The notes beneath the pieces are model-generated. The model was not told where the DNA came from. It ran no database searches and was given only the letters and a program-made list of their open reading frames with translations. 64,000 nucleotides of DNA, from positions 141,195 through 205,194 of the forward strand of contig JAGVNI010000008.1 of assembly GCA_020053355.1 (NCBI GenBank), in the 5' to 3' direction. Every line of letters begins with the position of its first letter. Position 1 is the first letter of the stretch. A program made the translations under genes and the position numbers. Below, piece by piece: positions 1 through 64,000 of this stretch. The DNA is from an archaeon (lineage in GTDB: Archaea > Micrarchaeota > Micrarchaeia > Anstonellales > Bilamarchaeaceae).

Positions 1-6
1 CCGTAC

Positions 7-738
7 ATGAAAGGACTCTCTATATTTCTCGCTATACTGGCGGCAGGGATGCTTGTTTTCGGGTGCACTTACAGCACGCAGAACTCAGTCAATTACAGCA
101 CCGGCAATTCCAATGACACTGCCGGCGCTTCAGCGCCCGGTGGGACGCAGAACCCGTCCGGGGGGGCCAATTCAGGCACAACCCAGCCTTCGGGAACATC
201 CGGCGGGGCTGACCCTTCGACAGCTGGCGCTTCAGGAACCGGAACGCCGGCAGCAACTGAGCCCGGCAATACGCCATCCCCGGATTTTTCGGGGAAAATT
301 TATTCGGACCTTATCGGGTCGGGAACGGCTAGCCAGTGCACCGTTTCATATACGAGCGAGGCGGACGGCGCAGTGGTGCTGAAGATTTATTTCGACGGAA
401 AGCACAATATGAGGATTGAGCAGCCTACCGGCTATCCGGACTGCCCATCAGCGCTCATGGTTTACAAGGGGGACTCATCAGGCAACGGAATGCTGTACCT
501 CTCCTGCCCCGGTCATAACGAGGAGGCGCTCGGACAGAAGTTCGGAACGCACGAGCAATGCGTTTGGCAGTCGATGGAAATCGAGGAGCAATGGGGCGGA
601 ATAGGCACTTCAAGCAGGGGCATCGAGAATGGATATTCCTCCCCGATGCTGGAGTACCTGCCTTCGCCGGTATATAGCTGCCAGCAATGGACGTTGGACA
701 GCTCCAAATTCGATACGAACGGATTCGTCTGCGATTGA
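7..738 (+). CDS. Exported lipoprotein, function unknown
   Basis: Membrane-anchored lipoprotein of unknown role. Residues 1-20 form a lysine-led hydrophobic signal peptide ending in a lipobox (VFGC, Cys20), so the mature protein is probably lipid-attached outside the cell. Residues ~21-95 are a Ser/Thr/Gly/Pro/Asn-rich flexible linker. The globular part (~95-243) has six cysteines (in SQC, PDC, LSC, EQC, YSC and the final VCD), an even number that could make three disulfides. The ATG lies 6 bp from the window edge, so the promoter is not visible. The architecture (lipobox plus low-complexity linker) resembles the cytochrome b5 lipoprotein at 54931, but no heme motif is present. No family recognised. 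Confidence 0.75.
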   Translation: MKGLSIFLAILAAGMLVFGCTYSTQNSVNYSTGNSNDTAGASAPGGTQNPSGGANSGTTQPSGTSGGADPSTAGASGTGTPAATEPGNTPSPDFSGKIYSDLIGSGTASQCTVSYTSEADGAVVLKIYFDGKHNMRIEQPTGYPDCPSALMVYKGDSSGNGMLYLSCPGHNEEALGQKFGTHEQCVWQSMEIEEQWGGIGTSSRGIENGYSSPMLEYLPSPVYSCQQWTLDSSKFDTNGFVCD

Positions 739-806
739 AGCTCCATAAGCGCACCGGGCTGAAAAACGGCCGCAGGCACAATCTTTTATTTGGTTGCATA
801 TCCAAT

Positions 807-830
807 AGGAAATTCACGCAGGGGTTGCGC
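807..830 (+). repeat. Duplicated 5' end of tRNA-Leu with leader
   Basis: The segment matches 927-950 (aggaaatt, a few variable bases, then gcaggggttgc), which is the leader and first bases of tRNA-Leu. A TATA-like stretch (tcttttattt, 782-791) lies at the same distance upstream as aaaatttatc lies before the real tRNA. The rest of 831-926 shows no tRNA body and no convincing gene. It looks like a truncated promoter-plus-5'-end copy, perhaps left by an earlier integration or recombination at this tRNA. Confidence 0.5.
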
Positions 831-938
831 ATGAACAATGCGCATCCAAGTTGCGTCCCATCATCAAACACCCGGATTGAGATTGCCTCAAGAAGTTTGA
901 TGAAAATTTATCATTAGAGAAGCTGTAGGAAATTTTCT

Positions 939-1022
939 GCAGGGGTTGCCGAGTGGTCAAAGGCGCCAGGTTCAGGGCCTGGTCGGTTAGTCCGTTCGAG
1001 TGTTCGAATCACTTCCCCTGCA
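939..1022 (+). tRNA. tRNA-Leu (anticodon CAG)
   Basis: Complete leucine tRNA. Acceptor GCAGGGG (939-945) pairs with CCCCTGC (1015-1021), discriminator A1022. The anticodon stem CCAGG/CCTGG encloses the loop TTCAGGG, anticodon CAG. A long variable arm follows, as expected for a class II tRNA, then the T arm with loop TTCGAAT. No intron and no encoded CCA. An A/T-rich box (aaaatttatc, ~902-911) sits about 30 bp upstream as a likely TATA element. Its 3' end is the attachment site for the adjacent integrase island. Confidence 0.93.
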
Positions 1023-1045
1023 ATTATACTCGTTCTGAGTTCACT
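1013..1045 (+). repeat. Left attachment region (tRNA-Leu 3' end and direct repeat)
   Basis: ttcccctgca (1013-1022) ends the tRNA and recurs at 5881-5890, 7223-7232 and 18179-18188. atactcgttctgagttcact (1026-1045) is repeated exactly at 7303-7322. An AATTGGAC half-palindrome follows the left copy (1089-1100, GTCTAATTGGAC) and the right copy (7323-7334, GTCCAATTGGAC). With the recombinase immediately downstream this is read as the left end of an integrated element. Confidence 0.7.
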
Positions 1046-1094
1046 AACTTGTCTTCCAGGATTTTTCTGGAAAATGGGGCAGAAAAGTGTCTAA

Positions 1095-2348
1095 TTGGAC
1101 ACAGAGGTTAAAATAGTCCAAACCGCCGGAGATGTAAGAATGGCGAGAATGGACCTATACGACTATCCGAAAAGGCTGGATTCGGCTTTGAAGAAGGTTG
1201 AGAACGATAAGGGGATTTCAGAGAAGAATAAGCGGGAGATTCTCTCATTTTGCCGCATAAGGCTCGCTAAGGGTTCTTCTAAGGCACGAGTTGCGAAAGT
1301 CGCCTACTGTCTTCGTTATTGGGCTGTCTGGCTTGGCTCGGATTTTGAGAAAACGAAGAAAGAGAGAGTTATTGACCTCATAGGCGAGCTAGAAAAGCAC
1401 GAGTTCTCAGAATACACGAAATATGATTTCAAGATAGTCCTGAAGATGTTCTTCAAATGGCTCAAAGGAAAGGATGAATTCTTCCCACCCGAGATTAGCT
1501 GGCTAAAACCCCGTCTGAAGAACGAAAAGCACAAATTGCCCGAAGACCTCTTGACCGATGACGATGTCCTAAAGATGGTCGACGCTGCCCGTACGTTGCG
1601 CGATAAGGCCTTTGTCCTTGTCTTATACGAGTCCGGTTGCAGGATTGGAGAGATGCTTACCCTGAAACTGAAAAATGTGATTTTCGACCAATACGGCGCG
1701 GTTTTGAGGGTAACAGGCAAAACAGGGGATAGGCGGGTTCGCATCATCAGCTCTGCCGCTATCCTGGCTTCCTGGGTGAATTCTCATCCCTACGCTAACC
1801 AGCAAGACACTATGCTATGGCCAGCTCTGGCAAGGAACAAAATGAACGAGCAGCGGATTATGAGCCACGCCTCGATGTACAAAATGCTCAAAATCATGGC
1901 TGAGAAGGCCGGGATAAGAAAGAGAATTCATCCTCATCTGTTCCGTCATTCAAGAGCTACGGCAATGGCTACCAAAATGACGGAGGCGCAGATGAAAGAG
2001 TACTTCGGTTGGGTTCAAGGATCCGACATGGCGGCAACGTATGTTCATCTCTCCGGGCGGGACGTAGATAATACGCTCCTGAAGATGCACGGCCTCATCA
2101 AAGAGGACGACACAACAACAAGCAAGATGGCAATAAGGCCATGTCCTCGATGTAAGGAAAACAACTCCCCAGTCTCCAAGTTCTGCACGCGCTGCGGCTC
2201 GCCGGTTGATGGCCGGATGGCAGAGATTGACCATGACCGCAAAACAAGCGATGAAGTGATGAACAAGCTCATGCAGGATGAGGAGTTCAAGGAATTCATC
2301 TTGAAGAAAATCACAGAGAAAGGACTGGATAAAATTATGACTTCATAG
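1095..2348 (+). CDS. Tyrosine recombinase/integrase with C-terminal zinc ribbon
   Basis: Site-specific DNA recombinase that presumably integrated the island into tRNA-Leu. An N-terminal SAM-like core-binding domain (~25-150) precedes the catalytic domain (~155-345), where the family residues are visible: Arg in SGCRIGEM, Lys in VTGKTGDRR, the HPHLFRH box, and the nucleophile Tyr in ATYVHLSG. An extra C-terminal zinc ribbon (CPRC...CTRC) and a short basic tail are added. The gene begins at TTG 1095, which overlaps a GTCTAATTGGAC palindrome that may be an operator; an in-frame ATG at 1140 is an alternative start. The 417-aa length is larger than minimal archaeal XerA proteins (~280-300 aa) because of the tail. 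Confidence 0.9.
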   Translation: MDTEVKIVQTAGDVRMARMDLYDYPKRLDSALKKVENDKGISEKNKREILSFCRIRLAKGSSKARVAKVAYCLRYWAVWLGSDFEKTKKERVIDLIGELEKHEFSEYTKYDFKIVLKMFFKWLKGKDEFFPPEISWLKPRLKNEKHKLPEDLLTDDDVLKMVDAARTLRDKAFVLVLYESGCRIGEMLTLKLKNVIFDQYGAVLRVTGKTGDRRVRIISSAAILASWVNSHPYANQQDTMLWPALARNKMNEQRIMSHASMYKMLKIMAEKAGIRKRIHPHLFRHSRATAMATKMTEAQMKEYFGWVQGSDMAATYVHLSGRDVDNTLLKMHGLIKEDDTTTSKMAIRPCPRCKENNSPVSKFCTRCGSPVDGRMAEIDHDRKTSDEVMNKLMQDEEFKEFILKKITEKGLDKIMTS

Positions 2349-2349
2349 C

Positions 2350-3060
2350 TTGAGGTCGTAATTCAGGTCGTAATATTTTGGGCGAGATTACGGCCTGTTT
2401 TCAGGTCGTAATTTTTTCAATTTCTAATGAGATACACCTTAATTCATTCAAAAACGCAAGGTTAGCTCGTAATTAATTATTGTCCCTGGGTGGCGTCAGT
2501 TTCATCTAGGGGTCATATCGAGGACGAACTTGAGGTCGTAATTTTTTCGGTTGGATTACGCCCTATTTTCAGGCCGTAATTTTTTCATATTTGAAGGATA
2601 TACGCCTTATCTCATGCGAAAATGCAAGGTTGTTGTCCCATTAATTATTGTCCCTCCCCCCTACTGAGCCAACCTTCACAATCTGTTTTCGACGATATTT
2701 ATAGCAATAAGGGTTCTTATTGTTCTAAGGCTTATCTCGCCATGACTCAGGTCGCCAAACGGGTGTTTTTATCGATATTTTACAATAAGAATTCGCAATT
2801 GCGTATGCGTTCCGGGCTTTATCTCGCCAATATTTTGAAAAAAAGTTGTGGGGAATTAAAGATAATCCCCGGGCGTCTTTTCAATTGGTGAATGGTCGAA
2901 ATGATTGTCTGAGGTCAAATTTGAGGTCAAACTGTACCCCTCGTTAATTTGACCTATTTTGAGGTCAAAATTTCTCAAGAAATTGAAGAGATAAGGCGTG
3001 TCTTGCAAGAAAATGCATTATTTACTGTTCATTATTATTGTGCTACGGATTAATTATTAT
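2350..3060 (+). repeat. Three diverged tandem units with hairpin plus poly-T
   Basis: The gene-free stretch 2349-3195 holds three related units at ~2350-2492, ~2530-2660 and ~2909-3060. Each has a forward word (AGGTCGTAAT in units 1 and 2, AGGTCAAAT in unit 3), then its inverse (ATTACGGCCT, ATTACGCCCT, ATTTGACCT), a six-base loop, the forward word again and a T-run. The inverse word can therefore pair with either the upstream or the downstream copy. A conserved tail follows, including attaattattgtccct in units 1 and 2 (2471, 2641) and a decayed form in unit 3. Between units 2 and 3, cttatctcgcca recurs (~2733, ~2820). I see no convincing protein gene in this stretch. Confidence 0.65.
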
Positions 3061-3195
3061 GTCGGCAGCCGAATCAAAAGTCTCTTAAAAGCTAACCAAG
3101 ATAAAGTATCTGGCGATGAAGCTCACCTAGCACAACGCTAAACCGCCCCTTAGAGGGCTGACAGCTTCTACTTTTCGTAATAAGAGGTTGTGCCA

Positions 3196-3348
3196 ATGAC
3201 CGGTGAATATACATGGATATGTCCGACATGCCGCATGAGTTCTAGTATGAACTATCAGTTATCCCGAAAAGACGATATACTCGTCTGCACCAAGAATCCC
3301 GAGCACAAATTCAGGTTGGGGAAAGACGGATTCCTGAAATCGGTTTGA
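3196..3348 (+). CDS. Small zinc-ribbon-like protein (50 aa)
   Basis: Short gene starting at ATG 3196. Near the N terminus it encodes the knuckle CPTC (in TWICPTCRM), followed by a third Cys (LVCTK) and a His (PEHKF) that could complete a metal site. The C-terminal half resembles the tail of a winged or ribbon domain (KFRLGKDGFLKSV). It ends 24 bp before the antiporter start, in the same direction, so it could be the first gene of a small transporter operon and perhaps its regulator. The function is not recognised; codon structure, zinc knuckle and operon position are the support. Confidence 0.55.
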   Translation: MTGEYTWICPTCRMSSSMNYQLSRKDDILVCTKNPEHKFRLGKDGFLKSV

Positions 3349-3372
3349 GTCCTCTTTGGAAAGGTGAACTTG

Positions 3373-4572
3373 ATGGACCCGACCTTGGTTCCTTTAGTCG
3401 CAGGGATTCTGGTATTTCTGGCCAGCCTCATCTCTTTGAGACTTGGTCTTTCGGTTGCGATAATAGAAATACTGCTCGGCGTAATCGCAGGCAACTATCT
3501 TGGTATGCAGCATGAGCCATGGATGACTTATCTGGCAGGCTTTGGTGGTATCCTGCTCACCTTCCTCGCAGGAGCAGAGGTCGATGTGGATCTTATGCGG
3601 GAGAAGTTCAAGGAAAGTATGCTGATAGGCAGCGCTTCGTTTCTCTTGCCCTTCTTAGGCGCACTTCTATATTGCTATCTTGTGGCGGGATGGACGCTAA
3701 ACGCCTCCCTCATCGCAGGTGTCGCGTTGTCCACGACCTCACTGGCGGTCGTCTATTCCGTCCTTGTCGAGACCGGTTTGACAAAAACAGAGCTAGGAAA
3801 GCTGATTATGGCCGCTACGTTCGTCACAGACATAGGGACTGCTCTCGCGTTAAGCATCCTTTTCATCAAGCCTTCCCTTTATACCGGCGTTTTCCTAGTT
3901 GTTTCTATTGCCGTCATCTGGATTGCGACAAAATTTTCCCATCTCGTTTTCCATAACCCACGCCTGAAAGGCAGGGTAATAGAACCAGAGATCAAGTACC
4001 TCTTCGTTCTTCTGCTTATCTTCATATATCTCGCGGGAATAGGGGACAGCCACGCCGTCCTCCCTGCCTTCGTGCTCGGCCTAGCCATGTCGAAGCACTT
4101 TACAGAAAGCCCCGAAACGCTGGCAGTAAGAAACCGCCTTAGGACCGTAGCATATGCCTTAATCACGCCTTTCTTCTTCATCATCGGCGGCATGAGGGTA
4201 TCTCTTCCGATGGTTGCGGCAGCATTCGGCTTGTTTGTCGCGTTATTCCTGGTAAAGCAGGTCATGAAATTCATCGGGGTATATTTCCTTGCTAAGAAAT
4301 TCATGCCGAAAGAAGAAATGTATACGACCCTTTTAATGAGCACCGGGCTGACATTCGGCACGATAGCGAGCGTTTTCGGTCTTCAGGTCGGATATATCGA
4401 CCAGGTACAGTTCTCGGTCCTTATCGCTGTCGTCATAGCCAGCGCCGTGATACCTACATTTGTCGCTCAAAAATGGTTCAGACCGGTTCATTCCGAAGAC
4501 TTTGTAGAAACAAACGGCACTAAAGATAATCTTAATGAGAGGCGTGAAGCCCGGGAGGGTGAACAGAAATGA
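3373..4572 (+). CDS. Cation/proton antiporter (CPA2/Kef-like)
   Basis: Integral membrane monovalent cation:proton antiporter of the NhaS3/KefB-type family. About 12 hydrophobic helices cover most of the ~400 residues. Family features include the N-terminal LASLISLRLGLSVAIIEILLGVIAGN region, an acidic residue in the LAGAEVDVDLM helix, and VTDIGTALALS, which carries the exchange-site Asp. No C-terminal TrkA-N nucleotide domain is present; the tail is short and charged. ATG 3373 has a ggtga ribosome-binding site 5 bp upstream; GTG 3364 is an in-frame alternative. It overlaps the MFS gene by 4 bp (ATGA), so the two are translationally coupled cargo of the integrated island. Confidence 0.88.
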   Translation: MDPTLVPLVAGILVFLASLISLRLGLSVAIIEILLGVIAGNYLGMQHEPWMTYLAGFGGILLTFLAGAEVDVDLMREKFKESMLIGSASFLLPFLGALLYCYLVAGWTLNASLIAGVALSTTSLAVVYSVLVETGLTKTELGKLIMAATFVTDIGTALALSILFIKPSLYTGVFLVVSIAVIWIATKFSHLVFHNPRLKGRVIEPEIKYLFVLLLIFIYLAGIGDSHAVLPAFVLGLAMSKHFTESPETLAVRNRLRTVAYALITPFFFIIGGMRVSLPMVAAAFGLFVALFLVKQVMKFIGVYFLAKKFMPKEEMYTTLLMSTGLTFGTIASVFGLQVGYIDQVQFSVLIAVVIASAVIPTFVAQKWFRPVHSEDFVETNGTKDNLNERREAREGEQK

Positions 4573-5783
4573 AAAAGGAAGGATGGCTGAACTCGACGGT
4601 ATTGGGTGCGGGGTTAACGAGTTTTCTATCAGACTTTGGTCATGAGGCCGTAACGGTCCTGCTTCCTTCGTTTCTGATAACGCTTGGCGCTCCAGCATAC
4701 GCTTTGGGCCTTATCGAAGGTGCAAGCGATGGCCTCTCAAGCTTCGTTAAGCTGTTTTCCGGCTACTACTCTGATAAACTCGGCAAGCGCAAGGAATTCG
4801 CCATACTTGGCTACATCGCCACAGGCCTTTTCCCCGCGATTCTCGCTGTTGCGGTCTCATGGCCGATGGTCCTTTTAGGGCGCACCTTTGGCTGGATGGG
4901 ACGCGGCACCAGGGGCCCGCCGCGCGATGCAATACTCGCCAAATCTGTGGAAGAGAAAGATCTTGGGAAAGCTTTCGGAGTCCATAGGGCTGGCGATACG
5001 CTGGGGGCGATATTGGGACCGGTGGCTGCCTTTGCCATTGTGGGTGCTATCGGTTTAAGAGAAATTTTCTGGCTTGCGTTGATTCCAGGCATCCTTGCGG
5101 TCCTGACCTTCTGGCTTCTGGTGAAGGAGAAGAATCCGGTGCCCTCAGGGGAAAAAAGGACGATTATAGCTTCGCTAACTGGCATGCCCAGCAGATTCAA
5201 AACATTCCTGAGCGCTATACTGGTCTTCGGCATCGCCGATTTCTCCCACACCCTGCTGATATCATTTGCTGTCATAACTCTTACTCCTTCGTTGGGGTTC
5301 GTTCAGGCTACCGCGGCAGGGGTTGGCCTTTATACAATCAGAAACATCGTATATGCGCTTGCATGCTATCCTTTCGGGGCGTGGGGTGATAAGTTCGGAA
5401 GAAGAAAAATGCTCGCAATAGGGTATGCTATTGCAGTGCTCACCTTCATCGGTTTCATTTTGGCGCCTCCGAATCTGGTCCTCTACGGGATTTTGTTCGC
5501 GATGGGAGGAGCGTTCATTGCAGCAGAAGACACGCTTGAGGGGGCTGTTGCCGGAGAGTTGGTGAAGGAAAAGAAAAGGGGCCTCGGTTTCGGCGCTTTG
5601 GCCACCGCAAACGGCATAGGCGATTTCGTATCTAGCGTTGTGGTTGGCGTCCTGTGGGCGTTTTTCGGTTTCGCTGCCGGTTTTGCCTTTTCAGCAGTAC
5701 TTGGATTGGCAGGAACTTTAATGCTGTTGTGGACGAATCATACCGCTAAGGATGGATGTGCGGGATTCAAGCAGCAGCCATAA
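4569..5783 (+). CDS. Major facilitator superfamily transporter
   Basis: Twelve-helix secondary transporter of ~404 aa, probably an exporter. The MFS loop 2-3 signature appears as GYYSDKLGKRKEF and its second-half counterpart as GAWGDKFGRRKML. The motif GRTFGWMGRGTRGPPRDAIL is typical of a subgroup of archaeal and bacterial drug or small-molecule exporters, and VHRAGDTLGAILGP is the antiporter-type helix 5 motif. The ATG overlaps the antiporter stop, so the two are co-transcribed. The substrate cannot be read from sequence. It ends shortly before the repeat-rich segment 5784-6302. Confidence 0.87.
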   Translation: MKKEGWLNSTVLGAGLTSFLSDFGHEAVTVLLPSFLITLGAPAYALGLIEGASDGLSSFVKLFSGYYSDKLGKRKEFAILGYIATGLFPAILAVAVSWPMVLLGRTFGWMGRGTRGPPRDAILAKSVEEKDLGKAFGVHRAGDTLGAILGPVAAFAIVGAIGLREIFWLALIPGILAVLTFWLLVKEKNPVPSGEKRTIIASLTGMPSRFKTFLSAILVFGIADFSHTLLISFAVITLTPSLGFVQATAAGVGLYTIRNIVYALACYPFGAWGDKFGRRKMLAIGYAIAVLTFIGFILAPPNLVLYGILFAMGGAFIAAEDTLEGAVAGELVKEKKRGLGFGALATANGIGDFVSSVVVGVLWAFFGFAAGFAFSAVLGLAGTLMLLWTNHTAKDGCAGFKQQP

Positions 5784-5819
5784 TATGTGTCATTCAGAGC
5801 TCGCTTTATATTCTTCTCG

Positions 5820-5890
5820 CCTCAGAAGCCCAGACGGTGGTTTGGTTAAACCTCTGCTCTCAGAACGGTTCTGGGGTATCTTCCCCTGCA
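5820..5890 (+). repeat. Structured repeat, left half of an interrupted copy
   Basis: Matches 18064-18099 plus 18150-18188: cctcagaa, ggtggtttgg, ttaaacc, then ctctgctctcagaacggt and tctggggtatcttcccctgca. Three small hairpins are possible (GGTTT/AAACC, CAGAA/TTCTG, GGGG/CCCC), so it may be a structured RNA or folded attachment site. It ends in ttcccctgca, the tRNA-Leu 3' sequence. The matching right half is not adjacent but at 7223-7290. Confidence 0.6.
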
Positions 5891-6064
5891 CTCTGATCTG
5901 GTCTGAGGTCTTACCTTTTTAGGACCTCAGATCTGATCTCAAATCCTTCCCTAGCGTCTTCTGATCTGGTCTAAGTTTGACCAGATGGTTTCCGTCTGCC
6001 GAGAGAGGGTCTGAGATAGGTTCTATTTAAACTCAGGCCTGAAGGTATCACGTCGATCATCAAG

Positions 6065-6223
6065 CACAATGCTTTTGTCAACCTCAAAAAACATTGTACA
6101 AGGTCTTTTTTCATTTATAAAGAAACACAATGAAAACACAATAGTTCAAGCGTTCCAAAGGCGTCGAACACAATGAAACAAGCGTTTTAGCCGTACTGAG
6201 ATGATTGAGAGCGAGCCATTGTG
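6065..6223. repeat. CACAATG iterons
   Basis: CACAATG or a close variant occurs six times in ~160 bp: 6065-6071, 6126-6132, 6137-6143 (CACAATA), 6169-6175, and inverted at 6092-6097 (CATTGT) and 6217-6223 (CATTGTG). A TATA-like box (atttataaag, ~6112-6121) lies among them. Such clusters commonly bind a replication or repressor protein. The gene-free stretch 5784-6302 otherwise contains only the structured repeat and a tRNA-like fragment. Confidence 0.5.
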
Positions 6224-6227
6224 TGAA

Positions 6228-6248
6228 TCCCCTGCCCAGGATTCGAAC
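6228..6248 (-). repeat. tRNA 3'-end-like fragment
   Basis: On the minus strand this reads GTTCGAATCCTGGGCAGGGGA, shaped like a T loop, 3' T-stem (CTGGG) and 3' acceptor strand. The 5' half of the T stem is replaced by A-rich sequence and no tRNA body is present, so it is not a functional tRNA. It resembles an attachment core carried by an element that targets a tRNA 3' end. About 30 bp on, ctggaaaagtggggcagaaa resembles the sequence just inside the left end of the island (1068-1085). Confidence 0.45.
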
Positions 6249-6302
6249 TTTTTACATCAGTCAGAAATAATCGGAATCTGGAAAAGTGGGGCAGAAATCA
6301 GT

Positions 6303-7073
6303 TCATCGCATTTTTTCATTGGGTGAGTCAGGTGAGAATGGGTTTGAGCAATTCACAATATGCTCCGCAATCTTGTCAGCGACTTTGTGGCTGATATCAT
6401 CGGCGTTATAAGTATCGAGATAAAAAGGGCGAAGAACGAGTCCTTCAAAACCGCTCAAAACCATACAACCATCCAATAGCATCAGATGAACTGATGTTCC
6501 CTCAAGTTTTGTGTCCGCGGGTTTTCCTGACCAAGCGATAATGAGTTCAACAGACCTGCGATCATCGAAACCCCGCGATGTCAAATGCATATATATGTAC
6601 GGTGCAACTGTCCAAAACATTGTGGTTTGATCCGATTCACCTGCTAAGATCTGCCTAACATTACCTTGCACGAGTTCATCATATTTTTCTGATGCATCAT
6701 GATAATGCTTGAGCATCGCAATCCCGAAATCCATCTCGCTTTGGACAACAACTGTGGTTTTTGTAGCTAAAAATAATTGATCGGATCTTGTAAGGCGGTG
6801 AAGATGGCCCAATATTCTTGGGCATTCTATCCCCCACTTCTCTTTAGTTCCTTCCCATGCATGTCTTGCTTCTTCTGATGGGCTTGATCCAAAAGTGAAA
6901 TTTTTCTTCTTCAGCGGAGACCCATACGAAGCAAGTTCAAATAGTTTAGAGCCAAAACATGCGGATAGATATCCCATCAAAGTCTGCTTAAGTCGATCAA
7001 CAAAAGGATCGATGGCTTTCACCCTAACAGCTGACCCGGGTTTATCGGGTCTTGCAAATCTGGATGCTGCCAT
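6303..7073 (-). CDS. Unknown protein (256 aa) in insertion
   Basis: Not recognised. The start is placed at ATG 7073 (MAASRFARPD) because a TATA box (tatatttaaat, 7095-7105) is centred ~27 bp upstream, giving a leaderless transcript; a longer frame to 7178 exists but would overlap this promoter. Soluble, mixed alpha/beta composition, no signal peptide or membrane helix. Visible landmarks are a Tyr/Lys-rich start after a basic N terminus, a central YHDASEKYDELVQ helix, and a His/Cys pair near the end (EHIVNCSN). It is the only sizeable gene in the 1.34 kb insertion and could encode a mobility, replication or cargo function. Confidence 0.65.
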   Translation of the reverse strand: MAASRFARPDKPGSAVRVKAIDPFVDRLKQTLMGYLSACFGSKLFELASYGSPLKKKNFTFGSSPSEEARHAWEGTKEKWGIECPRILGHLHRLTRSDQLFLATKTTVVVQSEMDFGIAMLKHYHDASEKYDELVQGNVRQILAGESDQTTMFWTVAPYIYMHLTSRGFDDRRSVELIIAWSGKPADTKLEGTSVHLMLLDGCMVLSGFEGLVLRPFYLDTYNADDISHKVADKIAEHIVNCSNPFSPDSPNEKMR

Positions 7074-7094
7074 GGGATGTTTCGTGTTAGCAAG

Positions 7095-7105
7095 TATATT
7101 TAAAT
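7095..7105 (-). promoter_or_regulatory. TATA box for the insertion gene
   Basis: The minus strand reads ATTTAAATATA, centred 27 bp upstream of ATG 7073, the normal archaeal spacing from TATA centre to transcription start; the mRNA would be leaderless. The gene-free stretch 7074-7459 holds this promoter, the right structured repeat, the right end of the island and the ArsR promoter. Confidence 0.65.
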
Positions 7106-7222
7106 GTGTGTGATTATGACTTTTCGGGTATAACTGGAGAGCCATACCGAATAGGCGAAAAATTGCGAGTCTGATCACTGCGATAAAAAAACCTTCAGAC
7201 CTCTGAGCTGCTCAGAGCATCC

Positions 7223-7290
7223 TTCCCCTGCAATAAACTTTAAGCCAGCCTTACCCCCGTCAAAGTTTAATCAAACATCCTGTCCGGTTT
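7223..7290 (+). repeat. Structured repeat, right half of the interrupted copy
   Basis: Matches 18179-18245: ttcccctgcaataaacttta, agcca, a variable stretch, tcaaagtttaatcaaacatc and ctg. AAACTTTA and TAAAGTTT-like arms (aaactttaa...caaagtttaa) can pair. It continues the sequence broken at 5890. The preceding bases (ctctgagctgctcagag) form a hairpin at the edge of the inserted segment. Confidence 0.6.
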
Positions 7291-7302
7291 CACCTTGCAG
7301 GG

Positions 7303-7334
7303 ATACTCGTTCTGAGTTCACTGTCCAATTGGAC
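7303..7334 (+). repeat. Right end of the tRNA-Leu island
   Basis: atactcgttctgagttcact (7303-7322) repeats 1026-1045 exactly and is followed at once by the perfect palindrome GTCCAATTGGAC (7323-7334); the related GTCTAATTGGAC at 1089-1100 overlaps the recombinase start. A further GTCCAAT half-site lies at ~7343. The two 20-bp copies bound about 6.28 kb. Confidence 0.65.
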
Positions 7335-7433
7335 GGCGATCAGTCCAATGGGCCTATGAACGCTTCGCGTTCATCCGATCACCCTTCTGGGCATACTTGT
7401 GCCCTCGTTGCGAGCAAACACGCAGCAGAACTA

Positions 7434-7461
7434 TTATAAATATATTAGAATATTCTAATAT
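7434..7461 (+). promoter_or_regulatory. TATA box and palindromic operator of the ArsR-type gene
   Basis: TTATAAATA (7434-7442) abuts a perfect 20-bp palindrome, ATATTAGAATATTCTAATAT (7442-7461), which runs into the first ATG. A dimeric repressor bound here would block both transcription initiation and the start region. This is the classic layout for autoregulation by the ArsR-family protein encoded immediately downstream. Confidence 0.75.
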
Positions 7462-7462
7462 G

Positions 7463-7786
7463 ATGGACTCGGACATTTACCAATTGCACGCCGATATGTG
7501 CAAGGTCTTCTCTAACGCAACAAGGCTGAAATTGCTGAACCTTTTAAGGGACGGCGAGGGGCACTCCGTAAGCGAGATGCAAAAAAGCACCGGCCTTGGG
7601 CAGGCAAACCTATCACAGCACCTCGGCATTATGAGGCAAAGAGGCATCCTGTTGCATGAAAGGAAAGGAAGGAATGTCCTCTACCGAATCTCAAATCCCA
7701 AGATAACCGATGCTTTCGATATAATCCGCTCGGTCCTCACCGATAGTATTAATGCACGTGAAAGGATCCTTCATGAATCTAGGTGA
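7463..7786 (+). CDS. ArsR-family winged-helix repressor
   Basis: DNA-binding transcriptional repressor of ~107 aa. The helix-turn-helix core is clear: VFSNATRLKLLNLLRDGEGHSVSEMQ, the recognition helix GQANLSQHLGIMRQRG, and the wing GILLHERKGRNVLYRIS. No CxC metal motif of the arsenic type is present; one Cys (ADMCKVF) lies in the first helix. The tandem ATGs at 7460 and 7463 lie 22-25 bp from the TATA centre, so the transcript is probably leaderless; the second ATG is chosen. The last codons carry the aggtga ribosome-binding site of the next gene. It probably represses the whole SHOCT-DsrE-methyltransferase cluster. Confidence 0.85.
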   Translation: MDSDIYQLHADMCKVFSNATRLKLLNLLRDGEGHSVSEMQKSTGLGQANLSQHLGIMRQRGILLHERKGRNVLYRISNPKITDAFDIIRSVLTDSINARERILHESR

Positions 7787-7790
7787 ACAA

Positions 7791-8396
7791 ATGAAACTGG
7801 CGTTAATTATCTGGTTGGCGCTCGCAGGCATGGTTTTTGCAACCATGGACATAAACGAGCAGAATACGGCAAAACAGATCATAGGCTCCAATATCAGCTG
7901 CGACAAGCTCAATTCCTCGCAGCTCGAACTTCTCGGAGATTATTTTATGGAGCAGATGCATCCGGGGCAGGCCCATGAGGCTATGGACCAGATGATGGGC
8001 GGAGAGGGATCGGATAGCCTAAGGAACGCTCATATTCAGATGGCCCTCGTTCTTTATTGCGGGCAGACGAACACGAGCGTTACGTATGGCGGCATGATGG
8101 GCATGATGCCATTCATGTTCGGCAGCGGCGGTTCTGGGGGTGGGATGATGAGTTATCCTTACGGCGGAATGATGGGTTACGACATGATGGGCTATGGTGG
8201 CTGGGGTTGGATATTCGGCCTTGTGTTTTGGGTCCTGGCGTTTATCACGCTCATTTTGGTTATATTCTGGCTTTCCCGGAACATTACCGGGGCTGGCAGG
8301 GCACTTTCCGCCTCAGAAATCCTCAAACAGAGATACGCGCGGGGAGAAATAACAAAAAAGCAATTCGACGAAATGAAAAAAGCCTTGGGGGAGTGA
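7791..8396 (+). CDS. Met/Gly-rich membrane protein with SHOCT domain
   Basis: Membrane protein of ~201 aa. An N-terminal signal-type helix (MKLALIIWLALAGMVFA) precedes an exported part, a striking Met/Gly/Tyr-rich segment (~100-140, with GGMMGMM, GGGMMSYPYGGMMG, YDMMGYG), one transmembrane helix (IFGLVFWVLAFITLILVIFW) and a C-terminal SHOCT domain (SASEILKQRYARGEITKKQFDEMKKAL). Methionine clusters of this kind bind soft metals such as Cu(I) or Ag(I) in other proteins; here that is inference. Start ATG 7791 is chosen for its aggtga site 5 bp upstream. A close SHOCT paralog follows 5 bp downstream, forming an operon under the ArsR-type repressor. Confidence 0.75.
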   Translation: MKLALIIWLALAGMVFATMDINEQNTAKQIIGSNISCDKLNSSQLELLGDYFMEQMHPGQAHEAMDQMMGGEGSDSLRNAHIQMALVLYCGQTNTSVTYGGMMGMMPFMFGSGGSGGGMMSYPYGGMMGYDMMGYGGWGWIFGLVFWVLAFITLILVIFWLSRNITGAGRALSASEILKQRYARGEITKKQFDEMKKALGE

Positions 8397-8401
8397 CGCC
8401 T

Positions 8402-8698
8402 ATGGAAAAAGACCGTAACATGCCTTTGTGGATTATTATCGGTGCATTTATCCTGTTATCTCTCTTCGCGGTATTTGGGATGGGGGGATTTGGCATGATG
8501 GGATTTGGCATGGGTTTTGGATTATTATTCATGTTGCTTTTCTGGGTGGTCGTCATCTGGCTTGTGGTGACTTTGGTTAATCCCGTCCAGTCTATCAAAA
8601 AAGACGATTCAGACCCGTTTACAATCCTGAAGCAGAGATATGCCAAAGGCGAGATAACGAAAAAACAGTATGAGGAGATGAAAAAAGACCTGGAATAG
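8402..8698 (+). CDS. Small membrane protein with SHOCT domain
   Basis: 98-aa membrane protein related to its upstream neighbour. Two hydrophobic segments (WIIIGAFILLSLFAVF and LLFMLLFWVVVIWLVVTLV) flank a Gly/Met/Phe-rich turn (GMGGFGMMGFGMGFG), followed by the C-terminal SHOCT motif FTILKQRYAKGEITKKQYEEMKKDL. SHOCT domains are short oligomerisation modules at protein ends. Start ATG 8402 follows a gggggag site provided by the end of the previous gene. It probably forms a membrane complex with the larger SHOCT protein. Confidence 0.8.
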   Translation: MEKDRNMPLWIIIGAFILLSLFAVFGMGGFGMMGFGMGFGLLFMLLFWVVVIWLVVTLVNPVQSIKKDDSDPFTILKQRYAKGEITKKQYEEMKKDLE

Positions 8699-8715
8699 CC
8701 ATATGGGGGATCTGC

Positions 8716-9036
8716 ATGAAACTTGGGATTGTGATTTCAACCAGCGACATTGAAGCTACCTGGAATGCCTTCAGACTCGCGAACTTCTCGAAAAATGAAG
8801 GCGACGATGTGTTGGTTTTCCTTGTAGGAAAAGGCGTCGACTATGAGGAAAAAAGCGCAGAGCACTTTCCTGCAAAGAAAGAGGCGGAGAAATTTGCGTC
8901 AGCAGGCGGCATAATCCTCGCGTGCGGCACCTGCCTCAAGCTTAGGAACAAAGAAGGCGATTATCTATGTCCCATCTCCTCAATGAAAGACCTTTACATG
9001 CTGGTGAAAGAGAGCGATAAAGTCGTATGCTTCTGA
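8716..9036 (+). CDS. DsrE/DsrF-like protein
   Basis: 106-aa protein of the DsrE fold, small Rossmann-like proteins that often carry or transfer sulfur via cysteine. The N-terminal strand and first turn fit (KLGIVISTSDIEATWNAFRLANFSKNEGDDVLVFLVGKGVDY). The conserved Cys region is IILACGTCLKLRNKEGDYLCPISS, with candidate catalytic cysteines in ACGTC. Start ATG 8716 follows ggggga. It lies in the ArsR-controlled cluster, 17 bp after the second SHOCT gene and 19 bp before the methyltransferase gene. A sulfur-relay or sulfide-response role is plausible; the substrate is unknown. Confidence 0.8.
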   Translation: MKLGIVISTSDIEATWNAFRLANFSKNEGDDVLVFLVGKGVDYEEKSAEHFPAKKEAEKFASAGGIILACGTCLKLRNKEGDYLCPISSMKDLYMLVKESDKVVCF

Positions 9037-9055
9037 AGAATGCGAGGTAGAGGAT

Positions 9056-9721
9056 TTGAGAAGAAAGCTATCGAAACCAGCAGAAGCGGATAATGCAAAG
9101 GTTCAGGAACAGGGCCATGCTCCGCTGCTGGAAAAATTCATCCGCTTCTGTGAGAGCGATTTTGGAAAGCAGGCGATGGACCTGGAAGCAGCTTATCTGC
9201 GCAGGGAGCTTTCAGGCTGCGCTAGGATACTTGATGTTGGTTGCGGCATCGGAAGCATCGAACAGAGGCTGCCGGAACTGAATGTAACCGGCCTCGACAG
9301 CTCTGAAGAGATGCTTATTGAAGCGCGGAAAAGAAGCGATAAGACATTTGTGAAAGGAGAATCATCCAGCCTGCCATTTGCTAATGGCTTTTTCGATGCT
9401 GTTTTCATGGTAACTACGCTAGAATTCCTAACCGATTACAAAAAAGCCCTCGATGAAGCTGCACGGATTCTGACAAATCGCGGCAGGCTGGTTGTCCTGA
9501 TGCTCAACCCGGACTCAGGCTATTTCAAAGCCCACTACGCGAAAGAAGGCGATTATTTCAGGAATATCAAACATAGCGGATACGCCGGCATCGCAACTTA
9601 TGCGTCAGCACTTTTCTATACGAGCATGGAGTATTTCCTTGGCGTAGACGGAGAAAATGTTTCTGTGCAAGGAGACCGCAATTCCGCAGCTTTGTTTGTA
9701 ATAAAAGGGAGGAAACGCTAG
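9056..9721 (+). CDS. Class I SAM-dependent methyltransferase
   Basis: 221-aa cytosolic methyltransferase of the Methyltransf_11/UbiE type. Motif I is ARILDVGCGIGSIEQR, motif II contains VTGLDSSEEMLIEAR, the post-motif acidic loop is SSLPFANGFFDAVFMVTTLEFLTD, and motif III has ARILTNRGRLVVLML. The acceptor is not deducible. The start is TTG 9056, preceded by gaggtagagg. It follows DsrE by 19 bp and is the last gene of the ArsR-led run; the next gene has its own promoter. The position suggests modification of a metal, sulfur compound or small metabolite handled by the cluster, but this is only context. Confidence 0.85.
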   Translation: MRRKLSKPAEADNAKVQEQGHAPLLEKFIRFCESDFGKQAMDLEAAYLRRELSGCARILDVGCGIGSIEQRLPELNVTGLDSSEEMLIEARKRSDKTFVKGESSSLPFANGFFDAVFMVTTLEFLTDYKKALDEAARILTNRGRLVVLMLNPDSGYFKAHYAKEGDYFRNIKHSGYAGIATYASALFYTSMEYFLGVDGENVSVQGDRNSAALFVIKGRKR

Positions 9722-9754
9722 TTCTTTGTTTTCCAATCAAGGCAGAAAAATGAT

Positions 9755-9765
9755 CAATATTAAAT
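9755..9765 (+). promoter_or_regulatory. TATA box deciding the HypC-HydE start
   Basis: caatattaaat is centred ~28 bp upstream of GTG 9789. This supports a leaderless transcript starting at GTG 9789 rather than at the upstream ATG 9750 or the far frame start at 9726, and gives the protein the Met-Cys N terminus expected for a HypC domain. Confidence 0.6.
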
Positions 9766-9788
9766 TCCCCTTCGCCCTAACCTTATCT

Positions 9789-11075
9789 GTGTGCTATGCC
9801 ATTCCGGGCAGGGTGGTCTCTGTCGAAGGGAAGACGGTCGTTGTGGACTATTTCGGCGAGACGAGGAAGGCCCATGCCGTGGACTGCCCCGTGCGGCCAG
9901 GCGAATACATCTATGCGCAGGGCGGGATAATAGTAGGCCAGATATCCGAAGCAGAGGCGCTTCCGATACTGGCGGCTTGGAAAGAGCGGTTCTTCGAGCT
10001 GAAGAAGGTGGACGCGGAGCTTTCGTCCGCCTCTACCGAAGCCCGTGGCGCTCTCGGAGCCGCAATAAAGAAAGCCATGGCGGGTGAAGCCCTCAGCCGG
10101 GAGGATATGCTGGCCGTCCTCTCTACGCGAAACCCCGCACAACTCGAAACCCTATACTTCGCGGCCAACAGGCTTAGGAAAGAACGGCTGGGCAACGCCT
10201 GCTGCGTACATGGCATCCTGGAATTCTCCAACCACTGTAGGAATGATTGCCATTACTGCGGCATCCGCTGCGGCAACCGGACGCTCAAACGCTACCGGAT
10301 GGATGCGGAGGAAATCTTCGAGGCGGTCGGTCATGCCGCCGACAAGCTCGGCTTCAAGGCAATCGTCCTCCAATCAGGCGAGGATTCATTTTACAAAGAC
10401 GAAATGCTCGCTGCCATCGTCAAGAAGCTGCATGAGAGGTTCGGGATCCTCATCACGCTGAGCATCGGCGAGCGCAGCAGGGAATGCTATCGCAGACTAT
10501 ACAAGGCCGGTGCATATGGCGCGCTCCTCCGCTTCGAGACCACAAACGAGGCGCTTTACTCCCGACTGCGGCCAGGCAAGAAGCTCGCTGACAGGTTGGA
10601 GCTGATAAAATGGCTAAAAAGGATGGGTTTCGTCCTCGCGACGGGATTTCTCATAGGCCTTCCGGGCCAGACCGCAGAGGACACGGCCAACGACATCCTG
10701 CTCACGAAATCGCTCGGCCCTGACATGCATTCCTTCGGTCCGTTCATCCCCCACCCAATCACCCCTCTTGCGTCCGCGGCGAAGCCGGCCCAGGAGGACG
10801 TCCTCAAGGCCATCGCGCTCTCCAGGCTGGCAGACCCGCAGGCCAAGATACTCGTGACCACCGCGCTCGAGACCTTCGGCCCGGGTGCCAGGGCGGCAGG
10901 CCTGCTCGCAGGGGCTAACTCCCTCATGATAAACACAACCCCTCCCAAGTACCGGAGGCTCTACGACCTTTATCCTGGAAAGGCCGGGACGGATGAGCCT
11001 CTGGAGGATGCCGTCCGGAAGGCAGTGGAGCTTCTCCGGTCGCTGGGAAGGGCGCCGGCAGACCTCGGAGTGTGA
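9789..11075 (+). CDS. hydE: HypC-HydE fusion: hydrogenase maturation radical-SAM protein
   Basis: Two hydrogenase maturation modules in one 428-aa chain. Residues 1-65 match HypC/HupF, the small [NiFe]-hydrogenase chaperone: MCYAIPGRVVSVEGKTVVVD, with the invariant Cys2 exposed if GTG 9789 is the start. A helical linker follows. Residues ~135-428 match HydE/BioB radical SAM: cluster Cys150, Cys154, Cys157 (CRNDCHYC), ILEFSNHC before it, LQSGEDSFY, LSIGERS, LRFETTN, GFLIGLPGQTAEDTAND and INTTPPKYR. In [FeFe]-hydrogenase bacteria HydE processes the complex made by HydG on the way to the diiron cofactor. HydG follows with a 4-bp overlap, but HydF and a hydrogenase are absent here. GC is clearly higher than in the flanking 12.5-14.3 kb gene. 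PylB is an alternative relative, less likely next to HydG. Confidence 0.87.
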   Translation: MCYAIPGRVVSVEGKTVVVDYFGETRKAHAVDCPVRPGEYIYAQGGIIVGQISEAEALPILAAWKERFFELKKVDAELSSASTEARGALGAAIKKAMAGEALSREDMLAVLSTRNPAQLETLYFAANRLRKERLGNACCVHGILEFSNHCRNDCHYCGIRCGNRTLKRYRMDAEEIFEAVGHAADKLGFKAIVLQSGEDSFYKDEMLAAIVKKLHERFGILITLSIGERSRECYRRLYKAGAYGALLRFETTNEALYSRLRPGKKLADRLELIKWLKRMGFVLATGFLIGLPGQTAEDTANDILLTKSLGPDMHSFGPFIPHPITPLASAAKPAQEDVLKAIALSRLADPQAKILVTTALETFGPGARAAGLLAGANSLMINTTPPKYRRLYDLYPGKAGTDEPLEDAVRKAVELLRSLGRAPADLGV

Positions 11076-12445
11076 GTTTTATAGGTATGACGATAGATGA
11101 GAAGAAAATCCTGGGTATCCTAGCCTCGACCGAGCCTCCTGACGACCGGAGGCTGGGTTGCATCCTCGCTAGGGCGATGATGAAGAAAGGACTTTCCCTG
11201 GAGGAGGCCGCCGAGCTGCTCGCAGTGAGCGGAAGCGGACAGCAAGAGAAGCTTTTCAGCGCTGCCGGAAGAGTGAAGGAGGAAATATACGGCAACCGCA
11301 TCGTGCTCTTCGCCCCCCTCTATCTCTCGGACCACTGCGTGAACGACTGCGCCTACTGCGGATTCCACAGCAGCAACCTGGCGCTCAGGCGCAGACGGCT
11401 CACCATGGAAGCGGTCAGGGGGCAGACCGGCCTGATAATACAGATGGGGCACAAACGTATCCTGCTTGAGGCCGGTGAACATCCAGACACCTCGATAGAT
11501 TACGTGTGCGAGGCGATTCGGGCCATCTACGGTACGAAGGTCGGCAACGGGGAGATACGGAGGGTGAACGTCAATATCGCAGCCACGGACGTCGAGGATT
11601 ACAGGAAGCTCAAGGAGGTGGGCATCGGCACCTACCAGCTCTTCCAGGAGACTTATCACCGTGAGACGTACGGGAAACTGCATAAGGGGCCCAAGGCCGA
11701 CTACGAACGGCAGATATCGGCGCATGAGCGTGCATTCGCGGCGGGCATAGACGACTACGGTATCGGCGTCCTCTTCGGTCTGTACGACCATCGCTTCGAA
11801 GTGCTCTCCCTCCTTGCGCACGCTGCGTACATGGAGGAAAAGTATGGTGTGGGGCCGCATACGATATCAGTGCCGCGGTTCAGGCCGGCTCCCTCAGTGG
11901 TCTACAGTCCAGGGTTTCCGGTCTCGGATTCAGACTTCCTCAAGCTGATTGCAGTGCTCCGCCTGGCAGTCCCCTACACTGGTATGATCCTTTCCACCCG
12001 AGAGCCGCCGGAGCTTCGGAAGAAAGCGTTCGGGATAGGCATCTCCCAGGCATCCGCCGGATCCAAGACCTCACCTGGCGGCTACTCCGCCAAGGAGACC
12101 GGCCAGTTCGAAATCTCCGACCGCCGGCCTGTAGATGAGGTCGTCCGCGGCATGTGCCGACAGGGGCTTCTCCCCAGCTTCTGCACAGCATGCTACCGCA
12201 GCAAACGCACCGGTGAGGCTTTCATGAAACTCGCCAAGGCGGGCAACATCAACTTCCTCTGCCGCCCCAACGCGGTACTTACGTTCAAGGAGTTTATAGT
12301 GGACTACGCGTCTCCTGCAGCACGGGAAGAAGGCGAGAAAGCGATAGCGCGCGAGCTGGAGAGGATAGGGGATGCGGAGAGGAAGGAGGAGACCAAAAGA
12401 AGGTTGGGGAGGATAGAGAAAGGCGAGCGGGATCTCTATTTCTGA
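11072..12445 (+). CDS. hydG: HydG-type tyrosine lyase (CO/CN- forming)
   Basis: Radical-SAM enzyme of ~457 aa that in known systems cleaves tyrosine and converts the product to CO and cyanide on an auxiliary cluster, delivering an Fe(CO)2(CN) unit. The SAM cluster is Cys89, Cys93, Cys96 (CVNDCAYC in YLSDHCVNDCAYCGFHS). The HydG-specific C-terminal auxiliary cluster motif CX2CX22C is intact (Cys371, Cys374, Cys397; SFCTACYRSKRTG...CRPNA), which separates it from ThiH. Other landmarks are LEAGEHP, YQLFQETYHRETY, FGLYDHRFEV and HTISVPRF. The GTG start 11072 overlaps the HydE stop; ATG 11087 is possible. Downstream genes are unrelated, so the pair stands alone. Confidence 0.92.
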   Translation: MSFIGMTIDEKKILGILASTEPPDDRRLGCILARAMMKKGLSLEEAAELLAVSGSGQQEKLFSAAGRVKEEIYGNRIVLFAPLYLSDHCVNDCAYCGFHSSNLALRRRRLTMEAVRGQTGLIIQMGHKRILLEAGEHPDTSIDYVCEAIRAIYGTKVGNGEIRRVNVNIAATDVEDYRKLKEVGIGTYQLFQETYHRETYGKLHKGPKADYERQISAHERAFAAGIDDYGIGVLFGLYDHRFEVLSLLAHAAYMEEKYGVGPHTISVPRFRPAPSVVYSPGFPVSDSDFLKLIAVLRLAVPYTGMILSTREPPELRKKAFGIGISQASAGSKTSPGGYSAKETGQFEISDRRPVDEVVRGMCRQGLLPSFCTACYRSKRTGEAFMKLAKAGNINFLCRPNAVLTFKEFIVDYASPAAREEGEKAIARELERIGDAERKEETKRRLGRIEKGERDLYF

Positions 12446-12534
12446 ATATAGACTGTTGGGCCGCCTTATCGGCGAAGGAGTCGAAACCTGATGGTATTTA
12501 AATCGGGAATCCTAAAATAAATTCGGGAGGGGAA

Positions 12535-14328
12535 ATGCCGGATCAAAAACAGTTAGCAGCGACCAGTGTGAAGACTGCGGCGCAAGGAACAGTTTCAGTG
12601 CTACCCAAATTCAATTACAAACCCCTCTTAGGGGATATCCTGGAAGGAAGGATATGCAGATTGCCTGAAAAACTGAGGGTGGCTGTCGAGGGGCTGAACA
12701 GGGAAGCTAAGGCCAGAGGAAAAGAAGGGGAAATTAGGGCCGCACTAAAGGATTTGGGGGATATCGAAAACAACTACTTGCTGAATCATATCAACCGCAT
12801 TACCCAGGAACTGAAATCCGGGACGCTAAAAAATGGCGAGGATATCCAGATAGGCCGCCATCTTATGCGGGAGAGTCCGCAGGGTGCTGATTCAGTATTT
12901 TCAACGATAGGCAATTCTATCCGTATATTAGGAGAAGAACGTTGGAACACGATGGCAGTTCCGCAAAAGAAGGCATTCGTCCGAGGATCAATGCGGTTAA
13001 GTAAAAACCAGTGTCCTAAAGAGATACAAACTACAATGGCATCAGAACTTGAAAAAGGAACATTTGATGATATCCCGCAGGCCAAGGAAGCCCGTCTTGA
13101 AATAGAAGCGCAGAACACGGGCACACAGATCGTTGCGCAAATAACTCCTCTACAGATGTCTGCCGCAGCTCCGGCAGTCGCTCCGGTCGTTCAAAACGAA
13201 CCTGCATTAGCTCCAACTGATTCGTTCAACGATTCATGTTTTTGGCTTAGTTCCAGAAACGAGATGAAAAATCAACACTATCCGTCGCGGGAAGTGCTCT
13301 CAAATCCCCCACTTTGTAAATCGAAACTGGAAGACGATCGAGGGTTCTATTTGTTTGGGCAATTGATGCCGACTCCAGCTCCTCAGCAGGGAATATATCA
13401 AATGAACAATGAAAGAACACGATTTAGCGCAATGGCGATGACCAATTGCGAGACGCAACAAATGGGAAATAGAAAACAATCCCATTCGACAGCACAAGCA
13501 GAGGGAACTAAAATTTTGGAAATGAAAACCAGAACGCAGAGGTCTCTTGGAGTTGTTTCTGTACCAGGAACTAAAGAATCGACCAAAAAGGAGTTAGACT
13601 TAAAGGAAAAACCAACAATAGTCCGCGCCTCCAAGAATAAAAGACAGGGCGAACCCATAGAAGTTCAAACTCAAGATTTCGTGGTCAAGAATGCATGGAA
13701 AAAAGAGGTCAAAACCTCAACCAAATTTGAAGTAAAACAGGTACGCAAAAAGAAAACGCTTTCATTATATAAGAATGAACGGAGCCGTCGTTTGGCTAAG
13801 AAGAAGCAAGAACAGGTGAGAAAGAGGGAAAGAAAAAAGAAGGAAGAGGCGCACGAGAAAAAAGAGACTCGAGTCAAAGTCCGGAGTAAAGCTAACGAAA
13901 AAACCAAGAAAATGTTGGAAAAATGTGCCCACCTTGGGGAAAAAAAGGTGCGGGCCAAGGAAAAAGCTAAAGCATTGAAAGAGAAACGAAAGGAGAAATT
14001 GCGGGCAAAAGAAAAGAGACTGGATAGACGAACCAGATCACTGCAGTTTCAGAAGAAACCGAATGCAGCTAAGGCCAAAGCCAGATCTACTAAGCCTGAA
14101 ATCAAAGCCAAGAAAGTATCTAAGCCACAGGTGGTTATAAAATCAGAAAGTAAATCAAAGGCCAAAAATGATAGAACCCAGAAAGTGAGGGTGCCGGTCC
14201 GAAAACGCCCTCCGTTGGACGCGGTCAGACAAAGAAGGCGGAAACTCGCCCGCTGGCTGCTACTCAAAGATTTCCTCTTTCCCAAACGCCAACGAAGAGT
14301 AACACCAATACGGACCGCGGTTCTGTGA
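12535..14328 (+). CDS. Large Lys/Arg-rich protein, unknown
   Basis: 597-aa protein without recognised domains. Residues 1-~215 are mixed and may be folded; ~215-330 is Gln/Met/Ser-rich and probably disordered; ~330-597 is extremely basic, with runs such as KKKEEAHEKKETRVKVRSK and repeated KAKA/KEK motifs, predicting a highly charged helical or disordered tail that could bind nucleic acid. Start ATG 12535 has gggagggg just upstream, and a TATA box (gtatttaaat, ~12494-12503) precedes it. Base composition is more A-rich than the hydE/hydG pair upstream, suggesting different origin. The gene-free 14329-14589 interval shows nothing definite. Confidence 0.7.
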   Translation: MPDQKQLAATSVKTAAQGTVSVLPKFNYKPLLGDILEGRICRLPEKLRVAVEGLNREAKARGKEGEIRAALKDLGDIENNYLLNHINRITQELKSGTLKNGEDIQIGRHLMRESPQGADSVFSTIGNSIRILGEERWNTMAVPQKKAFVRGSMRLSKNQCPKEIQTTMASELEKGTFDDIPQAKEARLEIEAQNTGTQIVAQITPLQMSAAAPAVAPVVQNEPALAPTDSFNDSCFWLSSRNEMKNQHYPSREVLSNPPLCKSKLEDDRGFYLFGQLMPTPAPQQGIYQMNNERTRFSAMAMTNCETQQMGNRKQSHSTAQAEGTKILEMKTRTQRSLGVVSVPGTKESTKKELDLKEKPTIVRASKNKRQGEPIEVQTQDFVVKNAWKKEVKTSTKFEVKQVRKKKTLSLYKNERSRRLAKKKQEQVRKRERKKKEEAHEKKETRVKVRSKANEKTKKMLEKCAHLGEKKVRAKEKAKALKEKRKEKLRAKEKRLDRRTRSLQFQKKPNAAKAKARSTKPEIKAKKVSKPQVVIKSESKSKAKNDRTQKVRVPVRKRPPLDAVRQRRRKLARWLLLKDFLFPKRQRRVTPIRTAVL

Positions 14329-14589
14329 CATTTTTTAAAACACGCACTGGCTCGGAAAATAATACTGCCTGCCCCCGCCACCTCAGCAAGCTACGGGGTG
14401 TTAAACCGGGTTGGGAAAAAACGGGAAAATAGGGAAATCGCGACTATTTCGCTATCTGCATCATAATATATCCCTGAGGCCGTTTCACAAGCATCCCCGG
14501 TCCGGAAGCCGACGCGAGATTGAAGGCGGCATTTTATCGCCTCGATTAGCATTTGGTGTACCAGGAAAGAACTGCCGGGCCGGATAAGT

Positions 14590-15399
14590 TCATGGCATCC
14601 GATACAGCAGATAAACCACTCCCAGATAACCTAAGTAGCCCAGCACCTGAAGATCACTCGGGGCGCCGTCGTATCCCACCAGCCCCTTCAGGACCGAGCC
14701 TACCGCGCCATGGTCGTGGAGCGCCGGGTAAGAGCCATCCGCGTTCAGCGGCGGATTTATGTCATACACGTGCTCTATCCACACTGGAAGGATTTTGGCT
14801 TCCTGGAGCTCGTGCACCCCCTGCGAGAACAGTCCCGCCGCAAGAAGCACGAGAACGAGCGCCGTCACCCTGAAGAAGAGCCCTATGCTGAATTTAACGG
14901 CATACTCGAACACAAGGAAGCCCACGACCACAGCCGCCGCAATCCCGATGAACGCGCCAAGGAGCGAAAGCGCACCTGTGCTCGCGTATATGCCTGCCAT
15001 GAAAAGCACGGCTTCCACGCCCTCACGCAGGGTGGCGACAAGAGCGAGGAGGAATATGCCGCGCCCGCCGCCTTTTGCCAGCGCCGCTTTCGCGTCTCCG
15101 CGCAAGCGCTCCACGACGTTCTTCTGCCTGGCCATCCACAATAGGAGCCAGGTCACGAGCCCTGCGGTCACCACCATGAAAATGCCCTCGAAGAGCGGTT
15201 CGTTGCTCTCGAAATCCGCCCTGAAAGCCAGAATGGATCCGGCCAGGGCGATACTCAGCACGATGCCGGAGCTCACACCGAGCCAGACGTGTTTTTCCTC
15301 AGCTGCGTTCCCCGTCCGGTTCAGGTATGCCAGGATTATGCCTATGACGAACGCTACCTCCAGGCTTTCCCTGAACATGACTATGAATTCCGCGAGCAT
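14590..15399 (-). CDS. FTR1-family high-affinity iron permease
   Basis: 269-aa membrane permease of the FTR1/EfeU family importing iron. Seven or so hydrophobic helices are visible. Both diagnostic REXXE motifs are present: RESLE near the N terminus (FIVMFRESLEVAFVIG) and REGVE (LVATLREGVEAVLFMAG), the iron-coordinating glutamates. It is divergent from the DtxR-type repressor gene and shares its palindromic TATA box (15423-15428) and the operator-like palindrome next to it; the start ATG 15399 is 26-27 bp from that TATA, so the mRNA is leaderless. An oxidase partner (EfeO/Fet3-type) is not seen here. Confidence 0.9.
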   Translation of the reverse strand: MLAEFIVMFRESLEVAFVIGIILAYLNRTGNAAEEKHVWLGVSSGIVLSIALAGSILAFRADFESNEPLFEGIFMVVTAGLVTWLLLWMARQKNVVERLRGDAKAALAKGGGRGIFLLALVATLREGVEAVLFMAGIYASTGALSLLGAFIGIAAAVVVGFLVFEYAVKFSIGLFFRVTALVLVLLAAGLFSQGVHELQEAKILPVWIEHVYDINPPLNADGSYPALHDHGAVGSVLKGLVGYDGAPSDLQVLGYLGYLGVVYLLYRMP

Positions 15400-15420
15400 A
15401 AACTGGTATTAGGAGGCGAA

Positions 15421-15444
15421 CCTTTAAAAGTTAGGTGCACTTAA
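15421..15444. promoter_or_regulatory. Shared bidirectional TATA box and DtxR-type operator
   Basis: A self-complementary TTTAAA core (15423-15428) is 25.5 bp from ATG 15451 on the plus strand and 26.5 bp from ATG 15399 on the minus strand, so one TBP site can serve two leaderless genes. Next to it, TTAGGTGCACTTAA (15431-15444) is a palindrome with one mismatch (TTAGGTG/CACTTAA), like DtxR/MDR-family operators. It covers the initiation region of the repressor gene. Confidence 0.75.
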
Positions 15445-15450
15445 CAATAT

Positions 15451-16056
15451 ATGGCAGAAAAACGTACCCCCGAGGCTGAGGAGTATCTCGAGGCCATGGC
15501 AAGGGCGAGGGAAGCGGGAAATAGACCGACGGTGTCGGAGCTTGCTTCCGCACTAAGCGTGTCAAAAGCGAGCGTGAGCCAGATGCTCGCCAAGATGGCA
15601 CAGAGGGGGCTGGTGAAGTGCGAGAAATACGGGGAGATAGCGCTTACGCAAAGCGGCGCGGCCGAGGGTGCCAGGGTGCTGCGCAAGCATCGCCTCATAG
15701 AGCGGTTCCTGGCGTTCATCGGGCTGCGCAGGAACGTGCACAAAGAGGCATGCGTTCTCGAGCACGCGGTGTCGGACGAGGTGGAGAAACAGATGCGCAA
15801 TGCCATGCGCCACGCACATCCGGCTGCGGTCCCGCTCACCAGCCTGGGCAACGGGGAAAGCGCCAGGGTCGCGATTGTTGATGCCGGCACCAAGGCATCG
15901 CAGAGGCTTGCGGATATGGGCCTCACCAAAGGAACCAGGCTCACGCTCATAAAGGCAGCACCGTTCAAGGGTCCGGTTAAAATCTTGGTCAGGGACACCA
16001 CGCTCGCGCTCGGAAGGTCAGTAGCAGGAAGGATACTTGTCGAGGTGTCACGGTGA
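15451..16056 (+). CDS. DtxR/MntR-family metalloregulator with FeoA domain
   Basis: 201-aa metal-dependent repressor. The N-terminal winged helix (TVSELASALSVSKASVSQMLAKMAQRGLVKCEKYGEIALTQSG), the dimerisation/metal domain with HRLIERFLAFIGL, HKEACVLEHAVSDEVEK and the C-terminal SH3-like FeoA domain (~125-201: VPLTSLGNGESARVAIVD, ADMGLTKGTRL, GRILVEV) follow the family order. Metal ligands Cys and His/Glu in KEACVLEHAVSDEVE are retained. It probably senses Fe(II) and represses itself, feoB and the divergent FTR1 gene through the adjacent palindrome. The stop overlaps feoB by 4 bp. Confidence 0.9.
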   Translation: MAEKRTPEAEEYLEAMARAREAGNRPTVSELASALSVSKASVSQMLAKMAQRGLVKCEKYGEIALTQSGAAEGARVLRKHRLIERFLAFIGLRRNVHKEACVLEHAVSDEVEKQMRNAMRHAHPAAVPLTSLGNGESARVAIVDAGTKASQRLADMGLTKGTRLTLIKAAPFKGPVKILVRDTTLALGRSVAGRILVEVSR

Positions 16057-18035
16057 GCGTCCGGGTGAGCATGGGTTCCTGCTGCGTAACCCCGAACAGG
16101 AAGCCGGAAACCGGAAACACAGTAAAGATGCGGATAGCGCTCGCAGGCAATGCGAATGTGGGCAAGAGCGTACTGTTCAACTACCTGACGGGCATGTCCC
16201 AGCATGTCGCGAACTGGCCCGGCAAGACAGTTGAGCTTGCCGAAGGCAGGTTACGTTTCGGCGACTATGATATAGAGGTAATCGACCTGCCGGGAATCTA
16301 TTCGTTCTCCACATTCTCCATCGAGGAGCGGGTTTCGGAAGAGTACATTATGGGGAGGAAGCCCGACGTCGTGATAAATGTCGTGGACAGCACCGCGCTC
16401 GAGCGCAATCTGTTCTTCACGCTCCAGCTGCTCGAGTTGGGGGTGCCAGTGGTGATGGCGCTCAACCAGGTCGATGCGGCAAGGAAGAGGGGGATAGCCA
16501 TAGACGAGAAGAAGCTCGGGTCCCTTCTCGGCGTACCGGTCGTGCCCACGGTGGCGACCAAAGGGCTCGGGGTGCAGAAGCTGGTCGTATGCTGCATTGG
16601 GCTAGCAAAACGCCGGAAGGCGTCGCAAGGCAGGGCAAAATATGGGAAAGAGGTGGAGAGGAGAATAGGGAAGCTGGAGGCGATGCTGACAGGAAGGGAG
16701 TTGGGATTCCCTGCGAGATACGCCGCAATAAGGCTTCTGGAAAGCAGGGGGGCATCCATCGGCTATACTGATAACAAAGATAGAGAGCTTGCTGAGAAAG
16801 CCAGGCGGCTCGCGGAAGAGATCGAGCGTATCCATGGCGAGCCGGCTTCCATAGTGATGAGCAACGAGAGGTACGCTGTCGCCAGCGAAACCGCCACAAA
16901 TGTACAGTCCCTGACGAAAGGCGGCGAGGCGCTTGCGGAGAGGATAGACGATCTGACCACGCACAGGGTGTTCGGCTACGTGATAATGCTCCTCGTGCTC
17001 GGAGGGGTTTTCTACACAATATTCGCGTTTGGAGGTTTTCTCTCAACCGCGATATCGGATTTCTTCAATATTTTCAGGCCTGCGGGCGCATCGCTTTCCG
17101 GCAACCTGTTGTGGGAGGGGCTGGTGGGCGGCTTCGTGGCAGGGCTCACGCTTGTGCTGCCTTACGTGCTGCCGTTCTACTTCCTGCTCTCCCTGCTGGA
17201 AGACACAGGATACATCACGAGGGTGGCGTACCTGCTGGACGGACTGGCGCACAGGATAGGCTTCCACGGAAAGGCGATAATCCCGCTCCTGCTCGGCTAC
17301 GGATGCAACGTGCCAGCATGCATCGGGTGCAGGATAATGGAATACGACAGGGACAGGCTGATAACCGCCTTCGCGGTGACGCTTGTGCCATGCACCGCAA
17401 GGATGGTGGTCATACTCACCCTTGTCGCGGCATTCCTCGGCATCTGGTGGGCCGCCGCGATTTACATCGGAGACATCGTGCTGATAGCGATATTGGCAAA
17501 GGCGGCATTCAAGGTCCTGCCTGGAGAACCCGTAGGTCTGATCATGGAGATGCCCCGCTACCGGCTGCCATCGCTCAAGACCGTTGCAAAACAGACCGTG
17601 CTTAGGACCAAATCCCTCCTGACTATCGTCTTCCCCTATTACATCGGAGGCGGGCTTGTGCTAGCCCTGCTTCAGCTCTCGGGGGTGCTCGCTCTGCTGA
17701 ACGACCTGCTCCAGCCGCTCATAGTCGGTTGGATGGGATTGCCAGCGTTCGCAGGCACGCTCCTGATTTTTGGCATTGTCCGGAAGGAATTCATAGTCGT
17801 GCTTCCATCCGTGCTCTACGGTACAACTGACCTCGCGCAGATATTCACACCGCTCCAGATGGTGGTCCTCGCCTCGGTCGCCATGCTCTATATCCCCTGC
17901 TTCGCGACAATAGAGGCGCTGAGGCGCGAATTCGGCTGGAAGAAGGCGCTTTTCATAACAGGGTTCGAGATCGTGCTGGCGGTAGTGGTAGGGGGGTTGC
18001 TGGCGCGGCTGCTGCCCGCCCTTGGGCTGCCCTGA
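16053..18035 (+). CDS. feoB: Ferrous iron transporter FeoB
   Basis: Fe(II) uptake permease. The N-terminal GTPase has G1 GNANVGKS, G2/G3 region NWPGKTVE and DLPGIYSF, and G4 NQVD; a helical GDI-like domain follows to ~residue 290. The C-terminal membrane part (~300-655) contains two Gate/Nucleoside-recognition domains with GYGCNVPACIGCRIME and VPCTARMVV, the family's conserved pore segments. The GTG start 16053 overlaps the repressor stop (GTGA); ATG 16128 (MRIALAGNANVG) would give the usual short FeoB N terminus and may be the true start. FeoA function is supplied by the domain fused to the repressor upstream, so this is a compact iron-uptake operon. Confidence 0.95.
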   Translation: MSVRVSMGSCCVTPNRKPETGNTVKMRIALAGNANVGKSVLFNYLTGMSQHVANWPGKTVELAEGRLRFGDYDIEVIDLPGIYSFSTFSIEERVSEEYIMGRKPDVVINVVDSTALERNLFFTLQLLELGVPVVMALNQVDAARKRGIAIDEKKLGSLLGVPVVPTVATKGLGVQKLVVCCIGLAKRRKASQGRAKYGKEVERRIGKLEAMLTGRELGFPARYAAIRLLESRGASIGYTDNKDRELAEKARRLAEEIERIHGEPASIVMSNERYAVASETATNVQSLTKGGEALAERIDDLTTHRVFGYVIMLLVLGGVFYTIFAFGGFLSTAISDFFNIFRPAGASLSGNLLWEGLVGGFVAGLTLVLPYVLPFYFLLSLLEDTGYITRVAYLLDGLAHRIGFHGKAIIPLLLGYGCNVPACIGCRIMEYDRDRLITAFAVTLVPCTARMVVILTLVAAFLGIWWAAAIYIGDIVLIAILAKAAFKVLPGEPVGLIMEMPRYRLPSLKTVAKQTVLRTKSLLTIVFPYYIGGGLVLALLQLSGVLALLNDLLQPLIVGWMGLPAFAGTLLIFGIVRKEFIVVLPSVLYGTTDLAQIFTPLQMVVLASVAMLYIPCFATIEALRREFGWKKALFITGFEIVLAVVVGGLLARLLPALGLP

Positions 18036-18063
18036 GTGGCTGGTGCAGTATTTTTATCCCCTG

Positions 18064-18245
18064 CCCCTCAGAATCTCAGTCGGTGGTTTGGCTTAAACCT
18101 TGTCTTTGAAATCTGTAGATTTCAAAACAGGCAAATTCATGGAATCTGCCTCTGCTCTCAGAACGGTTCTGGGGTATCTTCCCCTGCAATAAACTTTAAG
18201 CCAGTCTTACCCAGGTCAAAGTTTAATCAAACATCCTGACCGGTC
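18064..18245 (+). repeat. Uninterrupted copy of the structured repeat
   Basis: The gene-free interval 18036-18343 contains the continuous version of the sequence split at 5820-5890 and 7223-7290. Relative to that copy it has an extra ~50 bp (18100-18149) with its own pairing potential (gaaatct...agatttc). The small hairpins GGTTT/AAACC, CAGAA/TTCTG and GGGG/CCCC are retained, ttcccctgca is at 18179-18188, and aaactttaa/caaagtttaa follow. It is either an RNA gene of unknown type or a recombination target related to the tRNA-Leu 3' end. Confidence 0.55.
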
Positions 18246-18312
18246 TGACTCCCTTCAGATATCATGATTGGAACGCTCTTGGCCTTTCCGTCTGATTTGT
18301 GGGTTGCCGGAG

Positions 18313-18324
18313 CATTTAAATATA
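18313..18324 (+). promoter_or_regulatory. TATA box of the ars-type operon
   Basis: catttaaatata is centred ~25 bp before GTG 18344, giving a leaderless transcript. Arms ATATAGACT (18322-18330) and AGTCGATATAT (~18348-18358) flank the start region as an imperfect inverted repeat that could be the repressor's own operator. Confidence 0.55.
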
Positions 18325-18343
18325 TAGACTGATATAAATATTC

Positions 18344-18592
18344 GTGAAAGTCGATATATTAAAGGCTCTGGCTGACCCGTCGAGGCTCGCCCTCCTGCAG
18401 GCTTTGAGAAAATGCGAGCTTTGCGCATGCGTCCTGCCACGGCTTGTGAAAAAGACCCAGCCGACCGTTTCGTCCCATCTGAAAGTCCTGCATACGGCAG
18501 GGCTCGTGGAAATGCGCAAAGACGGCGCAAAACGCCTATATTCGCTCTCGCCATTGGGAAAAAAGGTCATTGAGCAGGTAGGCAGGTGGTGA
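18344..18592 (+). CDS. ArsR-family repressor with CxC metal site
   Basis: 82-aa winged-helix repressor. The start GTG 18344 is set by the TATA box. The second helix region reads LRKCELCACVLPRL, matching the ELCVCDL-type As/metal-binding motif of classic ArsR proteins (paired Cys, with an extra upstream Cys). The recognition helix is KKTQPTVSSHLKVLHTAGLV and the wing MRKDGAKRLYSL. It leads a tight operon with a thioredoxin-like protein and an ArsP-type permease, so the inducer is probably As(III) or an organoarsenical. Short for the family but complete. Confidence 0.88.
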   Translation: MKVDILKALADPSRLALLQALRKCELCACVLPRLVKKTQPTVSSHLKVLHTAGLVEMRKDGAKRLYSLSPLGKKVIEQVGRW

Positions 18593-18593
18593 C

Positions 18594-18836
18594 ATGAAAT
18601 TCGAAGTCGTCGGAAGCGGATGCCGCAAATGCATGGAATTGGAAAAACGGGTGAAGGAAGCGGTGGCGACGCTCGGCCTCAAAGCTGAAGTGGAACACGT
18701 ATACGACGTCAGCCGCATTGCCGATATGGGAATTGTATCCACGCCCGCGCTTCTCCTTAACGGGAAAGTAATCCTAAGCGGGATGCTCCCTTCCGTTGAT
18801 TATCTCGTTAGCCTCATCAAAAGCAAGGCGAGCTGA
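18594..18836 (+). CDS. Small thioredoxin-like redox protein
   Basis: 80-aa thioredoxin fold protein of the small archaeal Thioredoxin_3/redox-active disulfide type. The active-site motif is CRKC (VVGSGCRKCMELEKRV), the cis-Pro is in VSTPALLLNG, followed by GKVILSGMLPSVDYLV. The start ATG has aggtggtga 4 bp before it, and the stop overlaps the permease start. Proteins of this size next to ArsP/SO0444-type permeases are common; it may reduce or hand over the arsenical or metal substrate. Confidence 0.88.
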   Translation: MKFEVVGSGCRKCMELEKRVKEAVATLGLKAEVEHVYDVSRIADMGIVSTPALLLNGKVILSGMLPSVDYLVSLIKSKAS

Positions 18837-19879
18837 TGGATTTCGCGGTATTGCTGATGGCGGGCCTTGCGGCAATCTATGACTACGTCCTGGCGCACAC
18901 CCTGTTCTGCCTGGTGCCGGCATTTTTCATCGCGGGAGCGATGGCCGCCCTGATTCCAAAGGACAGGCTTCTTCCTTACCTGGGTAAAGACTCGCCTAAG
19001 TTCATTGCTTATCCGATTGCGGTAGTCGCTGGCCTTCTCCTTGCAGTCTGCTCCTGTACGGTTTTGCCGCTTTTTGCCGGCATCCGGAAAGGCGGAGCCG
19101 GCATCGGACCCGCCATAGCTTTTCTTTATACTGCCCCGGCGACAAACATCATGGCCATCCTCTATACCGGCAGCCTCATCGGATGGGATTTCGCGCTGGC
19201 TCGCATAGTATTCTCTATAATTTTCGCAGTCATTATTGGGTATATAATCTCGAAAATAACAGACCACGATGAGAAGAAAGCGGATTCGGAAGCGTTCAAG
19301 AAACACACTGAAAGCAAGGACTCCAAGAGATTGTTCCTCCTCTTTGGCGCGCTTCTCGGCATCCTGCTGGTAGGGACGAGAATCAGCGAGGACTTCATCA
19401 AATACCCGGTCGTGGCAGGATTAATCATACTCACATGGTGGATTTCAACCAGATATTTCACAAAGGAAGAAACGCAAAACTGGATGGAAGAGACGTGGGG
19501 CTTTGCCAAAACCATCGCGCCCCTTCTCCTCATAGGCGTTTTCGCATCCGGGATTATCCGCGAGGTCATGCCTCCGGACCTGATACCCACTTACATGGGC
19601 CAGAACACGCTCATTGCCATGGTGATACCCGTGCTTTTCGGCATCTTCGTGTATTTCCCAACGCTGGTGGAAGTCCCCATGGCGAGGATGTTTTTGGATT
19701 TGGGGATGGCGAAGGGCCCGCTTCTTGCGTATATGCTTGCCGACCCGGTCATCTCACTGCCAAGCATCCTTGTAGTCAGAAAGATAATGGGGAACCGGGA
19801 AACCGCCGTGTACGTCCTGCTGATATTCGTGTTCACCGTTATAGCTGGCCTTCTGGCCGGAATGTTCCTTTGGAGATGA
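18836..19879 (+). CDS. ArsP/SO0444-type permease (DUF318)
   Basis: 347-aa membrane permease of the COG0701 family, which includes ArsP exporters of trivalent organoarsenicals. About eight to ten helices in two related halves; the family Cys motif is in LLLAVCSCTVLPLFAGIRKGGAGIGPAIAFLYTAPATN, and the second-half counterpart is TLVEVPMARMFLDLGMAKGPLLAYMLADPVISLPS. A charged cytoplasmic loop (~140-175) separates the halves. Operon order repressor, thioredoxin-like protein, permease supports export of a thiol-reactive metalloid; the precise substrate is inferred. Confidence 0.88.
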   Translation: MDFAVLLMAGLAAIYDYVLAHTLFCLVPAFFIAGAMAALIPKDRLLPYLGKDSPKFIAYPIAVVAGLLLAVCSCTVLPLFAGIRKGGAGIGPAIAFLYTAPATNIMAILYTGSLIGWDFALARIVFSIIFAVIIGYIISKITDHDEKKADSEAFKKHTESKDSKRLFLLFGALLGILLVGTRISEDFIKYPVVAGLIILTWWISTRYFTKEETQNWMEETWGFAKTIAPLLLIGVFASGIIREVMPPDLIPTYMGQNTLIAMVIPVLFGIFVYFPTLVEVPMARMFLDLGMAKGPLLAYMLADPVISLPSILVVRKIMGNRETAVYVLLIFVFTVIAGLLAGMFLWR

Positions 19880-19885
19880 GGGCCA

Positions 19886-20593
19886 TCACTTGCCCTTCAA
19901 CTGTTCAATCAGTCTCGCGGCCGCGGCAGCCTAATTCGGGCTCCATTCTACGGCCACCCCCAGCTCATTGGACGGAGGGGCGTTGAGGTAGATGGCCTGT
20001 CCGAAGCTATCGCACACGGGGTTATAGTAGTCGCGAGCAACAAGGCCTACCCTTTTTTCCATCCTCCAGAGGAATCTGGCGTCTGGATGGAGTTTATCTG
20101 GTTTATGCCCCCATGGGATGTCATCTCTCGGGTTGCCGATGTACCAGCTATTTTCTGTCGGGAATCTTTCCACCGCGTCGATTTGCGCCGCCTGGACGAT
20201 TCTTTCTTTGCCTTCCTTGACAAGGGAGAAGTTAGGGTGTTCCACTATCAGGATGATGTTTTTCTTCCCCCAATGCTCCTCTGGAACCGGGAAAGTGTAC
20301 GCAATGCCCGTTATCGAATCGGTGTATTCAATCAGTTTTCCGACCCTCTTATTTGGCTCTTCATAAGCGGTCATTGTCCCGCTCCAGCATGGGAACGCCT
20401 CGGCTATACCCCGCCATTTATCGCTTCTGAGAATGACATTGTTCAGCCGTTTGTTCGATGCGATGACCAGCCCGGCATCATCGGCCCTTTGCAGGGCTTC
20501 TTCCATCGGAACGCCCTTTGTAAAGGGAGTTAGCACCGCGAGTTTCGTGCCAGGCGTTCTCTCGTTGCCTGGAATCTTCCGGGTCAGCGTCAT
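19886..20593 (-). pseudogene. Fifth array paralog, interrupted by an in-frame TAG
   Basis: Last member of a five-gene tandem family of unknown function. The frame reads from ATG 20593 (MTLTRKIPGNERT) to TAG at 19931-19933. Translation beyond it in the same frame gives AAAAARLIEQLKGK and a TGA at 19886, exactly the conserved tail of its siblings (AAAARLIEQLK). The residues before the TAG (VEWSPN) replace the siblings' VEGTPEQI, so a short deletion/substitution introduced the stop. The body is well conserved (EALQRADDAGLVIASNKRL, FPVPEEHWGKKN, WYIGNPRDDIPWG). It overlaps the previous array gene by 4 bp. Confidence 0.75.
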
Positions 20594-21411
20594 TGTTTCG
20601 CCTTCCAGTACTCGAGCAGCCTCGCAGCCGCCGATATCTGTCCAGGAGTTCCGTCTATGATGAGCCTACCGTTTTCCTCCCGCACCGATAGCTGGGCGCC
20701 CCATGCGGCATCCCGGATTTCACGGATTAGAGGTTCGATGTTGCCCGGGAGCGTCACTCCGGTCGCTTGTACCGCAACTCCGAAGCCGATGGACGGCCAG
20801 CCGCTCAAATCGATGTACTGCGAATGGTAGCCGCAGTCATAGCCGCGCACAATCATGCATACGCCCTTCTCCATCCGGAACATGTGCCTGCCGCTCGGGC
20901 CGGTGGCATTGACATGCCTGCTTTCCTGCGGGATGTCGTGTTTTTCATCGCCGAAGAACCAGCCTTCCCTTGATGAGGGGAACCTTTCGACTACATCCAC
21001 TTTGTCTGCCATGATGAGCCGGTCATGGGCGTCCTTTTCGATTTTGAAGTCGGGGTGCTCCACCACAAGTGCGATGTTTTTCTTCCCCCGATGCTCCCTA
21101 GGAACGATGAAGTCGTAGTTCAAGCCGGTATTCGGGTCGGTGAACCGTATGTACTTCTCAAGCGCCTTATCCGGCTTCTCATATGCGACCATCGTCCCGC
21201 TCCGGCACGGGAACGCTTCGATTATGTCGCGCCATTCGAATCTCCCGTAAAGGGCCCGGCTTAGCCGCCTGTTCGATGCCATCACGAGACCAGCTTCATC
21301 GGCCCTCCGCAGGGTTTCTTCCATCGGGGCCCCGCGGTCGGAACGTATGAAAACCGCAAGGTTCGGGCCACGGATTCTCTCGGGGCCTGGATTCTTCTGG
21401 GTTAATGTCAT
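20590..21411 (-). CDS. Array paralog 4, unknown family
   Basis: Member of the tandem family; no known domain recognised. Start ATG 21411 (MTLTQKNPGPERIRG) is chosen over a frame start at 21426 because it aligns with the siblings' N termini and has aaggtg before it. Shared blocks in order: ETLRRADEAGLVMASNRRL, EWRDIIEAFPCRSGTM, AYEKPDKALEKYIRFTDPNTGLNYDFIVPREHRGKKN, LVVEHPDF, VERFPSS, a Trp/Gly/Asp motif (WFFGDEKHDIP) and the tail GRLIIDGTPGQISAAARLLEYWKAKQ. It is longer than its siblings before the tail. No signal peptide or membrane helix. Probably cytosolic. Confidence 0.75.
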   Translation of the reverse strand: MTLTQKNPGPERIRGPNLAVFIRSDRGAPMEETLRRADEAGLVMASNRRLSRALYGRFEWRDIIEAFPCRSGTMVAYEKPDKALEKYIRFTDPNTGLNYDFIVPREHRGKKNIALVVEHPDFKIEKDAHDRLIMADKVDVVERFPSSREGWFFGDEKHDIPQESRHVNATGPSGRHMFRMEKGVCMIVRGYDCGYHSQYIDLSGWPSIGFGVAVQATGVTLPGNIEPLIREIRDAAWGAQLSVREENGRLIIDGTPGQISAAARLLEYWKAKQ

Positions 21412-22184
21412 TTTCGCACCTTCCATCTCTCCATCAGTTCTGCTACGCTGTCACGACCCACCTGGGACGATTTAAGAAGCCAGCCCCATAGATTCTGGCT
21501 CATTGAAAGAGAAGGCGCATCATTGGTCGGCAATGGGTTCTCGATGGCCGCACCGAACCAATCGCTAGGCTGTTTGTCAACGTAGACGAGTTGCTTGGGA
21601 TGGCCCGTCCAGTTTTCATTTTTGCAGGCGACAAGACCCACCCATTTTCTTACCCTCGCAAGGAGTCGCCCCTCCGGATTGAAATAATCTACTTTTTCTC
21701 CGGTCGGGATACCATATTTCGGATCGGCAAGATAATAGTTATTTGATACGGGGAATTCTTCGACTATGCCGACTTTTTTCGCCTGTACGATGCTTGTTTT
21801 TCCGTCTCTCTCAAGCGTGAAGTCCGGATGCTCCGCCACTAAGATGACGTTTTTCTTTCCCTGATGCTCCTCTGGAACCGGGAATATGTATTTTTTTCTT
21901 GTTAGCGGGTCGGTATATTCAATCATCTTCCCTAGCTTCTGGCCCGGCTTATCATATGCGGCCATCGTTCCGCTCCAGCAAGTGAAAACATCACTTACTT
22001 GCCTCCATTCGTTGCTTCCAACCAATGCCTTGCCCAACCGTTTATTCGACGCTATCACCAATCCGGCTTTATCAGTCCGGCGTAAGGCCTCTTCCATGGT
22101 TACACCGTTGACATTTGTGATGAAACTTGCCAGGTTCGGGCCCCGGATTCTCTCGGGACCCGGAATCTTCTGGGTTAATGCCAT
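21408..22184 (-). CDS. Array paralog 3, unknown family
   Basis: 258-aa member of the family. N-terminal MALTQKIPGPERIRGPNLA, then EEALRRTDKAGLVIASNKRL, EWRQVSDVFTCWSGTMAAYDKPGQKLGK, FPVPEEHQGKKNVILVAEHPDFTLERDGKTSIVQAKKVGIVEEFP and YYLADPKYGIPTG. The C terminus (after IENPLPTNDAP) departs from the shared GTPEQIAAAARL tail, ending VGRDSVAELMERWKVRK, so the tail module is altered here. It begins one base after the previous gene's stop and overlaps the next start by 4 bp, so the array is one operon. Confidence 0.75.
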   Translation of the reverse strand: MALTQKIPGPERIRGPNLASFITNVNGVTMEEALRRTDKAGLVIASNKRLGKALVGSNEWRQVSDVFTCWSGTMAAYDKPGQKLGKMIEYTDPLTRKKYIFPVPEEHQGKKNVILVAEHPDFTLERDGKTSIVQAKKVGIVEEFPVSNNYYLADPKYGIPTGEKVDYFNPEGRLLARVRKWVGLVACKNENWTGHPKQLVYVDKQPSDWFGAAIENPLPTNDAPSLSMSQNLWGWLLKSSQVGRDSVAELMERWKVRK

Positions 22185-22895
22185 TCATTTCACCTTCAAT
22201 TGCTCAATCAGCCTCGCTGCCGCGGCTATCTGCTCGGGTGTGCCTTCGACAACGACGCCGAAACAGTCCGCTGGGCGGTGGCTGATGCTGACGCTACAAG
22301 GGTCGATGTAACCTGGAAAGTCGCTGTCTCCCCGGACGACCAGGCGTATCCCCCTGTAGCCCCGGACGATGATTCTTGCCGCATCGCTGCGTTTGTTCAC
22401 TTGCTTTCCGGAGGGGATATCGTAAACCGGGTCGCCGGAATACCACCCGCCCGTATTGGCCGGCACTTTCGCCACGATGCCGACTTCTTTCGCGTGAATT
22501 ATCCTCGTCATCCCGTCCTGCTCAATCGTGAAGTTCGGATGCTCTGCGACAAGGACAACGTTTTTCTTGCCTTGGTGCTCTTCGGGGACATCGAGGACGT
22601 ACCGGTGGCGGTCCGGGTAATCACTCCATTCGAACGTCTTTCCAAAGCGCACGCCCGGCTCTTCGTATGCCACCAGGGTGCCGGTCCAAAGCGGAAACGC
22701 ATCGATGATGGATTTCCACCCTCCGCTGCTGGTAAGCGCCCGGTCGATTCGCTTGTTCGATGCAATGACCAAGCCTGCCTCGTCAGCCCTCCGTAGGGCC
22801 TCGTCCATCGGAACGCCCTTTGCAAAGGGGGTCAGCACGGCGAGACTCGGACCTCGGATTCTCTCGCTGCCTGGGTTCTTCTGGGTTAAAGCCAT
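22185..22895 (-). CDS. Array paralog 2, unknown family
   Basis: 236-aa member with the full consensus layout: MALTQKNPGSERIRGPSLA, DEALRRADEAGLVIASNKRI, GWKSIIDAFPLWTGTLVAYEEPGVRFGKTFEWSDYPDRHRYVLDVPEEHQGKKNVVLVAEHPNF, IVAKVPANTGGWYSGDPVYDIPSGKQV and the C-terminal VEGTPEQIAAAARLIEQLKVK. The tail (a small strand plus amphipathic helix) is the best conserved end block. Its ATG directly follows the stop of paralog 1, with the ribosome-binding site ggtgaaatga inside that gene's end. Confidence 0.75.
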   Translation of the reverse strand: MALTQKNPGSERIRGPSLAVLTPFAKGVPMDEALRRADEAGLVIASNKRIDRALTSSGGWKSIIDAFPLWTGTLVAYEEPGVRFGKTFEWSDYPDRHRYVLDVPEEHQGKKNVVLVAEHPNFTIEQDGMTRIIHAKEVGIVAKVPANTGGWYSGDPVYDIPSGKQVNKRSDAARIIVRGYRGIRLVVRGDSDFPGYIDPCSVSISHRPADCFGVVVEGTPEQIAAAARLIEQLKVK

Positions 22896-23663
22896 TCATT
22901 TCACCTTCATCTGCTCAATCAGCCTCGCGGCTGCGGCTATCTGCTCACGAGATCCCACGACGATAAGTTTGTGCTCATCGTCTCTCATCAACCATATCGT
23001 GGTTCCTGATGTGGCTTCGACTGCCACCCCGAAATTCCAGCTGGGTCCGCTATTCAGATAGATGCATCGTTTGTCATTGCCATTCCTATCATCATATAAG
23101 CGGTTGACCATGCCTACGTTTTTCTCGATCCTGTGAAGCGCTAGTGCTCCCGGGTCTTGATAGGTGACTATATTCCCTGCAGGTATGTCATGTTTCGGAT
23201 CCCCGATATACCAGTGATTCGAAACCGGGAATTCGGTGATTATGTCAATTTCAGTTGCCCGCACAACCCTTGTTTTCCCATCCGCCTCAAGTGAGAAGTT
23301 CGGATGTTCGGCTATCAAAGCGATATTTTTCTTTCCAATATGCTCTTCTGGGACAGGGAAAACATACCGTATGCCCGTATCGGGATCTTGATATTCGATA
23401 TTTTTCCCGAGTTTCTGATCCGGCTTGTCATAAGCGGCTATCGTCCCGGTCCAGCATCCGAATGCTCCCTTCACGCTCCGCCATTCATGGTTCCCTATAA
23501 GGGACTGGCTGAGCCGCTTGTTCGATGCGATGACCAACCCCAAATCGTCGGCTTTTCGGAGCGCCTCTTCCATCGGAACCCCGGGCCACCTCGCAATGAA
23601 AACAGCCAAATCCGGGCCCCTCATCCTCTCATCTCCAGCCTTTTTTTCCTGTGAAATAGCCAT
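22896..23663 (-). CDS. Array paralog 1, unknown family (operon leader)
   Basis: First gene of the five-member operon, 255 aa. Blocks: MAISQEKKAGDERMRGPDLA, EEALRKADDLGLVIASNKRL, EWRSVKGAFGCWTGTIAAYDKPDQKLGKNIEYQDPDTGIRYVFPVPEEHIGKKNIALIAEHPNFSLEADGKTRVVRATEIDIITEFP, WYIGDPKHDIPAG, and tail KLIVVGSREQIAAAARLIEQMKVK. A TATA-like tract (~23681-23692) and ggggtgg site precede ATG 23663. It is divergent from the TrmB-type regulator at 23747, which may control the operon. Two more distant relatives lie at 57577 and 58400 beside protein kinases. Confidence 0.78.
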   Translation of the reverse strand: MAISQEKKAGDERMRGPDLAVFIARWPGVPMEEALRKADDLGLVIASNKRLSQSLIGNHEWRSVKGAFGCWTGTIAAYDKPDQKLGKNIEYQDPDTGIRYVFPVPEEHIGKKNIALIAEHPNFSLEADGKTRVVRATEIDIITEFPVSNHWYIGDPKHDIPAGNIVTYQDPGALALHRIEKNVGMVNRLYDDRNGNDKRCIYLNSGPSWNFGVAVEATSGTTIWLMRDDEHKLIVVGSREQIAAAARLIEQMKVK

Positions 23664-23746
23664 ATGTCCACCCCTTTATGTTATCAAATATCATAATTTG
23701 TGGTTAAAACTACTATTTATATTCTCTTTCCCCCCTAGGGAGTAGC

Positions 23747-24529
23747 ATGAAACAGAGCATACTCGAGATGATAGGCCTAACAGAAGGCGAGGCGAAGACC
23801 TACAAGGCGCTCCTCCGGCTCGGCTCATCCTCGACAGGCGCGATTTCGTCAGAGGCGGGCGTCTCCACGTCCAAGCTCTACATAATCCTCGACAAGCTGG
23901 AGAGGAAGGGGCTCGCTTCCCATGTCGACCGGAACGGGGTGCGAAACTTTCAGGCCGTCGAGCCTGCGAAAATCAGGGATTATCTGAATGAGAAGAAGCG
24001 GGAGGTCGAGGCGCTTGAATCCGAGCTTGAAGCCCAGCTCCCAAGCCTCATGCAGCTCTATGCCCATGCAGGGGCCCATGAAACCGTCACCGTGTTCAGC
24101 GGCATGAAAGGGATGAGGACTGCCCACGAGCATACGTACATGAAACTCGGGAAAGGAGACATTTATTACGTCCTTGGCGTCCCCGACTATCCGCCCTGGG
24201 AGGAAAAGGACCCGAAAGGGCAGTTCGCAAGATACTGGGAAACCGACCACCGGAGAAGGGCCGCGGCCGGAATCGGATGCCGCATGCTGTTCAACACAGA
24301 TGCGAACGCTGCCCTCCTTAAGCAGAGGAATTCCACGCGCCTCTGCGAGGCGAGGTACATGCCAATAGACATACGGACCCCGGCCTATTTCACTATATAC
24401 AAGGATACGGTCCTGATTACCATGATATCTGCAGAGCCGATATGCATCGAAGTGGCGAACCATGACGTCGCCGACGCCTTCAAGGCGTATTTCGACGAGT
24501 TCTGGCGGAAGTCGAAACCTTTCAAGTAA
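23747..24529 (+). CDS. TrmB-family transcriptional regulator
   Basis: 260-aa regulator. The N-terminal winged helix (MIGLTEGEAKTYKALLRLGSSSTGAISSEAGVSTSKLYIILDKLERKGLASHV) is followed by a coiled-coil (EKKREVEALESELEAQLPSL) and a C-terminal effector domain with ETVTVFSGMKGMRTAHEH, typical of TrmB proteins that in other archaea sense sugars. A TATA box (ctatttatat, ~23712-23721) lies ~29 bp upstream of ATG 23747. It is divergent from the five-paralog operon across 83 bp, making that operon the likeliest target. Confidence 0.9.
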   Translation: MKQSILEMIGLTEGEAKTYKALLRLGSSSTGAISSEAGVSTSKLYIILDKLERKGLASHVDRNGVRNFQAVEPAKIRDYLNEKKREVEALESELEAQLPSLMQLYAHAGAHETVTVFSGMKGMRTAHEHTYMKLGKGDIYYVLGVPDYPPWEEKDPKGQFARYWETDHRRRAAAGIGCRMLFNTDANAALLKQRNSTRLCEARYMPIDIRTPAYFTIYKDTVLITMISAEPICIEVANHDVADAFKAYFDEFWRKSKPFK

Positions 24530-24558
24530 TTAAGAAAAAAAATAAATGAAAGAAAAAA

Positions 24559-25146
24559 TCAGTACTGCTCGCAGAGCAGCATGTAATAGCTCCTGTCATG
24601 GTCGCAGGACGGGCATTTCGCCGGCGGCTCGTTGCCTTCATGAACGTAGCCGCATTTCATGCACACCCACTTCACTTTCGCCGACTTCTTGAAGATGGTG
24701 CCGGCTTTCACCTGCTCGAGGAGCATCTTGTAGCGCGATTCGTGGTGCGCTTCCACCTTGCCAATCGAGCGGAGGCGGACTGCGACGTCGGCGAAGCCTT
24801 CCTTCTGCGCAACGTCCGCGAATTCCGGGTACATCTTCGTGGTCTCGTAGTGCTCGCCCGCTATCGCGGCCCCGAGGTTCTCCGCGGTCGTGCCCATCAC
24901 ATGCGGGACATCAGATTCGACGGCGGAATCAGCCTTCGAGCCGGTCTTTGCCGCGACTGCGTTCAGCATCCGCATGTTCCATTCCGCATGCTCGAGCTCG
25001 TTCATCGCTGTTGCGATGAATAGGTCGGATATCTGCCGGTATCCTTCCTTGGCGGCGATGCCAGCGTACATCGTGTAGCGGTTGCGCGCCATGCTTTCCC
25101 CTATGAACGCTTTTCCCAGATTCTCCAAGGTTTTATAGTCTCCCAT
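24559..25146 (-). CDS. Rubrerythrin
   Basis: 195-aa oxidative-stress protein that reduces peroxide. The ferritin-like diiron domain shows paired ligand motifs (FIGESMARNRY, NELEHAEWNM, AIAGEHYET, KVEAHHESRYK), and the C-terminal rubredoxin domain has WVCMKCGYVHEG and AKCPSCDHDRSYY, the four Fe ligands. A ribosome-binding site (aggtgaactgaATG) and a TATA-like box upstream are visible. It is convergent with the TrmB gene; an anaerobic or microaerobic lifestyle with hydrogenase-type chemistry fits. Confidence 0.95.
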   Translation of the reverse strand: MGDYKTLENLGKAFIGESMARNRYTMYAGIAAKEGYRQISDLFIATAMNELEHAEWNMRMLNAVAAKTGSKADSAVESDVPHVMGTTAENLGAAIAGEHYETTKMYPEFADVAQKEGFADVAVRLRSIGKVEAHHESRYKMLLEQVKAGTIFKKSAKVKWVCMKCGYVHEGNEPPAKCPSCDHDRSYYMLLCEQY

Positions 25147-25192
25147 TCAGTTCACCTAATCCGTTGGTCGTTAGCATAAATCGAAATGCCTT

Positions 25193-26431
25193 TTATTCCA
25201 ATTCTCCGTCGCCGACTTTTCCGAATTCTATCGGCTGCCGCGTGAATACGCGCACGCCGGATGGCACGTTCTTGTTCACGACCACGCCAGAGTGTATCTC
25301 GCAGTTCGAACCTATCAGCTTTCCCGGCATAGTGCAGGAGAGGACGCCGAATTTTGTGTTGTCCCCGACGAACGCCCCGAGCTTCTTCTTCCCCGAGTTC
25401 GCCCATCCTTTTTCGGTGAGCACGTTCACGTTGTCGGCATCGAAGCGGAAGTTCGCTATCTGCGTGCCGGAGCCGAAATTCACGTTCTCCCCGATGACGC
25501 TGTCGCCGATATAGGCGAGATGCTTGGCATTCACATTGTCAAGGAGTATGCTGCTTTTGATTGTCGTTCCCGGGCCTATCGAGCAGTTCTTTCCAATCGA
25601 ACAGAAGCCCCGTATGCATGCGTTAGGCCCGACCGTCGTCCCCTCCCCGATGTACGCGCAGCCTTCCACGTAGCTGTTGATAATCCGGGCTCCGGAAGCC
25701 ATGATTACCTTGCCGTCTATCGTAGAGTTCTCTATGTGGCCGTTTTTCGAGTCCAATTTAGAGAGGACGTATTCGTTGGCATCAAGCAGGTCCCAGGGAT
25801 ATGCGATGTCGCGCCAGAATCCTTCGACCACAACACCCTTCGCTCCCACGAATAGGCTTGCCAGCTCGTACTCGCCGCGTTCGGATTTGCCGAGGGATTT
25901 CAAGTCTGAAAAGACGGTCGGCTCCATGCAATAGACGGACAGGTTTGCAAGGTCGCTTTTGGGGTGCGCGGGCTTCTCTTCGAAAATGCTAATCCGGTCT
26001 CCCGAAAGCTCGGCGACGCCATAGCCGTGCGGATTCGCGACTTTTTTGAGCCCGAGCGTGATGCCTCCATGGTGGGCTTCAATCACGGCCTTCATCACCG
26101 ACGCTTCGGTGACGATGTCTCCGGCAAGGACAAGGAACGTGTCGTCGATATGCTCCCTCGCGGCAAGCAGCGCGGCCCCGCTGCCGTTTTCCGGGCCCTG
26201 TGTAATGAAAGTCAGCTTCAGTCCGATGTCACAGCCAGTGAAATATGAGATGAGCCGGTCTTTCATATGGCGCACAACTATTACGGCTTCTGTGACGCCC
26301 ACTTTCCGGGCTTCGCTGAGCAGGTGGTGGATGAGGGGCAATCCGGCAATAGGAAGCAGGGGCTTTGGCCGGGTTTCTGTCAGCGGCCTGAGGCGGATGC
26401 CGTCCCCGGCAGCAAGGATGACTGCTTTCAT
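25193..26431 (-). CDS. Bifunctional sugar-1-phosphate nucleotidylyltransferase/acyltransferase (GlmU-like)
   Basis: 412-aa nucleotide-sugar enzyme. The N-terminal pyrophosphorylase domain starts MKAVILAAGDGIRLRPLTETRPKPLLPIAG (G-x-G-T-R-type loop and Lys) and contains LAGDIV and EKPAHP; from ~residue 250 a left-handed beta-helix of hexapeptide repeats follows (GARIINSYVEGCAYIGEGTTVGPNACIRG, NCSIGPGTTIKSSILLD). Archaeal relatives make UDP-GlcNAc or dTDP-glucose. A phosphohexomutase gene beginning at 63961 would supply its substrate. Start ATG 26431. Confidence 0.9.
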   Translation of the reverse strand: MKAVILAAGDGIRLRPLTETRPKPLLPIAGLPLIHHLLSEARKVGVTEAVIVVRHMKDRLISYFTGCDIGLKLTFITQGPENGSGAALLAAREHIDDTFLVLAGDIVTEASVMKAVIEAHHGGITLGLKKVANPHGYGVAELSGDRISIFEEKPAHPKSDLANLSVYCMEPTVFSDLKSLGKSERGEYELASLFVGAKGVVVEGFWRDIAYPWDLLDANEYVLSKLDSKNGHIENSTIDGKVIMASGARIINSYVEGCAYIGEGTTVGPNACIRGFCSIGKNCSIGPGTTIKSSILLDNVNAKHLAYIGDSVIGENVNFGSGTQIANFRFDADNVNVLTEKGWANSGKKKLGAFVGDNTKFGVLSCTMPGKLIGSNCEIHSGVVVNKNVPSGVRVFTRQPIEFGKVGDGELE

Positions 26432-26479
26432 GATATGGTTTCGCCTGTGCGTCTTTAAGTTTATTGTGATTGGGCCAGT

Positions 26480-26510
26480 TTGTTACATATACTTTTATAA
26501 ACTGTAACAA
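26480..26510 (+). promoter_or_regulatory. TATA box enclosed by an 8-bp inverted repeat
   Basis: TTGTTACA (26480-26487) and TGTAACAA (26503-26510) are perfect inverted repeats around TTTATAAA (26494-26501). The TATA centre is ~26 bp from ATG 26524, indicating a leaderless transcript. A dimer bound to the two arms would clamp the TATA box, so this is probably an operator. Confidence 0.7.
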
Positions 26511-26523
26511 CAAAAACTACTAT

Positions 26524-27342
26524 ATGCGCCTCCGAAAAACGCTCGCTTACGGATTGGGGAATGCCGACGGACCGGAAAAGGGAAGGGAAGTCGAAAAGCC
26601 TAATCAAATCAAGAGACTCGCTTATGCGTTCACCCTGGCATTGCCCCTGATAGCCGCATGCGGCGTCCGGACGGTATCTGCCCGGGAAGGGCTCACAAGC
26701 GCGGTCGCAAGCAGCATAATCGCCCCAAGGCCGGCCCGCGAGGCGAAGGCGCCGCCCTGCGCAAGCGATATTGGCGGCATCCTCCAGCCGGGCGAGAGGG
26801 TGACCGGCACGGTATGCAGGTTCGGCAGGGACTATGTGATGACGACCACAAGCCTCCTAATGATAAGGAGGCAGGCGGAAGAGATGACATTCGATCCGAT
26901 TTCGCTCCGGATGCGGGTGACGCGCACCGATATGCGGGATATTTTGAGCCAGGGAATCGCGGACTGGGAGCCGTCCGAGGATTCCGTGTTCGTCCTAACG
27001 AGGGCGGACAAGCTGCTCACAAGGCTTCCGAACGAAGGCATGGGAGACACGGTCCCGGTTTATGAGATGCCTTTCGAGACGTCCATGCTCGGGAGCGACA
27101 GCATGGTCTATCACTCCGGTTTCCTCTTTATCGCCCCGCAGGGGGCGAATGTGCTGGTTTTCTCGTTTTCAGGAGAATCCACGGGGCAGGAAAGGTTGAA
27201 CCTGCGCTCCGAACTGCCGGATGCGGGATTCTTCATGAGGGAGGGGAGGCTCATTTTCGGCAGGAGCGGGGTGGAAGAGACGGAAATCCGGGTTGACGGC
27301 CCGGAAATCAAGAGCATCCGGCTGATAAAAAGGCAATTGTGA
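26524..27342 (+). CDS. Exported protein of unknown function (possible beta-propeller fragment)
   Basis: 272-aa protein. After a basic N-terminal stretch there is a hydrophobic segment (LAYAFTLALPLIAACGV) that could be a signal anchor, although it begins ~28 residues in. The rest is beta-rich with repeated sheet-like phrases (DYVMTTTSLLMIRRQAEE, DSVFVLTRADKLLTRLP, SMVYHSGFLFIAPQGANVLVFSFSG, GRLIFGRSGVEETEIRV), suggesting a WD/propeller-like fold. The start is fixed by the TATA box; an upstream frame extension to 26470 would include the promoter. Divergent from the GlmU-like gene. Not recognised further. Confidence 0.65.
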   Translation: MRLRKTLAYGLGNADGPEKGREVEKPNQIKRLAYAFTLALPLIAACGVRTVSAREGLTSAVASSIIAPRPAREAKAPPCASDIGGILQPGERVTGTVCRFGRDYVMTTTSLLMIRRQAEEMTFDPISLRMRVTRTDMRDILSQGIADWEPSEDSVFVLTRADKLLTRLPNEGMGDTVPVYEMPFETSMLGSDSMVYHSGFLFIAPQGANVLVFSFSGESTGQERLNLRSELPDAGFFMREGRLIFGRSGVEETEIRVDGPEIKSIRLIKRQL

Positions 27343-27371
27343 AAAAGGAAAAGAAAAAAATCGGAGAAAGG

Positions 27372-28076
27372 CTAGACCTCTCTCCCCCTGCGGACGAAAT
27401 GAACCGAAATCCGGTCCGAGTCCTGGCCGGACTGCAGCTCGCGCGACATGGCCGCATAATTCCTTACATATGTCTGCTGGAATGCCCCGAATCCAGGAGA
27501 ACCTGGCCGAACGGTCTGGCCGTCCGGAAGGGTGACCGCAAGCACAGCGCCGGGATTGTTCGCGATGAGGCCCTGGAGCTGGCTGACCCGGTTAGGCATG
27601 CCATAGGTTCCGCCTGTTCCCGTAAGCCTGCGGTTCATCTCGAGGGTATATGTCTGGCCCGCGATTGATACTTCGTAGATGAACGTGTTGACCTGCACAG
27701 GTGCCGGCCTCGTACTTATGGTGGCGGCCATCCTGTCCATGGACTCCGAAACCGTGGCTTCAACGCGGCGCGCCCGGTCCCGGTCGCGCATCTCGCGGCC
27801 GGTGCAAATTTCAGTCGCCTGGGCCGGAGTCAGTTGCGTGAGCCTCCGGGTGCTTGGCGAAACGCGCGACCAAGCGTTGTTTACGGCGTTGATGTCGTTC
27901 ACCCAGTTCGATTGGACCGGGTTGAGCACGACGTTCTGGCCCGCCCTCATGCGCTGCACGATGTCAAGTATCTGCCTTGACTGGTCTGCAGTGAATCCCC
28001 TTGCCGCAAGTTCGCGGGTAAAAACTTCCCGCGTAGTCTCGCGATGTTCCGGTTCCCTTTGCGCTGGTCCCCCCAT
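27372..28076 (-). CDS. Unknown protein, paired paralog A
   Basis: 234-aa soluble protein. The N-terminal half is helical and charged (ARGFTADQSRQILDIVQRMRAG). The C-terminal half is a beta domain: FIYEVSIAGQTYTLEMNRRL, SQLQGLIANNPGAVLAVTLPDGQTV, DRISVHFVRRG. The same layout (helical start, YDV-x-GG-x-TY strand, then a length-variable sheet domain) appears in the gene just upstream at 28086-28700, so the two are diverged duplicates in one operon, 9 bp apart. No membrane segment or known motif. Function unknown. Confidence 0.65.
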   Translation of the reverse strand: MGGPAQREPEHRETTREVFTRELAARGFTADQSRQILDIVQRMRAGQNVVLNPVQSNWVNDINAVNNAWSRVSPSTRRLTQLTPAQATEICTGREMRDRDRARRVEATVSESMDRMAATISTRPAPVQVNTFIYEVSIAGQTYTLEMNRRLTGTGGTYGMPNRVSQLQGLIANNPGAVLAVTLPDGQTVRPGSPGFGAFQQTYVRNYAAMSRELQSGQDSDRISVHFVRRGREV

Positions 28077-28085
28077 TTGAACACC

Positions 28086-28700
28086 CTAGTTCCTCCTCGT
28101 CTGGCTTGTATGCGGCGCTTCCGCGATGCGGACCGCCGTGCTCTCGACATACCTGCCGTCGTGGAAAGTAAGCCCGAGATATGCGTCCCTGAAGAGGTCG
28201 AGCCTCTGGTTCGGCGTGCCTGCGTTGAACCTCGAATCGGCCTGCGTCGCGCCGGGCATGGTGACCTGGGCGAGCGTAACTATGGGGCTCGTCGGGTCCC
28301 TCGGATTCTCATGCCTGACAAGCTGGTTGTTGATGAGAAGGTCGTGAAGCCTCCTCTGGGCTGCGGCCACATCGACGCCTCCGCTGCTGGATGTGGGAAG
28401 CGGATCTGCCAAGGCGACGCGGTAGGTCCTTCCGCCAAGTGCGACATCATAAACGTATTGCTGGACGCGCCTCGGAGCCGGGGCGGTCCTTGCCTGGGGT
28501 GAGGTCTGGGTCTGCCGGACCGGCTGGGTCGTCTGCATCTGCTGCATCAGCTGGTTCATCTCGTGCAGGATTTGCCGGACTTGCTCGCGCTGCTGCTCGG
28601 TGAGACCGCTCCTGCGGATGGTTTCCGTGACTTCACGGAGCTGCTCGATTAAGCGTTCCCCTTCATTCCTGACCGGCGGTTTCCTCTGAGCTTGTGCCAT
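28086..28700 (-). CDS. Unknown protein, paired paralog B
   Basis: 204-aa protein. Residues 1-~60 are charged and helical (LIEQLREVTETIRRSGLTEQQREQVRQILHEMNQLMQQM), then a Gln/Thr/Pro linker, then the domain shared with its neighbour: VYDVALGGRTYRVALADPL, AAAQRRLHDLLINN, IVTLAQVTMPG, LTFHDGRYVESTAVRIAEA. Start ATG 28700 (MAQAQRKPPV) rather than a frame start at 28844 because a TATA box (gtatatatattt, ~28723-28734) lies ~28 bp upstream. Divergent from purP. Confidence 0.65.
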   Translation of the reverse strand: MAQAQRKPPVRNEGERLIEQLREVTETIRRSGLTEQQREQVRQILHEMNQLMQQMQTTQPVRQTQTSPQARTAPAPRRVQQYVYDVALGGRTYRVALADPLPTSSSGGVDVAAAQRRLHDLLINNQLVRHENPRDPTSPIVTLAQVTMPGATQADSRFNAGTPNQRLDLFRDAYLGLTFHDGRYVESTAVRIAEAPHTSQTRRN

Positions 28701-28769
28701 AATATCACTTCCTATGCAACAAATATATATACAAAAACATTTTTTAACAGGCTTATCATCAAATATGAT

Positions 28770-29810
28770 ATGCTCGAGCGGAAAAAAATAGGGGAGATTC
28801 TCTCTAAATACAAGAAATTCAAGATTGCGACAATCTGCTCGCATTCGTCGTTACAGATATTCAAGGGCGCACGCGAGGAAGGCATCAAGACCATCGGGAT
28901 AGTCCAAAAAGACAAGCGGAAGCTCTACGAGTCGTTCCCACTCGGGAGGCCCGACGAGTTCATCGAGGTGGACGATTACCGTGACATCCCGATAGATTAT
29001 CTTGTCGATGAGGAAGCGATAGTGATACCGCACGGGTCCTTTGTCGAATATGTCGGGGCGGCGTTCGACGACCTGGCAGTGCCAGTTTACGGGAACCGGG
29101 CAAGCCTGATGTGGGAGCGCAGCCGCGACAAGATGTTCCAGTGGCTTACAAAGGCGGGAATCAAGACGCCCCGCATCATGAAGCCGGAAGAGATAGACGG
29201 CCCGGTCATGGTCAAGTTTCCAGGCGCCAAAGGCGGGCGCGGATACGTCGTCGTCAGCTCCGAAGACGAGTTCCGGAAAAGGGTGAAGGAGAAGGAATAC
29301 ATGATTCAGGAATTCCTAATCGGCGTGCGGGCTTATCCGCATTATTTCTTCAGCCCGTTTCCCGGCCACGGCTACAAGACGAAACAGGGGGAACTGGAGC
29401 TGCTCGGCGTAGACAGGCGTGTCGAGAGCAGCGCGGACGAGATTGCCCGCGCTGTGTCGCTTGGCATGGACCCGAAGATGGCATTCACGGTCATAGGGAA
29501 CGAGCCGCTCGTCCTGCGCGAGTCCCTCCTTTCCGAGTACATGGAAATCGGCCGGACGATAAGCGAGACCTCGTTCGACCTCTTCGGCGGCCTCATCGGG
29601 CCGTTCTGCGTGGAGACGATAATCACCGAAGAGCTCCAGATTTACGCTTTCGAAATCAGCGCGAGGATAGTCGCCGGCACGAACGTCTATCCGGAAGGCT
29701 CGCCGTATTCCGTTTATTACTACAAGGAGCCGATGAGCGCAGGACGGCGCATAGCAAAGGAGCTTAAGCGCGCGGCTAAGATGAAGAAGCTTAGCCAGAT
29801 AGTGTATTAG
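28770..29810 (+). CDS. purP: FAICAR synthetase PurP
   Basis: ATP- and formate-dependent formylation of AICAR to FAICAR, the archaeal replacement for the folate-dependent step of purine synthesis. 346 aa, ATP-grasp fold; family landmarks are TICSHSSLQIFKGAREEG, YGNRASLMWERSRDKM, VMVKFPGAKGGRGYVV, MIQEFLIGVRAYPHYFFSP, ELLGVDRRVESS and FEISARIVAGTNVYPEGSPYS. Start ATG 28770 is 26 bp from a TATA element (ttttttaac, ~28740-28748), consistent with a leaderless mRNA. PurF is also in this window (62506), so de novo purine synthesis is present. Confidence 0.95.
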   Translation: MLERKKIGEILSKYKKFKIATICSHSSLQIFKGAREEGIKTIGIVQKDKRKLYESFPLGRPDEFIEVDDYRDIPIDYLVDEEAIVIPHGSFVEYVGAAFDDLAVPVYGNRASLMWERSRDKMFQWLTKAGIKTPRIMKPEEIDGPVMVKFPGAKGGRGYVVVSSEDEFRKRVKEKEYMIQEFLIGVRAYPHYFFSPFPGHGYKTKQGELELLGVDRRVESSADEIARAVSLGMDPKMAFTVIGNEPLVLRESLLSEYMEIGRTISETSFDLFGGLIGPFCVETIITEELQIYAFEISARIVAGTNVYPEGSPYSVYYYKEPMSAGRRIAKELKRAAKMKKLSQIVY

Positions 29811-29833
29811 GGACATTGCGGCGTGGATATCCA

Positions 29834-30529
29834 ATGGACGGAGACAAGGTGCCGGGGCATATTGCGATTATCCCAGACGGGAACCGCAGGTGGAGCGTGC
29901 AGAACGGAATCAGCAGGCAGGAGGGCTACGCCACGGGGATACGCAAAATCGGCGACGTGCTAAAATGGTGCAAGGCCCGGGACGTCCGCATGCTCACGAT
30001 GTGGGGATTCTCTACGGACAATTTCAAGCGCGACCGGGACGAAGTAGGCGGGCTTTTCGAGCTTTTCAAGGAGAACCTGAAGAAGGCGATTGACAGCGAC
30101 GACCGGAACAAGGATGAATTGCGCGTGCGCTTTTTCGGGAGGATAAGCCTGTTCCCGAAGGAAATCCAGGTGATGATAAAGAAGGCGGAGGAGATGACGT
30201 CTTCGGGCGAGCGCAAATACCAGCTCAACCTGTTACTCTCATACGGCGGCCGCGAGGAGATTGTCGACGCGGTGAACAGCATGATGGACGAGGGCCTGAA
30301 GGCAGTGGATGAGGATACCATCAGCTCCCACCTGTATACTAAAGGGCTCCCCGACCCTGACCTCATCATACGCACATCGGGCGAGCAGAGGTTATCTGGC
30401 CTGATGCCATGGCAGAGCTGCTACAGCGAATTCTATTTCTGCAAGAAGCTCTGGCCGGATTTCTCGAAACGGGATTTGGACGCCGCGCTTAACGAATATA
30501 TGAAAAGGAAGCGCAGGTACGGGAAGTAG
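29834..30529 (+). CDS. uppS: cis-Prenyltransferase (polyprenyl diphosphate synthase)
   Basis: Elongates farnesyl- or geranylgeranyl-PP with isopentenyl units to the long polyprenyl carrier used for glycan transfer. 231 aa. Signatures: HIAIIPDGNRRW (catalytic Asp and substrate loop), MWGFSTDNFKRD, LLLSYGGREEIVDAV and LPDPDLIIRTSGEQRLSGLMPWQSCYSEFYF. The usual bacterial MDGNRRW is PDGNRRW here, as in many archaea. ATG 29834 places the domain at the normal distance; TTG 29816 is an upstream alternative. It follows purP by ~23 bp and may be co-transcribed. Confidence 0.93.
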   Translation: MDGDKVPGHIAIIPDGNRRWSVQNGISRQEGYATGIRKIGDVLKWCKARDVRMLTMWGFSTDNFKRDRDEVGGLFELFKENLKKAIDSDDRNKDELRVRFFGRISLFPKEIQVMIKKAEEMTSSGERKYQLNLLLSYGGREEIVDAVNSMMDEGLKAVDEDTISSHLYTKGLPDPDLIIRTSGEQRLSGLMPWQSCYSEFYFCKKLWPDFSKRDLDAALNEYMKRKRRYGK

Positions 30530-30657
30530 GCGTCCATTGGATTCCCCCTTCCAGATGTATCGGCTGGAAGAGGGAGAAGGACACCCGCTACGATGATTGG
30601 CCTCACACAGCGGCGACATGCATTTAAATCATTCCGCTTGAACTAATAATCCGCTAA

Positions 30658-30782
30658 GCCGCAGTAGCTCAGCTTGGGAGAGCACACCGCTGAAGACTTT
30701 TGGGATGGACACCCAGTTTTGGGGCGCCTTTTCCCAAAAGGCGCAAACGGTGGGGTCGCTTGTTCAAATCAGGCCTGCGGCA
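30658..30782 (+). tRNA. tRNA-Phe (GAA) with a canonical 51-nt intron
   Basis: Acceptor GCCGCAG/CTGCGGC with discriminator A30782, D stem GCTC/GAGC, anticodon stem CACCG/CGGTG, T stem GCTTG/CAGGC. The loop CTGAAG|A is interrupted after position 37; exon 1 ends at 30695, intron is 30696-30746, exon 2 begins at 30747. Anticodon GAA (30692-30694). The intron folds through CTTTTGGG/CCCAAAAG or alternatively GCGCC/GGCGC. No encoded CCA. Confidence 0.92.
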
Positions 30783-30845
30783 AATTTTCATTTTTTCCCA
30801 GTTTCCAGTCCGAGGGTAGGTCTCAGGAAAATTTGCCGGCAGGCC
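30772..30845. repeat. Inverted repeat of the tRNA-Phe 3' end
   Basis: ggcctgcggcaaattttc (30772-30789) is complementary to gaaaatttgccggcaggcc (30827-30845) with one extra base, separated by 37 bp. The hairpin would include the tRNA 3' acceptor strand. The rest of 30783-30996 holds pyrimidine-rich tracts and a TATA-like box (~30910-30919, ccatttatat) before the next gene. Confidence 0.5.
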
Positions 30846-30996
30846 ACTCAACGGCATTTTTCTTCTTTTCCCATTTCGAATCTCGTATTTTTCGAGCGCT
30901 GACCACACCATTTATATTACATTATGCACCGTTAACTAGCATCAATCTTCCACTCCCTCAGTTTGAATGTTGGCCAGATGGAAGAAGGTGAGACGG

Positions 30997-31236
30997 ATGA
31001 AGACGAAGTTCGAAGAGATGACATGCTGCTCATGGCATACCCCGAGGAATGCCATCGTCAATATCAGGACCGGCGTGCTGGTCCCGAGTGAGGCCATCGA
31101 CCGCATTCCGGCCAGCCCGGCAAAGGACACGATGCTCTATTCCGGCAACATGTGCGACCCGTGCGCGAAAAAGCTGCTGGACGGTAGGAAGGAGCCCCAG
31201 GCCGAGACCATAATGACGGCATTGCAAGCAGACTGA
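30997..31236 (+). CDS. Small Cys/His protein, unknown
   Basis: 79-aa protein starting MKTKFEEMTCCSWH, chosen because aaggtgag lies 8 bp before ATG 30997; an in-frame extension to 30967 lacks a site. Potential metal ligands: TCCSWH near the N terminus and MCDPCAKKLL near the C terminus, spaced like a split treble-clef or zinc ribbon. The middle (NAIVNIRTGVLVPSEAIDRIPASPAKDTMLYSGN) resembles small archaeal zinc proteins of unknown role. Convergent with the hydrolase gene. Not assigned. Confidence 0.6.
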   Translation: MKTKFEEMTCCSWHTPRNAIVNIRTGVLVPSEAIDRIPASPAKDTMLYSGNMCDPCAKKLLDGRKEPQAETIMTALQAD

Positions 31237-31245
31237 GGCCCCGAT

Positions 31246-31806
31246 TTAGCCAAGTTTTCTTATCAAATCGAGCAACCGCGGGTATTTGGTGAATCCGGCG
31301 CCTTCGTTGATGTGCCCCGCGCCAGGCTCGATTAAGAATTCGCATTTCTTGCCGAGCATCTTCGCCATGCGCCGGCCTTCTTCAAGCGGGATGAACTGGT
31401 CGTTGTCCGAGTTAATCACGATGAAGCGGTCCGCCCCCCGCCCGATTTTTTCCCAATCGAATTCCTTTTCCACAAATCCGCGGATTTGGGGGATTCCGAG
31501 GTCTTTCGCGAAACCGGCGACGAGGATGACCGCCTTCGCTTTCTCCCCTTTTTCGAACGATTCGAGGAGGCGGAGTATTGCGGGGCCGCCGAGGCTGTGG
31601 CTGACGAGAATCCATTCGTCTTCAGGTTTGAAGCGGGGGACCAGGCGGCGGGCAGTGGCGAGCCAGGTTTCAAGTGTTGGGTTTTCCGTATCGGGAAAGT
31701 CGGGTGACAAAACCTCGAAACCTGAAACCCGCAACTCATCATGGAGCCATCCGCTCCAGCAGCTGCGGCCGTCGCCGCCCCAGCAATGGAAAATAAATGC
31801 CTTCAT
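31246..31806 (-). CDS. RBBP9/YdeN-type serine hydrolase
   Basis: 186-aa alpha/beta hydrolase. Nucleophile elbow SHSLGG (ILVSHSLGGPAILRLL), Asp in INSDNDQFIPLEEGRRM, His in EPGAGHINEGAGF: a complete Ser-Asp-His triad in the compact RBBP9/YdeN arrangement. The first strand FIFHCWGGDGRSCWSGWL gives the oxyanion region. Esterase or amidase activity is expected but the substrate is unknown. Start ATG 31806; pth2 lies 13 bp upstream in the same direction, so the two may be co-transcribed. Confidence 0.88.
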   Translation of the reverse strand: MKAFIFHCWGGDGRSCWSGWLHDELRVSGFEVLSPDFPDTENPTLETWLATARRLVPRFKPEDEWILVSHSLGGPAILRLLESFEKGEKAKAVILVAGFAKDLGIPQIRGFVEKEFDWEKIGRGADRFIVINSDNDQFIPLEEGRRMAKMLGKKCEFLIEPGAGHINEGAGFTKYPRLLDLIRKLG

Positions 31807-31819
31807 CGTACCGCCATGG

Positions 31820-32170
31820 TCAGAGAAGCTTCAGCTTCCCGAAAATCGCGTCAAGCTCGTTTGCGTTCCACGGGCCTGCGGCAAAGCAGGTTATGGAGCC
31901 AGGCTCTACTTGCGTGTGGCCGGCATCGTGTATGAGTTCGCACGGGATTCCCGCGGCTTTCCCCTTGTTGTAGAATTCGAGCAGCTCTTCCTCGCCCTGG
32001 ACTTTAAGGACGACCTTCATCTGCCCTTCCGCTTCCCATGCGCGTGCGACATCGGGGTGCGCCTTTGCGACCTTCTTGTACGCGCCCAGCGATGCATGGC
32101 TGGATTGCGCTGCAATCTTGCCCTTTCCCATCCCGAGGTCGGAGCGGATGACGATGGTCTGCTTGTACAT
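31820..32170 (-). CDS. pth2: Peptidyl-tRNA hydrolase 2
   Basis: 116-aa archaeal/eukaryotic-type hydrolase that releases peptides from stalled peptidyl-tRNA. Motifs: YKQTIVIRSDLGMGKGKIAAQSSHASLGAYKK, VVLKVQGEEELLEFYNKGKAAGIPCELIHDAGHTQVEPGSITCFAAGP, with the catalytic Lys/Asp/Thr region intact, and the short C-terminal FGKLKLL. Length and order match the family exactly. Confidence 0.95.
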   Translation of the reverse strand: MYKQTIVIRSDLGMGKGKIAAQSSHASLGAYKKVAKAHPDVARAWEAEGQMKVVLKVQGEEELLEFYNKGKAAGIPCELIHDAGHTQVEPGSITCFAAGPWNANELDAIFGKLKLL

Positions 32171-32305
32171 CGGATTGAACTTGGTGAATAGGGATTAAAA
32201 TCAGGAGGCATGCGATGGCGAATGCATTCAGTTTAGGACGCTGCGCCAATCATCAGCACCACGGCGGGGATAGGTTAAAAATGCCTCTCGGCGAGATATC
32301 GGCGC

Positions 32306-32719
32306 ATGGTTGATGACATCGAGACAGTTATCCGGCTGGTTGCGGCCGTTGTCGTCGGCTTGTCCATCGGATTCTCCAGGAAGCACAAGCCCGCGGGCCT
32401 GCGGACATTCGCCCTATTCTGTCTCGGCTGCACGATATTCACGCTCGTTTCCGTAAGCTTCACCGGGCCATACGTGGACCCGGCGCGCGTAATAGCCCAG
32501 ATTGTGACGGGAATCGGCTTCCTCGGCCTGGGGGTAATCTGGAGGCAGGGGATAGGCAAGCCCACGGGACTGACGACCGCGGCGGCCATATGGGTGACCG
32601 CCGCGATAGGAATCCTCATCGGGCTCGGCATGTGGATTGAGGTCATAGTCGGGACCATACTGACCCTCGGGCTGCTTTATTCCAAGGCGCCGCTCAAGAT
32701 GGCGCGTTTGGAGGAGTAG
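32306..32719 (+). CDS. MgtC/SapB-family membrane protein
   Basis: 137-aa membrane protein with four to five helices. Family motifs: RLVAAVVVGLSIGFSRKHKPAGLRTFALFCLGCTIFTLVS, the Arg/Lys-Asp pattern after helix 2, GIGFLGLGVIWRQ and GLTTAAAIWVTAAIGILIGLG, which are the N-terminal MgtC domain only. Family members modulate Mg2+ or P-type ATPase behaviour in bacteria; in archaea the role is unclear. Start ATG 32306. Confidence 0.9.
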   Translation: MVDDIETVIRLVAAVVVGLSIGFSRKHKPAGLRTFALFCLGCTIFTLVSVSFTGPYVDPARVIAQIVTGIGFLGLGVIWRQGIGKPTGLTTAAAIWVTAAIGILIGLGMWIEVIVGTILTLGLLYSKAPLKMARLEE

Positions 32720-32813
32720 GCCGGCCCCAACCCCGGCTTGCCTTAGGAAAGTTTCGAGCAAAGGGCGGCGTAGGCAGGATGAAGTTTGGTGAAGCTTTAA
32801 CTGGAGTAGAATC

Positions 32814-35402
32814 TTAGGAAAGCTTCCAGTATTTCTTGTTCTTGATGAAGTTCTTCTGCGCCTCGATCAAATCAAGGAAGAACGCTTCCTCGCTCCGGTG
32901 CAGGCGCTTCAGGACGCGGTCTGCGGTCGATGGCCCTACGCCGTATGTGGAAAGGGCTATCAGGGCCTTTTTCCCGTATGCGCGAATCAGGCCTGCCGAG
33001 AATTCTAGGTCGTGCGTCCCCTCGCCCTCGCGGTTGAGGAGGGCCAATGAAGCAGCGCCGCATTTATGGCATTTTATCGCATCAGGCGCGCCGGCAAGGT
33101 GCATGAAGCGGCTCGCATCGCAATTCAGGCACCTGAGCCTGAGCGTCTTCGAAAGGACGTTCTCCCGAAACGCCGCCACCACGCGCTCGCGGGGGGCGAA
33201 TGCGCCGACTGATTCTGCGCCGGACACCCGCTCAAGCCCTATGGATGCGAAGAAGCTCGGCTTCTTGCGCAAATCCACTATGAGTTTCAGCTTCCCTGAG
33301 CGGACCGCGGCCAGCGCCTTCTCGGCTCCGGCAGTATCGAAATAGCGGAAGAAAATCGAGCGCATCGCCTCCTCGTAAACGACGGAATGGCGCATGGCAT
33401 TGATGAAGCGGCTCCCGATATTCGCATCCACCGAGAGAAGGCCGAACATCCGTCCGACATGCAGGAACTTGAATTTGAGGAGCGAGGAATTCACAAGCGC
33501 CTCTTCAAGCAAGCCGCGCACGTCATGGATGTCACGGAAAGCGCGGACAATCGGCTCCTCTTTGATGGGAAACGGCAGCTTGACCAGGATGCGGTACGGG
33601 TCTGCGACGGCTATGACGCTCTCGCCTATCAGGTTGGAGAGCTTTTTCGAATAAACGCGCGAGAGCGCCCCGTTTATCTTTGTCCCGAGGCACGTGTGGA
33701 TGATGATGAGGTCCTGGCTGATTTCGATTACCACCGTCTTGTCGTCCGGAAGGGGGGAGACGTCCTTCTTCACCGCGCGCATACGGCCGACGCCTTGAGC
33801 GACTTCGAACGACACTGGAATGTCCTCCCCGGTCCATGATGGCACCATGATGTCCGTGCCGGCTGTCGGCTCTGCGAGCACCTCGGACTCTGTAATGTCC
33901 ACCACGCGCCATGCCGCCCCGTGCGAGAGGAAGCTCGCGCCCGGCTCGAGGTTCACGACGAATTCCTCATCCAGGCTGGATATCACCCGGTTCGCGGCGA
34001 TGTCCTTCATCAGGAAACGCTTTGTTTTGGGGATTGTGCTAAGGTATGAGGAGAAATATTCGCGGGCGCGGGATTTGGCCCGGACCGACACCGCCCCTTT
34101 TGCGTCCTCGTCATAGAAGATGATGCCTTCCGCGTAAAGCTGGAGCGCGACCATGCGCAATTTATCGTAGGCGATGTTGTAGGCGTACGAGCGTGAGAGT
34201 ATCGCGTGCGCCTTCGCGAGGTCCATCCTCCCGAAATCGAGGCAGACGCCGACCAGCTGGTGCGCAATCACGTCCAGGGCGCCGCGCTCGGCGCTCTTTC
34301 CCTCCATCCATCCGTTGCGCGCAAGCGCGGTTATGACCTCGCTTTCAAGCATGTCGTCGAAATCCGAAGGGAACACTATGCCCTTGGGAGTCTTTTCCAG
34401 GCTGTGCCCCGAGCGGCCGACGCGCTGGATGAGCCGGAAGACCTGGTGCGGCGAGCCGTATTGCATCACGAGGGAGACGTCCCCCACGTCGATGCCGAGT
34501 TCAAGGGACGATGTGCAGAGTATGGAGTTGAGCTTCCCGCTCTTGAACTCGTCTTCGGTGGACAGGCGCACGTCCTTGGAAAGAGAGCCGTGGTGCACGC
34601 CGATTGGCGCGCCGGCCTTTTTCAATGACGCGCCCAGCTCCTCGGCCATGCTCCGCGTGTTCACAAACAGCAGGGAGCGGTTCTTTCCGCAGAGCTCTTT
34701 TATGCGCGAAAGCTTCCCATCGCCCGTTCCCTGCTCGATGCTGATGTCCATATGGCGGTTCTTGCCGCTCTCGCAGACAGCATGCTCCCGCTCCCCGAAA
34801 AGCAGCTTCGCGGCCTCGGATTCGTCGGCAACGGTGGCAGTCAGGCCTATGCGCTGGAATTTCGCTATCTCTTCAAGCCTCTCAAGCCCCATCGAAAGCT
34901 GGGCCCCGCGCTTGTTGTCGAGTATGTCATGGATTTCATCGACTATCACAAAGCGCACGCTGGTGAGATGCCGCCTCATGATGCGGCCGAGCATCAGGGC
35001 CTGGAGGGATTCCACAGTCGTAAGGAGGATGCGGGGCGGGTTCTTCCTGTGCTTCGCGCGCTCATGCATCGTCGTGTCTCCGCTCCGGATGTCATGGCTG
35101 ATTTGCAGCCTGTCGCACCACCAACTGAAGCGCTCTTTGAGGTCCCGGGACAAGGCGCGCAGCGGCGTTATATACAGCGCGTAGATGCCTTCCGGGGGAT
35201 TCCCTCCGACAGCTGCGCCTTCCTCGGCCTGGATTGCCTTAATCCGCTCTAAGATTGGAAGGAGGGCGCTCTCGGTTTTACCCGAGCCTGTAGGCGCGAG
35301 AATCAGGACATGCTGGCCGGCCAGGACTTTCGGCATGGCAAGTTTCTGGATTTGGGTGAGCTCGCCGAACCTTTCCCGGACCAATTCCGCTACGCTGGAC
35401 AT
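32814..35402 (-). CDS. lhr: Lhr-type superfamily 2 helicase
   Basis: 862-aa ATP-dependent helicase involved in DNA repair. RecA1: Walker A LILAPTGSGKTESALLP, motif Ia YITPLRALSRDL, motif Ib LTTVESLQ, motif II VIVDEIHDIL, motif III LTATVADE. RecA2: LFVNTRSMAEEL, ILCTSSLELGIDVGDV, motif VI RLIQRVGRSGHSL. Then the Lhr winged-helix and beta-barrel regions (to ~650) and a C-terminal Lhr domain with a zinc motif (LRCLNCDASRFM...IKCHKCGAASL). The ~860-aa size is the Lhr-core form, without the bacterial extension. Lhr genes are often linked to an Mre11-like phosphoesterase; one is present at 49933 but not adjacent. Confidence 0.94.
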   Translation of the reverse strand: MSSVAELVRERFGELTQIQKLAMPKVLAGQHVLILAPTGSGKTESALLPILERIKAIQAEEGAAVGGNPPEGIYALYITPLRALSRDLKERFSWWCDRLQISHDIRSGDTTMHERAKHRKNPPRILLTTVESLQALMLGRIMRRHLTSVRFVIVDEIHDILDNKRGAQLSMGLERLEEIAKFQRIGLTATVADESEAAKLLFGEREHAVCESGKNRHMDISIEQGTGDGKLSRIKELCGKNRSLLFVNTRSMAEELGASLKKAGAPIGVHHGSLSKDVRLSTEDEFKSGKLNSILCTSSLELGIDVGDVSLVMQYGSPHQVFRLIQRVGRSGHSLEKTPKGIVFPSDFDDMLESEVITALARNGWMEGKSAERGALDVIAHQLVGVCLDFGRMDLAKAHAILSRSYAYNIAYDKLRMVALQLYAEGIIFYDEDAKGAVSVRAKSRAREYFSSYLSTIPKTKRFLMKDIAANRVISSLDEEFVVNLEPGASFLSHGAAWRVVDITESEVLAEPTAGTDIMVPSWTGEDIPVSFEVAQGVGRMRAVKKDVSPLPDDKTVVIEISQDLIIIHTCLGTKINGALSRVYSKKLSNLIGESVIAVADPYRILVKLPFPIKEEPIVRAFRDIHDVRGLLEEALVNSSLLKFKFLHVGRMFGLLSVDANIGSRFINAMRHSVVYEEAMRSIFFRYFDTAGAEKALAAVRSGKLKLIVDLRKKPSFFASIGLERVSGAESVGAFAPRERVVAAFRENVLSKTLRLRCLNCDASRFMHLAGAPDAIKCHKCGAASLALLNREGEGTHDLEFSAGLIRAYGKKALIALSTYGVGPSTADRVLKRLHRSEEAFFLDLIEAQKNFIKNKKYWKLS

Positions 35403-35448
35403 GGATGGATAGGATATTGCATGAAGGATTAATGAGATATTCCATCAT

Positions 35449-35739
35449 TCAGGATTTGAATTCAAGTATGACGACGCCCCGGTCCTCGTCCTCAGGCTCG
35501 CGCCGCCCGCCCTCCGGTTTGGTCGGGTCGATGTCATACTCGGGCGGGGCACGCTCGTCAATCGGGATTTCCACGCGCGGGCGGTCGTCTTTCGGGGCCT
35601 TCCGCCTGTCCTTGCTATCCTTGTCTATGAGAGGGATTATCCAAGCCGGGGGTATCCATGCAGGAACGCCTGCCTTTAGCGGCCCGGCGGCCTTGATGCG
35701 GCCGATAGAAGATTGAAGTTGCCCGAAATGCATCTTCAT
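35449..35739 (-). CDS. Small Pro/charged protein, unknown
   Basis: 96-aa protein, rich in Pro, Asp, Glu and Arg (DSKDRRKAPKDDRPRVEIPIDERAPPEYDIDPTKPEGG), probably mostly unstructured after a short apolar segment (PAWIPPAWIIPLI). A TATA box (atatatttaaaaa, ~35761-35773) lies ~28 bp upstream of ATG 35739, so the gene is supported by a leaderless-type promoter. Divergent from the methionine aminopeptidase gene. No family recognised. Confidence 0.6.
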   Translation of the reverse strand: MKMHFGQLQSSIGRIKAAGPLKAGVPAWIPPAWIIPLIDKDSKDRRKAPKDDRPRVEIPIDERAPPEYDIDPTKPEGGRREPEDEDRGVVILEFKS

Positions 35740-35856
35740 GATAATATAATGAAAAACACAATTTTTAAATATATGTCACAGAAGCCGGAAAAAGGGTTTA
35801 TAAAACGAGCAAGGCATTATCGAACGAGAGAAAACTATTCATCAGGTGCATCATCC

Positions 35857-36753
35857 ATGGACGATAACGAATTGGAGTTGTTTCGGCAGGCGGGAAAAAT
35901 CGCATCCAAGGTGCGCGAGGACAGCAAAAGCCTCATCATGGTCGGCGAGTCCCTTCTCGACATAGCTGAAACGATAGAACAGATGATTGGCGAAGAGGGC
36001 GGCAAGCCGGCGTTCCCGGTCAACATCTCCATAAACGACATCGCAGCGCATTACACGCCGGAGTTCGAGTCGGACCTGGCCCTCGGGGAAAAAGACCTGG
36101 TGAAGGTCGACCTCGGCATAGAGGTGAATGGGGCGCTCTCTGATACGGCGTACACGGTGGACCTTGACGGGGGAAACGGAAACCTGGTCAAGGCTTCCGA
36201 CGATGCCCTCGCTAACGCGATTAAGGCGATACGCCCGGGAGTGACGGTCGGCGAAATCGGCGGCGTAATCGAGGAGACGATAAAGGGCTACGGATACAAT
36301 CCGATATCGAACCTCTCAGGCCACATGATAAAGTCGAACGAGCTCCATGCCGGAGTCGAGATACCGAACATTAAGACGAACGACCCGTACCGCTTCATCG
36401 AAGGTGACATATTCGCGGTCGAACCCTTCGCAACGACCGGCAGCGGCCATGTCGAGGACTTGGAGCAGGTGGAGATATTCTCGATTTACATGCCTTCTAA
36501 AGTGAGGATGAGGCAGTCCAGGAAAATCGTGGAGTTCGTCCTCCAGAACTACGGCATGCTCCCGTTCGCTGAACGCTGGGTGCGAAAGAGCTTCGCATCA
36601 AAGCTTCTTGTCAGCGCGGCCCTGAAAGAGCTGCTGCAGAACCATTTCATCCGGGGATACCCGGTCCTCCGAGAGGTGGACAGGGGCCTGGTCTCGCAGA
36701 AGGAGCACACGGTGCGCGTCACAAAAGACGGGTGCGAAGTGCTCACCCTCTGA
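35857..36753 (+). CDS. map: Methionine aminopeptidase type II
   Basis: 298-aa metallopeptidase removing the initiator Met. The pita-bread fold ligands are visible: DLGIEVNG and DTAYTVD (Asp pair), SGHMIKSNELHAG (His), FAVEPFATTG (Glu) and LEQVEIFSI (Glu). The ~60-residue insertion after the His-containing strand region (RKIVEFVLQNYGMLPFAERWVRKSF) defines type II. Start ATG 35857 has aggtg 8 bp upstream; a TATA box (gtttataaaa, ~35796-35805) would give a short leader. The stop overlaps the convergent methyltransferase-like gene by 11 bp. Confidence 0.95.
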   Translation: MDDNELELFRQAGKIASKVREDSKSLIMVGESLLDIAETIEQMIGEEGGKPAFPVNISINDIAAHYTPEFESDLALGEKDLVKVDLGIEVNGALSDTAYTVDLDGGNGNLVKASDDALANAIKAIRPGVTVGEIGGVIEETIKGYGYNPISNLSGHMIKSNELHAGVEIPNIKTNDPYRFIEGDIFAVEPFATTGSGHVEDLEQVEIFSIYMPSKVRMRQSRKIVEFVLQNYGMLPFAERWVRKSFASKLLVSAALKELLQNHFIRGYPVLREVDRGLVSQKEHTVRVTKDGCEVLTL

Positions 36754-37498
36754 TTGGCACATCGCGCGCGGCCACTACAATCATGCTTCCCCCTTCATGC
36801 CTATCTTCGGAGATGTGCGGGTATGGCGGGCGGTGGCCCACGAATGGGACGAGTAGGGGATGGGCAAGGGGCGGGTGATAAAGGTGCTCGATTCGCATCC
36901 CGCTATCAGCCAGGAAGCCGGACAAATCGCCGTTCTTCTTGATCCCGGCTTCGGAAAACGCCTCCGGCATCCCCATGCCGGGGAAATTGCTTATTATCAT
37001 CCGGCCGGAATCGCTAAGGAACGGGAGCAGCCCGGCTATGGTCTTCCGGAAATCCACGTAATTGAGAACGTCGACGAAGAGCATGGCGTCGAACTCTGGC
37101 CGCCCACGGCGGGGGTCGAAGCCCAGGTGGCGGGAGATGGCAAGGAACCTGAGCTTCTGGGACACCGAGTCCAAAGAAAGTTTCTCTATATCAGCCTGGA
37201 TTTCGAGGACCGGGCCGGTTACGCGGGAGAGAACGGGCATCGCGATGTCGGTCCTCACGACGAGCTTGCCATGAAGAGGATACATGGATGGCTTTGGCAA
37301 TGCTTTTTTACCACGGCCATGCGTGCTTCCGCTTCCGGCATCCAGAATCACACGCCCGAGCCTTCCGGCAGCCTCGATTTCGTCTATTAGCGGTGCGACC
37401 TCGTTCCTCTTGAAATCTGCCGCGTAGCTGCACCCCCATTCCCCCTTCCAGAAATTTCGGCGTTCCGTGTAACCGGCGGCGATGTTCGTGCGGCTCAT
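36743..37498 (-). CDS. Rossmann methyltransferase-like protein
   Basis: 251-aa protein. VILDAGSGSTHGRGKKAL is a motif I-like SAM loop, followed by VVRTDIAMPVLSRV (acidic end of strand 2), EFDAMLFVDVLNYVDF (motif II/post II) and FLSDSGRMIISNFPGM (motif III-like). This order fits a class I methyltransferase, though loop I is GSGS instead of GCGxG, so binding may be altered. It is not close to a recognised family. Convergent and overlapping with map at the 3' end. Confidence 0.65.
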   Translation of the reverse strand: MSRTNIAAGYTERRNFWKGEWGCSYAADFKRNEVAPLIDEIEAAGRLGRVILDAGSGSTHGRGKKALPKPSMYPLHGKLVVRTDIAMPVLSRVTGPVLEIQADIEKLSLDSVSQKLRFLAISRHLGFDPRRGRPEFDAMLFVDVLNYVDFRKTIAGLLPFLSDSGRMIISNFPGMGMPEAFSEAGIKKNGDLSGFLADSGMRIEHLYHPPLAHPLLVPFVGHRPPYPHISEDRHEGGSMIVVAARDVPIRG

Positions 37499-37605
37499 GG
37501 AATTAGACTTACATAATTATATTTTTAACCACGTCCATTTCCAATGAAACCGCCAGGCAAACGGCAACGAAAGGCATTAGAACCGGAATTAGCAAGGAAG
37601 AATCA

Positions 37606-37704
37606 GGGCCCGTGTGGCAACCTGGATAACCGGCGGGGCTTCGGATGCACTCTCCCAAGTGCGGGAGCGACCCCGAGATAGGGGTTCAAATCCCCTCGGG
37701 CCCG
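37606..37704 (+). tRNA. tRNA-Arg (TCG) with a 25-nt intron
   Basis: Acceptor GGGCCCG/CGGGCCC, discriminator G37704, anticodon stem CGGGG/CCCCG, T stem AGGGG/CCCCT with loop TTCAAAT. The anticodon loop CTTCGG|A is split after position 37: intron 37645-37669, anticodon TCG at 37641-37643. The intron has a small hairpin GCACT/AGTGC. The D stem is weak (13:22 mismatch) but otherwise normal. Confidence 0.9.
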
Positions 37705-37729
37705 GTCTTTTTTTTAAATCTGCCCAGCC

Positions 37730-39352
37730 TCAGCCAGCCTTGTTCAAATCAGCCTTCTTTATCCATGCGCCAAGGGTCATCTGCATGGTTTTCGCAGCTT
37801 CCTTGCCCGCGGTTCTGGCAAAAACCGCAATCTGCTTCGCGGCCACCTGGATTTCATCCTGGGGCGCGAACATTTCCGGCTTGTCCATCTGCAGCAGTTG
37901 CCGGCCCACTTCGGCCACTTCCACCGTGTTGTCGGAGGAATTGACTTCGGCGAATTTAGCCATCTGGAACGTGAATGCGCCTTCCTGCACGCCGCCTTCC
38001 ACGCCGCTTAGGGCGCGCGTAACGAGCGGATTGCCATCCCACCGCTTTATCGACTGGAAAAGGCACCTAGCGATGCGCTTAAGCGCGAGCTGGTATTCGG
38101 CTTCAGAGAGCGGCTCCCGGCTCTCCTGCCCCCTCCGTATCATCTCGAAGGCAAGGTGCTTGATGCGTGATTCGGCCCGGATGGCGAACGCAGCGCCGTC
38201 AACTGCGGTATCGCTGAGTATGTCGATTGCACCGAATTGCGGGAATAATCTCGACATCCGAAAAACCCGCATTGCGACATCCGCCGCAGGGTCGATAATC
38301 GCGATGATTGGCGCAGCCAAGGCGACCGACTTGCCGGCGCGGTAGAGGAGGGCGTCGCGCTCGAGATAATCCGGGACTTCTTCCCCGAGCCGGTACGGCA
38401 CGAGCGCCTGACCGAGGTATGCGGGGATGCCCCTGCTTCTTAGCGCCGCTACTCCGATAAGGTAGGGCTCCCAGGGATGTACTATACTGAGCGATATCGC
38501 GTTGCTCACCTCGTCCTGTTTAATCCTCGAAGCGGTCGTGAGGATGAGGGAGGCGTTTATAGGGTCGTCCGGCGTTTCTACGCCCTCATCATACACATGG
38601 TATTGGCCTTGGAACAGCCTCGGTTCGATGGATTCGAGCCGGGGGATTACAATCGGCCTTGAATCGATTACCCTTTCGATGCAGTCCAGCAGGTATTCAG
38701 GGGCACCCACCGGGACGCTCCCTTGGAATAGCGCGTCAGCGTACATCTTCATGACACCGTCAACATCAACCAGCGGGCCTGCATCCTCCGGCATGCCGAA
38801 CGATTTGGTCTGGGCAAGCGCATCGAAGACCATTTCGTAGAGCGTGGCTTGCGCCGCGTCGTCATGGGACTTCTTCGTTTCCTTTGCGCCCACGACAGAA
38901 AGGTGGCCCTTCATCTGCTTCGGCCTTTTTGCGATATTGATGATGTACGGATTGAGGCCCTCAAGGTTCGAGTCACCCCCGAAATCGCCCTCTTCCGGCG
39001 TTGCCTTGGCCAAAAGAAGCGTCTCTCTCGTGATGGTTTTCCCGAACTGGATTCTTGGCGCTGTCCCTTCAAGTATGATGTGCGTCGTGGATTCGAATTC
39101 CCTCCTCTCGGTGCATTCCTTTGCAAGGAGGTCCATCTCATGCGGCGAGGAAAGGGGAAGCGCGGTTTCCTTGGCCGTTTCGGCCGGTATGGAGGCCGCA
39201 GGCGCAGAAGGAATGTCGGACCGGTGTCCGGATGCCTTAGGCGCCGTATCTATTGCCGGCTCTGGGAGCTTCGGAGCGCTAGCTGCGGCTTTTGCCTTCG
39301 CGGCTTCCTTCGCGGTCTTGTTCTTATTGTAAATATCCGACAAGCGTGCCAT
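37730..39352 (-). CDS. Large unknown protein (540 aa)
   Basis: Not recognised. Residues 1-~70 are Ala/Lys/Pro-rich and disordered; the rest is well mixed and soluble. Phrases worth noting: STTHIILEGTAPRIQFG, NPYIINIAKRPKQMKGHLSVVGAKETKKSHDDAAQATLYEMVFDAL (HDDA after a Gly-rich strand, vaguely like a degenerate PP2C metal site), LDCIERVIDSRPIVIPRLESIEPRLFQGQYHVYDEG, and a C-terminal helical region with a hydrophobic segment. Start ATG 39352 (MARLSDIYNK) is supported by gagggtcaga just before it and a TATA tract ~40 bp upstream. Lies between tRNA-Arg and the oxidoreductase operon. Confidence 0.65.
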   Translation of the reverse strand: MARLSDIYNKNKTAKEAAKAKAAASAPKLPEPAIDTAPKASGHRSDIPSAPAASIPAETAKETALPLSSPHEMDLLAKECTERREFESTTHIILEGTAPRIQFGKTITRETLLLAKATPEEGDFGGDSNLEGLNPYIINIAKRPKQMKGHLSVVGAKETKKSHDDAAQATLYEMVFDALAQTKSFGMPEDAGPLVDVDGVMKMYADALFQGSVPVGAPEYLLDCIERVIDSRPIVIPRLESIEPRLFQGQYHVYDEGVETPDDPINASLILTTASRIKQDEVSNAISLSIVHPWEPYLIGVAALRSRGIPAYLGQALVPYRLGEEVPDYLERDALLYRAGKSVALAAPIIAIIDPAADVAMRVFRMSRLFPQFGAIDILSDTAVDGAAFAIRAESRIKHLAFEMIRRGQESREPLSEAEYQLALKRIARCLFQSIKRWDGNPLVTRALSGVEGGVQEGAFTFQMAKFAEVNSSDNTVEVAEVGRQLLQMDKPEMFAPQDEIQVAAKQIAVFARTAGKEAAKTMQMTLGAWIKKADLNKAG

Positions 39353-39543
39353 AATCTGACCCCTCTGACCCTCTGAAGTGGGTATAAGTAATATTATATA
39401 TGTTACAGAAGTTATAAAAATGTATATATATCGACGGAAAACGGCCGGGAATCCAATCAACGACGCTTGCCGATGGGTGATTCGATAATTTTTTAAAAGC
39501 GATGAAAGGAGTATGCTAGACCTTACCAGTTAGAGGAGAGAAT

Positions 39544-41358
39544 ATGGATTTTGTTTTCAAGATTGCCGGCCAGGCCGGGGCAGGCGTGATGATTACCGGC
39601 AGGATGATGGTGAAATGCTTCACCCGGGGCGGCTACAATGTTATAGGCTACCCGGAATACCCTTCGCTTGTCCGCGGGGGGCACAACACGGTCCAGGTCA
39701 GAATCAGCGACAAGCAAATCCACAGCCCAAGGCACGACTGCGACCTGGTAATCGCGCTCAACAAGGACGCGATATTCTACCATATGGAGAGCATGGCTGA
39801 AGGCGGCATGATAATATACGACCAGCTTATCGACCCAAGCCGCTTCAAATTGAGGCCGGATGTTCGGATGCATGCCCTTCCGCTCTCAAAACTCACCCTA
39901 GATGTCGGCGGAACCGAGCAGATGAAGAACACCGCCGCACTCGGGGCGGCCCTTGCAGCCGTGGACTACCCGTTCGGGATGCTTGAAACCCTGATTCGCG
40001 AAGAGCTTGCGAGAAAGGGCGAGGAGATAATCAAGGTCAATATCAGCGCAGCCAAAGCGGGCTATGATTTCGTCAAATCCGGAGGCATATCGTTCGGGAA
40101 GCAGATAAAGCCGGCATCAGATGTCCGCAAGACCATAGTGACCGGCAACGAAGCCATTGCCCTCGGGGCGGTGCGCGGGGGCATGAAATTCTATGCCGCG
40201 TACCCGATGACGCCGGCATCCTCCATCCTGCATTACCTGATTGAGAAGGAAAGGCAGTTTTCCATCATCGCGAAACAGACCGAGGACGAGATTGCCGCCA
40301 TGAACTACGCGATAGGCGCATCGTTTGCCGGCGCGCGCTCGATGGTCGGAACCTCCGGCGGCGGTTTCGCGCTCATGACCGAGGCGCTCGGCCTGGCGGC
40401 CATGTCCGAGACGCCGATAGTCGTCGCCCTCGTCCAGAGGAACGGGCCGAGCACCGGCCTTCCCACTTGGACAGAGCAGGGGGATTTGCGGATGGCCCTC
40501 CATGCGTCGCAGGGCGATTTCCCCAGGGTGATACTCGCCCCAGGGGACGTGCAGGAGGCGTTTTTCCTGAGCGCCAAGGCGCACAACCTGGCGGAAAAAT
40601 ACCAGATACCGGTCCTCATCCTCTCCGACAAGTTCCTTTCCGAGACCGTCTTCTCGACCGAACGCTTCGACCAGTCAAGAGTGAAAATCGAGCGCGGCAA
40701 ACTGGTAAAAGGCCCGCTCCCGGCCCTCGCCCCGATGACGCGATGGAAACGATATGCAATCACCGATGATGGCGTGTCGGAGCGCGCCCTTCCGGGCACC
40801 CCGAACGGGATGCATGTCGGCACGAGCTACGAGCATGACGAAACGGGGTTCAGCTCCGAGAGCTTCATCATGAGGGCGAAACAGGTGGACAAGCGCGCGG
40901 CCAAGATGAAGAAGCTCCTTAAAGAGATGGAGGCGCCGGATGTCTTCGGCGCAACAGAAGGCGCCGAAGTCACACTCGTGACATGGGGCTCCATGAAGCT
41001 TCCCGCATTGGACGCCCTTGCGCTTCTTGAGACAAAAGGCATCCGGACGCGGCTCGTCAGTTTCACGCATATATACCCCCTCAATCCGAGGGCGGTTAAG
41101 AAGGCGCTGCGGAACTCCGGCATTACTGTCATGGTGGAGAACAACCCAACCGCCCAGTTCGCCGGCCTGCTCAAGGAATATGCGAATGTGAAGCTGGATT
41201 TCCACATGCTGAAATACGACGGCAGGCAGTTCTTCGCCGAGCAGATAACGGAGGAAGTAGTGAAGCTGAAAGAGGCCGGATTCAAGGGCCAGCAGAGGAT
41301 AGAGGTCATCGAGAAGGAGGATATGGAGTATTACAACCCGCAAAGGCACGGCTTGTAG
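39544..41358 (+). CDS. korA: 2-Oxoacid:ferredoxin oxidoreductase, gamma-alpha fusion
   Basis: 604-aa subunit oxidising a 2-oxoacid to the acyl-CoA with ferredoxin reduction. Residues 1-~190 are the gamma (POR_N-type) domain beginning FKIAGQAGAGVMITGRMMVKCF; residues ~200-600 are the alpha domain with GNEAIALGAVRGGMKFYAAYPMTPASSILHYL, TEDEIAAMNYAIGASFAGARSMVGTSGGGFALMTE, and QRNGPSTGLPTWTEQGDLRMALHASQGDFPR. This is the two-gene archaeal KorAB organisation, with TPP bound by the beta subunit downstream. No delta ferredoxin subunit is seen. Pyruvate, 2-oxoglutarate or branched substrates cannot be separated by eye. Confidence 0.93.
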   Translation: MDFVFKIAGQAGAGVMITGRMMVKCFTRGGYNVIGYPEYPSLVRGGHNTVQVRISDKQIHSPRHDCDLVIALNKDAIFYHMESMAEGGMIIYDQLIDPSRFKLRPDVRMHALPLSKLTLDVGGTEQMKNTAALGAALAAVDYPFGMLETLIREELARKGEEIIKVNISAAKAGYDFVKSGGISFGKQIKPASDVRKTIVTGNEAIALGAVRGGMKFYAAYPMTPASSILHYLIEKERQFSIIAKQTEDEIAAMNYAIGASFAGARSMVGTSGGGFALMTEALGLAAMSETPIVVALVQRNGPSTGLPTWTEQGDLRMALHASQGDFPRVILAPGDVQEAFFLSAKAHNLAEKYQIPVLILSDKFLSETVFSTERFDQSRVKIERGKLVKGPLPALAPMTRWKRYAITDDGVSERALPGTPNGMHVGTSYEHDETGFSSESFIMRAKQVDKRAAKMKKLLKEMEAPDVFGATEGAEVTLVTWGSMKLPALDALALLETKGIRTRLVSFTHIYPLNPRAVKKALRNSGITVMVENNPTAQFAGLLKEYANVKLDFHMLKYDGRQFFAEQITEEVVKLKEAGFKGQQRIEVIEKEDMEYYNPQRHGL

Positions 41359-41367
41359 GTGAATGCT

Positions 41368-42237
41368 ATGGTTGCGATTACAGATTACAATGTTGCGGAA
41401 AAATCGCAGTGGTGCCCGGGGTGCGGGAACTTCGCGATTGTGGGCGCATTGAAAGGCGCATTGGCTGATTTGCAGATACCCCAGCACCAGGCGGTAATCG
41501 TCTCCGGGATAGGCTGCAGCAGCAAGCTCCCCCATTATGTGAACACGTACGGCTTCGAGAGCCTGCATGGGCGCGGCCTCCCGGCCGCATCCGGCATCAA
41601 GCTCGCGAACAACAGGCTGACAGTAATAGACGTCGGCGGGGATGGGGACGGGTACGGAATCGGCTCGGGCCATTTCCTGCACATCATGAGGCGCAACTAT
41701 GACCTGACATACATAGTCCATGACAACCAGATTTACGGGCTTACGACCGGCCAGGCATCGCCCACATCGCAGCTCGGCATGAAGACCAAGACCACCCCGT
41801 ATGGCGTGGTGGAGACTCCGTTCAACCCCCTCTCTACGGCGATAAACGGCGGGGCTACTTTCGTGGCGCGGGCTTTCGCGGGGGACATGGCGCACATGAA
41901 GGAGATGTTCAAACAGGCGATTGCGCATCGGGGGTTCGCGCTTGTCGACGTCTTCCAGCCATGCGTGACATTCAACAAGCTGAACACGTACGACTTCTTC
42001 ACGAAAAGGGTGTACAAGCTTGAAACTGAGGGCCATGACACAACTGATAGGATGAAGGCCATCGAGAAGGCGTACGAGCAGGTGAAGACGAATTACGAGC
42101 GCCTCCCCATAGGCGTTTTCTTCAAGGAGGAACGGGCGACCTACGAGGACACGCTCCCCCAAATCAAGGAGAAGGCGCTCGTGGACCAGCCTCTTTCCGG
42201 CTTGGACATATCAGCGGTCTATCCGGACATGGAATGA
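41368..42237 (+). CDS. korB: 2-Oxoacid:ferredoxin oxidoreductase, beta subunit
   Basis: TPP- and [4Fe-4S]-binding subunit, ~289 aa. WCPGCGNFAIVGALKGAL begins the cluster/TPP region, GIGCSSKLPHYVNTYGFESLHGR follows, the TPP motif is VIDVGGDGDGYGIGSGHFLHIMRRN, then DNQIYGLTTGQASPTS and QPCVTFN. ATG 41368 has aggtga 6 bp before it and starts 9 bp after korA. It forms an operon with korA. Confidence 0.94.
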   Translation: MVAITDYNVAEKSQWCPGCGNFAIVGALKGALADLQIPQHQAVIVSGIGCSSKLPHYVNTYGFESLHGRGLPAASGIKLANNRLTVIDVGGDGDGYGIGSGHFLHIMRRNYDLTYIVHDNQIYGLTTGQASPTSQLGMKTKTTPYGVVETPFNPLSTAINGGATFVARAFAGDMAHMKEMFKQAIAHRGFALVDVFQPCVTFNKLNTYDFFTKRVYKLETEGHDTTDRMKAIEKAYEQVKTNYERLPIGVFFKEERATYEDTLPQIKEKALVDQPLSGLDISAVYPDME

Positions 42238-42308
42238 CTTCGCTTGGGAGCCGGCCGGGAAATGCGCCCACAGAATCGTTAAAAACTGCCTTTGACAATT
42301 GAAGTATT

Positions 42309-43862
42309 GTGCAGCTTGTTCCCAGGGCATACCAGCTTTCCATTTACAATTCCGTCAAATCGCACGGCAACACGCTGGTAGTCCTCCCGACAGGCCTCGG
42401 AAAGACGTTGATAGCCCTGATGCTAATCCAAGACAGGATGAAACTCGGCCGCTGCCTCCTCCTCACACCGACAAAACCGCTTGCCAAGCAGCACCAGCAA
42501 TCGGTGATGGACACCCTTGAACTGACCGACAAGAACGTCGCGCTGGTAACAGGCGAAGTGAGCCCGAAGAAACGAAAGGAGGCATACCTGACGGACATCG
42601 TCATAAGCACGCCGCAGACAATCCGGAACGACCTTGAAAACGGCGTGCTGGAACCGAGATTCTCGTTCGTGGTATTCGACGAATGCCACAGGGCGGTCGG
42701 CGATTATGCCTACACCCAGGTAGCCGAGAAGCTCCACGGGCCGGACACGCTTTTTTTGGGGCTGACCGCATCCCCTGGCGGAAGGATGGACCGCATCCGC
42801 GAAGTCATGAATGCCCTGAAAATCGACAACGTGGAGATACGCGGCCACGATGACCCCGACGTAGCCCCGTATGTCCAGAAAAGCGAAATCATCTGGGTAC
42901 CTGTCCTATTATCGGACCATTTCAGGGAAATAAAGAAGGAACTGGATGCGATGACAGGAAAGCACGCCGAGAGGCTTGCCGCGATGGGCTTCCCCCCGCC
43001 GCTCAAGCACAAGGGCAAGTTCATGCAGCTCCGCGAGCGAATCCTGAACATCCCGCATGCCATCAAATATCCCGCGCTCATGCAGTACTCGGTGCTGCTC
43101 CATCTGCTCCATATGACCGAGCTTCTCGAGACGCAGGGCGTCTACCCGCTCCGGGGCTACCTGAAGAAACTTGAGGAGAAGGACAGCAAGTCGGCGAAGC
43201 AGCTCCTGAACGAGCCCGGCCTTGCGAAAGTGAGGATGCTCTGCCAGAAAGACGAGGACCACCCGAAGATGGCGGTCTTAATCGAGACCATCCGGAACCT
43301 CAAGGGCAAGAAGATGATTGTCTTCGTCCAGTACCGCTCCCAGATTGCGCGCATCGAGGAGGTGCTGAAAGCAGGCGGCATCAGCGCGAGGCAGTTCGTC
43401 GGAAAAAAAGACGGCGTCACGAAGAAAATACAGGAGGAGACGATTGCGGATTTCCGCGGGGGGAAGTTCGACGTCCTCGTTGCCAGCAGCATCGGAGAGG
43501 AGGGGCTGGACATACCGGCAGTCGATGCGGTGATATTCTATGAGCCGGTTCCGAGCGAGATACGGGCAATCCAAAGAAGGGGGCGCGCGGCGAGGCTGAA
43601 AGAGGGGAAGGTAATCGTGCTGATGACCAAGGGCACCCGCGACGAGTTTTACTATTATGCGGCGAACAACCGCGAAACGAGGATGAAGAAAATCCTGGGC
43701 GGGATGCAGAGGGCCAAGAAAAAAACCAGTTTCGTAAGAGCGGACGCAATCGCTGCCAAGCCCGCGGAAAGCGGGAACCCGGAACCAACGCCCGCTCATG
43801 ATACAAAAGCCAGCGCCCCGAAAGAGAAAAAGACGGGCCAGACGAAGATGACTGATTTTTAA
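42309..43862 (+). CDS. Hef/FANCM-type helicase without nuclease domain
   Basis: 517-aa SF2 helicase acting on branched DNA in archaea. Walker A VVLPTGLGKTLIALM, motif Ia LLTPTKPLAKQH, STPQTIRND, motif II VVFDECHRAVGDYAY, motif III LGLTASPGG, a thumb insertion (~200-300), then IVFVQYRSQI, VASSIGEEGLDIPAVDAVIFYEPVPSEIRAIQRRGRAARL. The XPF/ERCC4 nuclease and HhH regions of full-length Hef (~750 aa) are absent; instead a disordered tail ends QTKMTDF, a fit to a PCNA-interacting (QxxMxxF) box. GTG 42309 is ~27 bp from a TATA-like element (cgttaaaaact). The gene is complete, followed by an unrelated gene. Confidence 0.92.
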   Translation: MQLVPRAYQLSIYNSVKSHGNTLVVLPTGLGKTLIALMLIQDRMKLGRCLLLTPTKPLAKQHQQSVMDTLELTDKNVALVTGEVSPKKRKEAYLTDIVISTPQTIRNDLENGVLEPRFSFVVFDECHRAVGDYAYTQVAEKLHGPDTLFLGLTASPGGRMDRIREVMNALKIDNVEIRGHDDPDVAPYVQKSEIIWVPVLLSDHFREIKKELDAMTGKHAERLAAMGFPPPLKHKGKFMQLRERILNIPHAIKYPALMQYSVLLHLLHMTELLETQGVYPLRGYLKKLEEKDSKSAKQLLNEPGLAKVRMLCQKDEDHPKMAVLIETIRNLKGKKMIVFVQYRSQIARIEEVLKAGGISARQFVGKKDGVTKKIQEETIADFRGGKFDVLVASSIGEEGLDIPAVDAVIFYEPVPSEIRAIQRRGRAARLKEGKVIVLMTKGTRDEFYYYAANNRETRMKKILGGMQRAKKKTSFVRADAIAAKPAESGNPEPTPAHDTKASAPKEKKTGQTKMTDF

Positions 43863-43924
43863 GTGTTTTGATATATAATTTTGTGTTAATAACGTGGACT
43901 AGGCGCAGGAGTGAGAAGGACGGA

Positions 43925-44998
43925 ATGCAGATGACCCAATTGAATCCGAAAATCCGCACGGCGGGCGCGTACACATTCGGAGCAAAGGCAGAGGCATTCA
44001 TGCGCGCGGCCGCACGCGGCAGGAACCCGGTTTATGCTGTCGCAGAGGAGGGCATATTCGGCGGATTCGACATCCCGGAGAGGCTGGAACTGGAGTATGT
44101 CAACAGGATAAGCTCAGGATGCGAACGGAAAGGCTCTCCGGATTCCAAGATGATGGGACGCCTGATTGACAAGTACCTCTTTTCCGGGATTGAATACCGG
44201 AGGGTATTGAAGTCGTTGACGCTTGGGGGGGAGTTCGATAAGAACAGCCCCTCGTTCATGCGCAGCAATTATGTGGAACTCGCTAAAAGCGTTGATGAGA
44301 ATCCCGGCCTCTTTTCATCCAAGCGGGCTGAATGCTTCCTTGGCAGGATAGCCGGGTATGCAAGGGGCATTCTGGAATTGGGCATCCCCATGCCGGAGGA
44401 GCAGGCGCAAGCCTTGCGCATGATTCTTTCTGCGCATGCAAAGAGGTTCGGGGTGGAAGGGAAGAAGGAGCCGGAGCGGGAGGATGAGGGGCTGGAATGG
44501 ACCGTCATCCCGTATACAAGGGGGGAGTATACAATTGCAAGGCGCACGCAGGTCTTTCTTGGCGCGCTTTTACGGATGCAGGACCCCTTGATGGAAGTCG
44601 CGAAGGAGGGCTTTTTCGGCGAGTACGCGCTTGATGGCAGGACGAGGATAATGTATTATTGCCGGATATCGGATGGATTCCCGGTGGATGAGGGAGGTTC
44701 CGAGGATTTTGGCCAGCTCCTCTTCTCAGTGCAGTCGTATGAGACGCTTTACGCTTTCAAGAGGATGAATCCCACGCCAATCGGAGATGGCATGTCCACG
44801 CTCGTCCTGCAGATGGCCGCCGCCCTAGAGCGGAACGAATCGGTGCTCGGCCCCCGCCTTTGCGCAGCGCTCAGGCGGAAGATTGCCGGGCTCGCGGAGA
44901 ATATCATGCACGAGGCGGATGCCGTCCCGGGAGGGAGCGATGAACGGGGGGACATGGCATTGGCCAGGATAATATCGGAAATCGGTTGCCGAAGATGA
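43925..44998 (+). CDS. Unknown protein with internal duplication
   Basis: 357-aa protein. Two copies of a ~130-residue helical module are visible: AEAFMRAAARGRNPVYAVAEEGIFGGFDIPERLELEYVNRISSG and VFLGALLRMQDPLMEVAKEGFFGEYALDGRTRIMYYCRISDGF; each continues with a helix set ending in ECFLGRIAGYARGIL or CAALRRKIAGLAENIM. No known domain. ATG 43925 or 43931, after gagaagga. Follows the helicase gene by 62 bp in the same direction. Confidence 0.65.
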   Translation: MQMTQLNPKIRTAGAYTFGAKAEAFMRAAARGRNPVYAVAEEGIFGGFDIPERLELEYVNRISSGCERKGSPDSKMMGRLIDKYLFSGIEYRRVLKSLTLGGEFDKNSPSFMRSNYVELAKSVDENPGLFSSKRAECFLGRIAGYARGILELGIPMPEEQAQALRMILSAHAKRFGVEGKKEPEREDEGLEWTVIPYTRGEYTIARRTQVFLGALLRMQDPLMEVAKEGFFGEYALDGRTRIMYYCRISDGFPVDEGGSEDFGQLLFSVQSYETLYAFKRMNPTPIGDGMSTLVLQMAAALERNESVLGPRLCAALRRKIAGLAENIMHEADAVPGGSDERGDMALARIISEIGCRR

Positions 44999-45082
44999 GA
45001 GGAACTGCTGCGGGAGTTCCCCGCCAGCTATGCGCATGGCATGACGAGGCGGGCGGACGTTATGGATGGGCTGCCCTGCAGG

Positions 45083-45874
45083 CTACCTGCTGGCATAGAG
45101 CATGCCGAAACCCCCGCTCCCCGGCACGACTTTCACCCTGAAACCGATTTTTTCGAGGAGCTGGATTAGGCCCTCAAGCCCGAAACCTCCGGAAGAAGGA
45201 TGGTATTCCATGCTTATCCTGCGGATAATCCGCAAGACCTTATCGGGGCAGGACTTGAATATATCGTATTCCGCCCCTTCGCAGTCGATTTTCAGGAAAT
45301 CTATCTTTTTGATGCCCTCTTGCGCGACGAAATCCCCAAGGGAAACGGCCTTCACGGACATCCGCCTGCTGCTCCCGAAGGCGCCGGAAAGGGAGCCGAG
45401 CGTCCGGTTTCCATCGTTCTGGAAAAACACGGCCGTCCCGGATGCCGCACCTACAGCGCAGTTGAATGCAGATGCGTTTTTCATGCCATTGACAGCCAGC
45501 GTCTCCTGCAGGCGGCTGAAATTGATGGGGTCGGGCTCCAACGAATACACCTTCCCGTTCTTTGCGAGCGCGGATGCGTATGCGGAGAAGATGCCCACGT
45601 TGGCCCCGATATCGAGGACGACATCATCCGGGCTTATCCCGAATCCCGCCGGGGTGTAGCACCTGAACACCCAGATTTCCCGGAAGACGTAGCGGTCGAT
45701 ATGGCCGCCACGGAGCATGAGCCGGATGCCGTTCTTCAGCCGGTATTCCGTTCCGGCCTTGCCCGTGATGCCGAAGGAATCGAGGATGTAGGCAAACGGG
45801 TTTTCCATGATGGAAAAGACCCGCCGGTATATTTCGAACCGGGTCAGGCCCGTTGAATTGCCCGGCATGCTCAT
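45083..45874 (-). CDS. FkbM-family methyltransferase
   Basis: 263-aa SAM-dependent O-methyltransferase-type protein. Motif I VVLDIGANVGIFSAYAS, GKVYSLEPDPINFSRLQETLAVNG, and IKKIDFLKIDCEGAEYDIF are FkbM signatures. A ~70-residue N-terminal extension precedes the core. Family members methylate glycans, lipids or antibiotics; target unknown. The start overlaps the rfcL stop by 4 bp, an unusual partner, suggesting transcription-level coupling only. Confidence 0.9.
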   Translation of the reverse strand: MSMPGNSTGLTRFEIYRRVFSIMENPFAYILDSFGITGKAGTEYRLKNGIRLMLRGGHIDRYVFREIWVFRCYTPAGFGISPDDVVLDIGANVGIFSAYASALAKNGKVYSLEPDPINFSRLQETLAVNGMKNASAFNCAVGAASGTAVFFQNDGNRTLGSLSGAFGSSRRMSVKAVSLGDFVAQEGIKKIDFLKIDCEGAEYDIFKSCPDKVLRIIRRISMEYHPSSGGFGLEGLIQLLEKIGFRVKVVPGSGGFGMLYASR

Positions 45875-47052
45875 GCCCCCGCCTTCACCCTGCTCACGCT
45901 CGTCTCGAGGATGAACGCCAGCTCATCCTCCGAAAAATCGTAGAACGCCATCAGCTCATGCGCGTGCTTCTTCCCGAACTCTTTGAGGAGGGGGAGGTAC
46001 GCAAGCGCATCGCGGCGGTTGCCATGCACCCTGGCCCCGATTTTCAGGCCGATTGTTTTCAGGATTGCCCTGCGCTCCACCGTGCGGGACATGTTTTTCA
46101 GATATGCGGGAAAACTGTATTTTGTGAATTTGTGGTACGGGCGCGCTTTCGCGAGCGCGACGCCCGCCGTCGCGAGGTCGATTGAGTATTTCATGAGCTG
46201 CCAGTTGGTCTTCCTGATGCGGCCGTCGAAGATGTCCGCTTTCGAGAGCGAATCATATGCGGCTGCGATATCCGCCGCGGTCTCGTATTCGGCGGGGATG
46301 TTCTCGTCCATCCACAGCTTGATGAGGTCGTAGTCGATTTCCCCGCTGATGGCTTCGCGGGCGGCCGCGTAGGTCTCGGCCTTGAATATGCCCCGCACCA
46401 TCTCGAAAATGTCCTTGTCATGGACGCGCGCCGTCGGCCCCATGGCCTGCAGGTCGTTTAGGGCGGCGCGCAAATCGCCTTCAGCGCGCGTCGCAATCGC
46501 TTCAAGCGTCTCGGCGCTTACATCCAGGCTTTCCGACTCCGCGATGCGCTCGAGATGCTTGCGCACCGAGAGCTTGTTGATTCTCTTGAAATCCACGATT
46601 TCGCACTCGCTCCGGATTCCGGAAAAGCTCTTGTCCCAGATGTCCGTTGCCGTGACTATGGCAGGGCATGGGGATTCCGAGAGGAAGTTCTTTATCGCGT
46701 TCCCGCCTCCGCTGTCAGTCCGGCCTGCCAATACGTCCGCATCATCTATGAGTATCAGTTTTGCGCGCCCGAAAAGGCTTCCTGCCGATGCGGACGCGCC
46801 AAGGATGCGGTCCACCCGCGCGCGGTTCCGAAGCTCGCTCGCGTTCATCTCCACGAGGTCAAGGTCATACTCGCTTTTCAGGGCGTAAGCGATGGAGGTC
46901 TTGCCGGTGCCAGGCGGCCCGTAAATCAGGAGGGGCTTGCGCTTCTTCCCGGAAAGCCAATGGAGCATCCACTGGCGGATGTGCTCGAGGCGGTCGGCGT
47001 TCCCGAGCATGTCAGCGAGTTTTTTCGGGGCGTATTTCACGGTCAGCAGCAT
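45871..47052 (-). CDS. rfcL: Replication factor C large subunit
   Basis: 393-aa clamp loader subunit opening PCNA. AAA+ motifs: KYAPKKLADMLGNADRLEHIRQWM, Walker A LIYGPPGTGKTSIAYAL, VEMNASELRNR, Walker B KLILIDDADVLAG, sensor 1 PAIVTATDIWD, then the collar domain. Compared with many archaeal RfcL (~470-500 aa) the charged C-terminal tail and PCNA box are missing: the chain ends FILETSVSRVKAGA. Start ATG lies inside the 3' end of the XPD gene (41-bp overlap). A small subunit gene is not in the window. Confidence 0.93.
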   Translation of the reverse strand: MLLTVKYAPKKLADMLGNADRLEHIRQWMLHWLSGKKRKPLLIYGPPGTGKTSIAYALKSEYDLDLVEMNASELRNRARVDRILGASASAGSLFGRAKLILIDDADVLAGRTDSGGGNAIKNFLSESPCPAIVTATDIWDKSFSGIRSECEIVDFKRINKLSVRKHLERIAESESLDVSAETLEAIATRAEGDLRAALNDLQAMGPTARVHDKDIFEMVRGIFKAETYAAAREAISGEIDYDLIKLWMDENIPAEYETAADIAAAYDSLSKADIFDGRIRKTNWQLMKYSIDLATAGVALAKARPYHKFTKYSFPAYLKNMSRTVERRAILKTIGLKIGARVHGNRRDALAYLPLLKEFGKKHAHELMAFYDFSEDELAFILETSVSRVKAGA

Positions 47053-48886
47053 CTTCGCACTCCCAGAATTCCCCGACAGCCTCCTCGGGGCTGCCGGTCA
47101 CGACGGCCCGCTCATCGCGGGAAAGTATCCAGTTGTATTTATTCCATTTGAAACGTTCGTCCATATAAACCACGGCCACCCTGTCGCTCTCCTTCCTCCT
47201 CGCCCTCCCCGCAGCCTGGAGCGCCTTGATTGTCCCGGGGTAAAGGTAGCCGTAGTCCCAGCCCCGGCCGAATTTCGCATCATAGTAATCTATGAGCGCG
47301 CGCGACTCCAGGCCCATCTCCTCAAGCGCCACGCCCACGATGATTACGGTCTTGATTTCCCCTTCCGGATAATCCACCCCTTCGGAAAGCGAGCCGCCCT
47401 GCACCCCGACAAGGACGCCGCCGGACCGGAAATCGCGGAGCACTTTGCGGATATCACCGGGTTTCATCCCGGGCCGCTGGATGTGCAGGTTGCGCGAAAG
47501 CACGAGTGGAAGCACGCTGTCCATCACCTCATAAGACGGAAAGAACACTGCCGTGCCGCCGGGCGTGCGCGATATTATCGCGTCGATTTTCGCTGCGATG
47601 GCGCTGTATTCGTCCATTCCGCGGCGGGTGTAGCGGGTCGTTAGCCCCTCGGCAATCACGTTCACGATATTCGAGCTGGCGAAGGGAGACGGGTAGGCTT
47701 TCATCACCGAGCGCTCCTTGTCCAGGCCAAGGACGTCCCGGTGCATTTCCATGGGAATCATGGTCCCGCTCATCAGGATGGATGCTGCGCAGTCGTTCAG
47801 AATCCTCGTCGCGGATGAGGGGTCCAGCATCCTTTTCGAGAGGAAATAATGCCCATGCTCACGCCTCAGGATGCGGACGCATCCTGCATCCCCGCCCTCC
47901 CAGTCCATAAGGAAGCGGGCGAGGCGGAGGCATGCGCTTTTCCTGCCGGTCTTCTCAACGTATGCATTGCCGGCGTCCTCGGCCCGCTGCACGGCCTCTT
48001 CGATGGACAGGCCGAAGCGGCCGATGAATCCCGTGAAATCTTCCGGGGACACCACCCGCTCCTTCGCGCCTGTGAGCGCATCCTGGCTCCATGCGCGGAA
48101 CTCCTCTTCAAGCGGGCCGGCATCAAGGCCGAGGGACTTCATCTCCTTCCCGACCCTTGAAAAAAGCAGCGTGCTCGCGTTGCGCGAGAGAGAGCTGCGG
48201 ACGCGCGGGGCGAGGTTGTGCGCCTCGTCCACGATGATGATAGATTTTTCCATGCGCTTCTTTATTTTCTGGAGGAAGATGTCGCGGATATGCGGCATGA
48301 AGATGTGGTGGTAGTCGGCGACGACGACGCGCGAGACGGCGGCAAGCTTAAGCAGCCATTCGTACGGGCAGCTCATCTCGCTCCGGCCCCGCTCAATCAG
48401 TTCATGGTGCGACTTCCCGCTGCCATACCCTTCCAGGAGCCCGCGGAAGCGCTCTTCCGCCTTCATCTCCTCGCGGCGGTTGTAGCCCCGCGCATTCTTG
48501 AAAAAGACGCATTCGGCGTTCTGCCTCTTTTTGATGCACGCGCTGAGTAAGCCCTCGGAATCCATGCCGCGCAATGAGTCGTCAATGCAGCAATGCGTCC
48601 GGCCGACCATGTCGACCGCCCTAAGGCCCAGATGGTGCTTCTCCTCGATTCCCCGGACGACATCGAGCGCGATTTTATGCTGTGAAATTTTTGAAGTGAG
48701 GAAGAAGATGTCGAGGTCCTGCTCGATGGCGACGGATACGGCCGCTGAAAGCGCGGCGTCGGTCTTGCCGGAGCCGGTCGGGGCGTGCGCGAGGATAATC
48801 TGGCGGTAATTGATGGCGCGCTGCATGTCCTCCATCAGCTCTTTCTGGCCTGGCCTGGGGGAGTCGTGCCGAAAATAGAGCGCCAT
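47012..48886 (-). CDS. xpd: XPD/Rad3-type DNA helicase
   Basis: 624-aa SF2 iron-sulfur helicase (5'-3'), DNA repair. Walker A LAHAPTGSGKTDAALSA, DEAH box IIIVDEAHNLAPRV, motif III ILMSGTMIP, motif IV TAVFFPSYEVM, motif V VLVGVQGGSLSEGVDYPEGEIKTVIIVG, motif VI ALQAAGRARRKESD. The Fe-S domain has candidate ligands in RTHCCIDDS, LLSACIKKRQNAECVFF and EMSCPYEWL. It is at the head of a tight xpd-rfcL-fkbM run. Confidence 0.94.
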   Translation of the reverse strand: MALYFRHDSPRPGQKELMEDMQRAINYRQIILAHAPTGSGKTDAALSAAVSVAIEQDLDIFFLTSKISQHKIALDVVRGIEEKHHLGLRAVDMVGRTHCCIDDSLRGMDSEGLLSACIKKRQNAECVFFKNARGYNRREEMKAEERFRGLLEGYGSGKSHHELIERGRSEMSCPYEWLLKLAAVSRVVVADYHHIFMPHIRDIFLQKIKKRMEKSIIIVDEAHNLAPRVRSSLSRNASTLLFSRVGKEMKSLGLDAGPLEEEFRAWSQDALTGAKERVVSPEDFTGFIGRFGLSIEEAVQRAEDAGNAYVEKTGRKSACLRLARFLMDWEGGDAGCVRILRREHGHYFLSKRMLDPSSATRILNDCAASILMSGTMIPMEMHRDVLGLDKERSVMKAYPSPFASSNIVNVIAEGLTTRYTRRGMDEYSAIAAKIDAIISRTPGGTAVFFPSYEVMDSVLPLVLSRNLHIQRPGMKPGDIRKVLRDFRSGGVLVGVQGGSLSEGVDYPEGEIKTVIIVGVALEEMGLESRALIDYYDAKFGRGWDYGYLYPGTIKALQAAGRARRKESDRVAVVYMDERFKWNKYNWILSRDERAVVTGSPEEAVGEFWECEDAADREIRPEKTR

Positions 48887-48991
48887 GTCAGGTTATTCGC
48901 AAGAATGCTATATAAGCAAAGGAGGGGCGCATTTCCGCAGGGCGGAGCGGGCGGTGAACCTTTTATAATATGTCGTAATAGATATAACAAC

Positions 48992-49828
48992 ATGAAAAGA
49001 GCGCAGCAAATCACCCGGCCGCCAGGATGCGAGGACTTCAGGCTGGTCTTCAGGCAGGCGCGGGATGACATCCTTTTCATCGGAATCCACCATCACCCAA
49101 TCCAGCTGACGCCGAAGGCAGAGCTGGCCAGGTTCAAGGAAAAGGTCGGACAGCAGGACAGGCTCTACATCGAAGGCTCAAGCCGCATGCATTTTCAGAA
49201 AGATTGGCAGGGTTTGGCTGTAAGCAGGGATAGGTTAGAGGGGATGGCATACGCGCATTACAAAGGCGAGAAGATATTCCTTGACGATTTGAGCTCCGCG
49301 AATCGGCTCGAGCTTGCTAAAAAGTACGGATTGCGACCATATGCTTTTGCAGGCTTATATGCCTGCTTTGGGCTATGCACGAATGTGACGAATGGATATT
49401 TTGATTCAGATGAATTGTATTTTTCAACCTCCAGGTTTCTTGATATTATCCGAGGGTGGGGCGAGAAGTACTTCCCGATAAAGGGAAGCGAGAGGGCTGC
49501 AAGGGGCGCAATTGAAGCGGCAATTAAGTGCCAGGAGGATTTCGGTTCCCTCAAGCCCTTAGGGGATGTAGCAGATACTTTTGCCAGATTCAATGGCAGA
49601 GTAAGAGACGCTGAGGTTTACGGCCCGCTGATGACCGGGGTTGTATCAAAGACCGGTGGCAGAAACGGCGTCATCATCGGCTCCCTGCACATAGATAATC
49701 TGGTAGGCATTCTCGAGGGACGGCAATTGGATGTGCCGGACTGGTCCGTTTATGTGGAGCGTATGAGCGATGATGCCCGGGTAGTTTATAGATCCCTCAT
49801 GGATGCGCTTTCAAAGATAGGGATATGA
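48992..49828 (+). CDS. Unknown protein, possibly TraB-like
   Basis: 278-aa protein. Start ATG 48992 fits a leaderless promoter (ccttttataat, ~48959-48969). The first strand DILFIGIHHHPIQLTPKAELARFKEKVGQQDRLYIEGSS resembles the TraB/EreA-like opening (G-x-x-H then a later VE/IEG), and NGVIIGSLHIDNLVGIL near the C terminus could be the second conserved His strand. A central region with Cys/Tyr (AGLYACFGLCTNVTNGYFDSDELYF) is unusual. Assignment to TraB-like proteins is tentative; soluble, no signal peptide. Confidence 0.6.
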   Translation: MKRAQQITRPPGCEDFRLVFRQARDDILFIGIHHHPIQLTPKAELARFKEKVGQQDRLYIEGSSRMHFQKDWQGLAVSRDRLEGMAYAHYKGEKIFLDDLSSANRLELAKKYGLRPYAFAGLYACFGLCTNVTNGYFDSDELYFSTSRFLDIIRGWGEKYFPIKGSERAARGAIEAAIKCQEDFGSLKPLGDVADTFARFNGRVRDAEVYGPLMTGVVSKTGGRNGVIIGSLHIDNLVGILEGRQLDVPDWSVYVERMSDDARVVYRSLMDALSKIGI

Positions 49829-49932
49829 TTCGCCGCACCAGAACAAAGCTGGCCCGCGGATTGCTTATTATATAATATCGCCGGGAGAGTATCGCATGAT
49901 GGAATGCCCGGCGTATTCAGCGCGCCGGAAGG

Positions 49933-50658
49933 ATGGGCATAATGAAATTCCTCTACGATGCGCCCGCGATACTTTACAAGGGGGCGCTGGTTGTGGGCGA
50001 CACGCATTTCGGCATGGAAGAGAAGCTCCGCCGCAAGGGCATCCACGACAGCATGTTCAGCATGCGCGAATTTGAGCGGCTGAAATCGCTCATCATCAGG
50101 CATAAGGCGAAAAGGCTGATACTGCTTGGGGATGTCAAGGAGGACATCACCATGCTTGATGCGACGACTGAAAGCATCCTCGCGAAGCTCTCCATGCTCT
50201 GCCCCATTACGATTGCCCGCGGCAACCACGATGGGGGCATCGAGCAATGCGGCAACGCGGAAATAGTGGGCGCGGGCGGATTCGTTTTCGGAAAACTCGG
50301 CCTCCTCCACGGCCACTCATGGCCTGATGAATCCCTGCTTTCATGCGATTACCTTGTTGTCGGCCACCAGCACCCGATGGTTGCATTGACAGACGCGTTC
50401 GGAAAAAGGCGCACGGAGCCGGCGTGGATTGTCGCGCCGTGCGATGCGGAAATCCTAGCAAATCGCTATGAAAAATTCAACAGGAATATTTCGCTCATCA
50501 TGATGCCCGCGTTCAATCCGATGCTCGGTTCCGCGATAAATATCGACGAAAAAGAGCGCCTCGGGCCGGTTCTTAACAACAAACTATTTAAACTCAACCG
50601 TGCATTAGTATTTCGTCTGGACGGCACGTGTCTTGGACAACTTGAAAAGATTTTTTGA
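49933..50658 (+). CDS. Metallophosphoesterase (COG1407/Icc type)
   Basis: 241-aa calcineurin-like phosphoesterase. Metal motifs: VVGDTHFGMEEKL (D-x-H), LILLGDVKEDI (GD), IARGNHDGGIE (GNHD), LLHGHSWPDE (H) and VVGHQHPMV (GHxH). This archaeal subgroup is often encoded with Lhr and may be a DNA repair nuclease/phosphatase. ATG 49933 follows ggaagga; ATG 49942 also possible. The eS26 gene follows 9 bp later, so the genes form an operon with ribosomal and regulatory proteins. Confidence 0.88.
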   Translation: MGIMKFLYDAPAILYKGALVVGDTHFGMEEKLRRKGIHDSMFSMREFERLKSLIIRHKAKRLILLGDVKEDITMLDATTESILAKLSMLCPITIARGNHDGGIEQCGNAEIVGAGGFVFGKLGLLHGHSWPDESLLSCDYLVVGHQHPMVALTDAFGKRRTEPAWIVAPCDAEILANRYEKFNRNISLIMMPAFNPMLGSAINIDEKERLGPVLNNKLFKLNRALVFRLDGTCLGQLEKIF

Positions 50659-50667
50659 GGCGACCAC

Positions 50668-50919
50668 ATGGGCGGAAACAGAAGGGGAAGGCAAAAGCTA
50701 GAAACATGTTCATCATGCGGCCGGGCTGTGCCGCGTGGAAAGGCCGTTGAATATAGCACCAGGACTCATTTTACCACCGACCTTAAGGAAGACAATGTAA
50801 CGTATACAGGTTTCGTTGACCAGTACTATTGTATTAGCTGCGCCAAGCACAGGAAGATTTTCGAGAAGAAGAAGGAGCAGGCCCAGCGGCTCAAAGAAAA
50901 GAGGCAGCTTTATGGATGA
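50668..50919 (+). CDS. Ribosomal protein eS26
   Basis: 83-aa small-subunit protein near the mRNA exit. Matches eS26: basic start MGGNRRGRQK, zinc pair CSSCGRAVPRGKAVEY, later YYCISCAKHRKIF, then a charged helical tail. eS26 is found in eukaryotes and only part of the archaea, so its presence is a lineage marker. The stop overlaps the next start. Confidence 0.85.
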   Translation: MGGNRRGRQKLETCSSCGRAVPRGKAVEYSTRTHFTTDLKEDNVTYTGFVDQYYCISCAKHRKIFEKKKEQAQRLKEKRQLYG

Positions 50920-51205
50920 AATCTCCTTCGATGGAAAGAGATACATTGCATTGAAGCAGGATATCGGAAACCTCCCTTTGATTGTCGTGAAAGCCAAGAA
51001 AGGATACATCGCTTGCAGTTACATAGACAAGGAAACCGCTGAGAAGGTCGGCGACATCGCCGCATTCGTCTCAGGAGTCAGGTGCCTTGACGACCTCAAG
51101 AAGGCCAAAATCAGACAGGCGACCACCTGGGCCGAGGACTTGGGGATACGGGAAGGCATGAGCGTCAAGAAAGCCCTTGAGCTCATGGACGTCGTGACTG
51201 AATAG
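50912..51205 (+). CDS. DUF1805-family protein
   Basis: 97-aa protein of the archaeal DUF1805 family: PLIVVKAKKGYIACSYIDKETAEKVGDIAAFVSGVRCLDDLKKAKI and AEDLGIREGMSVKKALELM match its consensus. No enzymatic role is established. ATG 50912 overlaps the eS26 stop, so the two are translationally coupled. The 3' end overlaps the convergent Cys-rich gene by 23 bp. Confidence 0.85.
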   Translation: MDEISFDGKRYIALKQDIGNLPLIVVKAKKGYIACSYIDKETAEKVGDIAAFVSGVRCLDDLKKAKIRQATTWAEDLGIREGMSVKKALELMDVVTE

Positions 51206-51728
51206 ACACCGCTCCCAGCAGCGCGATAAGGGGAAGCACGAATACGATGGAGCAGATATTGTTCTGGTTCAGGCGGTAATAGTTCTCAGGCGAGAGCTGC
51301 GACAGCCGCTCGGCCTCGTCATAGCATGTGTCGCGCGTCACCGTGTCGCCGAAAAGCTGCGTGCTGAAATCGTCCCTCTGCGTCACATACTGGCAGGTTT
51401 CTGGATTGCGGGTAATCTTCGCCACTTCGTAATAGCACGTGTTCGCCACCAGTTCGGCTTTCTTCCGGATGTCGCTTCCAGTGTCCGGGTCGATTGGCGC
51501 GCCGAAGCGCACCCAGATTTCCTCGCAAAGCGTCGTGGCGGCGTTGCACATCTGCCCCGGCGCGCAGAGGTAAGCGGCCGTCAGGGCCGATGCATAGTAG
51601 CAGTTCATCTTCTCGGAGTTCCGGGTTATCTGGGGGTCGGATTCGCATTCCTGCGGGGTGCGCAGGCCGAGGGCTCCGGAGAAGATGAGGAATGCCAGGA
51701 TGAGCGGGATTACTGCAGCCAGTCTCAC
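51183..51728 (-). CDS. Exported Cys-rich membrane-anchored protein, unknown
   Basis: 181-aa protein, start GTG 51728. Signal peptide (MRLAAVIPLILAFLIFSGALG), then eight or so cysteines in the exported domain (ECESD, MNCYY, YLCAPGQMCNAATTLCEE, NTCYYE, ETCQYV, DTCYDE) and a C-terminal helix (SIVFVLPLIALLGAVSI). The repeated C-Y-Y/E-V-A-K-I-TRN-P pattern hints at two similar halves. Follows tbp on the same strand with overlapping ends. No family recognised. Confidence 0.65.
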   Translation of the reverse strand: MRLAAVIPLILAFLIFSGALGLRTPQECESDPQITRNSEKMNCYYASALTAAYLCAPGQMCNAATTLCEEIWVRFGAPIDPDTGSDIRKKAELVANTCYYEVAKITRNPETCQYVTQRDDFSTQLFGDTVTRDTCYDEAERLSQLSPENYYRLNQNNICSIVFVLPLIALLGAVSIQSRRP

Positions 51729-52303
51729 GCCGACCCCTTCTCGGCATACGGCTTCAGCAGCGCCTTGGCCTTAGCTAGCACGATTCGGATTTCCTTCTCG
51801 TTCTTAGCGCCTGCGCAGATGACTTTGCCGTTCTTGAAAAGAAGCAGCGAGGCTTTCGGCTCCTTGAATTTCAGTATCGCGCCCGGGAACTGCTCGGGCT
51901 CGTATTCCACATCCTTGATCTTGGAGGCTATCTTGTAAAGGTCGAGCTCCAAGCCGAGGCTGGCCGATGCGACGATGTTCGTTATCTCGATGTGGGGCTT
52001 CTTGGTCTTGGTGATTTTCTTGGCATAGGGCGTCAGCATCTTTATGGTGCGTGCAATTGTCTTCTCTATCATGTCCCTCTTCTTGCAGCCGACGCAGACG
52101 ACCTTCCCGTTCTTGAATAGGAGCAGCGATGCTTTCGCCGGCTCCTTGAATTTCAGTATCGCGCCCGGGAACTGCTCGGGCTCGTATTCTATCTCAGGAA
52201 TCTTATTCGCGAGAGCGTACAAATCAAGCTCAAGGCCCAGAGAAGCAGACGCCACCATGTTCGTAATGACGAATTGTATCGGTTTGGACAAGAAATCACC
52301 CAT
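51725..52303 (-). CDS. tbp: TATA-box-binding protein with near-identical repeats
   Basis: 192-aa general transcription factor binding the TATA box. Both saddle repeats carry the intercalating-Phe stirrup EQFPGAILKFKEP and KASLLLFKNGKV. The two repeats are strikingly alike: ITNMVASASLGLELDLY...VCVGCK and ITNIVASASLGLELDLY...ICAGAK differ at about 10 of 61 aligned positions. Start ATG 52303 (MGDFLSKP); TTG 52312 is possible. A TATA-like tract (tttataaata, ~52339-52348) lies upstream, between tbp and the divergent eL21 gene. Confidence 0.95.
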   Translation of the reverse strand: MGDFLSKPIQFVITNMVASASLGLELDLYALANKIPEIEYEPEQFPGAILKFKEPAKASLLLFKNGKVVCVGCKKRDMIEKTIARTIKMLTPYAKKITKTKKPHIEITNIVASASLGLELDLYKIASKIKDVEYEPEQFPGAILKFKEPKASLLLFKNGKVICAGAKNEKEIRIVLAKAKALLKPYAEKGSA

Positions 52304-52411
52304 CCGGCACAATAAGTGAGGCCGGATTCCCTTTATGTATTTATAAATGATGCAATTGTTTAAAAAGACTTTCTCTCATTCATTCTCGTAAAACTAATTG
52401 CTGTGATTCAA

Positions 52412-52687
52412 ATGGTCAAGGCTTCAAAAGGCGCATTCAACAGGAGGACTAGGAAGCTCAAGGGCAAGAGCGTCGCCAGCGTAGCAAAGCTGGTCAGGAC
52501 GTTCAAGGTGGGTGACAAGGTCATCATCGCGCCCAGGGCGAGGACGAAGGGGCTCCCGCATCTCCGGTATGCCAGCAGGCACGGAATAATCAAGGAGGCG
52601 CGGGGCAAGGCATATATGGTGGAAGTGGGCGACTTCAATAAGCGCAAAACCGTGGTTGTCGGGTCCGTCCATCTTAAACTCGTCTGA
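52412..52687 (+). CDS. rpl21e: Ribosomal protein eL21
   Basis: 91-aa large-subunit protein: MVKASKGAFNRRTRKLKGK, TFKVGDKVIIAPRARTKGLPHLRYASRHGIIKEARGKAYMVEVGDFNKRKTVVVGSVHLKLV matches eL21 throughout. ATG 52412 is chosen because gtgat lies 5 bp upstream; GTG 52403 is in frame but would add three residues. It starts the typical archaeal eL21-rpoF-DUF655 operon. Confidence 0.95.
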   Translation: MVKASKGAFNRRTRKLKGKSVASVAKLVRTFKVGDKVIIAPRARTKGLPHLRYASRHGIIKEARGKAYMVEVGDFNKRKTVVVGSVHLKLV

Positions 52688-52700
52688 AGGGGTGTTGCTG

Positions 52701-53018
52701 ATGCAGATAAAATCTTCCAGGCCGGCTTCGGTAAGCGAAGCCAAGGAAATCCTCGCCAAGAGGAAGGATGACGGCGAATTGGGATATGAGCAGAACCAGG
52801 CGCTCGAGAACACTGATCGGTTCGGGGACTCGGACGCCAAGAAAGCGAAAACGCTTATTGAGACCCTGTCAAAAATCGACAAAATCAGCACCGAGCTCGC
52901 CATCAAGATAGTGGACATACGCCCGGGAAACGCGGCGACCTTGCGGGCGATACTGGTAAAGGACAGGGTCGAGCTGAACGAGGATGAACTAAACAACATC
53001 CTCAAAGAGCTCGCATGA
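52701..53018 (+). CDS. rpoF: RNA polymerase subunit F (Rpb4)
   Basis: 105-aa stalk subunit of RNA polymerase. RPASVSEAKEILAKRKDDGELGYEQNQALENTDRFGDSDAKKAKTLIETLSKIDKISTELAIKIVDIRPGNAATLRAIL matches archaeal Rpb4. ATG 52701 after ggggtg; 13 bp from eL21 and ~19 bp before DUF655, the conserved gene order. Confidence 0.95.
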   Translation: MQIKSSRPASVSEAKEILAKRKDDGELGYEQNQALENTDRFGDSDAKKAKTLIETLSKIDKISTELAIKIVDIRPGNAATLRAILVKDRVELNEDELNNILKELA

Positions 53019-53036
53019 ACGGGGAGGGGGATTGGA

Positions 53037-53597
53037 ATGGAAGACTATGCATGGGTCATCGAGTATATGCCATCAGGCCACGCGGACGCGCTTCGGCGGG
53101 AGCCGGCGGTCCAACTGCTCGGGACGAGGTTCTTCACGCTTCTTGAGGCTACGATAACCCCCAGCGCGAACATCGTGATGGGCCAGAAGGTCTGCGTCGG
53201 CAAAGAGGGAAGGAAAGAAGTCTCGCACATCAAGGGCAGGATAAAATACGAGGAGCTTACAGGCGGCGCAAGGGAGTTCCTTCCCGCCATGATAAAGAAG
53301 GCGATAGCCGAGCGGGAATCCGATTTCGTCGGCTTCATCAACACCGCAAAGCCGATATCCATCCGCGTGCACACGCTCGATTTGCTTCCGGGGATAGGCA
53401 AGAAGAACATGGAGTCCATTCTTCGCGAGCGCGACGTCAAGCCATTCGAGTCGTTCGTCGACATACACACGCGGGTCCCGACGCTCGCCGACCCGATAGG
53501 CGTGTTCGTCCACAGGATTATGAGTGAACTGGAAGGCAAGGAGAAATACTACCTTTTCACAAAGCCGCCTTTCGTGCCCCGCTTCGGGCCTAGATGA
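53037..53597 (+). CDS. DUF655 RNA-binding-type protein
   Basis: 186-aa member of the archaeal DUF655 family, which follows eL21 and rpoF in most archaea. An OB-like N-terminal part (AWVIEYMPSGHADALRREPAVQLLGTRFFTLLEATITP) precedes a helix-hairpin-helix-like region (LDLLPGIGKKNMESILRERDVKPFESFVDIHTRVPTLADPIG). Likely binds RNA or DNA; a role in translation or rRNA processing is guessed from context. gagggg precedes ATG 53037. Confidence 0.9.
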   Translation: MEDYAWVIEYMPSGHADALRREPAVQLLGTRFFTLLEATITPSANIVMGQKVCVGKEGRKEVSHIKGRIKYEELTGGAREFLPAMIKKAIAERESDFVGFINTAKPISIRVHTLDLLPGIGKKNMESILRERDVKPFESFVDIHTRVPTLADPIGVFVHRIMSELEGKEKYYLFTKPPFVPRFGPR

Positions 53598-53610
53598 CGC
53601 GAGGGCGAGA

Positions 53611-54894
53611 TTGGTGGAACGCGAAGGGCCTGTTTTTCTTATTTTCCTGATTTTTCTTTCGCTTGCTTGGAGCCCGGCGTATGCCGCATCGGGGGGGTCC
53701 CCGGGCATAATGCTCGGCTCCAACGCCTCGGCGCTGACCCTCGGCATATACGCCGAAGTCGAGACCAACGCCACGACGAGCGCGGAGTTCGAGGCATACC
53801 TCGCGGACACGTCCCTCATCGTCCTGGGGAACGACATGGACATAGCCGAGCGCGTGCTCCTTGACAGCGCCAAGGCGTCGAATGCATGGCTCGCAAAGGC
53901 CAAGGAGAGCAACGACAGCACGGCCGCACGCGATGCGGTGCTGTCCGGCAGGCATCCGCTGGTCCTGATAATCGGCGGGCCGGAGCAGAACAACGTCACC
54001 GCTTATGGCATCTCTTCCGGCTGGTTCAACGACACGCGGACTGTCGAGGGCGGGCTGATAGTCAAGACCGGCAAACTCCCCAACGGGGCGGTCGTCGTGG
54101 CCATATCGGACAAGATGGGTTACGAGGCCGGGGCCGTCAAGAACGAGGGCGCGAAATACTCCCCCCTCTCTGCGGTCATGCCCAAGGAATACGTCCCCGC
54201 CGCTGCCACGTTCATATCGCTGATCGTGCTTATCCTTATCAACGTGGGAAGGACGGTTTTCGAATTCAAGGCGCTCGATTTGGGGCGAAAGGGCTGGAAA
54301 GTCGGGGAAGGCGCCAGGATGTACCGAGGCTACAACGTCAGCGAGGCTCTGGCGATAACGGGCGCTTCCGCGGTCCTCGGCATATCGATTAGCTGGCAGT
54401 ATTTCGGCCCCTCCGGGGATTTCTTCTTCTGGGTCGTGGTGAATTCCATCATCTGCCTGCTTGCGGCCATCCTGCATGAGGTGACCCACCGCATCTTCGC
54501 CCATTTCTATAAGATTGAGATGGAATACGTGTTCTGGCCGGCAGGCTCGGCACTGACGCTTGCCAGTTCATACCTCGGGAACGCGTTCTCCATACAGGGG
54601 TTCATCCTTGAGCAGATACCACCGGGGGTCGCGAAATGGAAGGTCGGGCTCATGAAGCTTTCGGCGCCGGTTGTGAGCGCGATTGTAATGGTTTTGTTCG
54701 CCTTCCTGTATTACCAGTCCCCGAATCCGGTTTTCAAGACGGTGTATTCCACGAGCGCGCTCTGGGCGGTCGCCGAGATACTCCCCCTGGGCTCCCTTGA
54801 CGGCAAGGACATAAAGGAATGGAGCCACACCGTGTGGTTCGTCTCATTCTGCCTTATCGGCATCAGCTATCTTATCGTGACGTTCCTGATATGA
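53611..54894 (+). CDS. Site-2 protease-like intramembrane metalloprotease with exported domain
   Basis: ~427-aa membrane protein. TTG 53611/GTG 53614 follows cgagggcgag and begins a signal peptide (VFLIFLIFLSLAWSPAYA). Residues ~30-200 form an exported domain (IVLGNDMDIAERVLL, HPLVLIIGGPEQNNVTAYGISSGWF) like S-layer-associated domains. The C-terminal membrane part has an M50 active site: ILHEVTHRIFAHF (HExxH) and ILPLGSLDGKDIKEW, the second metal motif. This is a regulated-proteolysis type enzyme. The exported-domain fusion is uncommon. Last gene of the eL21 run, partly overlapping in transcription with the next operon. Confidence 0.82.
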   Translation: MVEREGPVFLIFLIFLSLAWSPAYAASGGSPGIMLGSNASALTLGIYAEVETNATTSAEFEAYLADTSLIVLGNDMDIAERVLLDSAKASNAWLAKAKESNDSTAARDAVLSGRHPLVLIIGGPEQNNVTAYGISSGWFNDTRTVEGGLIVKTGKLPNGAVVVAISDKMGYEAGAVKNEGAKYSPLSAVMPKEYVPAAATFISLIVLILINVGRTVFEFKALDLGRKGWKVGEGARMYRGYNVSEALAITGASAVLGISISWQYFGPSGDFFFWVVVNSIICLLAAILHEVTHRIFAHFYKIEMEYVFWPAGSALTLASSYLGNAFSIQGFILEQIPPGVAKWKVGLMKLSAPVVSAIVMVLFAFLYYQSPNPVFKTVYSTSALWAVAEILPLGSLDGKDIKEWSHTVWFVSFCLIGISYLIVTFLI

Positions 54895-54930
54895 CGCTTT
54901 ATTAACTTTGGATGGGAAAAATATCCGGGT

Positions 54931-55875
54931 GTGTTATTGGACCACAAACTTATACTCCTGCCACTTGCACTGGTTGCGCTCCTGCTCTTTGGCTGCACAA
55001 TCAATCCGCAGGATTCCGTTGCGGCAAGGCAGAACCTGACCGGCGGAAGCCTGGGCGGCGCATCCGGGACGGGCGGCACTTCCGGAGCAAGCGGCAACGC
55101 CTCCGGCACGCAAGGCGCGAACCAGACGCAGGTGAAGCTATTCACCCTCGAAGAGGTGGCCAAGCACAGCACCAAAGCGGACTGCTGGATGGTCATCCAG
55201 AACTACGTGCTTGACCTTTCAACCTACGCCGCTCATCCCGGCGGCGATACGTACGTCCCTTACTGCGGCAAGGACGGAACCGAAGCGTTCGCAACAAACG
55301 GAGGGGGGGCCAGCGGCCATTCGGATTCCGCGTATTCGGAGGCGGAGAGGTATATCATAGGAGAGCTCGGAAAGCCCATGCCGGGCCAGGGCAGCGCAGG
55401 GACAGACGTTCCGGCCGGCAATGGCAGCACCGGCAGTCCGGCTATTCCGCAAGGAAATTTAACACCCGCAACGGGCAATGGGACGGGCACGGCAAACAAC
55501 CCCCCACCCCCCGCTAACGAATCCAATTCAACGCCGGCGCAGCAGCCGCTCCTCCTCACCATGGAGGAAGTCGCAAAACACAGCACTGCAAAAGACTGCT
55601 GGATGGTCATCTACGGGAAAGTGCTCAACCTCACCGTATTCTCATCGCACCCGGGTGGCAGCGCATACGTGCCGTATTGCGGAACCGAGGCAACGGCAGC
55701 ATTCGACAATAAAGGGGACGGGGGTAACAGCCACTCCGGGGCTGCTGTGGCGGACCTTTCCGCCTACACGATTGGTGAATTAGGCCAGCCGCAGAGCCGG
55801 AACGTTACATCCGCCAATGTCACGATATCCGGCCGGGGCGATGACGATGATGATTGGGAAGACGATGACGACTAG
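54931..55875 (+). CDS. Lipoprotein with two cytochrome b5 domains
   Basis: 314-aa exported heme protein. Signal peptide LILLPLALVALLLFGC with lipobox, a Gly/Ser/Thr linker, then cytochrome b5 domain 1 (~68-150: FTLEEVAKHSTKADCWMVI, LSTYAAHPGGDTYVPYCG, GHSDSA) and domain 2 (~205-285: LTMEEVAKHSTAKDCWMVI, FSSHPGGSAYVPYCG, SHSGAA). Both keep HPGG and a second His. The tail is acidic (DDDDDWEDDDD-like). GTG 54931 is ~28 bp from a TATA-like ctttattaa. The heme-type membrane protein follows 8 bp later, so the pair may move electrons across or along the membrane. Confidence 0.88.
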   Translation: MLLDHKLILLPLALVALLLFGCTINPQDSVAARQNLTGGSLGGASGTGGTSGASGNASGTQGANQTQVKLFTLEEVAKHSTKADCWMVIQNYVLDLSTYAAHPGGDTYVPYCGKDGTEAFATNGGGASGHSDSAYSEAERYIIGELGKPMPGQGSAGTDVPAGNGSTGSPAIPQGNLTPATGNGTGTANNPPPPANESNSTPAQQPLLLTMEEVAKHSTAKDCWMVIYGKVLNLTVFSSHPGGSAYVPYCGTEATAAFDNKGDGGNSHSGAAVADLSAYTIGELGQPQSRNVTSANVTISGRGDDDDDWEDDDD

Positions 55876-55883
55876 GTGGTAAT

Positions 55884-56543
55884 ATGCAAAAAACAAGCTG
55901 GCTGTTCCTTTTGCTGATTGGCGCGGTAGCGCTCCTTGGGGCATACCAGGCGCTATTCCCGATTCCCTCATCGATATCATACATCAGGTTCTTCGCCCTG
56001 TCGGCGTACCTCCTCCTATGCGTGTCGCTCATGATAGGCCCCCTGACCGTGCTCTATCCGCAGACGTTCGCGCAGACCGTCGAGCCAAGAAGGGCTGTAG
56101 GTATCGCATGCTTCGTATTCGCCATTCTCCATGGCCTGCTAGTCGTCTGGCTCAGGTGGGACTGGGGGCTTGCGCCGCTCCTTGCGAGCCTCGGTTCTAT
56201 CGCGACCATACCCGCGACGCTGATTCTGCTCGCGCTCACGCTCACTTCAAGCGATTATGCGATTAAAATAATGGGCCCGGGCCTCTGGAAGAACGTCCAG
56301 CGCTTCAACTACCTTGCGTTCGCGTTTTCCTCAATGCATTTCATCCTGCTCGCGAACGGGCTGTTCGTTCAGGTGAACGGCAAGACGTTCGTCAATATCG
56401 CCGAGGTGGCCCTGCTGCTGCTTGGCATTGCGACGATAGGGCTTCAGCTCGCAGGGTTCTTCTCGAGAAGGAAAAGGATGGCGCAGATGAATGCCAAGGG
56501 GCCCGCGTCAGAATCCGTAGGCGCAGTTCGCCAGGCAGTCTGA
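55884..56543 (+). CDS. Ferric reductase-like/MsrQ-type membrane protein
   Basis: 219-aa membrane protein with about six helices. Two helices carry His residues placed like heme ligands (CFVFAILHGLLVVWLRWDW and FAFSSMHFILLANGLF), the pattern of the ferric reductase transmembrane domain and MsrQ/YedZ. No flavin or NAD domain is fused. It is 8 bp downstream of the cytochrome b5 lipoprotein, so a quinol or intracellular donor could reduce the external b5. The 3' end overlaps the convergent kinase gene by 36 bp. Confidence 0.82.
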   Translation: MQKTSWLFLLLIGAVALLGAYQALFPIPSSISYIRFFALSAYLLLCVSLMIGPLTVLYPQTFAQTVEPRRAVGIACFVFAILHGLLVVWLRWDWGLAPLLASLGSIATIPATLILLALTLTSSDYAIKIMGPGLWKNVQRFNYLAFAFSSMHFILLANGLFVQVNGKTFVNIAEVALLLLGIATIGLQLAGFFSRRKRMAQMNAKGPASESVGAVRQAV

Positions 56544-57416
56544 CAACGCATCGGCCATGGATTCGGCAGTGGAAAAGCGCTTCCCGGGCTCCTTGCTAAT
56601 CGCCCTTTCGATGATGAGGGAGAGCGTCGCGGGATAACGGCGGTCCAATGAATGCAGGGGCGCTGACGCCGCAGACCGGTGGCAGCGGAAGTATTCGACA
56701 TTCTCTTCCTGCTCGTTTTTCGCCGGCTTCATCAGGTAGGGATACAAGCCGGATGTGAACGTGTAGAGCATGATTCCGACCGAGTATAGGTCGGCTCTGC
56801 GGTCGACCCGTGCATGGGGGTATGTCTGCTCCGGGGCCATGAACATGGGCGAGCCCACAGGGACTCCCACGCGCGCCGCGATGTCTTGCACCCCTGGAAC
56901 GATGGAAAAGCCGAAATCAGTCAGGGTCACCGAGCGCATATCGTAGCCAAGGATGAGATTGGACGGCTTCACGTCACGGTGCACAATTCCTGCGCCATGG
57001 AGCGTATCCAGGATGTCCAGGACGAAGATAATCAGTTCGACGGTTTTCCGGATACCGTGGATGTTGTTCCGGTTGAAAACCACGCCGTCCCGAAACTCCT
57101 GCGCGACATACGGGTCTGGCCTATCCGTTTGTGAATGGATAAGTTTCGGGACGCCCATATGGCGGATTAGGGAAAGCGCCCTGGCCTCGGTCAGGAGGGA
57201 GTGCCGGGCGTTCAGGTTCGCCAGCATGCCCCCCCGGAGCCTTTTGATTGCGACGCGCCTGAAGCCTGCTTGCCGGTCCTCTGCAAGATGCACAAGGCAT
57301 ACGGCCCCGCAGCCAATCTCCTTAAGCGGCATGAACCTGCCGTCGATAAGGTCGAAAAGCTTGCGGTCCGGCGGCTCCTTATGGCTGTGGAGGGGCCTGC
57401 GGCTGGACATGTCCAT
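56508..57416 (-). CDS. Serine/threonine protein kinase 1
   Basis: 302-aa cytosolic eukaryotic-type kinase. Nucleotide loop EIGCGAVCLVHLAED (reduced Gly loop), Lys in VAIKRL, Glu helix, catalytic loop IVHRDVKPSNLIL, DFG in LTDFGFSI, APE in MFMAPEQ, and DRRADLYSVGIMLYTFTSG. All catalytic residues are present. Start ATG 57416 (MDMSSRRP) is chosen with a TATA box at ~57449-57459; the longer frame to 57461 would overlap it. Divergent from a member of the unknown paralog family (57577). Confidence 0.9.
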   Translation of the reverse strand: MDMSSRRPLHSHKEPPDRKLFDLIDGRFMPLKEIGCGAVCLVHLAEDRQAGFRRVAIKRLRGGMLANLNARHSLLTEARALSLIRHMGVPKLIHSQTDRPDPYVAQEFRDGVVFNRNNIHGIRKTVELIIFVLDILDTLHGAGIVHRDVKPSNLILGYDMRSVTLTDFGFSIVPGVQDIAARVGVPVGSPMFMAPEQTYPHARVDRRADLYSVGIMLYTFTSGLYPYLMKPAKNEQEENVEYFRCHRSAASAPLHSLDRRYPATLSLIIERAISKEPGKRFSTAESMADALSDCLANCAYGF

Positions 57417-57576
57417 GACAGTATTGATGCCATGAAGGGTTTTTAATTCATATATACACATTATTTACGACCAAAAAACGTTCAGGACGGCGAAACAGGC
57501 TGGATGGCGAAAACGCCAAGTATTAATATATATTACCACATACATAAGGCTGAGAACGTAAAAAAGGGAATATTGC

Positions 57577-58374
57577 ATGGCAACAAGAGAACGCATCCAG
57601 TCCCTTCGGAGAGCCACATGGGATTATGTCGAAGCCAGGCGGCTGGTATCGGAGAGGGGGATGAAGCTGCCGTCGAACGTGCTGCATGACGAGTACATGC
57701 GGACGGGCAACTGGGAGCGCGTGAAGGACATATATCCAGCCTGGGCAAGGGAAATCCTGGTTTATCCGCGAATCGGGCGGAAATTCGCAAAAGGCAAGGA
57801 CGTGATTGACTCTGGGGAGGACCGGCTTGGAAGGAGATGGGTGCTACCGGCCTCGTATGTGAAAAAGGCGCACGAGAAGGGGGAAGTCTACGGAATCGTA
57901 GATGCCGGCCTTCTCGTTGTCCCAGGCCAGTTGGAAGAGAAAAACTGGAGGGTGATAGTCCATCCGCAAATCATCACGGTTCTCCATAACGTCGTCTGCC
58001 TGGATTCCATGGGCGGATTGATGAACGAAATGACCGGCCTTCCGCACAGGGTGCCGTCCGGGCAAAGGATACCCGAAGGCCGGAAAAGGCACCTTTTCCG
58101 AAATGAAGGATGCGGTGTTCGGCCGATTATCAGGGGCGTTTTCGGGCCGCATGTGGATGCCCGATTCGACATAAACGCAGGGGATGGCTGGCCCGTTTTT
58201 TATCGGGACGAGCGCGACGGCATCGAGTACACCCGCTTCAAGGGATTCGGAGTCGCAGGGGTAAAGGAAGAGAAAACGCTCCTCAGCGTCGCAAGGAACG
58301 ATAACCGGCTGATTGTCGAAGGCACGCCGGAGATGCTCGATGCCGTCCTTCGGCAAATCGAGAATCTCAAATGA
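57577..58374 (+). CDS. Distant member of the array paralog family
   Basis: 265-aa protein of the same layout as the 19.9-23.7 kb array: N-terminal helical block (EARRLVSERGMKLPSNVLHDEYMRTGNWERVKDIYPAWAREI, matching ...SNKRL...EWR..FPCWSGTM), a middle DRLGRRWVLPASYVKKAHEKG block, and the tail NRLIVEGTPEMLDAVLRQIENLK, close to the array's GTPEQIAAAARLIEQLK. ATG 57577 follows aaaaaggga; a TATA tract (~57523-57533) lies upstream. Flanked by kinase 1 and another relative; perhaps a kinase partner or substrate. Function unknown. Confidence 0.7.
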   Translation: MATRERIQSLRRATWDYVEARRLVSERGMKLPSNVLHDEYMRTGNWERVKDIYPAWAREILVYPRIGRKFAKGKDVIDSGEDRLGRRWVLPASYVKKAHEKGEVYGIVDAGLLVVPGQLEEKNWRVIVHPQIITVLHNVVCLDSMGGLMNEMTGLPHRVPSGQRIPEGRKRHLFRNEGCGVRPIIRGVFGPHVDARFDINAGDGWPVFYRDERDGIEYTRFKGFGVAGVKEEKTLLSVARNDNRLIVEGTPEMLDAVLRQIENLK

Positions 58375-58399
58375 ATTCCGGTTTTACCAGCTTCTTTTT

Positions 58400-59152
58400 T
58401 CAATGACGGTTTTTTCCGGTTCTTGGACCGCTACCGACAATCGCCACACCTGCAGGATTGGACCAGTCGAAGTCGGCGACAACGCTGCGCCCCCCGTCTC
58501 CGCCCACGCCACGGGCAAAGGAGCCGTGCCATCCGGTTGCTCCCTTCTCGAAACGTGTTCTCACCCACCCGTATCGGGCTGCCGGGTCGTCGGGTGACGC
58601 GGGTTTGCCTGCTTCCGGGAGGCCGCCGCTATCGGTTTGCGCCCACCCGTTATTCATGAATCTCACCGCCCTCACCTTTCCTTCGAGCGCAGCAGGGCCG
58701 GTTGGCGAAACAGCATACTCTTTTTCGCCGGTCTGGGTTATTTGCAGCAGTTCTATTGAATCAAAGACGCCCATGCCCCCGGCCACTTTTTGAAGGCTAA
58801 TCTTTTTTCCGCAAAACCGGACCGGCACGTCCGGGATGGCTATCCTGTAGCGGACCCCATTCTCAACCCATAGGATTTCCCTGCCAAGCGGCGACTCCGG
58901 GTCCTTGTTGTAAACGCAGTATTCGCCGGTCCGAACCCACCGGTCGCCCATGATGGCCGGATAAATCCCGGCCGCATTTAGGGCATCGTCGACATCCAGC
59001 GCATCGTCGATATCCTTCATCAACGCGATATGCTCTGTTTTCCTGTCGATTTTTCCAGGAAGCTGGAACATCTGCGCTTGCGTGAAGTCCCCGTCCATTG
59101 CCCTAATCCGCCTTCCGCCGGGCAGACATAGGGGATTTTTTTCAACATCCAT
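58400..59152 (-). CDS. Diverged relative of the array family, unknown
   Basis: 250-aa protein. The middle resembles the family (DDALNAAGIYPAIMGDRWVRTGEYCVYNKDPESPLGREILWVENGVRYRIAIPDVPVRFCGKKISLQ, compare ...EWR..WSGTM.AY..P....GK..EY.DP.TG..Y.FPVPEEH.GKKN). The C terminus differs, ending in a Gly-rich segment without the GTPEQI tail. ATG 59152 is chosen for ggtgg 5-6 bp upstream; GTG 59161 is possible. Convergent with the gene at 57577, with tRNA-Val upstream. Confidence 0.6.
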   Translation of the reverse strand: MDVEKNPLCLPGGRRIRAMDGDFTQAQMFQLPGKIDRKTEHIALMKDIDDALDVDDALNAAGIYPAIMGDRWVRTGEYCVYNKDPESPLGREILWVENGVRYRIAIPDVPVRFCGKKISLQKVAGGMGVFDSIELLQITQTGEKEYAVSPTGPAALEGKVRAVRFMNNGWAQTDSGGLPEAGKPASPDDPAARYGWVRTRFEKGATGWHGSFARGVGGDGGRSVVADFDWSNPAGVAIVGSGPRTGKNRH

Positions 59153-59181
59153 AAGTTCCACCGTGATTTGATAGGAGAGTA

Positions 59182-59405
59182 TGGGCCCGCCCAGGATCGA
59201 ACTGGGTATCTTTCGCGTTCCCAGCGAGAGAAAATCGAACGGATTGCCGTTCGATAAATCTTTCGCGTGTAAGGCGAACGTCTTACCGTTGTCAGCCTTG
59301 CTGGCACGACAGGGAACAGAGTTCCCTGCGCCCCATTGAAACGAAACATCGTTTCAATAGGGAAACTTGAACGGATTGCCGTTCAAGGCTGTCGACTACG
59401 AGCCC
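59182..59405 (-). tRNA. tRNA-Val (TAC) with two introns
   Basis: Minus-strand tRNA. Acceptor GGGCTCG (5' end 59405) pairs with CGGGCCC, discriminator A at 59182; T arm CCCAG-TTCGATC-CTGGG; anticodon arm TTCGC-CTTACAC-GCGAA with TAC at 59271-59269. Removing two segments leaves a 74-nt tRNA. Intron 1 (100 nt, about 59290-59389, ends ambiguous by the repeated GACA) lies in the D loop, a non-canonical place. Intron 2 (50 nt, 59218-59267) fits the canonical 37/38 site. Both introns contain the identical hairpin GAACGGCAATCCGTTC (plus-strand 59369-59384 and 59237-59252); intron 1 has two further hairpins (TTGAAACGA.. and CAGGGAAC/GTTCCCTG). Confidence 0.87.
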
Positions 59406-59455
59406 TTATCAGATTAAACCATTCTCCCGATTCCGAGTTTTGTCGGATGTTCTTT

Positions 59456-59983
59456 TTAACCCTCCAGATGCAGCGAATCCCTGCACTTTGCGCAGAATTC
59501 CTTCCCCTTGGAATCCACGCCTTCAACCGAATCAGACGGCGCCATCACGCACGACTTGTCCCGGCAATCAGGCAGGCCGCAAAGGCGGCCGATTTGGCGC
59601 AGCACCTCCTTCCGGATGCGCTCCCTGAAGAGGAGGCCCGCAGAGGGCAAATCGGCAGGGGGCCCGTAGAACCTCGGGTCGAGCCGGGTGGCCGAAACCA
59701 TCGCGCAGCCGTTTTTCGCATGGGAGAAGACGAATTCCCTGCTGCCGCAAAACAGGTCCTCATGCACCACGAACACAGTCTTGTCCCCGGATACCGCAAG
59801 GGGTGCGAGTTCGGCCAGAAGCACGTCCGCAACATATTGGTTCCGGATCTTCCGGAAAGACCGCGTGAAGGGGAAATCGATGAATTTCGTCGAAACAGGG
59901 CTGCGGAATGTCCCGGCTAGGGAGTCCACGAGGGCATTGAAGCCGGGGATTGTGCGGCCGGCAAGAATCAATCCGATGTGCAT
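59456..59983 (-). CDS. Archaemetzincin-like protein lacking zinc ligands
   Basis: 175-aa protein with the archaemetzincin layout: MHIGLILAGRTIPGFNALVDSLAG, FVVHEDLF, FSHAKNGCAMVSATRLDPRFYG, and the C-terminal region RKEVLRQIGRLCGLPDCRDKSCVMAP...KEFCAKC. In active AmzA the motif is HExxHxxGx3Cx4CxM...CxxC. Here HE..H is RQ..R, and the later structural cysteines and Met are all kept. The catalytic zinc site is therefore lost while the second metal site probably remains. Fold known, activity doubtful. Confidence 0.82.
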   Translation of the reverse strand: MHIGLILAGRTIPGFNALVDSLAGTFRSPVSTKFIDFPFTRSFRKIRNQYVADVLLAELAPLAVSGDKTVFVVHEDLFCGSREFVFSHAKNGCAMVSATRLDPRFYGPPADLPSAGLLFRERIRKEVLRQIGRLCGLPDCRDKSCVMAPSDSVEGVDSKGKEFCAKCRDSLHLEG

Positions 59984-60015
59984 CAGGGGAAATAGGACGG
60001 CGTTTTCTTAAAAAC

Positions 60016-60921
<906 letters not shown>

Positions 60922-61054
60922 GGCATCGGGATGTTGGGCGGAAAGAAATATAAATAGTGTATAATGGTGTTCAAGAATGAGATGCAACGAAAACGGGGAG
61001 TAAGATGGAAAAAGAGAGATAATAAATGAAAAAAAACAGGGAAAAGGCCGGCTT

Positions 61055-62440
61055 TCAGACGTTGAAGTATTTCTGGAGCTCGTAGCCGCTGACGCCCTTC
61101 ATGGCATCCTTGTGCTGCTTGAGTTTCAGGTCCAGGTAATCCGCGAGAAGCTCGGTCGGAAGCACGCCTTTGAGGAACGCGGTGTCGCTCTGCAATGCAG
61201 ATGCGGCGTCGAAAAGGCTTCCTGGAAGCTCTTTCTCGGTCCTCTTCTTGGCATTCGCCTCCTCCACCGGGTTTCCGGGGTCGGTCTTCTTCTTCACGCC
61301 GTCAAGGCCCGCCGCAGCGACAAGCGCGTGGGCAAGATACGGGTTCGCCGCAGGGTCCGCCCCGCGGTAGGTAATCCTCTTGGCCTCCTTGATGTTCTTC
61401 TTATAGCTCGGAACGCTCACCAGGGCATCCTTGTCCGAGACGCTCCATCCGACCTTGAACCCTTCGGCGGCGAGCCTCCGATATGAGTTCGGGGTCGGAG
61501 CCGTGAATAGGGAAAGCGCCGCCGCGTGCTCAAGAAGTCCGCCGATGAAGTACCTGCCGGTCTGGCTGATTTGCCCGTACGTTTCCTTGCCGTCATAGAA
61601 CAGGTTCTGTTCGCTGGTCTTCCAGAGGCTGAGCGAGATGTTGAGGGAGTTTCCCTTCTCGCCCTCGACCGGGTACGGCATGAATGTCGCCGAGGCATTG
61701 ACTGCCGTGGCGAGGTTCCGCGTGATGAATTTCAGCGTGTTGACCGCGTCGCCGGCTGATTTCAGGCTTCTTGGCGACAGTTCGAAGGTCTGCTGGCCGG
61801 TCGGGGCCCTGCCGTGGCGGTGCGAGTCCACGAGCACGCCGAAGCTGTCCTCCAGGCTCTCGGAAATCTGCGTCCGGGCAGAATACATCGAATCGTAAGG
61901 CGTTGCCACAAAGGCCCCGGTCTTCTCGTTCGAGAGAGGCGACGGGCCCCATTTCGCTTCGCGGGAATCCATGGCTATCCCAGTGCCCCTTCCACGGGTG
62001 GCCTTGTCGGCAGTGACCGTGTCGAACATGACGCACTCCACTTCGCTTCCGACAAGCGAACTCTTTATGCCTGCGGCGCCGAAGTTGGTTTCCATCCTTT
62101 CTGCGACATATCTAGGGTCTTTGAGGAACCTCTCCTTTTTGACCGCGACCATGACGTCGCAAATCAGCCTGACTGTCGCCGGTTCCCAGGGAAGGCGGGC
62201 AAGCGTGTCCGGATCGGGAAGAAGCACGAGGTCGCCCTGGTCCGAATTGCCGAAGACTTCGGCGAGGTCGGCGGCATGGACGCCGTTGCCGAACGTCGCC
62301 TCCTCAAGCTTCCGGTTGGAGACGCTGACGCGGTGCATCTGGCCTTTGATGTCGAAGAACTGAAGGTCGACCCACCGAATCTCGTTTGTAGCGATATATT
62401 TCATCACATCGTCTATAGCAGACAAAAGACCACCTGGCAT
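61055..62440 (-). CDS. Divergent glutamine synthetase-like protein
   Basis: 461-aa GS-fold protein. Retained: DLQFFDIKGQMHRVSV, LVLLPDPDTLARLPW, GSEVEC, GGLLEHAAALSLFTAPTPNSYRRL, AKRITYRGADPAANPYLAHALVAAAGLDGV. Altered: the DGSS latch is NGVHAAD; the HHEVAPGQ block is SHRHGRAPTGQQTFE; the nucleotide/Mn motif NGSGMHxHxS is EKGNSLNISLS (no His); and NRSA..R is DKDALVSV, losing the active-site Arg. It may therefore be a ligase of other specificity or a non-catalytic homolog. Start ATG 62440 is 26 bp from a TATA box (ctatttatt, ~62461-62470), leaderless. Confidence 0.82.
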   Translation of the reverse strand: MPGGLLSAIDDVMKYIATNEIRWVDLQFFDIKGQMHRVSVSNRKLEEATFGNGVHAADLAEVFGNSDQGDLVLLPDPDTLARLPWEPATVRLICDVMVAVKKERFLKDPRYVAERMETNFGAAGIKSSLVGSEVECVMFDTVTADKATRGRGTGIAMDSREAKWGPSPLSNEKTGAFVATPYDSMYSARTQISESLEDSFGVLVDSHRHGRAPTGQQTFELSPRSLKSAGDAVNTLKFITRNLATAVNASATFMPYPVEGEKGNSLNISLSLWKTSEQNLFYDGKETYGQISQTGRYFIGGLLEHAAALSLFTAPTPNSYRRLAAEGFKVGWSVSDKDALVSVPSYKKNIKEAKRITYRGADPAANPYLAHALVAAAGLDGVKKKTDPGNPVEEANAKKRTEKELPGSLFDAASALQSDTAFLKGVLPTELLADYLDLKLKQHKDAMKGVSGYELQKYFNV

Positions 62441-62505
62441 ATTCTAAGGTATTATAGGAATAAATAGGTATCGAAAAGCCACCTCGGAGAGCGCGATAAA
62501 GCGCG

Positions 62506-63909
62506 CTAGCCGCAGCACAAATCCCCGTCCTTGCGCTCTTTGGCGAGCTTCCTTGCGACCGGCGTAATGTAGTCCTCGTTCAGGCATCCGGTGCAGATTG
62601 GGAGGCCGATGGCTTTTTTCAGGCCTTCCAGGGAGAGGTAGCCGAGGCTGTCGGCTCCGAGGAACTTGCCGACCTCAGAGACGGTCTTCCGGTTGGCAAT
62701 CAGTTCCTCATAGGATTTCATGTCCACTCCATAGAAACAGGGCGCCTTCAAGGGGGGGCATGTGATGCGCACATGGACTTCCTTGGCTCCGGCGTCCCGG
62801 ACAAGAGCCACGATTTCCTTGAGCGTGGTGCCCCGCACGATGCTGTCGTCTATTAGGACGACCCGTTTTCCGGCAATAAGGCCGTGAACCGGGTTCAGCT
62901 TCAGCCGCACGCTGCCCGAGCGTTTCGACTGGCTCGGCATGATGAACGTCCTGCCGATATACCTGTTCTTTATCAGCCCCTCCTCCACTGGGAGGCCCGA
63001 TGCGGCGGCGTACGCTTCGGCGGCTGTCCGCGACGTGTCCGGAACCGGCACCACGATGTCGGCTTTCGCCGGGTGCTCGCGGGCCAGTTCCTCGCCCAAG
63101 CGCTTGCGCACCTCATACACCGCCTTGCCGTTTATTATGGAATCCGGCCTTGAGAAATAGACGTATTCGAACATGCAGTGCCGGGTCTCTTTCTTCTCCA
63201 GGCTAATCCGTTCCATGCCGGAGCCCAGGACGACAAGTTCGCCCCCTTCCACCACGCCCTTGTATGGAATGCCGTTCACGTCAAGGGCGCAGCTTTCGCT
63301 TGCAAAGGAGATGAACCGCTCGTTCTCGCCCCAGACGAGGGGCCGGATTGCATGCGGGTCGCGGAAGACGGCAAGAGACTTTCCGATGATGGCGGCATCG
63401 GAGTAAGCGCCATCGAGCGTCGAAATCACATGACGGACCGCATCCTCTATTGTGGACCCGGTCTTGAGCCTTGAATCCAGAAGGAACGCTATCGGCTCGG
63501 AATCCACGGTCCCCGTAAATTCATATCCGGATTTCTCCAATGCGGCACGGACCGCGTCATAGTTTGCGAGATGGCCGTTGTGGGTGACGGAGACGTTCCC
63601 GATGACTGATGGCTGGACATCCTGGATGAGGCACCTCCCCGTAGTGGGATAGCGGGTGTGGCCGATTCCCATCTGGCCATCCAGCGCCAGGTCTGCTTCG
63701 GTGAATATGTCGGTCACCAGGCCGAGGCCGCGCCTTGCGACAAGGCCGTCTTTGCCTAAAACCACGAAGCCGGCCGCATCCTGGCCCCGGTGCTGCAGGG
63801 CGACAAGCGCGCGGAAGAGGTAAGGGGCGACATCCTCCCCTTTCTTAGAGACGATGGCGATGATGCCGCACTCCTCGTGCTTCTCGGAAAACTGCGAAAA
63901 AGAGGCCAT
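62506..63909 (-). CDS. purF: Amidophosphoribosyltransferase PurF
   Basis: First committed step of purine synthesis: PRPP plus glutamine to phosphoribosylamine. 467 aa. The glutaminase begins at Cys14 after a short propeptide (EECGIIAIVSKK), with ALQHRGQDAAGF, GIGHTRYPTTG and GTVDSEPI; the PRTase domain has KRVVLIDDSIVRGTTLKEIV. Cysteines for an [4Fe-4S] cluster are in APCFYG, ICTGCLNEDY and the final GDLCCG, the Bacillus-type arrangement. Start ATG 63909 shares a palindromic TATA box with the divergent mutase gene. Confidence 0.95.
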   Translation of the reverse strand: MASFSQFSEKHEECGIIAIVSKKGEDVAPYLFRALVALQHRGQDAAGFVVLGKDGLVARRGLGLVTDIFTEADLALDGQMGIGHTRYPTTGRCLIQDVQPSVIGNVSVTHNGHLANYDAVRAALEKSGYEFTGTVDSEPIAFLLDSRLKTGSTIEDAVRHVISTLDGAYSDAAIIGKSLAVFRDPHAIRPLVWGENERFISFASESCALDVNGIPYKGVVEGGELVVLGSGMERISLEKKETRHCMFEYVYFSRPDSIINGKAVYEVRKRLGEELAREHPAKADIVVPVPDTSRTAAEAYAAASGLPVEEGLIKNRYIGRTFIMPSQSKRSGSVRLKLNPVHGLIAGKRVVLIDDSIVRGTTLKEIVALVRDAGAKEVHVRITCPPLKAPCFYGVDMKSYEELIANRKTVSEVGKFLGADSLGYLSLEGLKKAIGLPICTGCLNEDYITPVARKLAKERKDGDLCCG

Positions 63910-63929
63910 AAGTGCTAGTGGCAGCGCAA

Positions 63930-63937
63930 ATTTAAAT
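63930..63937. promoter_or_regulatory. Shared TATA box between purF and the phosphohexomutase gene
   Basis: ATTTAAAT is self-complementary, centred 24.5 bp from ATG 63909 (minus) and 27.5 bp from ATG 63961 (plus). Both genes would be leaderless and compete for one TBP site, the same arrangement as at 15423-15428. Confidence 0.65.
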
Positions 63938-63960
63938 CCGTTTTGGGCAAAGTGTGTTTG

Positions 63961-64000
63961 ATGTTCGGAACATCGGGCATACGGGGCGTCTATGGGCAGG
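63961..64000 (+). CDS. Phosphohexomutase, 5' end only
   Basis: Gene running off the window. The first residues MFGTSGIRGVYGQ match the start of phosphoglucosamine/phosphomannomutases (LFGTSGIRG), whose active-site Ser lies further on. It would convert hexose-6-phosphate to hexose-1-phosphate, substrate for the GlmU-like enzyme at 25193. Start set by the shared TATA box. Confidence 0.7.
   Translation, partial: MFGTSGIRGVYGQ

Follow-up and report, generated by a model that had tools for sequence, protein, structure and literature searches.

The window, i.e., the whole 64,000-nucleotide stretch of archaeal DNA analyzed here, contains two overlapping genes related to the maturases of two different hydrogenase classes. 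A single forward-strand ORF, read from a GTG start, encodes a 428-aa protein in which HypC is joined to HydE, and its end shares four bases with the start of hydG. The features of this locus (coordinates within the window) are as follows:

9789-11075 (+): HypC-HydE fusion, 428 aa, GTG start (domain, profile, and PDB matches; conservation)
9789-10013 (+): HypC domain, residues 1 to 75, five strands and a helix (PF01455; PDB 2z1c; AlphaFold2 topology)
9792-9794 (+): codon for Cys2, which in HypC binds and transfers the iron (invariant in 55 fusions; role from PMC12134894)
9918-9920 (+): Gln44, where classical HypC has His51 (conserved without exception in 55 fusions)
10065-11027 (+): HydE radical-SAM domain, residues 93 to 413 (TIGR03956; Foldseek 7o1p)
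10200-10211 (+): C138-C139-V140-H141, characteristic of HydE associated with [NiFe] (C139/H141 in 57/57, versus 0/5 of the [FeFe] type)
10236-10259 (+): HydE radical-SAM motif C150-x3-C154-x2-C157 (sequence and alignment)
11072-11075 (+): start/stop overlap GTGA between the fusion and hydG (sequence)
11072-12445 (+): HydG, 457 aa, predicted tyrosine lyase and CO-CN synthase (TIGR03955; PDB 4wcx)
11336-11359 (+): HydG radical-SAM motif C89-x3-C93-x2-C96 (alignment)
11819-11821 (+): HydG His250 (conserved in 60/60)
12182-12262 (+): HydG C-terminal cluster motif C371-x2-C374-x22-C397 (alignment)

Both parts of the fusion protein scored above the respective family cutoffs, residues 1 to 64 with HupF_HypC (PF01455; 41.6 bits, cutoff 28.5) and residues 93 to 413 with the NCBIfam HydE model (TIGR03956; 281.8 bits, cutoff 254.6). 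The HypC part, which has the N-terminal M-C-x-x-[IV]-P-G motif with Cys2 and the HypC fold, also matches the PDB HypC structure 2z1c (E value, 2e-8). The HydE part contains Radical_SAM and BATS domains and an intact CX3CX2C motif (Cys150/154/157), and in an AlphaFold2 model of the fusion (pLDDT, 93.9; pTM, 0.92), it has the HydE fold, superimposing on Thermotoga maritima HydE (Foldseek, 7o1p) with an rmsd of 1.4 Å. The HydG protein matches TIGR03955 over nearly its full length (526.5 bits, cutoff 312) and PDB 4wcx with an E value of 4e-158; it retains the SAM motif, the C-terminal CX2CX22C motif, and the dangler-iron histidine position. This histidine, His250, aligns with His265 of T. italicus HydG, which we take to be the dangler-iron ligand. 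The in-frame HypC-HydE fusion and the overlapping HydG with both cluster motifs, as described in the original prediction from the sequence, were thus recovered by the profile searches. The residues M1-C2-Y3-A4-I5-P6-G7 are invariant in 11 homologs (the window protein and 10 relatives from a whole-protein search), which supports the GTG start at 9789 and translation of the HypC segment, as against a start farther downstream.

Directly 3' of hydG lies a 597-aa Lys/Arg-rich ORF without a Pfam match (12535-14328, +), and genes for an FTR1 iron permease (14590-15399, −) and a FeoB ferrous transporter (16053-18035, +) occur shortly downstream. Five tandem paralogous ORFs of 220 to 278 aa, also with no Pfam match, occupy 19931-23663 (−).

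HydE-like proteins participate in other organometallic cofactors, and the profile search identified HmdB as a distant relative of the fusion, so that the pair might be imagined to build a cofactor for an unidentified non-hydrogenase enzyme or an Hmd-type [Fe] site. The resemblance to HcgA/HmdB of [Fe]-hydrogenase cofactor synthesis is that of a HydE-like radical-SAM protein; the window fusion reached only 74.8 bits with the HmdB/HcgA model (TIGR03957) against a cutoff of 320.9, and its gene context differs, being that of [NiFe] operons (see below). We regard this explanation as highly implausible.

The fusion is widespread and is not a local accident. Full-length copies were found in 11 of the 295 genomes of the same phylum (including that of the window), scattered across several families. 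The GTDB scan covered 84,980 genomes with the patterns MCYAIPG[KR] and N[AS]CCVH[GA]I, and the best 80 of 191 GTDB relatives were kept, nearly all of which match residues 1 to 428. Because of these patterns, the 80 loci were in part selected for conservation of the two stretches; Gln44, the C139/H141 pair in two unfused genomes, and all features in the 11 phylum genomes are free of this bias. The survey for fusions beyond the window that had been proposed with the original prediction identified carriers in both domains, i.e., archaea (Micrarchaeota, Nano-/Woesearchaeota, and Aenigmatarchaeota) and bacteria (Omnitrophota, Margulisbacteria, Saganbacteria/WOR-1, Scalindua and other Planctomycetota, Elusimicrobia, and Patescibacteria), with Lentisphaerae, Spirochaetes, Nitrospirae, and others as further carriers. 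At one locus (L150), HypC, HydE, and HydG form a triple fusion of 943 aa.

We examined the gene content of 61 fusion genomes (11 from the phylum and 50 distant), which are not phylogenetically independent of each other. A [NiFe] hydrogenase large subunit was present in all 11 phylum genomes (background, 70/295 over the cutoff; hypergeometric P of 7e-8, with relatedness ignored) and in 48 of the 50 distant genomes, i.e., in 59/61 overall; no [NiFe] hydrogenase was found in 2 of the 50. The [FeFe] hydrogenase was found in none of the 11 phylum genomes and in 6/50 distant genomes, leaving 55/61 without an [FeFe] large subunit. HydF exceeded its cutoff in three distant genomes, each of which also has an [FeFe] hydrogenase, and was missing in the other 47/50. 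Neither HypD (profile search) nor HypE (over the cutoff) was detected in any of the 11 phylum or 50 distant genomes, the weak HypE matches presumably being PurM/ThiL/SelD relatives, and HypF, which was searched for in a 34-genome set, was over the cutoff in 0/11 phylum fusion genomes. The fusion therefore tracks [NiFe] and not [FeFe] hydrogenases, and most of its genomes lack a HydEFG system with its [FeFe] enzyme ([FeFe], 0/11 and 6/50; HydF, 3/50), while the core of the HypABCDEF system was not recovered (HypD and HypE, 0/61; HypF, 0/11). The genome-wide search for hypD/E/F and hydrogenases is consequently in line with the original prediction, and a normal HydEFG set with an [FeFe] hydrogenase and no Hyp proteins, the case named there as speaking against it, is not the pattern found. 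Separately, 38 of the 295 phylum genomes have an [FeFe] hydrogenase, mostly without any HydE or HydG match in the same genome.

Most of the fusion genomes are MAGs (70 to 93% complete in the phylum set), and in a further phylum genome (G174), the fusion copy is broken and fragmented with no [NiFe] hydrogenase detected; the missing hypD/E/F genes could thus be assembly gaps, with the fusion an accessory or decaying gene. The HypD model, which gave no match in 61 genomes, does match 5 other genomes of the phylum and the expected controls, and Cys2, Gln44, C139, H141, and the cluster cysteines are conserved across phyla. Furthermore, one fusion genome with a [NiFe] hydrogenase (G341, locus L188) is a single 1.67-Mb contig from a record titled curated complete, in which HypD, HypE, HydF, and [FeFe] hydrogenase were not found. 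Incompleteness was rejected as the cause of the missing Hyp genes on the basis of the 0/61 count and this single contig, and we consider this account scarcely credible; the G174 case is what co-loss of the fusion and the hydrogenase would predict. The group-4-like [NiFe] subunit of L188 retains the proximal CGIC and distal CxxC cysteines, and its HydE homolog scored 222.8 bits with TIGR03956, under the cutoff of 254.6.

Gene neighborhoods also link the fusion to [NiFe] hydrogenases. Within 8 kb of the 80 GTDB loci, a [NiFe] subunit gene was present at 27 and some hydrogenase-operon gene at 45, while HypD and HydF were found at none; in roughly half of the cases, the flanks contain no hydrogenase gene, and HydG was not seen in the flanks of 28, many contigs being short. 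In the model case (L166), genes for a sulfhydrogenase-beta-like protein, an FNR-like protein, the small subunit, the large subunit, the HycI protease (above its family cutoff), a short HypA, HypC-HydE, and HydG follow each other on a single strand, and in G223, one 8.5-kb contig carries both the [NiFe] hydrogenase and the fusion.

HydE and HydG are [FeFe] maturases, and the pair could in principle still mature an [FeFe] (or hybrid) enzyme with HypC in the role of HydF: 3 of the 80 loci include an [FeFe] gene (close to the fusion in L195 and in the flanks of L180 and L197), and two genomes (G339 and G344) have an [FeFe] hydrogenase with no HydF over the cutoff. Gene content led us to discard this role, given the 55/61 fusion genomes without an [FeFe] large subunit and the location of the fusion within [NiFe] operons; in G342, where both enzymes coexist, the [FeFe] enzyme is accompanied by a separate HydG-HydE-HydF set and the fusion by its own [NiFe] operon. 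This reading is therefore very unlikely, with dual use possible in the minority of fusion genomes that also have an [FeFe] hydrogenase. The same contrast exists within the phylum, where unfused HydE with HydF and HydG (G218, G131, and G254) accompanies [FeFe] and no [NiFe] hydrogenase, whereas unfused HydE without HydF nearby (G102 and G109) accompanies [NiFe]; in total, the 13 phylum genomes with a fused or unfused HydE lacking a nearby HydF all have [NiFe] and no [FeFe] hydrogenase (Fisher P of 0.002 for HydE with versus without HydF, with relatedness ignored).

Sequence features distinguish both halves of the fusion from their classical counterparts. In Escherichia coli HypCD, His51 of HypC is among the residues whose exchange abolished activity (PMC12134894). 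HypC proteins associated with HypD in this phylum keep this histidine (VHVGFA/VHTGFA), whereas HypD-free HypC, fused or free, has glutamine; in the fusions, whose genomes lack HypD, Gln44 is as invariant as Cys2 (55 sequences). In HydE, C139 and H141 occur in 57/57 [NiFe]-associated sequences and in 0/5 of the [FeFe] type, which have Y/H/W and R at these positions, and the HydE tree separates the two types with support of 0.98 to 1.0. We had likewise expected a separate clade for HydG of the fusion loci; this was rejected, because its tree is intermingled, unlike that of HydE. As the HydG catalytic residues are kept, the specialized step seems to reside in HydE-HypC rather than in HydG. A few HydG variants (L132, L158, L163, L179, and L183) carry the motif CTAGYRCGRTG, in which the second cysteine of the C-terminal cluster is Gly and a new Cys appears 3 residues later.

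The original prediction had placed the pair in a setting without HydF or a hydrogenase. This description holds locally, with no HydF near the locus and no hydrogenase in the window, but not for the genome (G000), whose contig C12 encodes a 430-aa group-3 [NiFe] large subunit with both cysteine motifs, a small subunit, and a putative protease with weak similarity to HycI. The closest PDB match of the large subunit is the cytosolic hydrogenase of Thermococcus/Pyrococcus (E value, 1.6e-66), and we infer that this group-3b-like enzyme is the client of the pair in this organism. At another locus (L093:7228-9294), a group-4-like hydrogenase small-subunit (20-kDa) gene is split by an in-frame, intein-like insertion.

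Six genomes of the same genus (G150, G217, G088, G147, G149, and G208) have [NiFe] hydrogenases, with intact cysteine motifs where examined, and HypD, HydE, and HydG were not found in them. Since the enzyme retained by G150, G217, and G088 is of the same group-3 type as that of the fusion genome, HypC-HydE/HydG may not be strictly needed for the group-3 hydrogenase of this genus. In the same-genus genomes examined, a DUF6390 gene lies beside the hydrogenase, as it does on contig C12 of the window's genome (L086:7803-8546, −). DUF6390 consists of a helical domain and a C-terminal HypC-like domain, and the five best Foldseek matches are all HypC structures; in the alignment, Cys2 of HypC corresponds to an invariant C150 and His51 to H209, and in one genome (G038), HypC is joined to part of DUF6390.

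From these data, we propose that HypC-HydE and HydG form an alternative assembly line, independent of HypD/E/F, that makes the Fe(CO)(CN)2 unit of the [NiFe] site, a reading to which we assign a probability of about 0.8. Coupling of HydG-derived CO and CN to a HypC-type carrier for a [NiFe]-type center, the core of the original prediction, is strongly favored over an [FeFe] role by the genomic evidence (59/61 [NiFe], 0/61 HypD/HypE, 6/61 [FeFe], and the bacterial [NiFe] operons), with the chemistry argued from homology. In the known reactions, HydG converts two tyrosines to [Fe(Cys)(CN)(CO)2], which is passed to HydE for reduction and dimerization (PMC12752695), and ordinary HypC delivers Fe(CN)2CO, bound to its Cys2, to the apo-large subunit (PMC12134894). 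In the proposed pathway, (i) HydG, given its intact motifs, would cleave tyrosine and use its fifth iron to assemble an Fe-CO-CN unit; (ii) by analogy with HydEFG, this unit would pass to the HydE domain; (iii) the specialized HydE (C139 and H141) would yield a mononuclear Fe(CO)(CN)2 with no dimerization, one CO being swapped for cyanide; (iv) Cys2 of the fused HypC would take up the iron unit, with Gln44 replacing His51, presumably because HypD is absent; and (v) judging from operon content, HypC would dock on the apo-large subunit, HypA-type proteins would add nickel, and a HycI-type protease would clip the C terminus.

The ligand ratio counts against this pathway, as the HydG product has 2 CO to 1 CN (PMC12752695) and the [NiFe] iron has 1 CO to 2 CN; the CO-to-CN exchange is thus its weakest point. 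The mismatch suits an account in which HydG supplies CO only, cyanide comes from another source, and HypC-HydE merely carries or loads iron, HypC being the classical iron carrier (PMC12134894). HydG makes cyanide too, though, and with HypE absent from 61/61 and HypF from 11/11 genomes checked, the known cyanide route is missing, so that we judge this account unlikely, if the most serious of the competitors. The assembly line can also be stated more fully, i.e., every diatomic ligand on the [NiFe] iron would derive from tyrosine via HydG, be remodeled by the dedicated HydE, and be handed on by the HypC joined to it, with no need of HypD/E/F, across numerous phyla of archaea and bacteria; we hold this version to be probable, with somewhat less assurance. 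A bolder form is that some such [NiFe] centers may carry Fe(CO)2(CN).

The proposed system shares features with several known ones. Like HydE-HydG-HydF of the [FeFe] H cluster, it has a HydG with all motifs and a HydE with the expected fold and cluster motif, but most fusion genomes lack HydF and [FeFe] hydrogenases, and the fusion HydE is joined to HypC, has C139/H141 for Y/H/W and R, and has no C-terminal cysteine motif. It resembles HypABCDEF in HypC Cys2, the [NiFe] client, and the HycI protease and HypA-like genes of the bacterial operons, but HypD and HypE (and HypF where searched) are absent, His51 is Gln, and radical-SAM enzymes would supply the iron unit. HypX of aerobes is likewise a dedicated CO source for [NiFe] hydrogenase, but it draws on formyl-THF/formyl-CoA and acts together with HypCD (PMC12134894), whereas tyrosine and radical-SAM chemistry without HypD are proposed here. 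Our survey of the literature, which covered open-access papers, yielded no account of the fusion, its tie to [NiFe] hydrogenases, or the HypDEF absence, and the gene pair has apparently not been described before. The individual protein families are familiar, and at that level the proposed pathway combines two established systems.

If correct, this proposal would probably answer where anaerobes obtain CO for the [NiFe] iron center, and it names candidate enzymes for this anaerobic CO source. Many lineages that retain [NiFe] hydrogenases lack the classical HypDEF set, and a compact operon suited to expression and testing is available. The shared maturases would thereby connect two unrelated hydrogenase classes.
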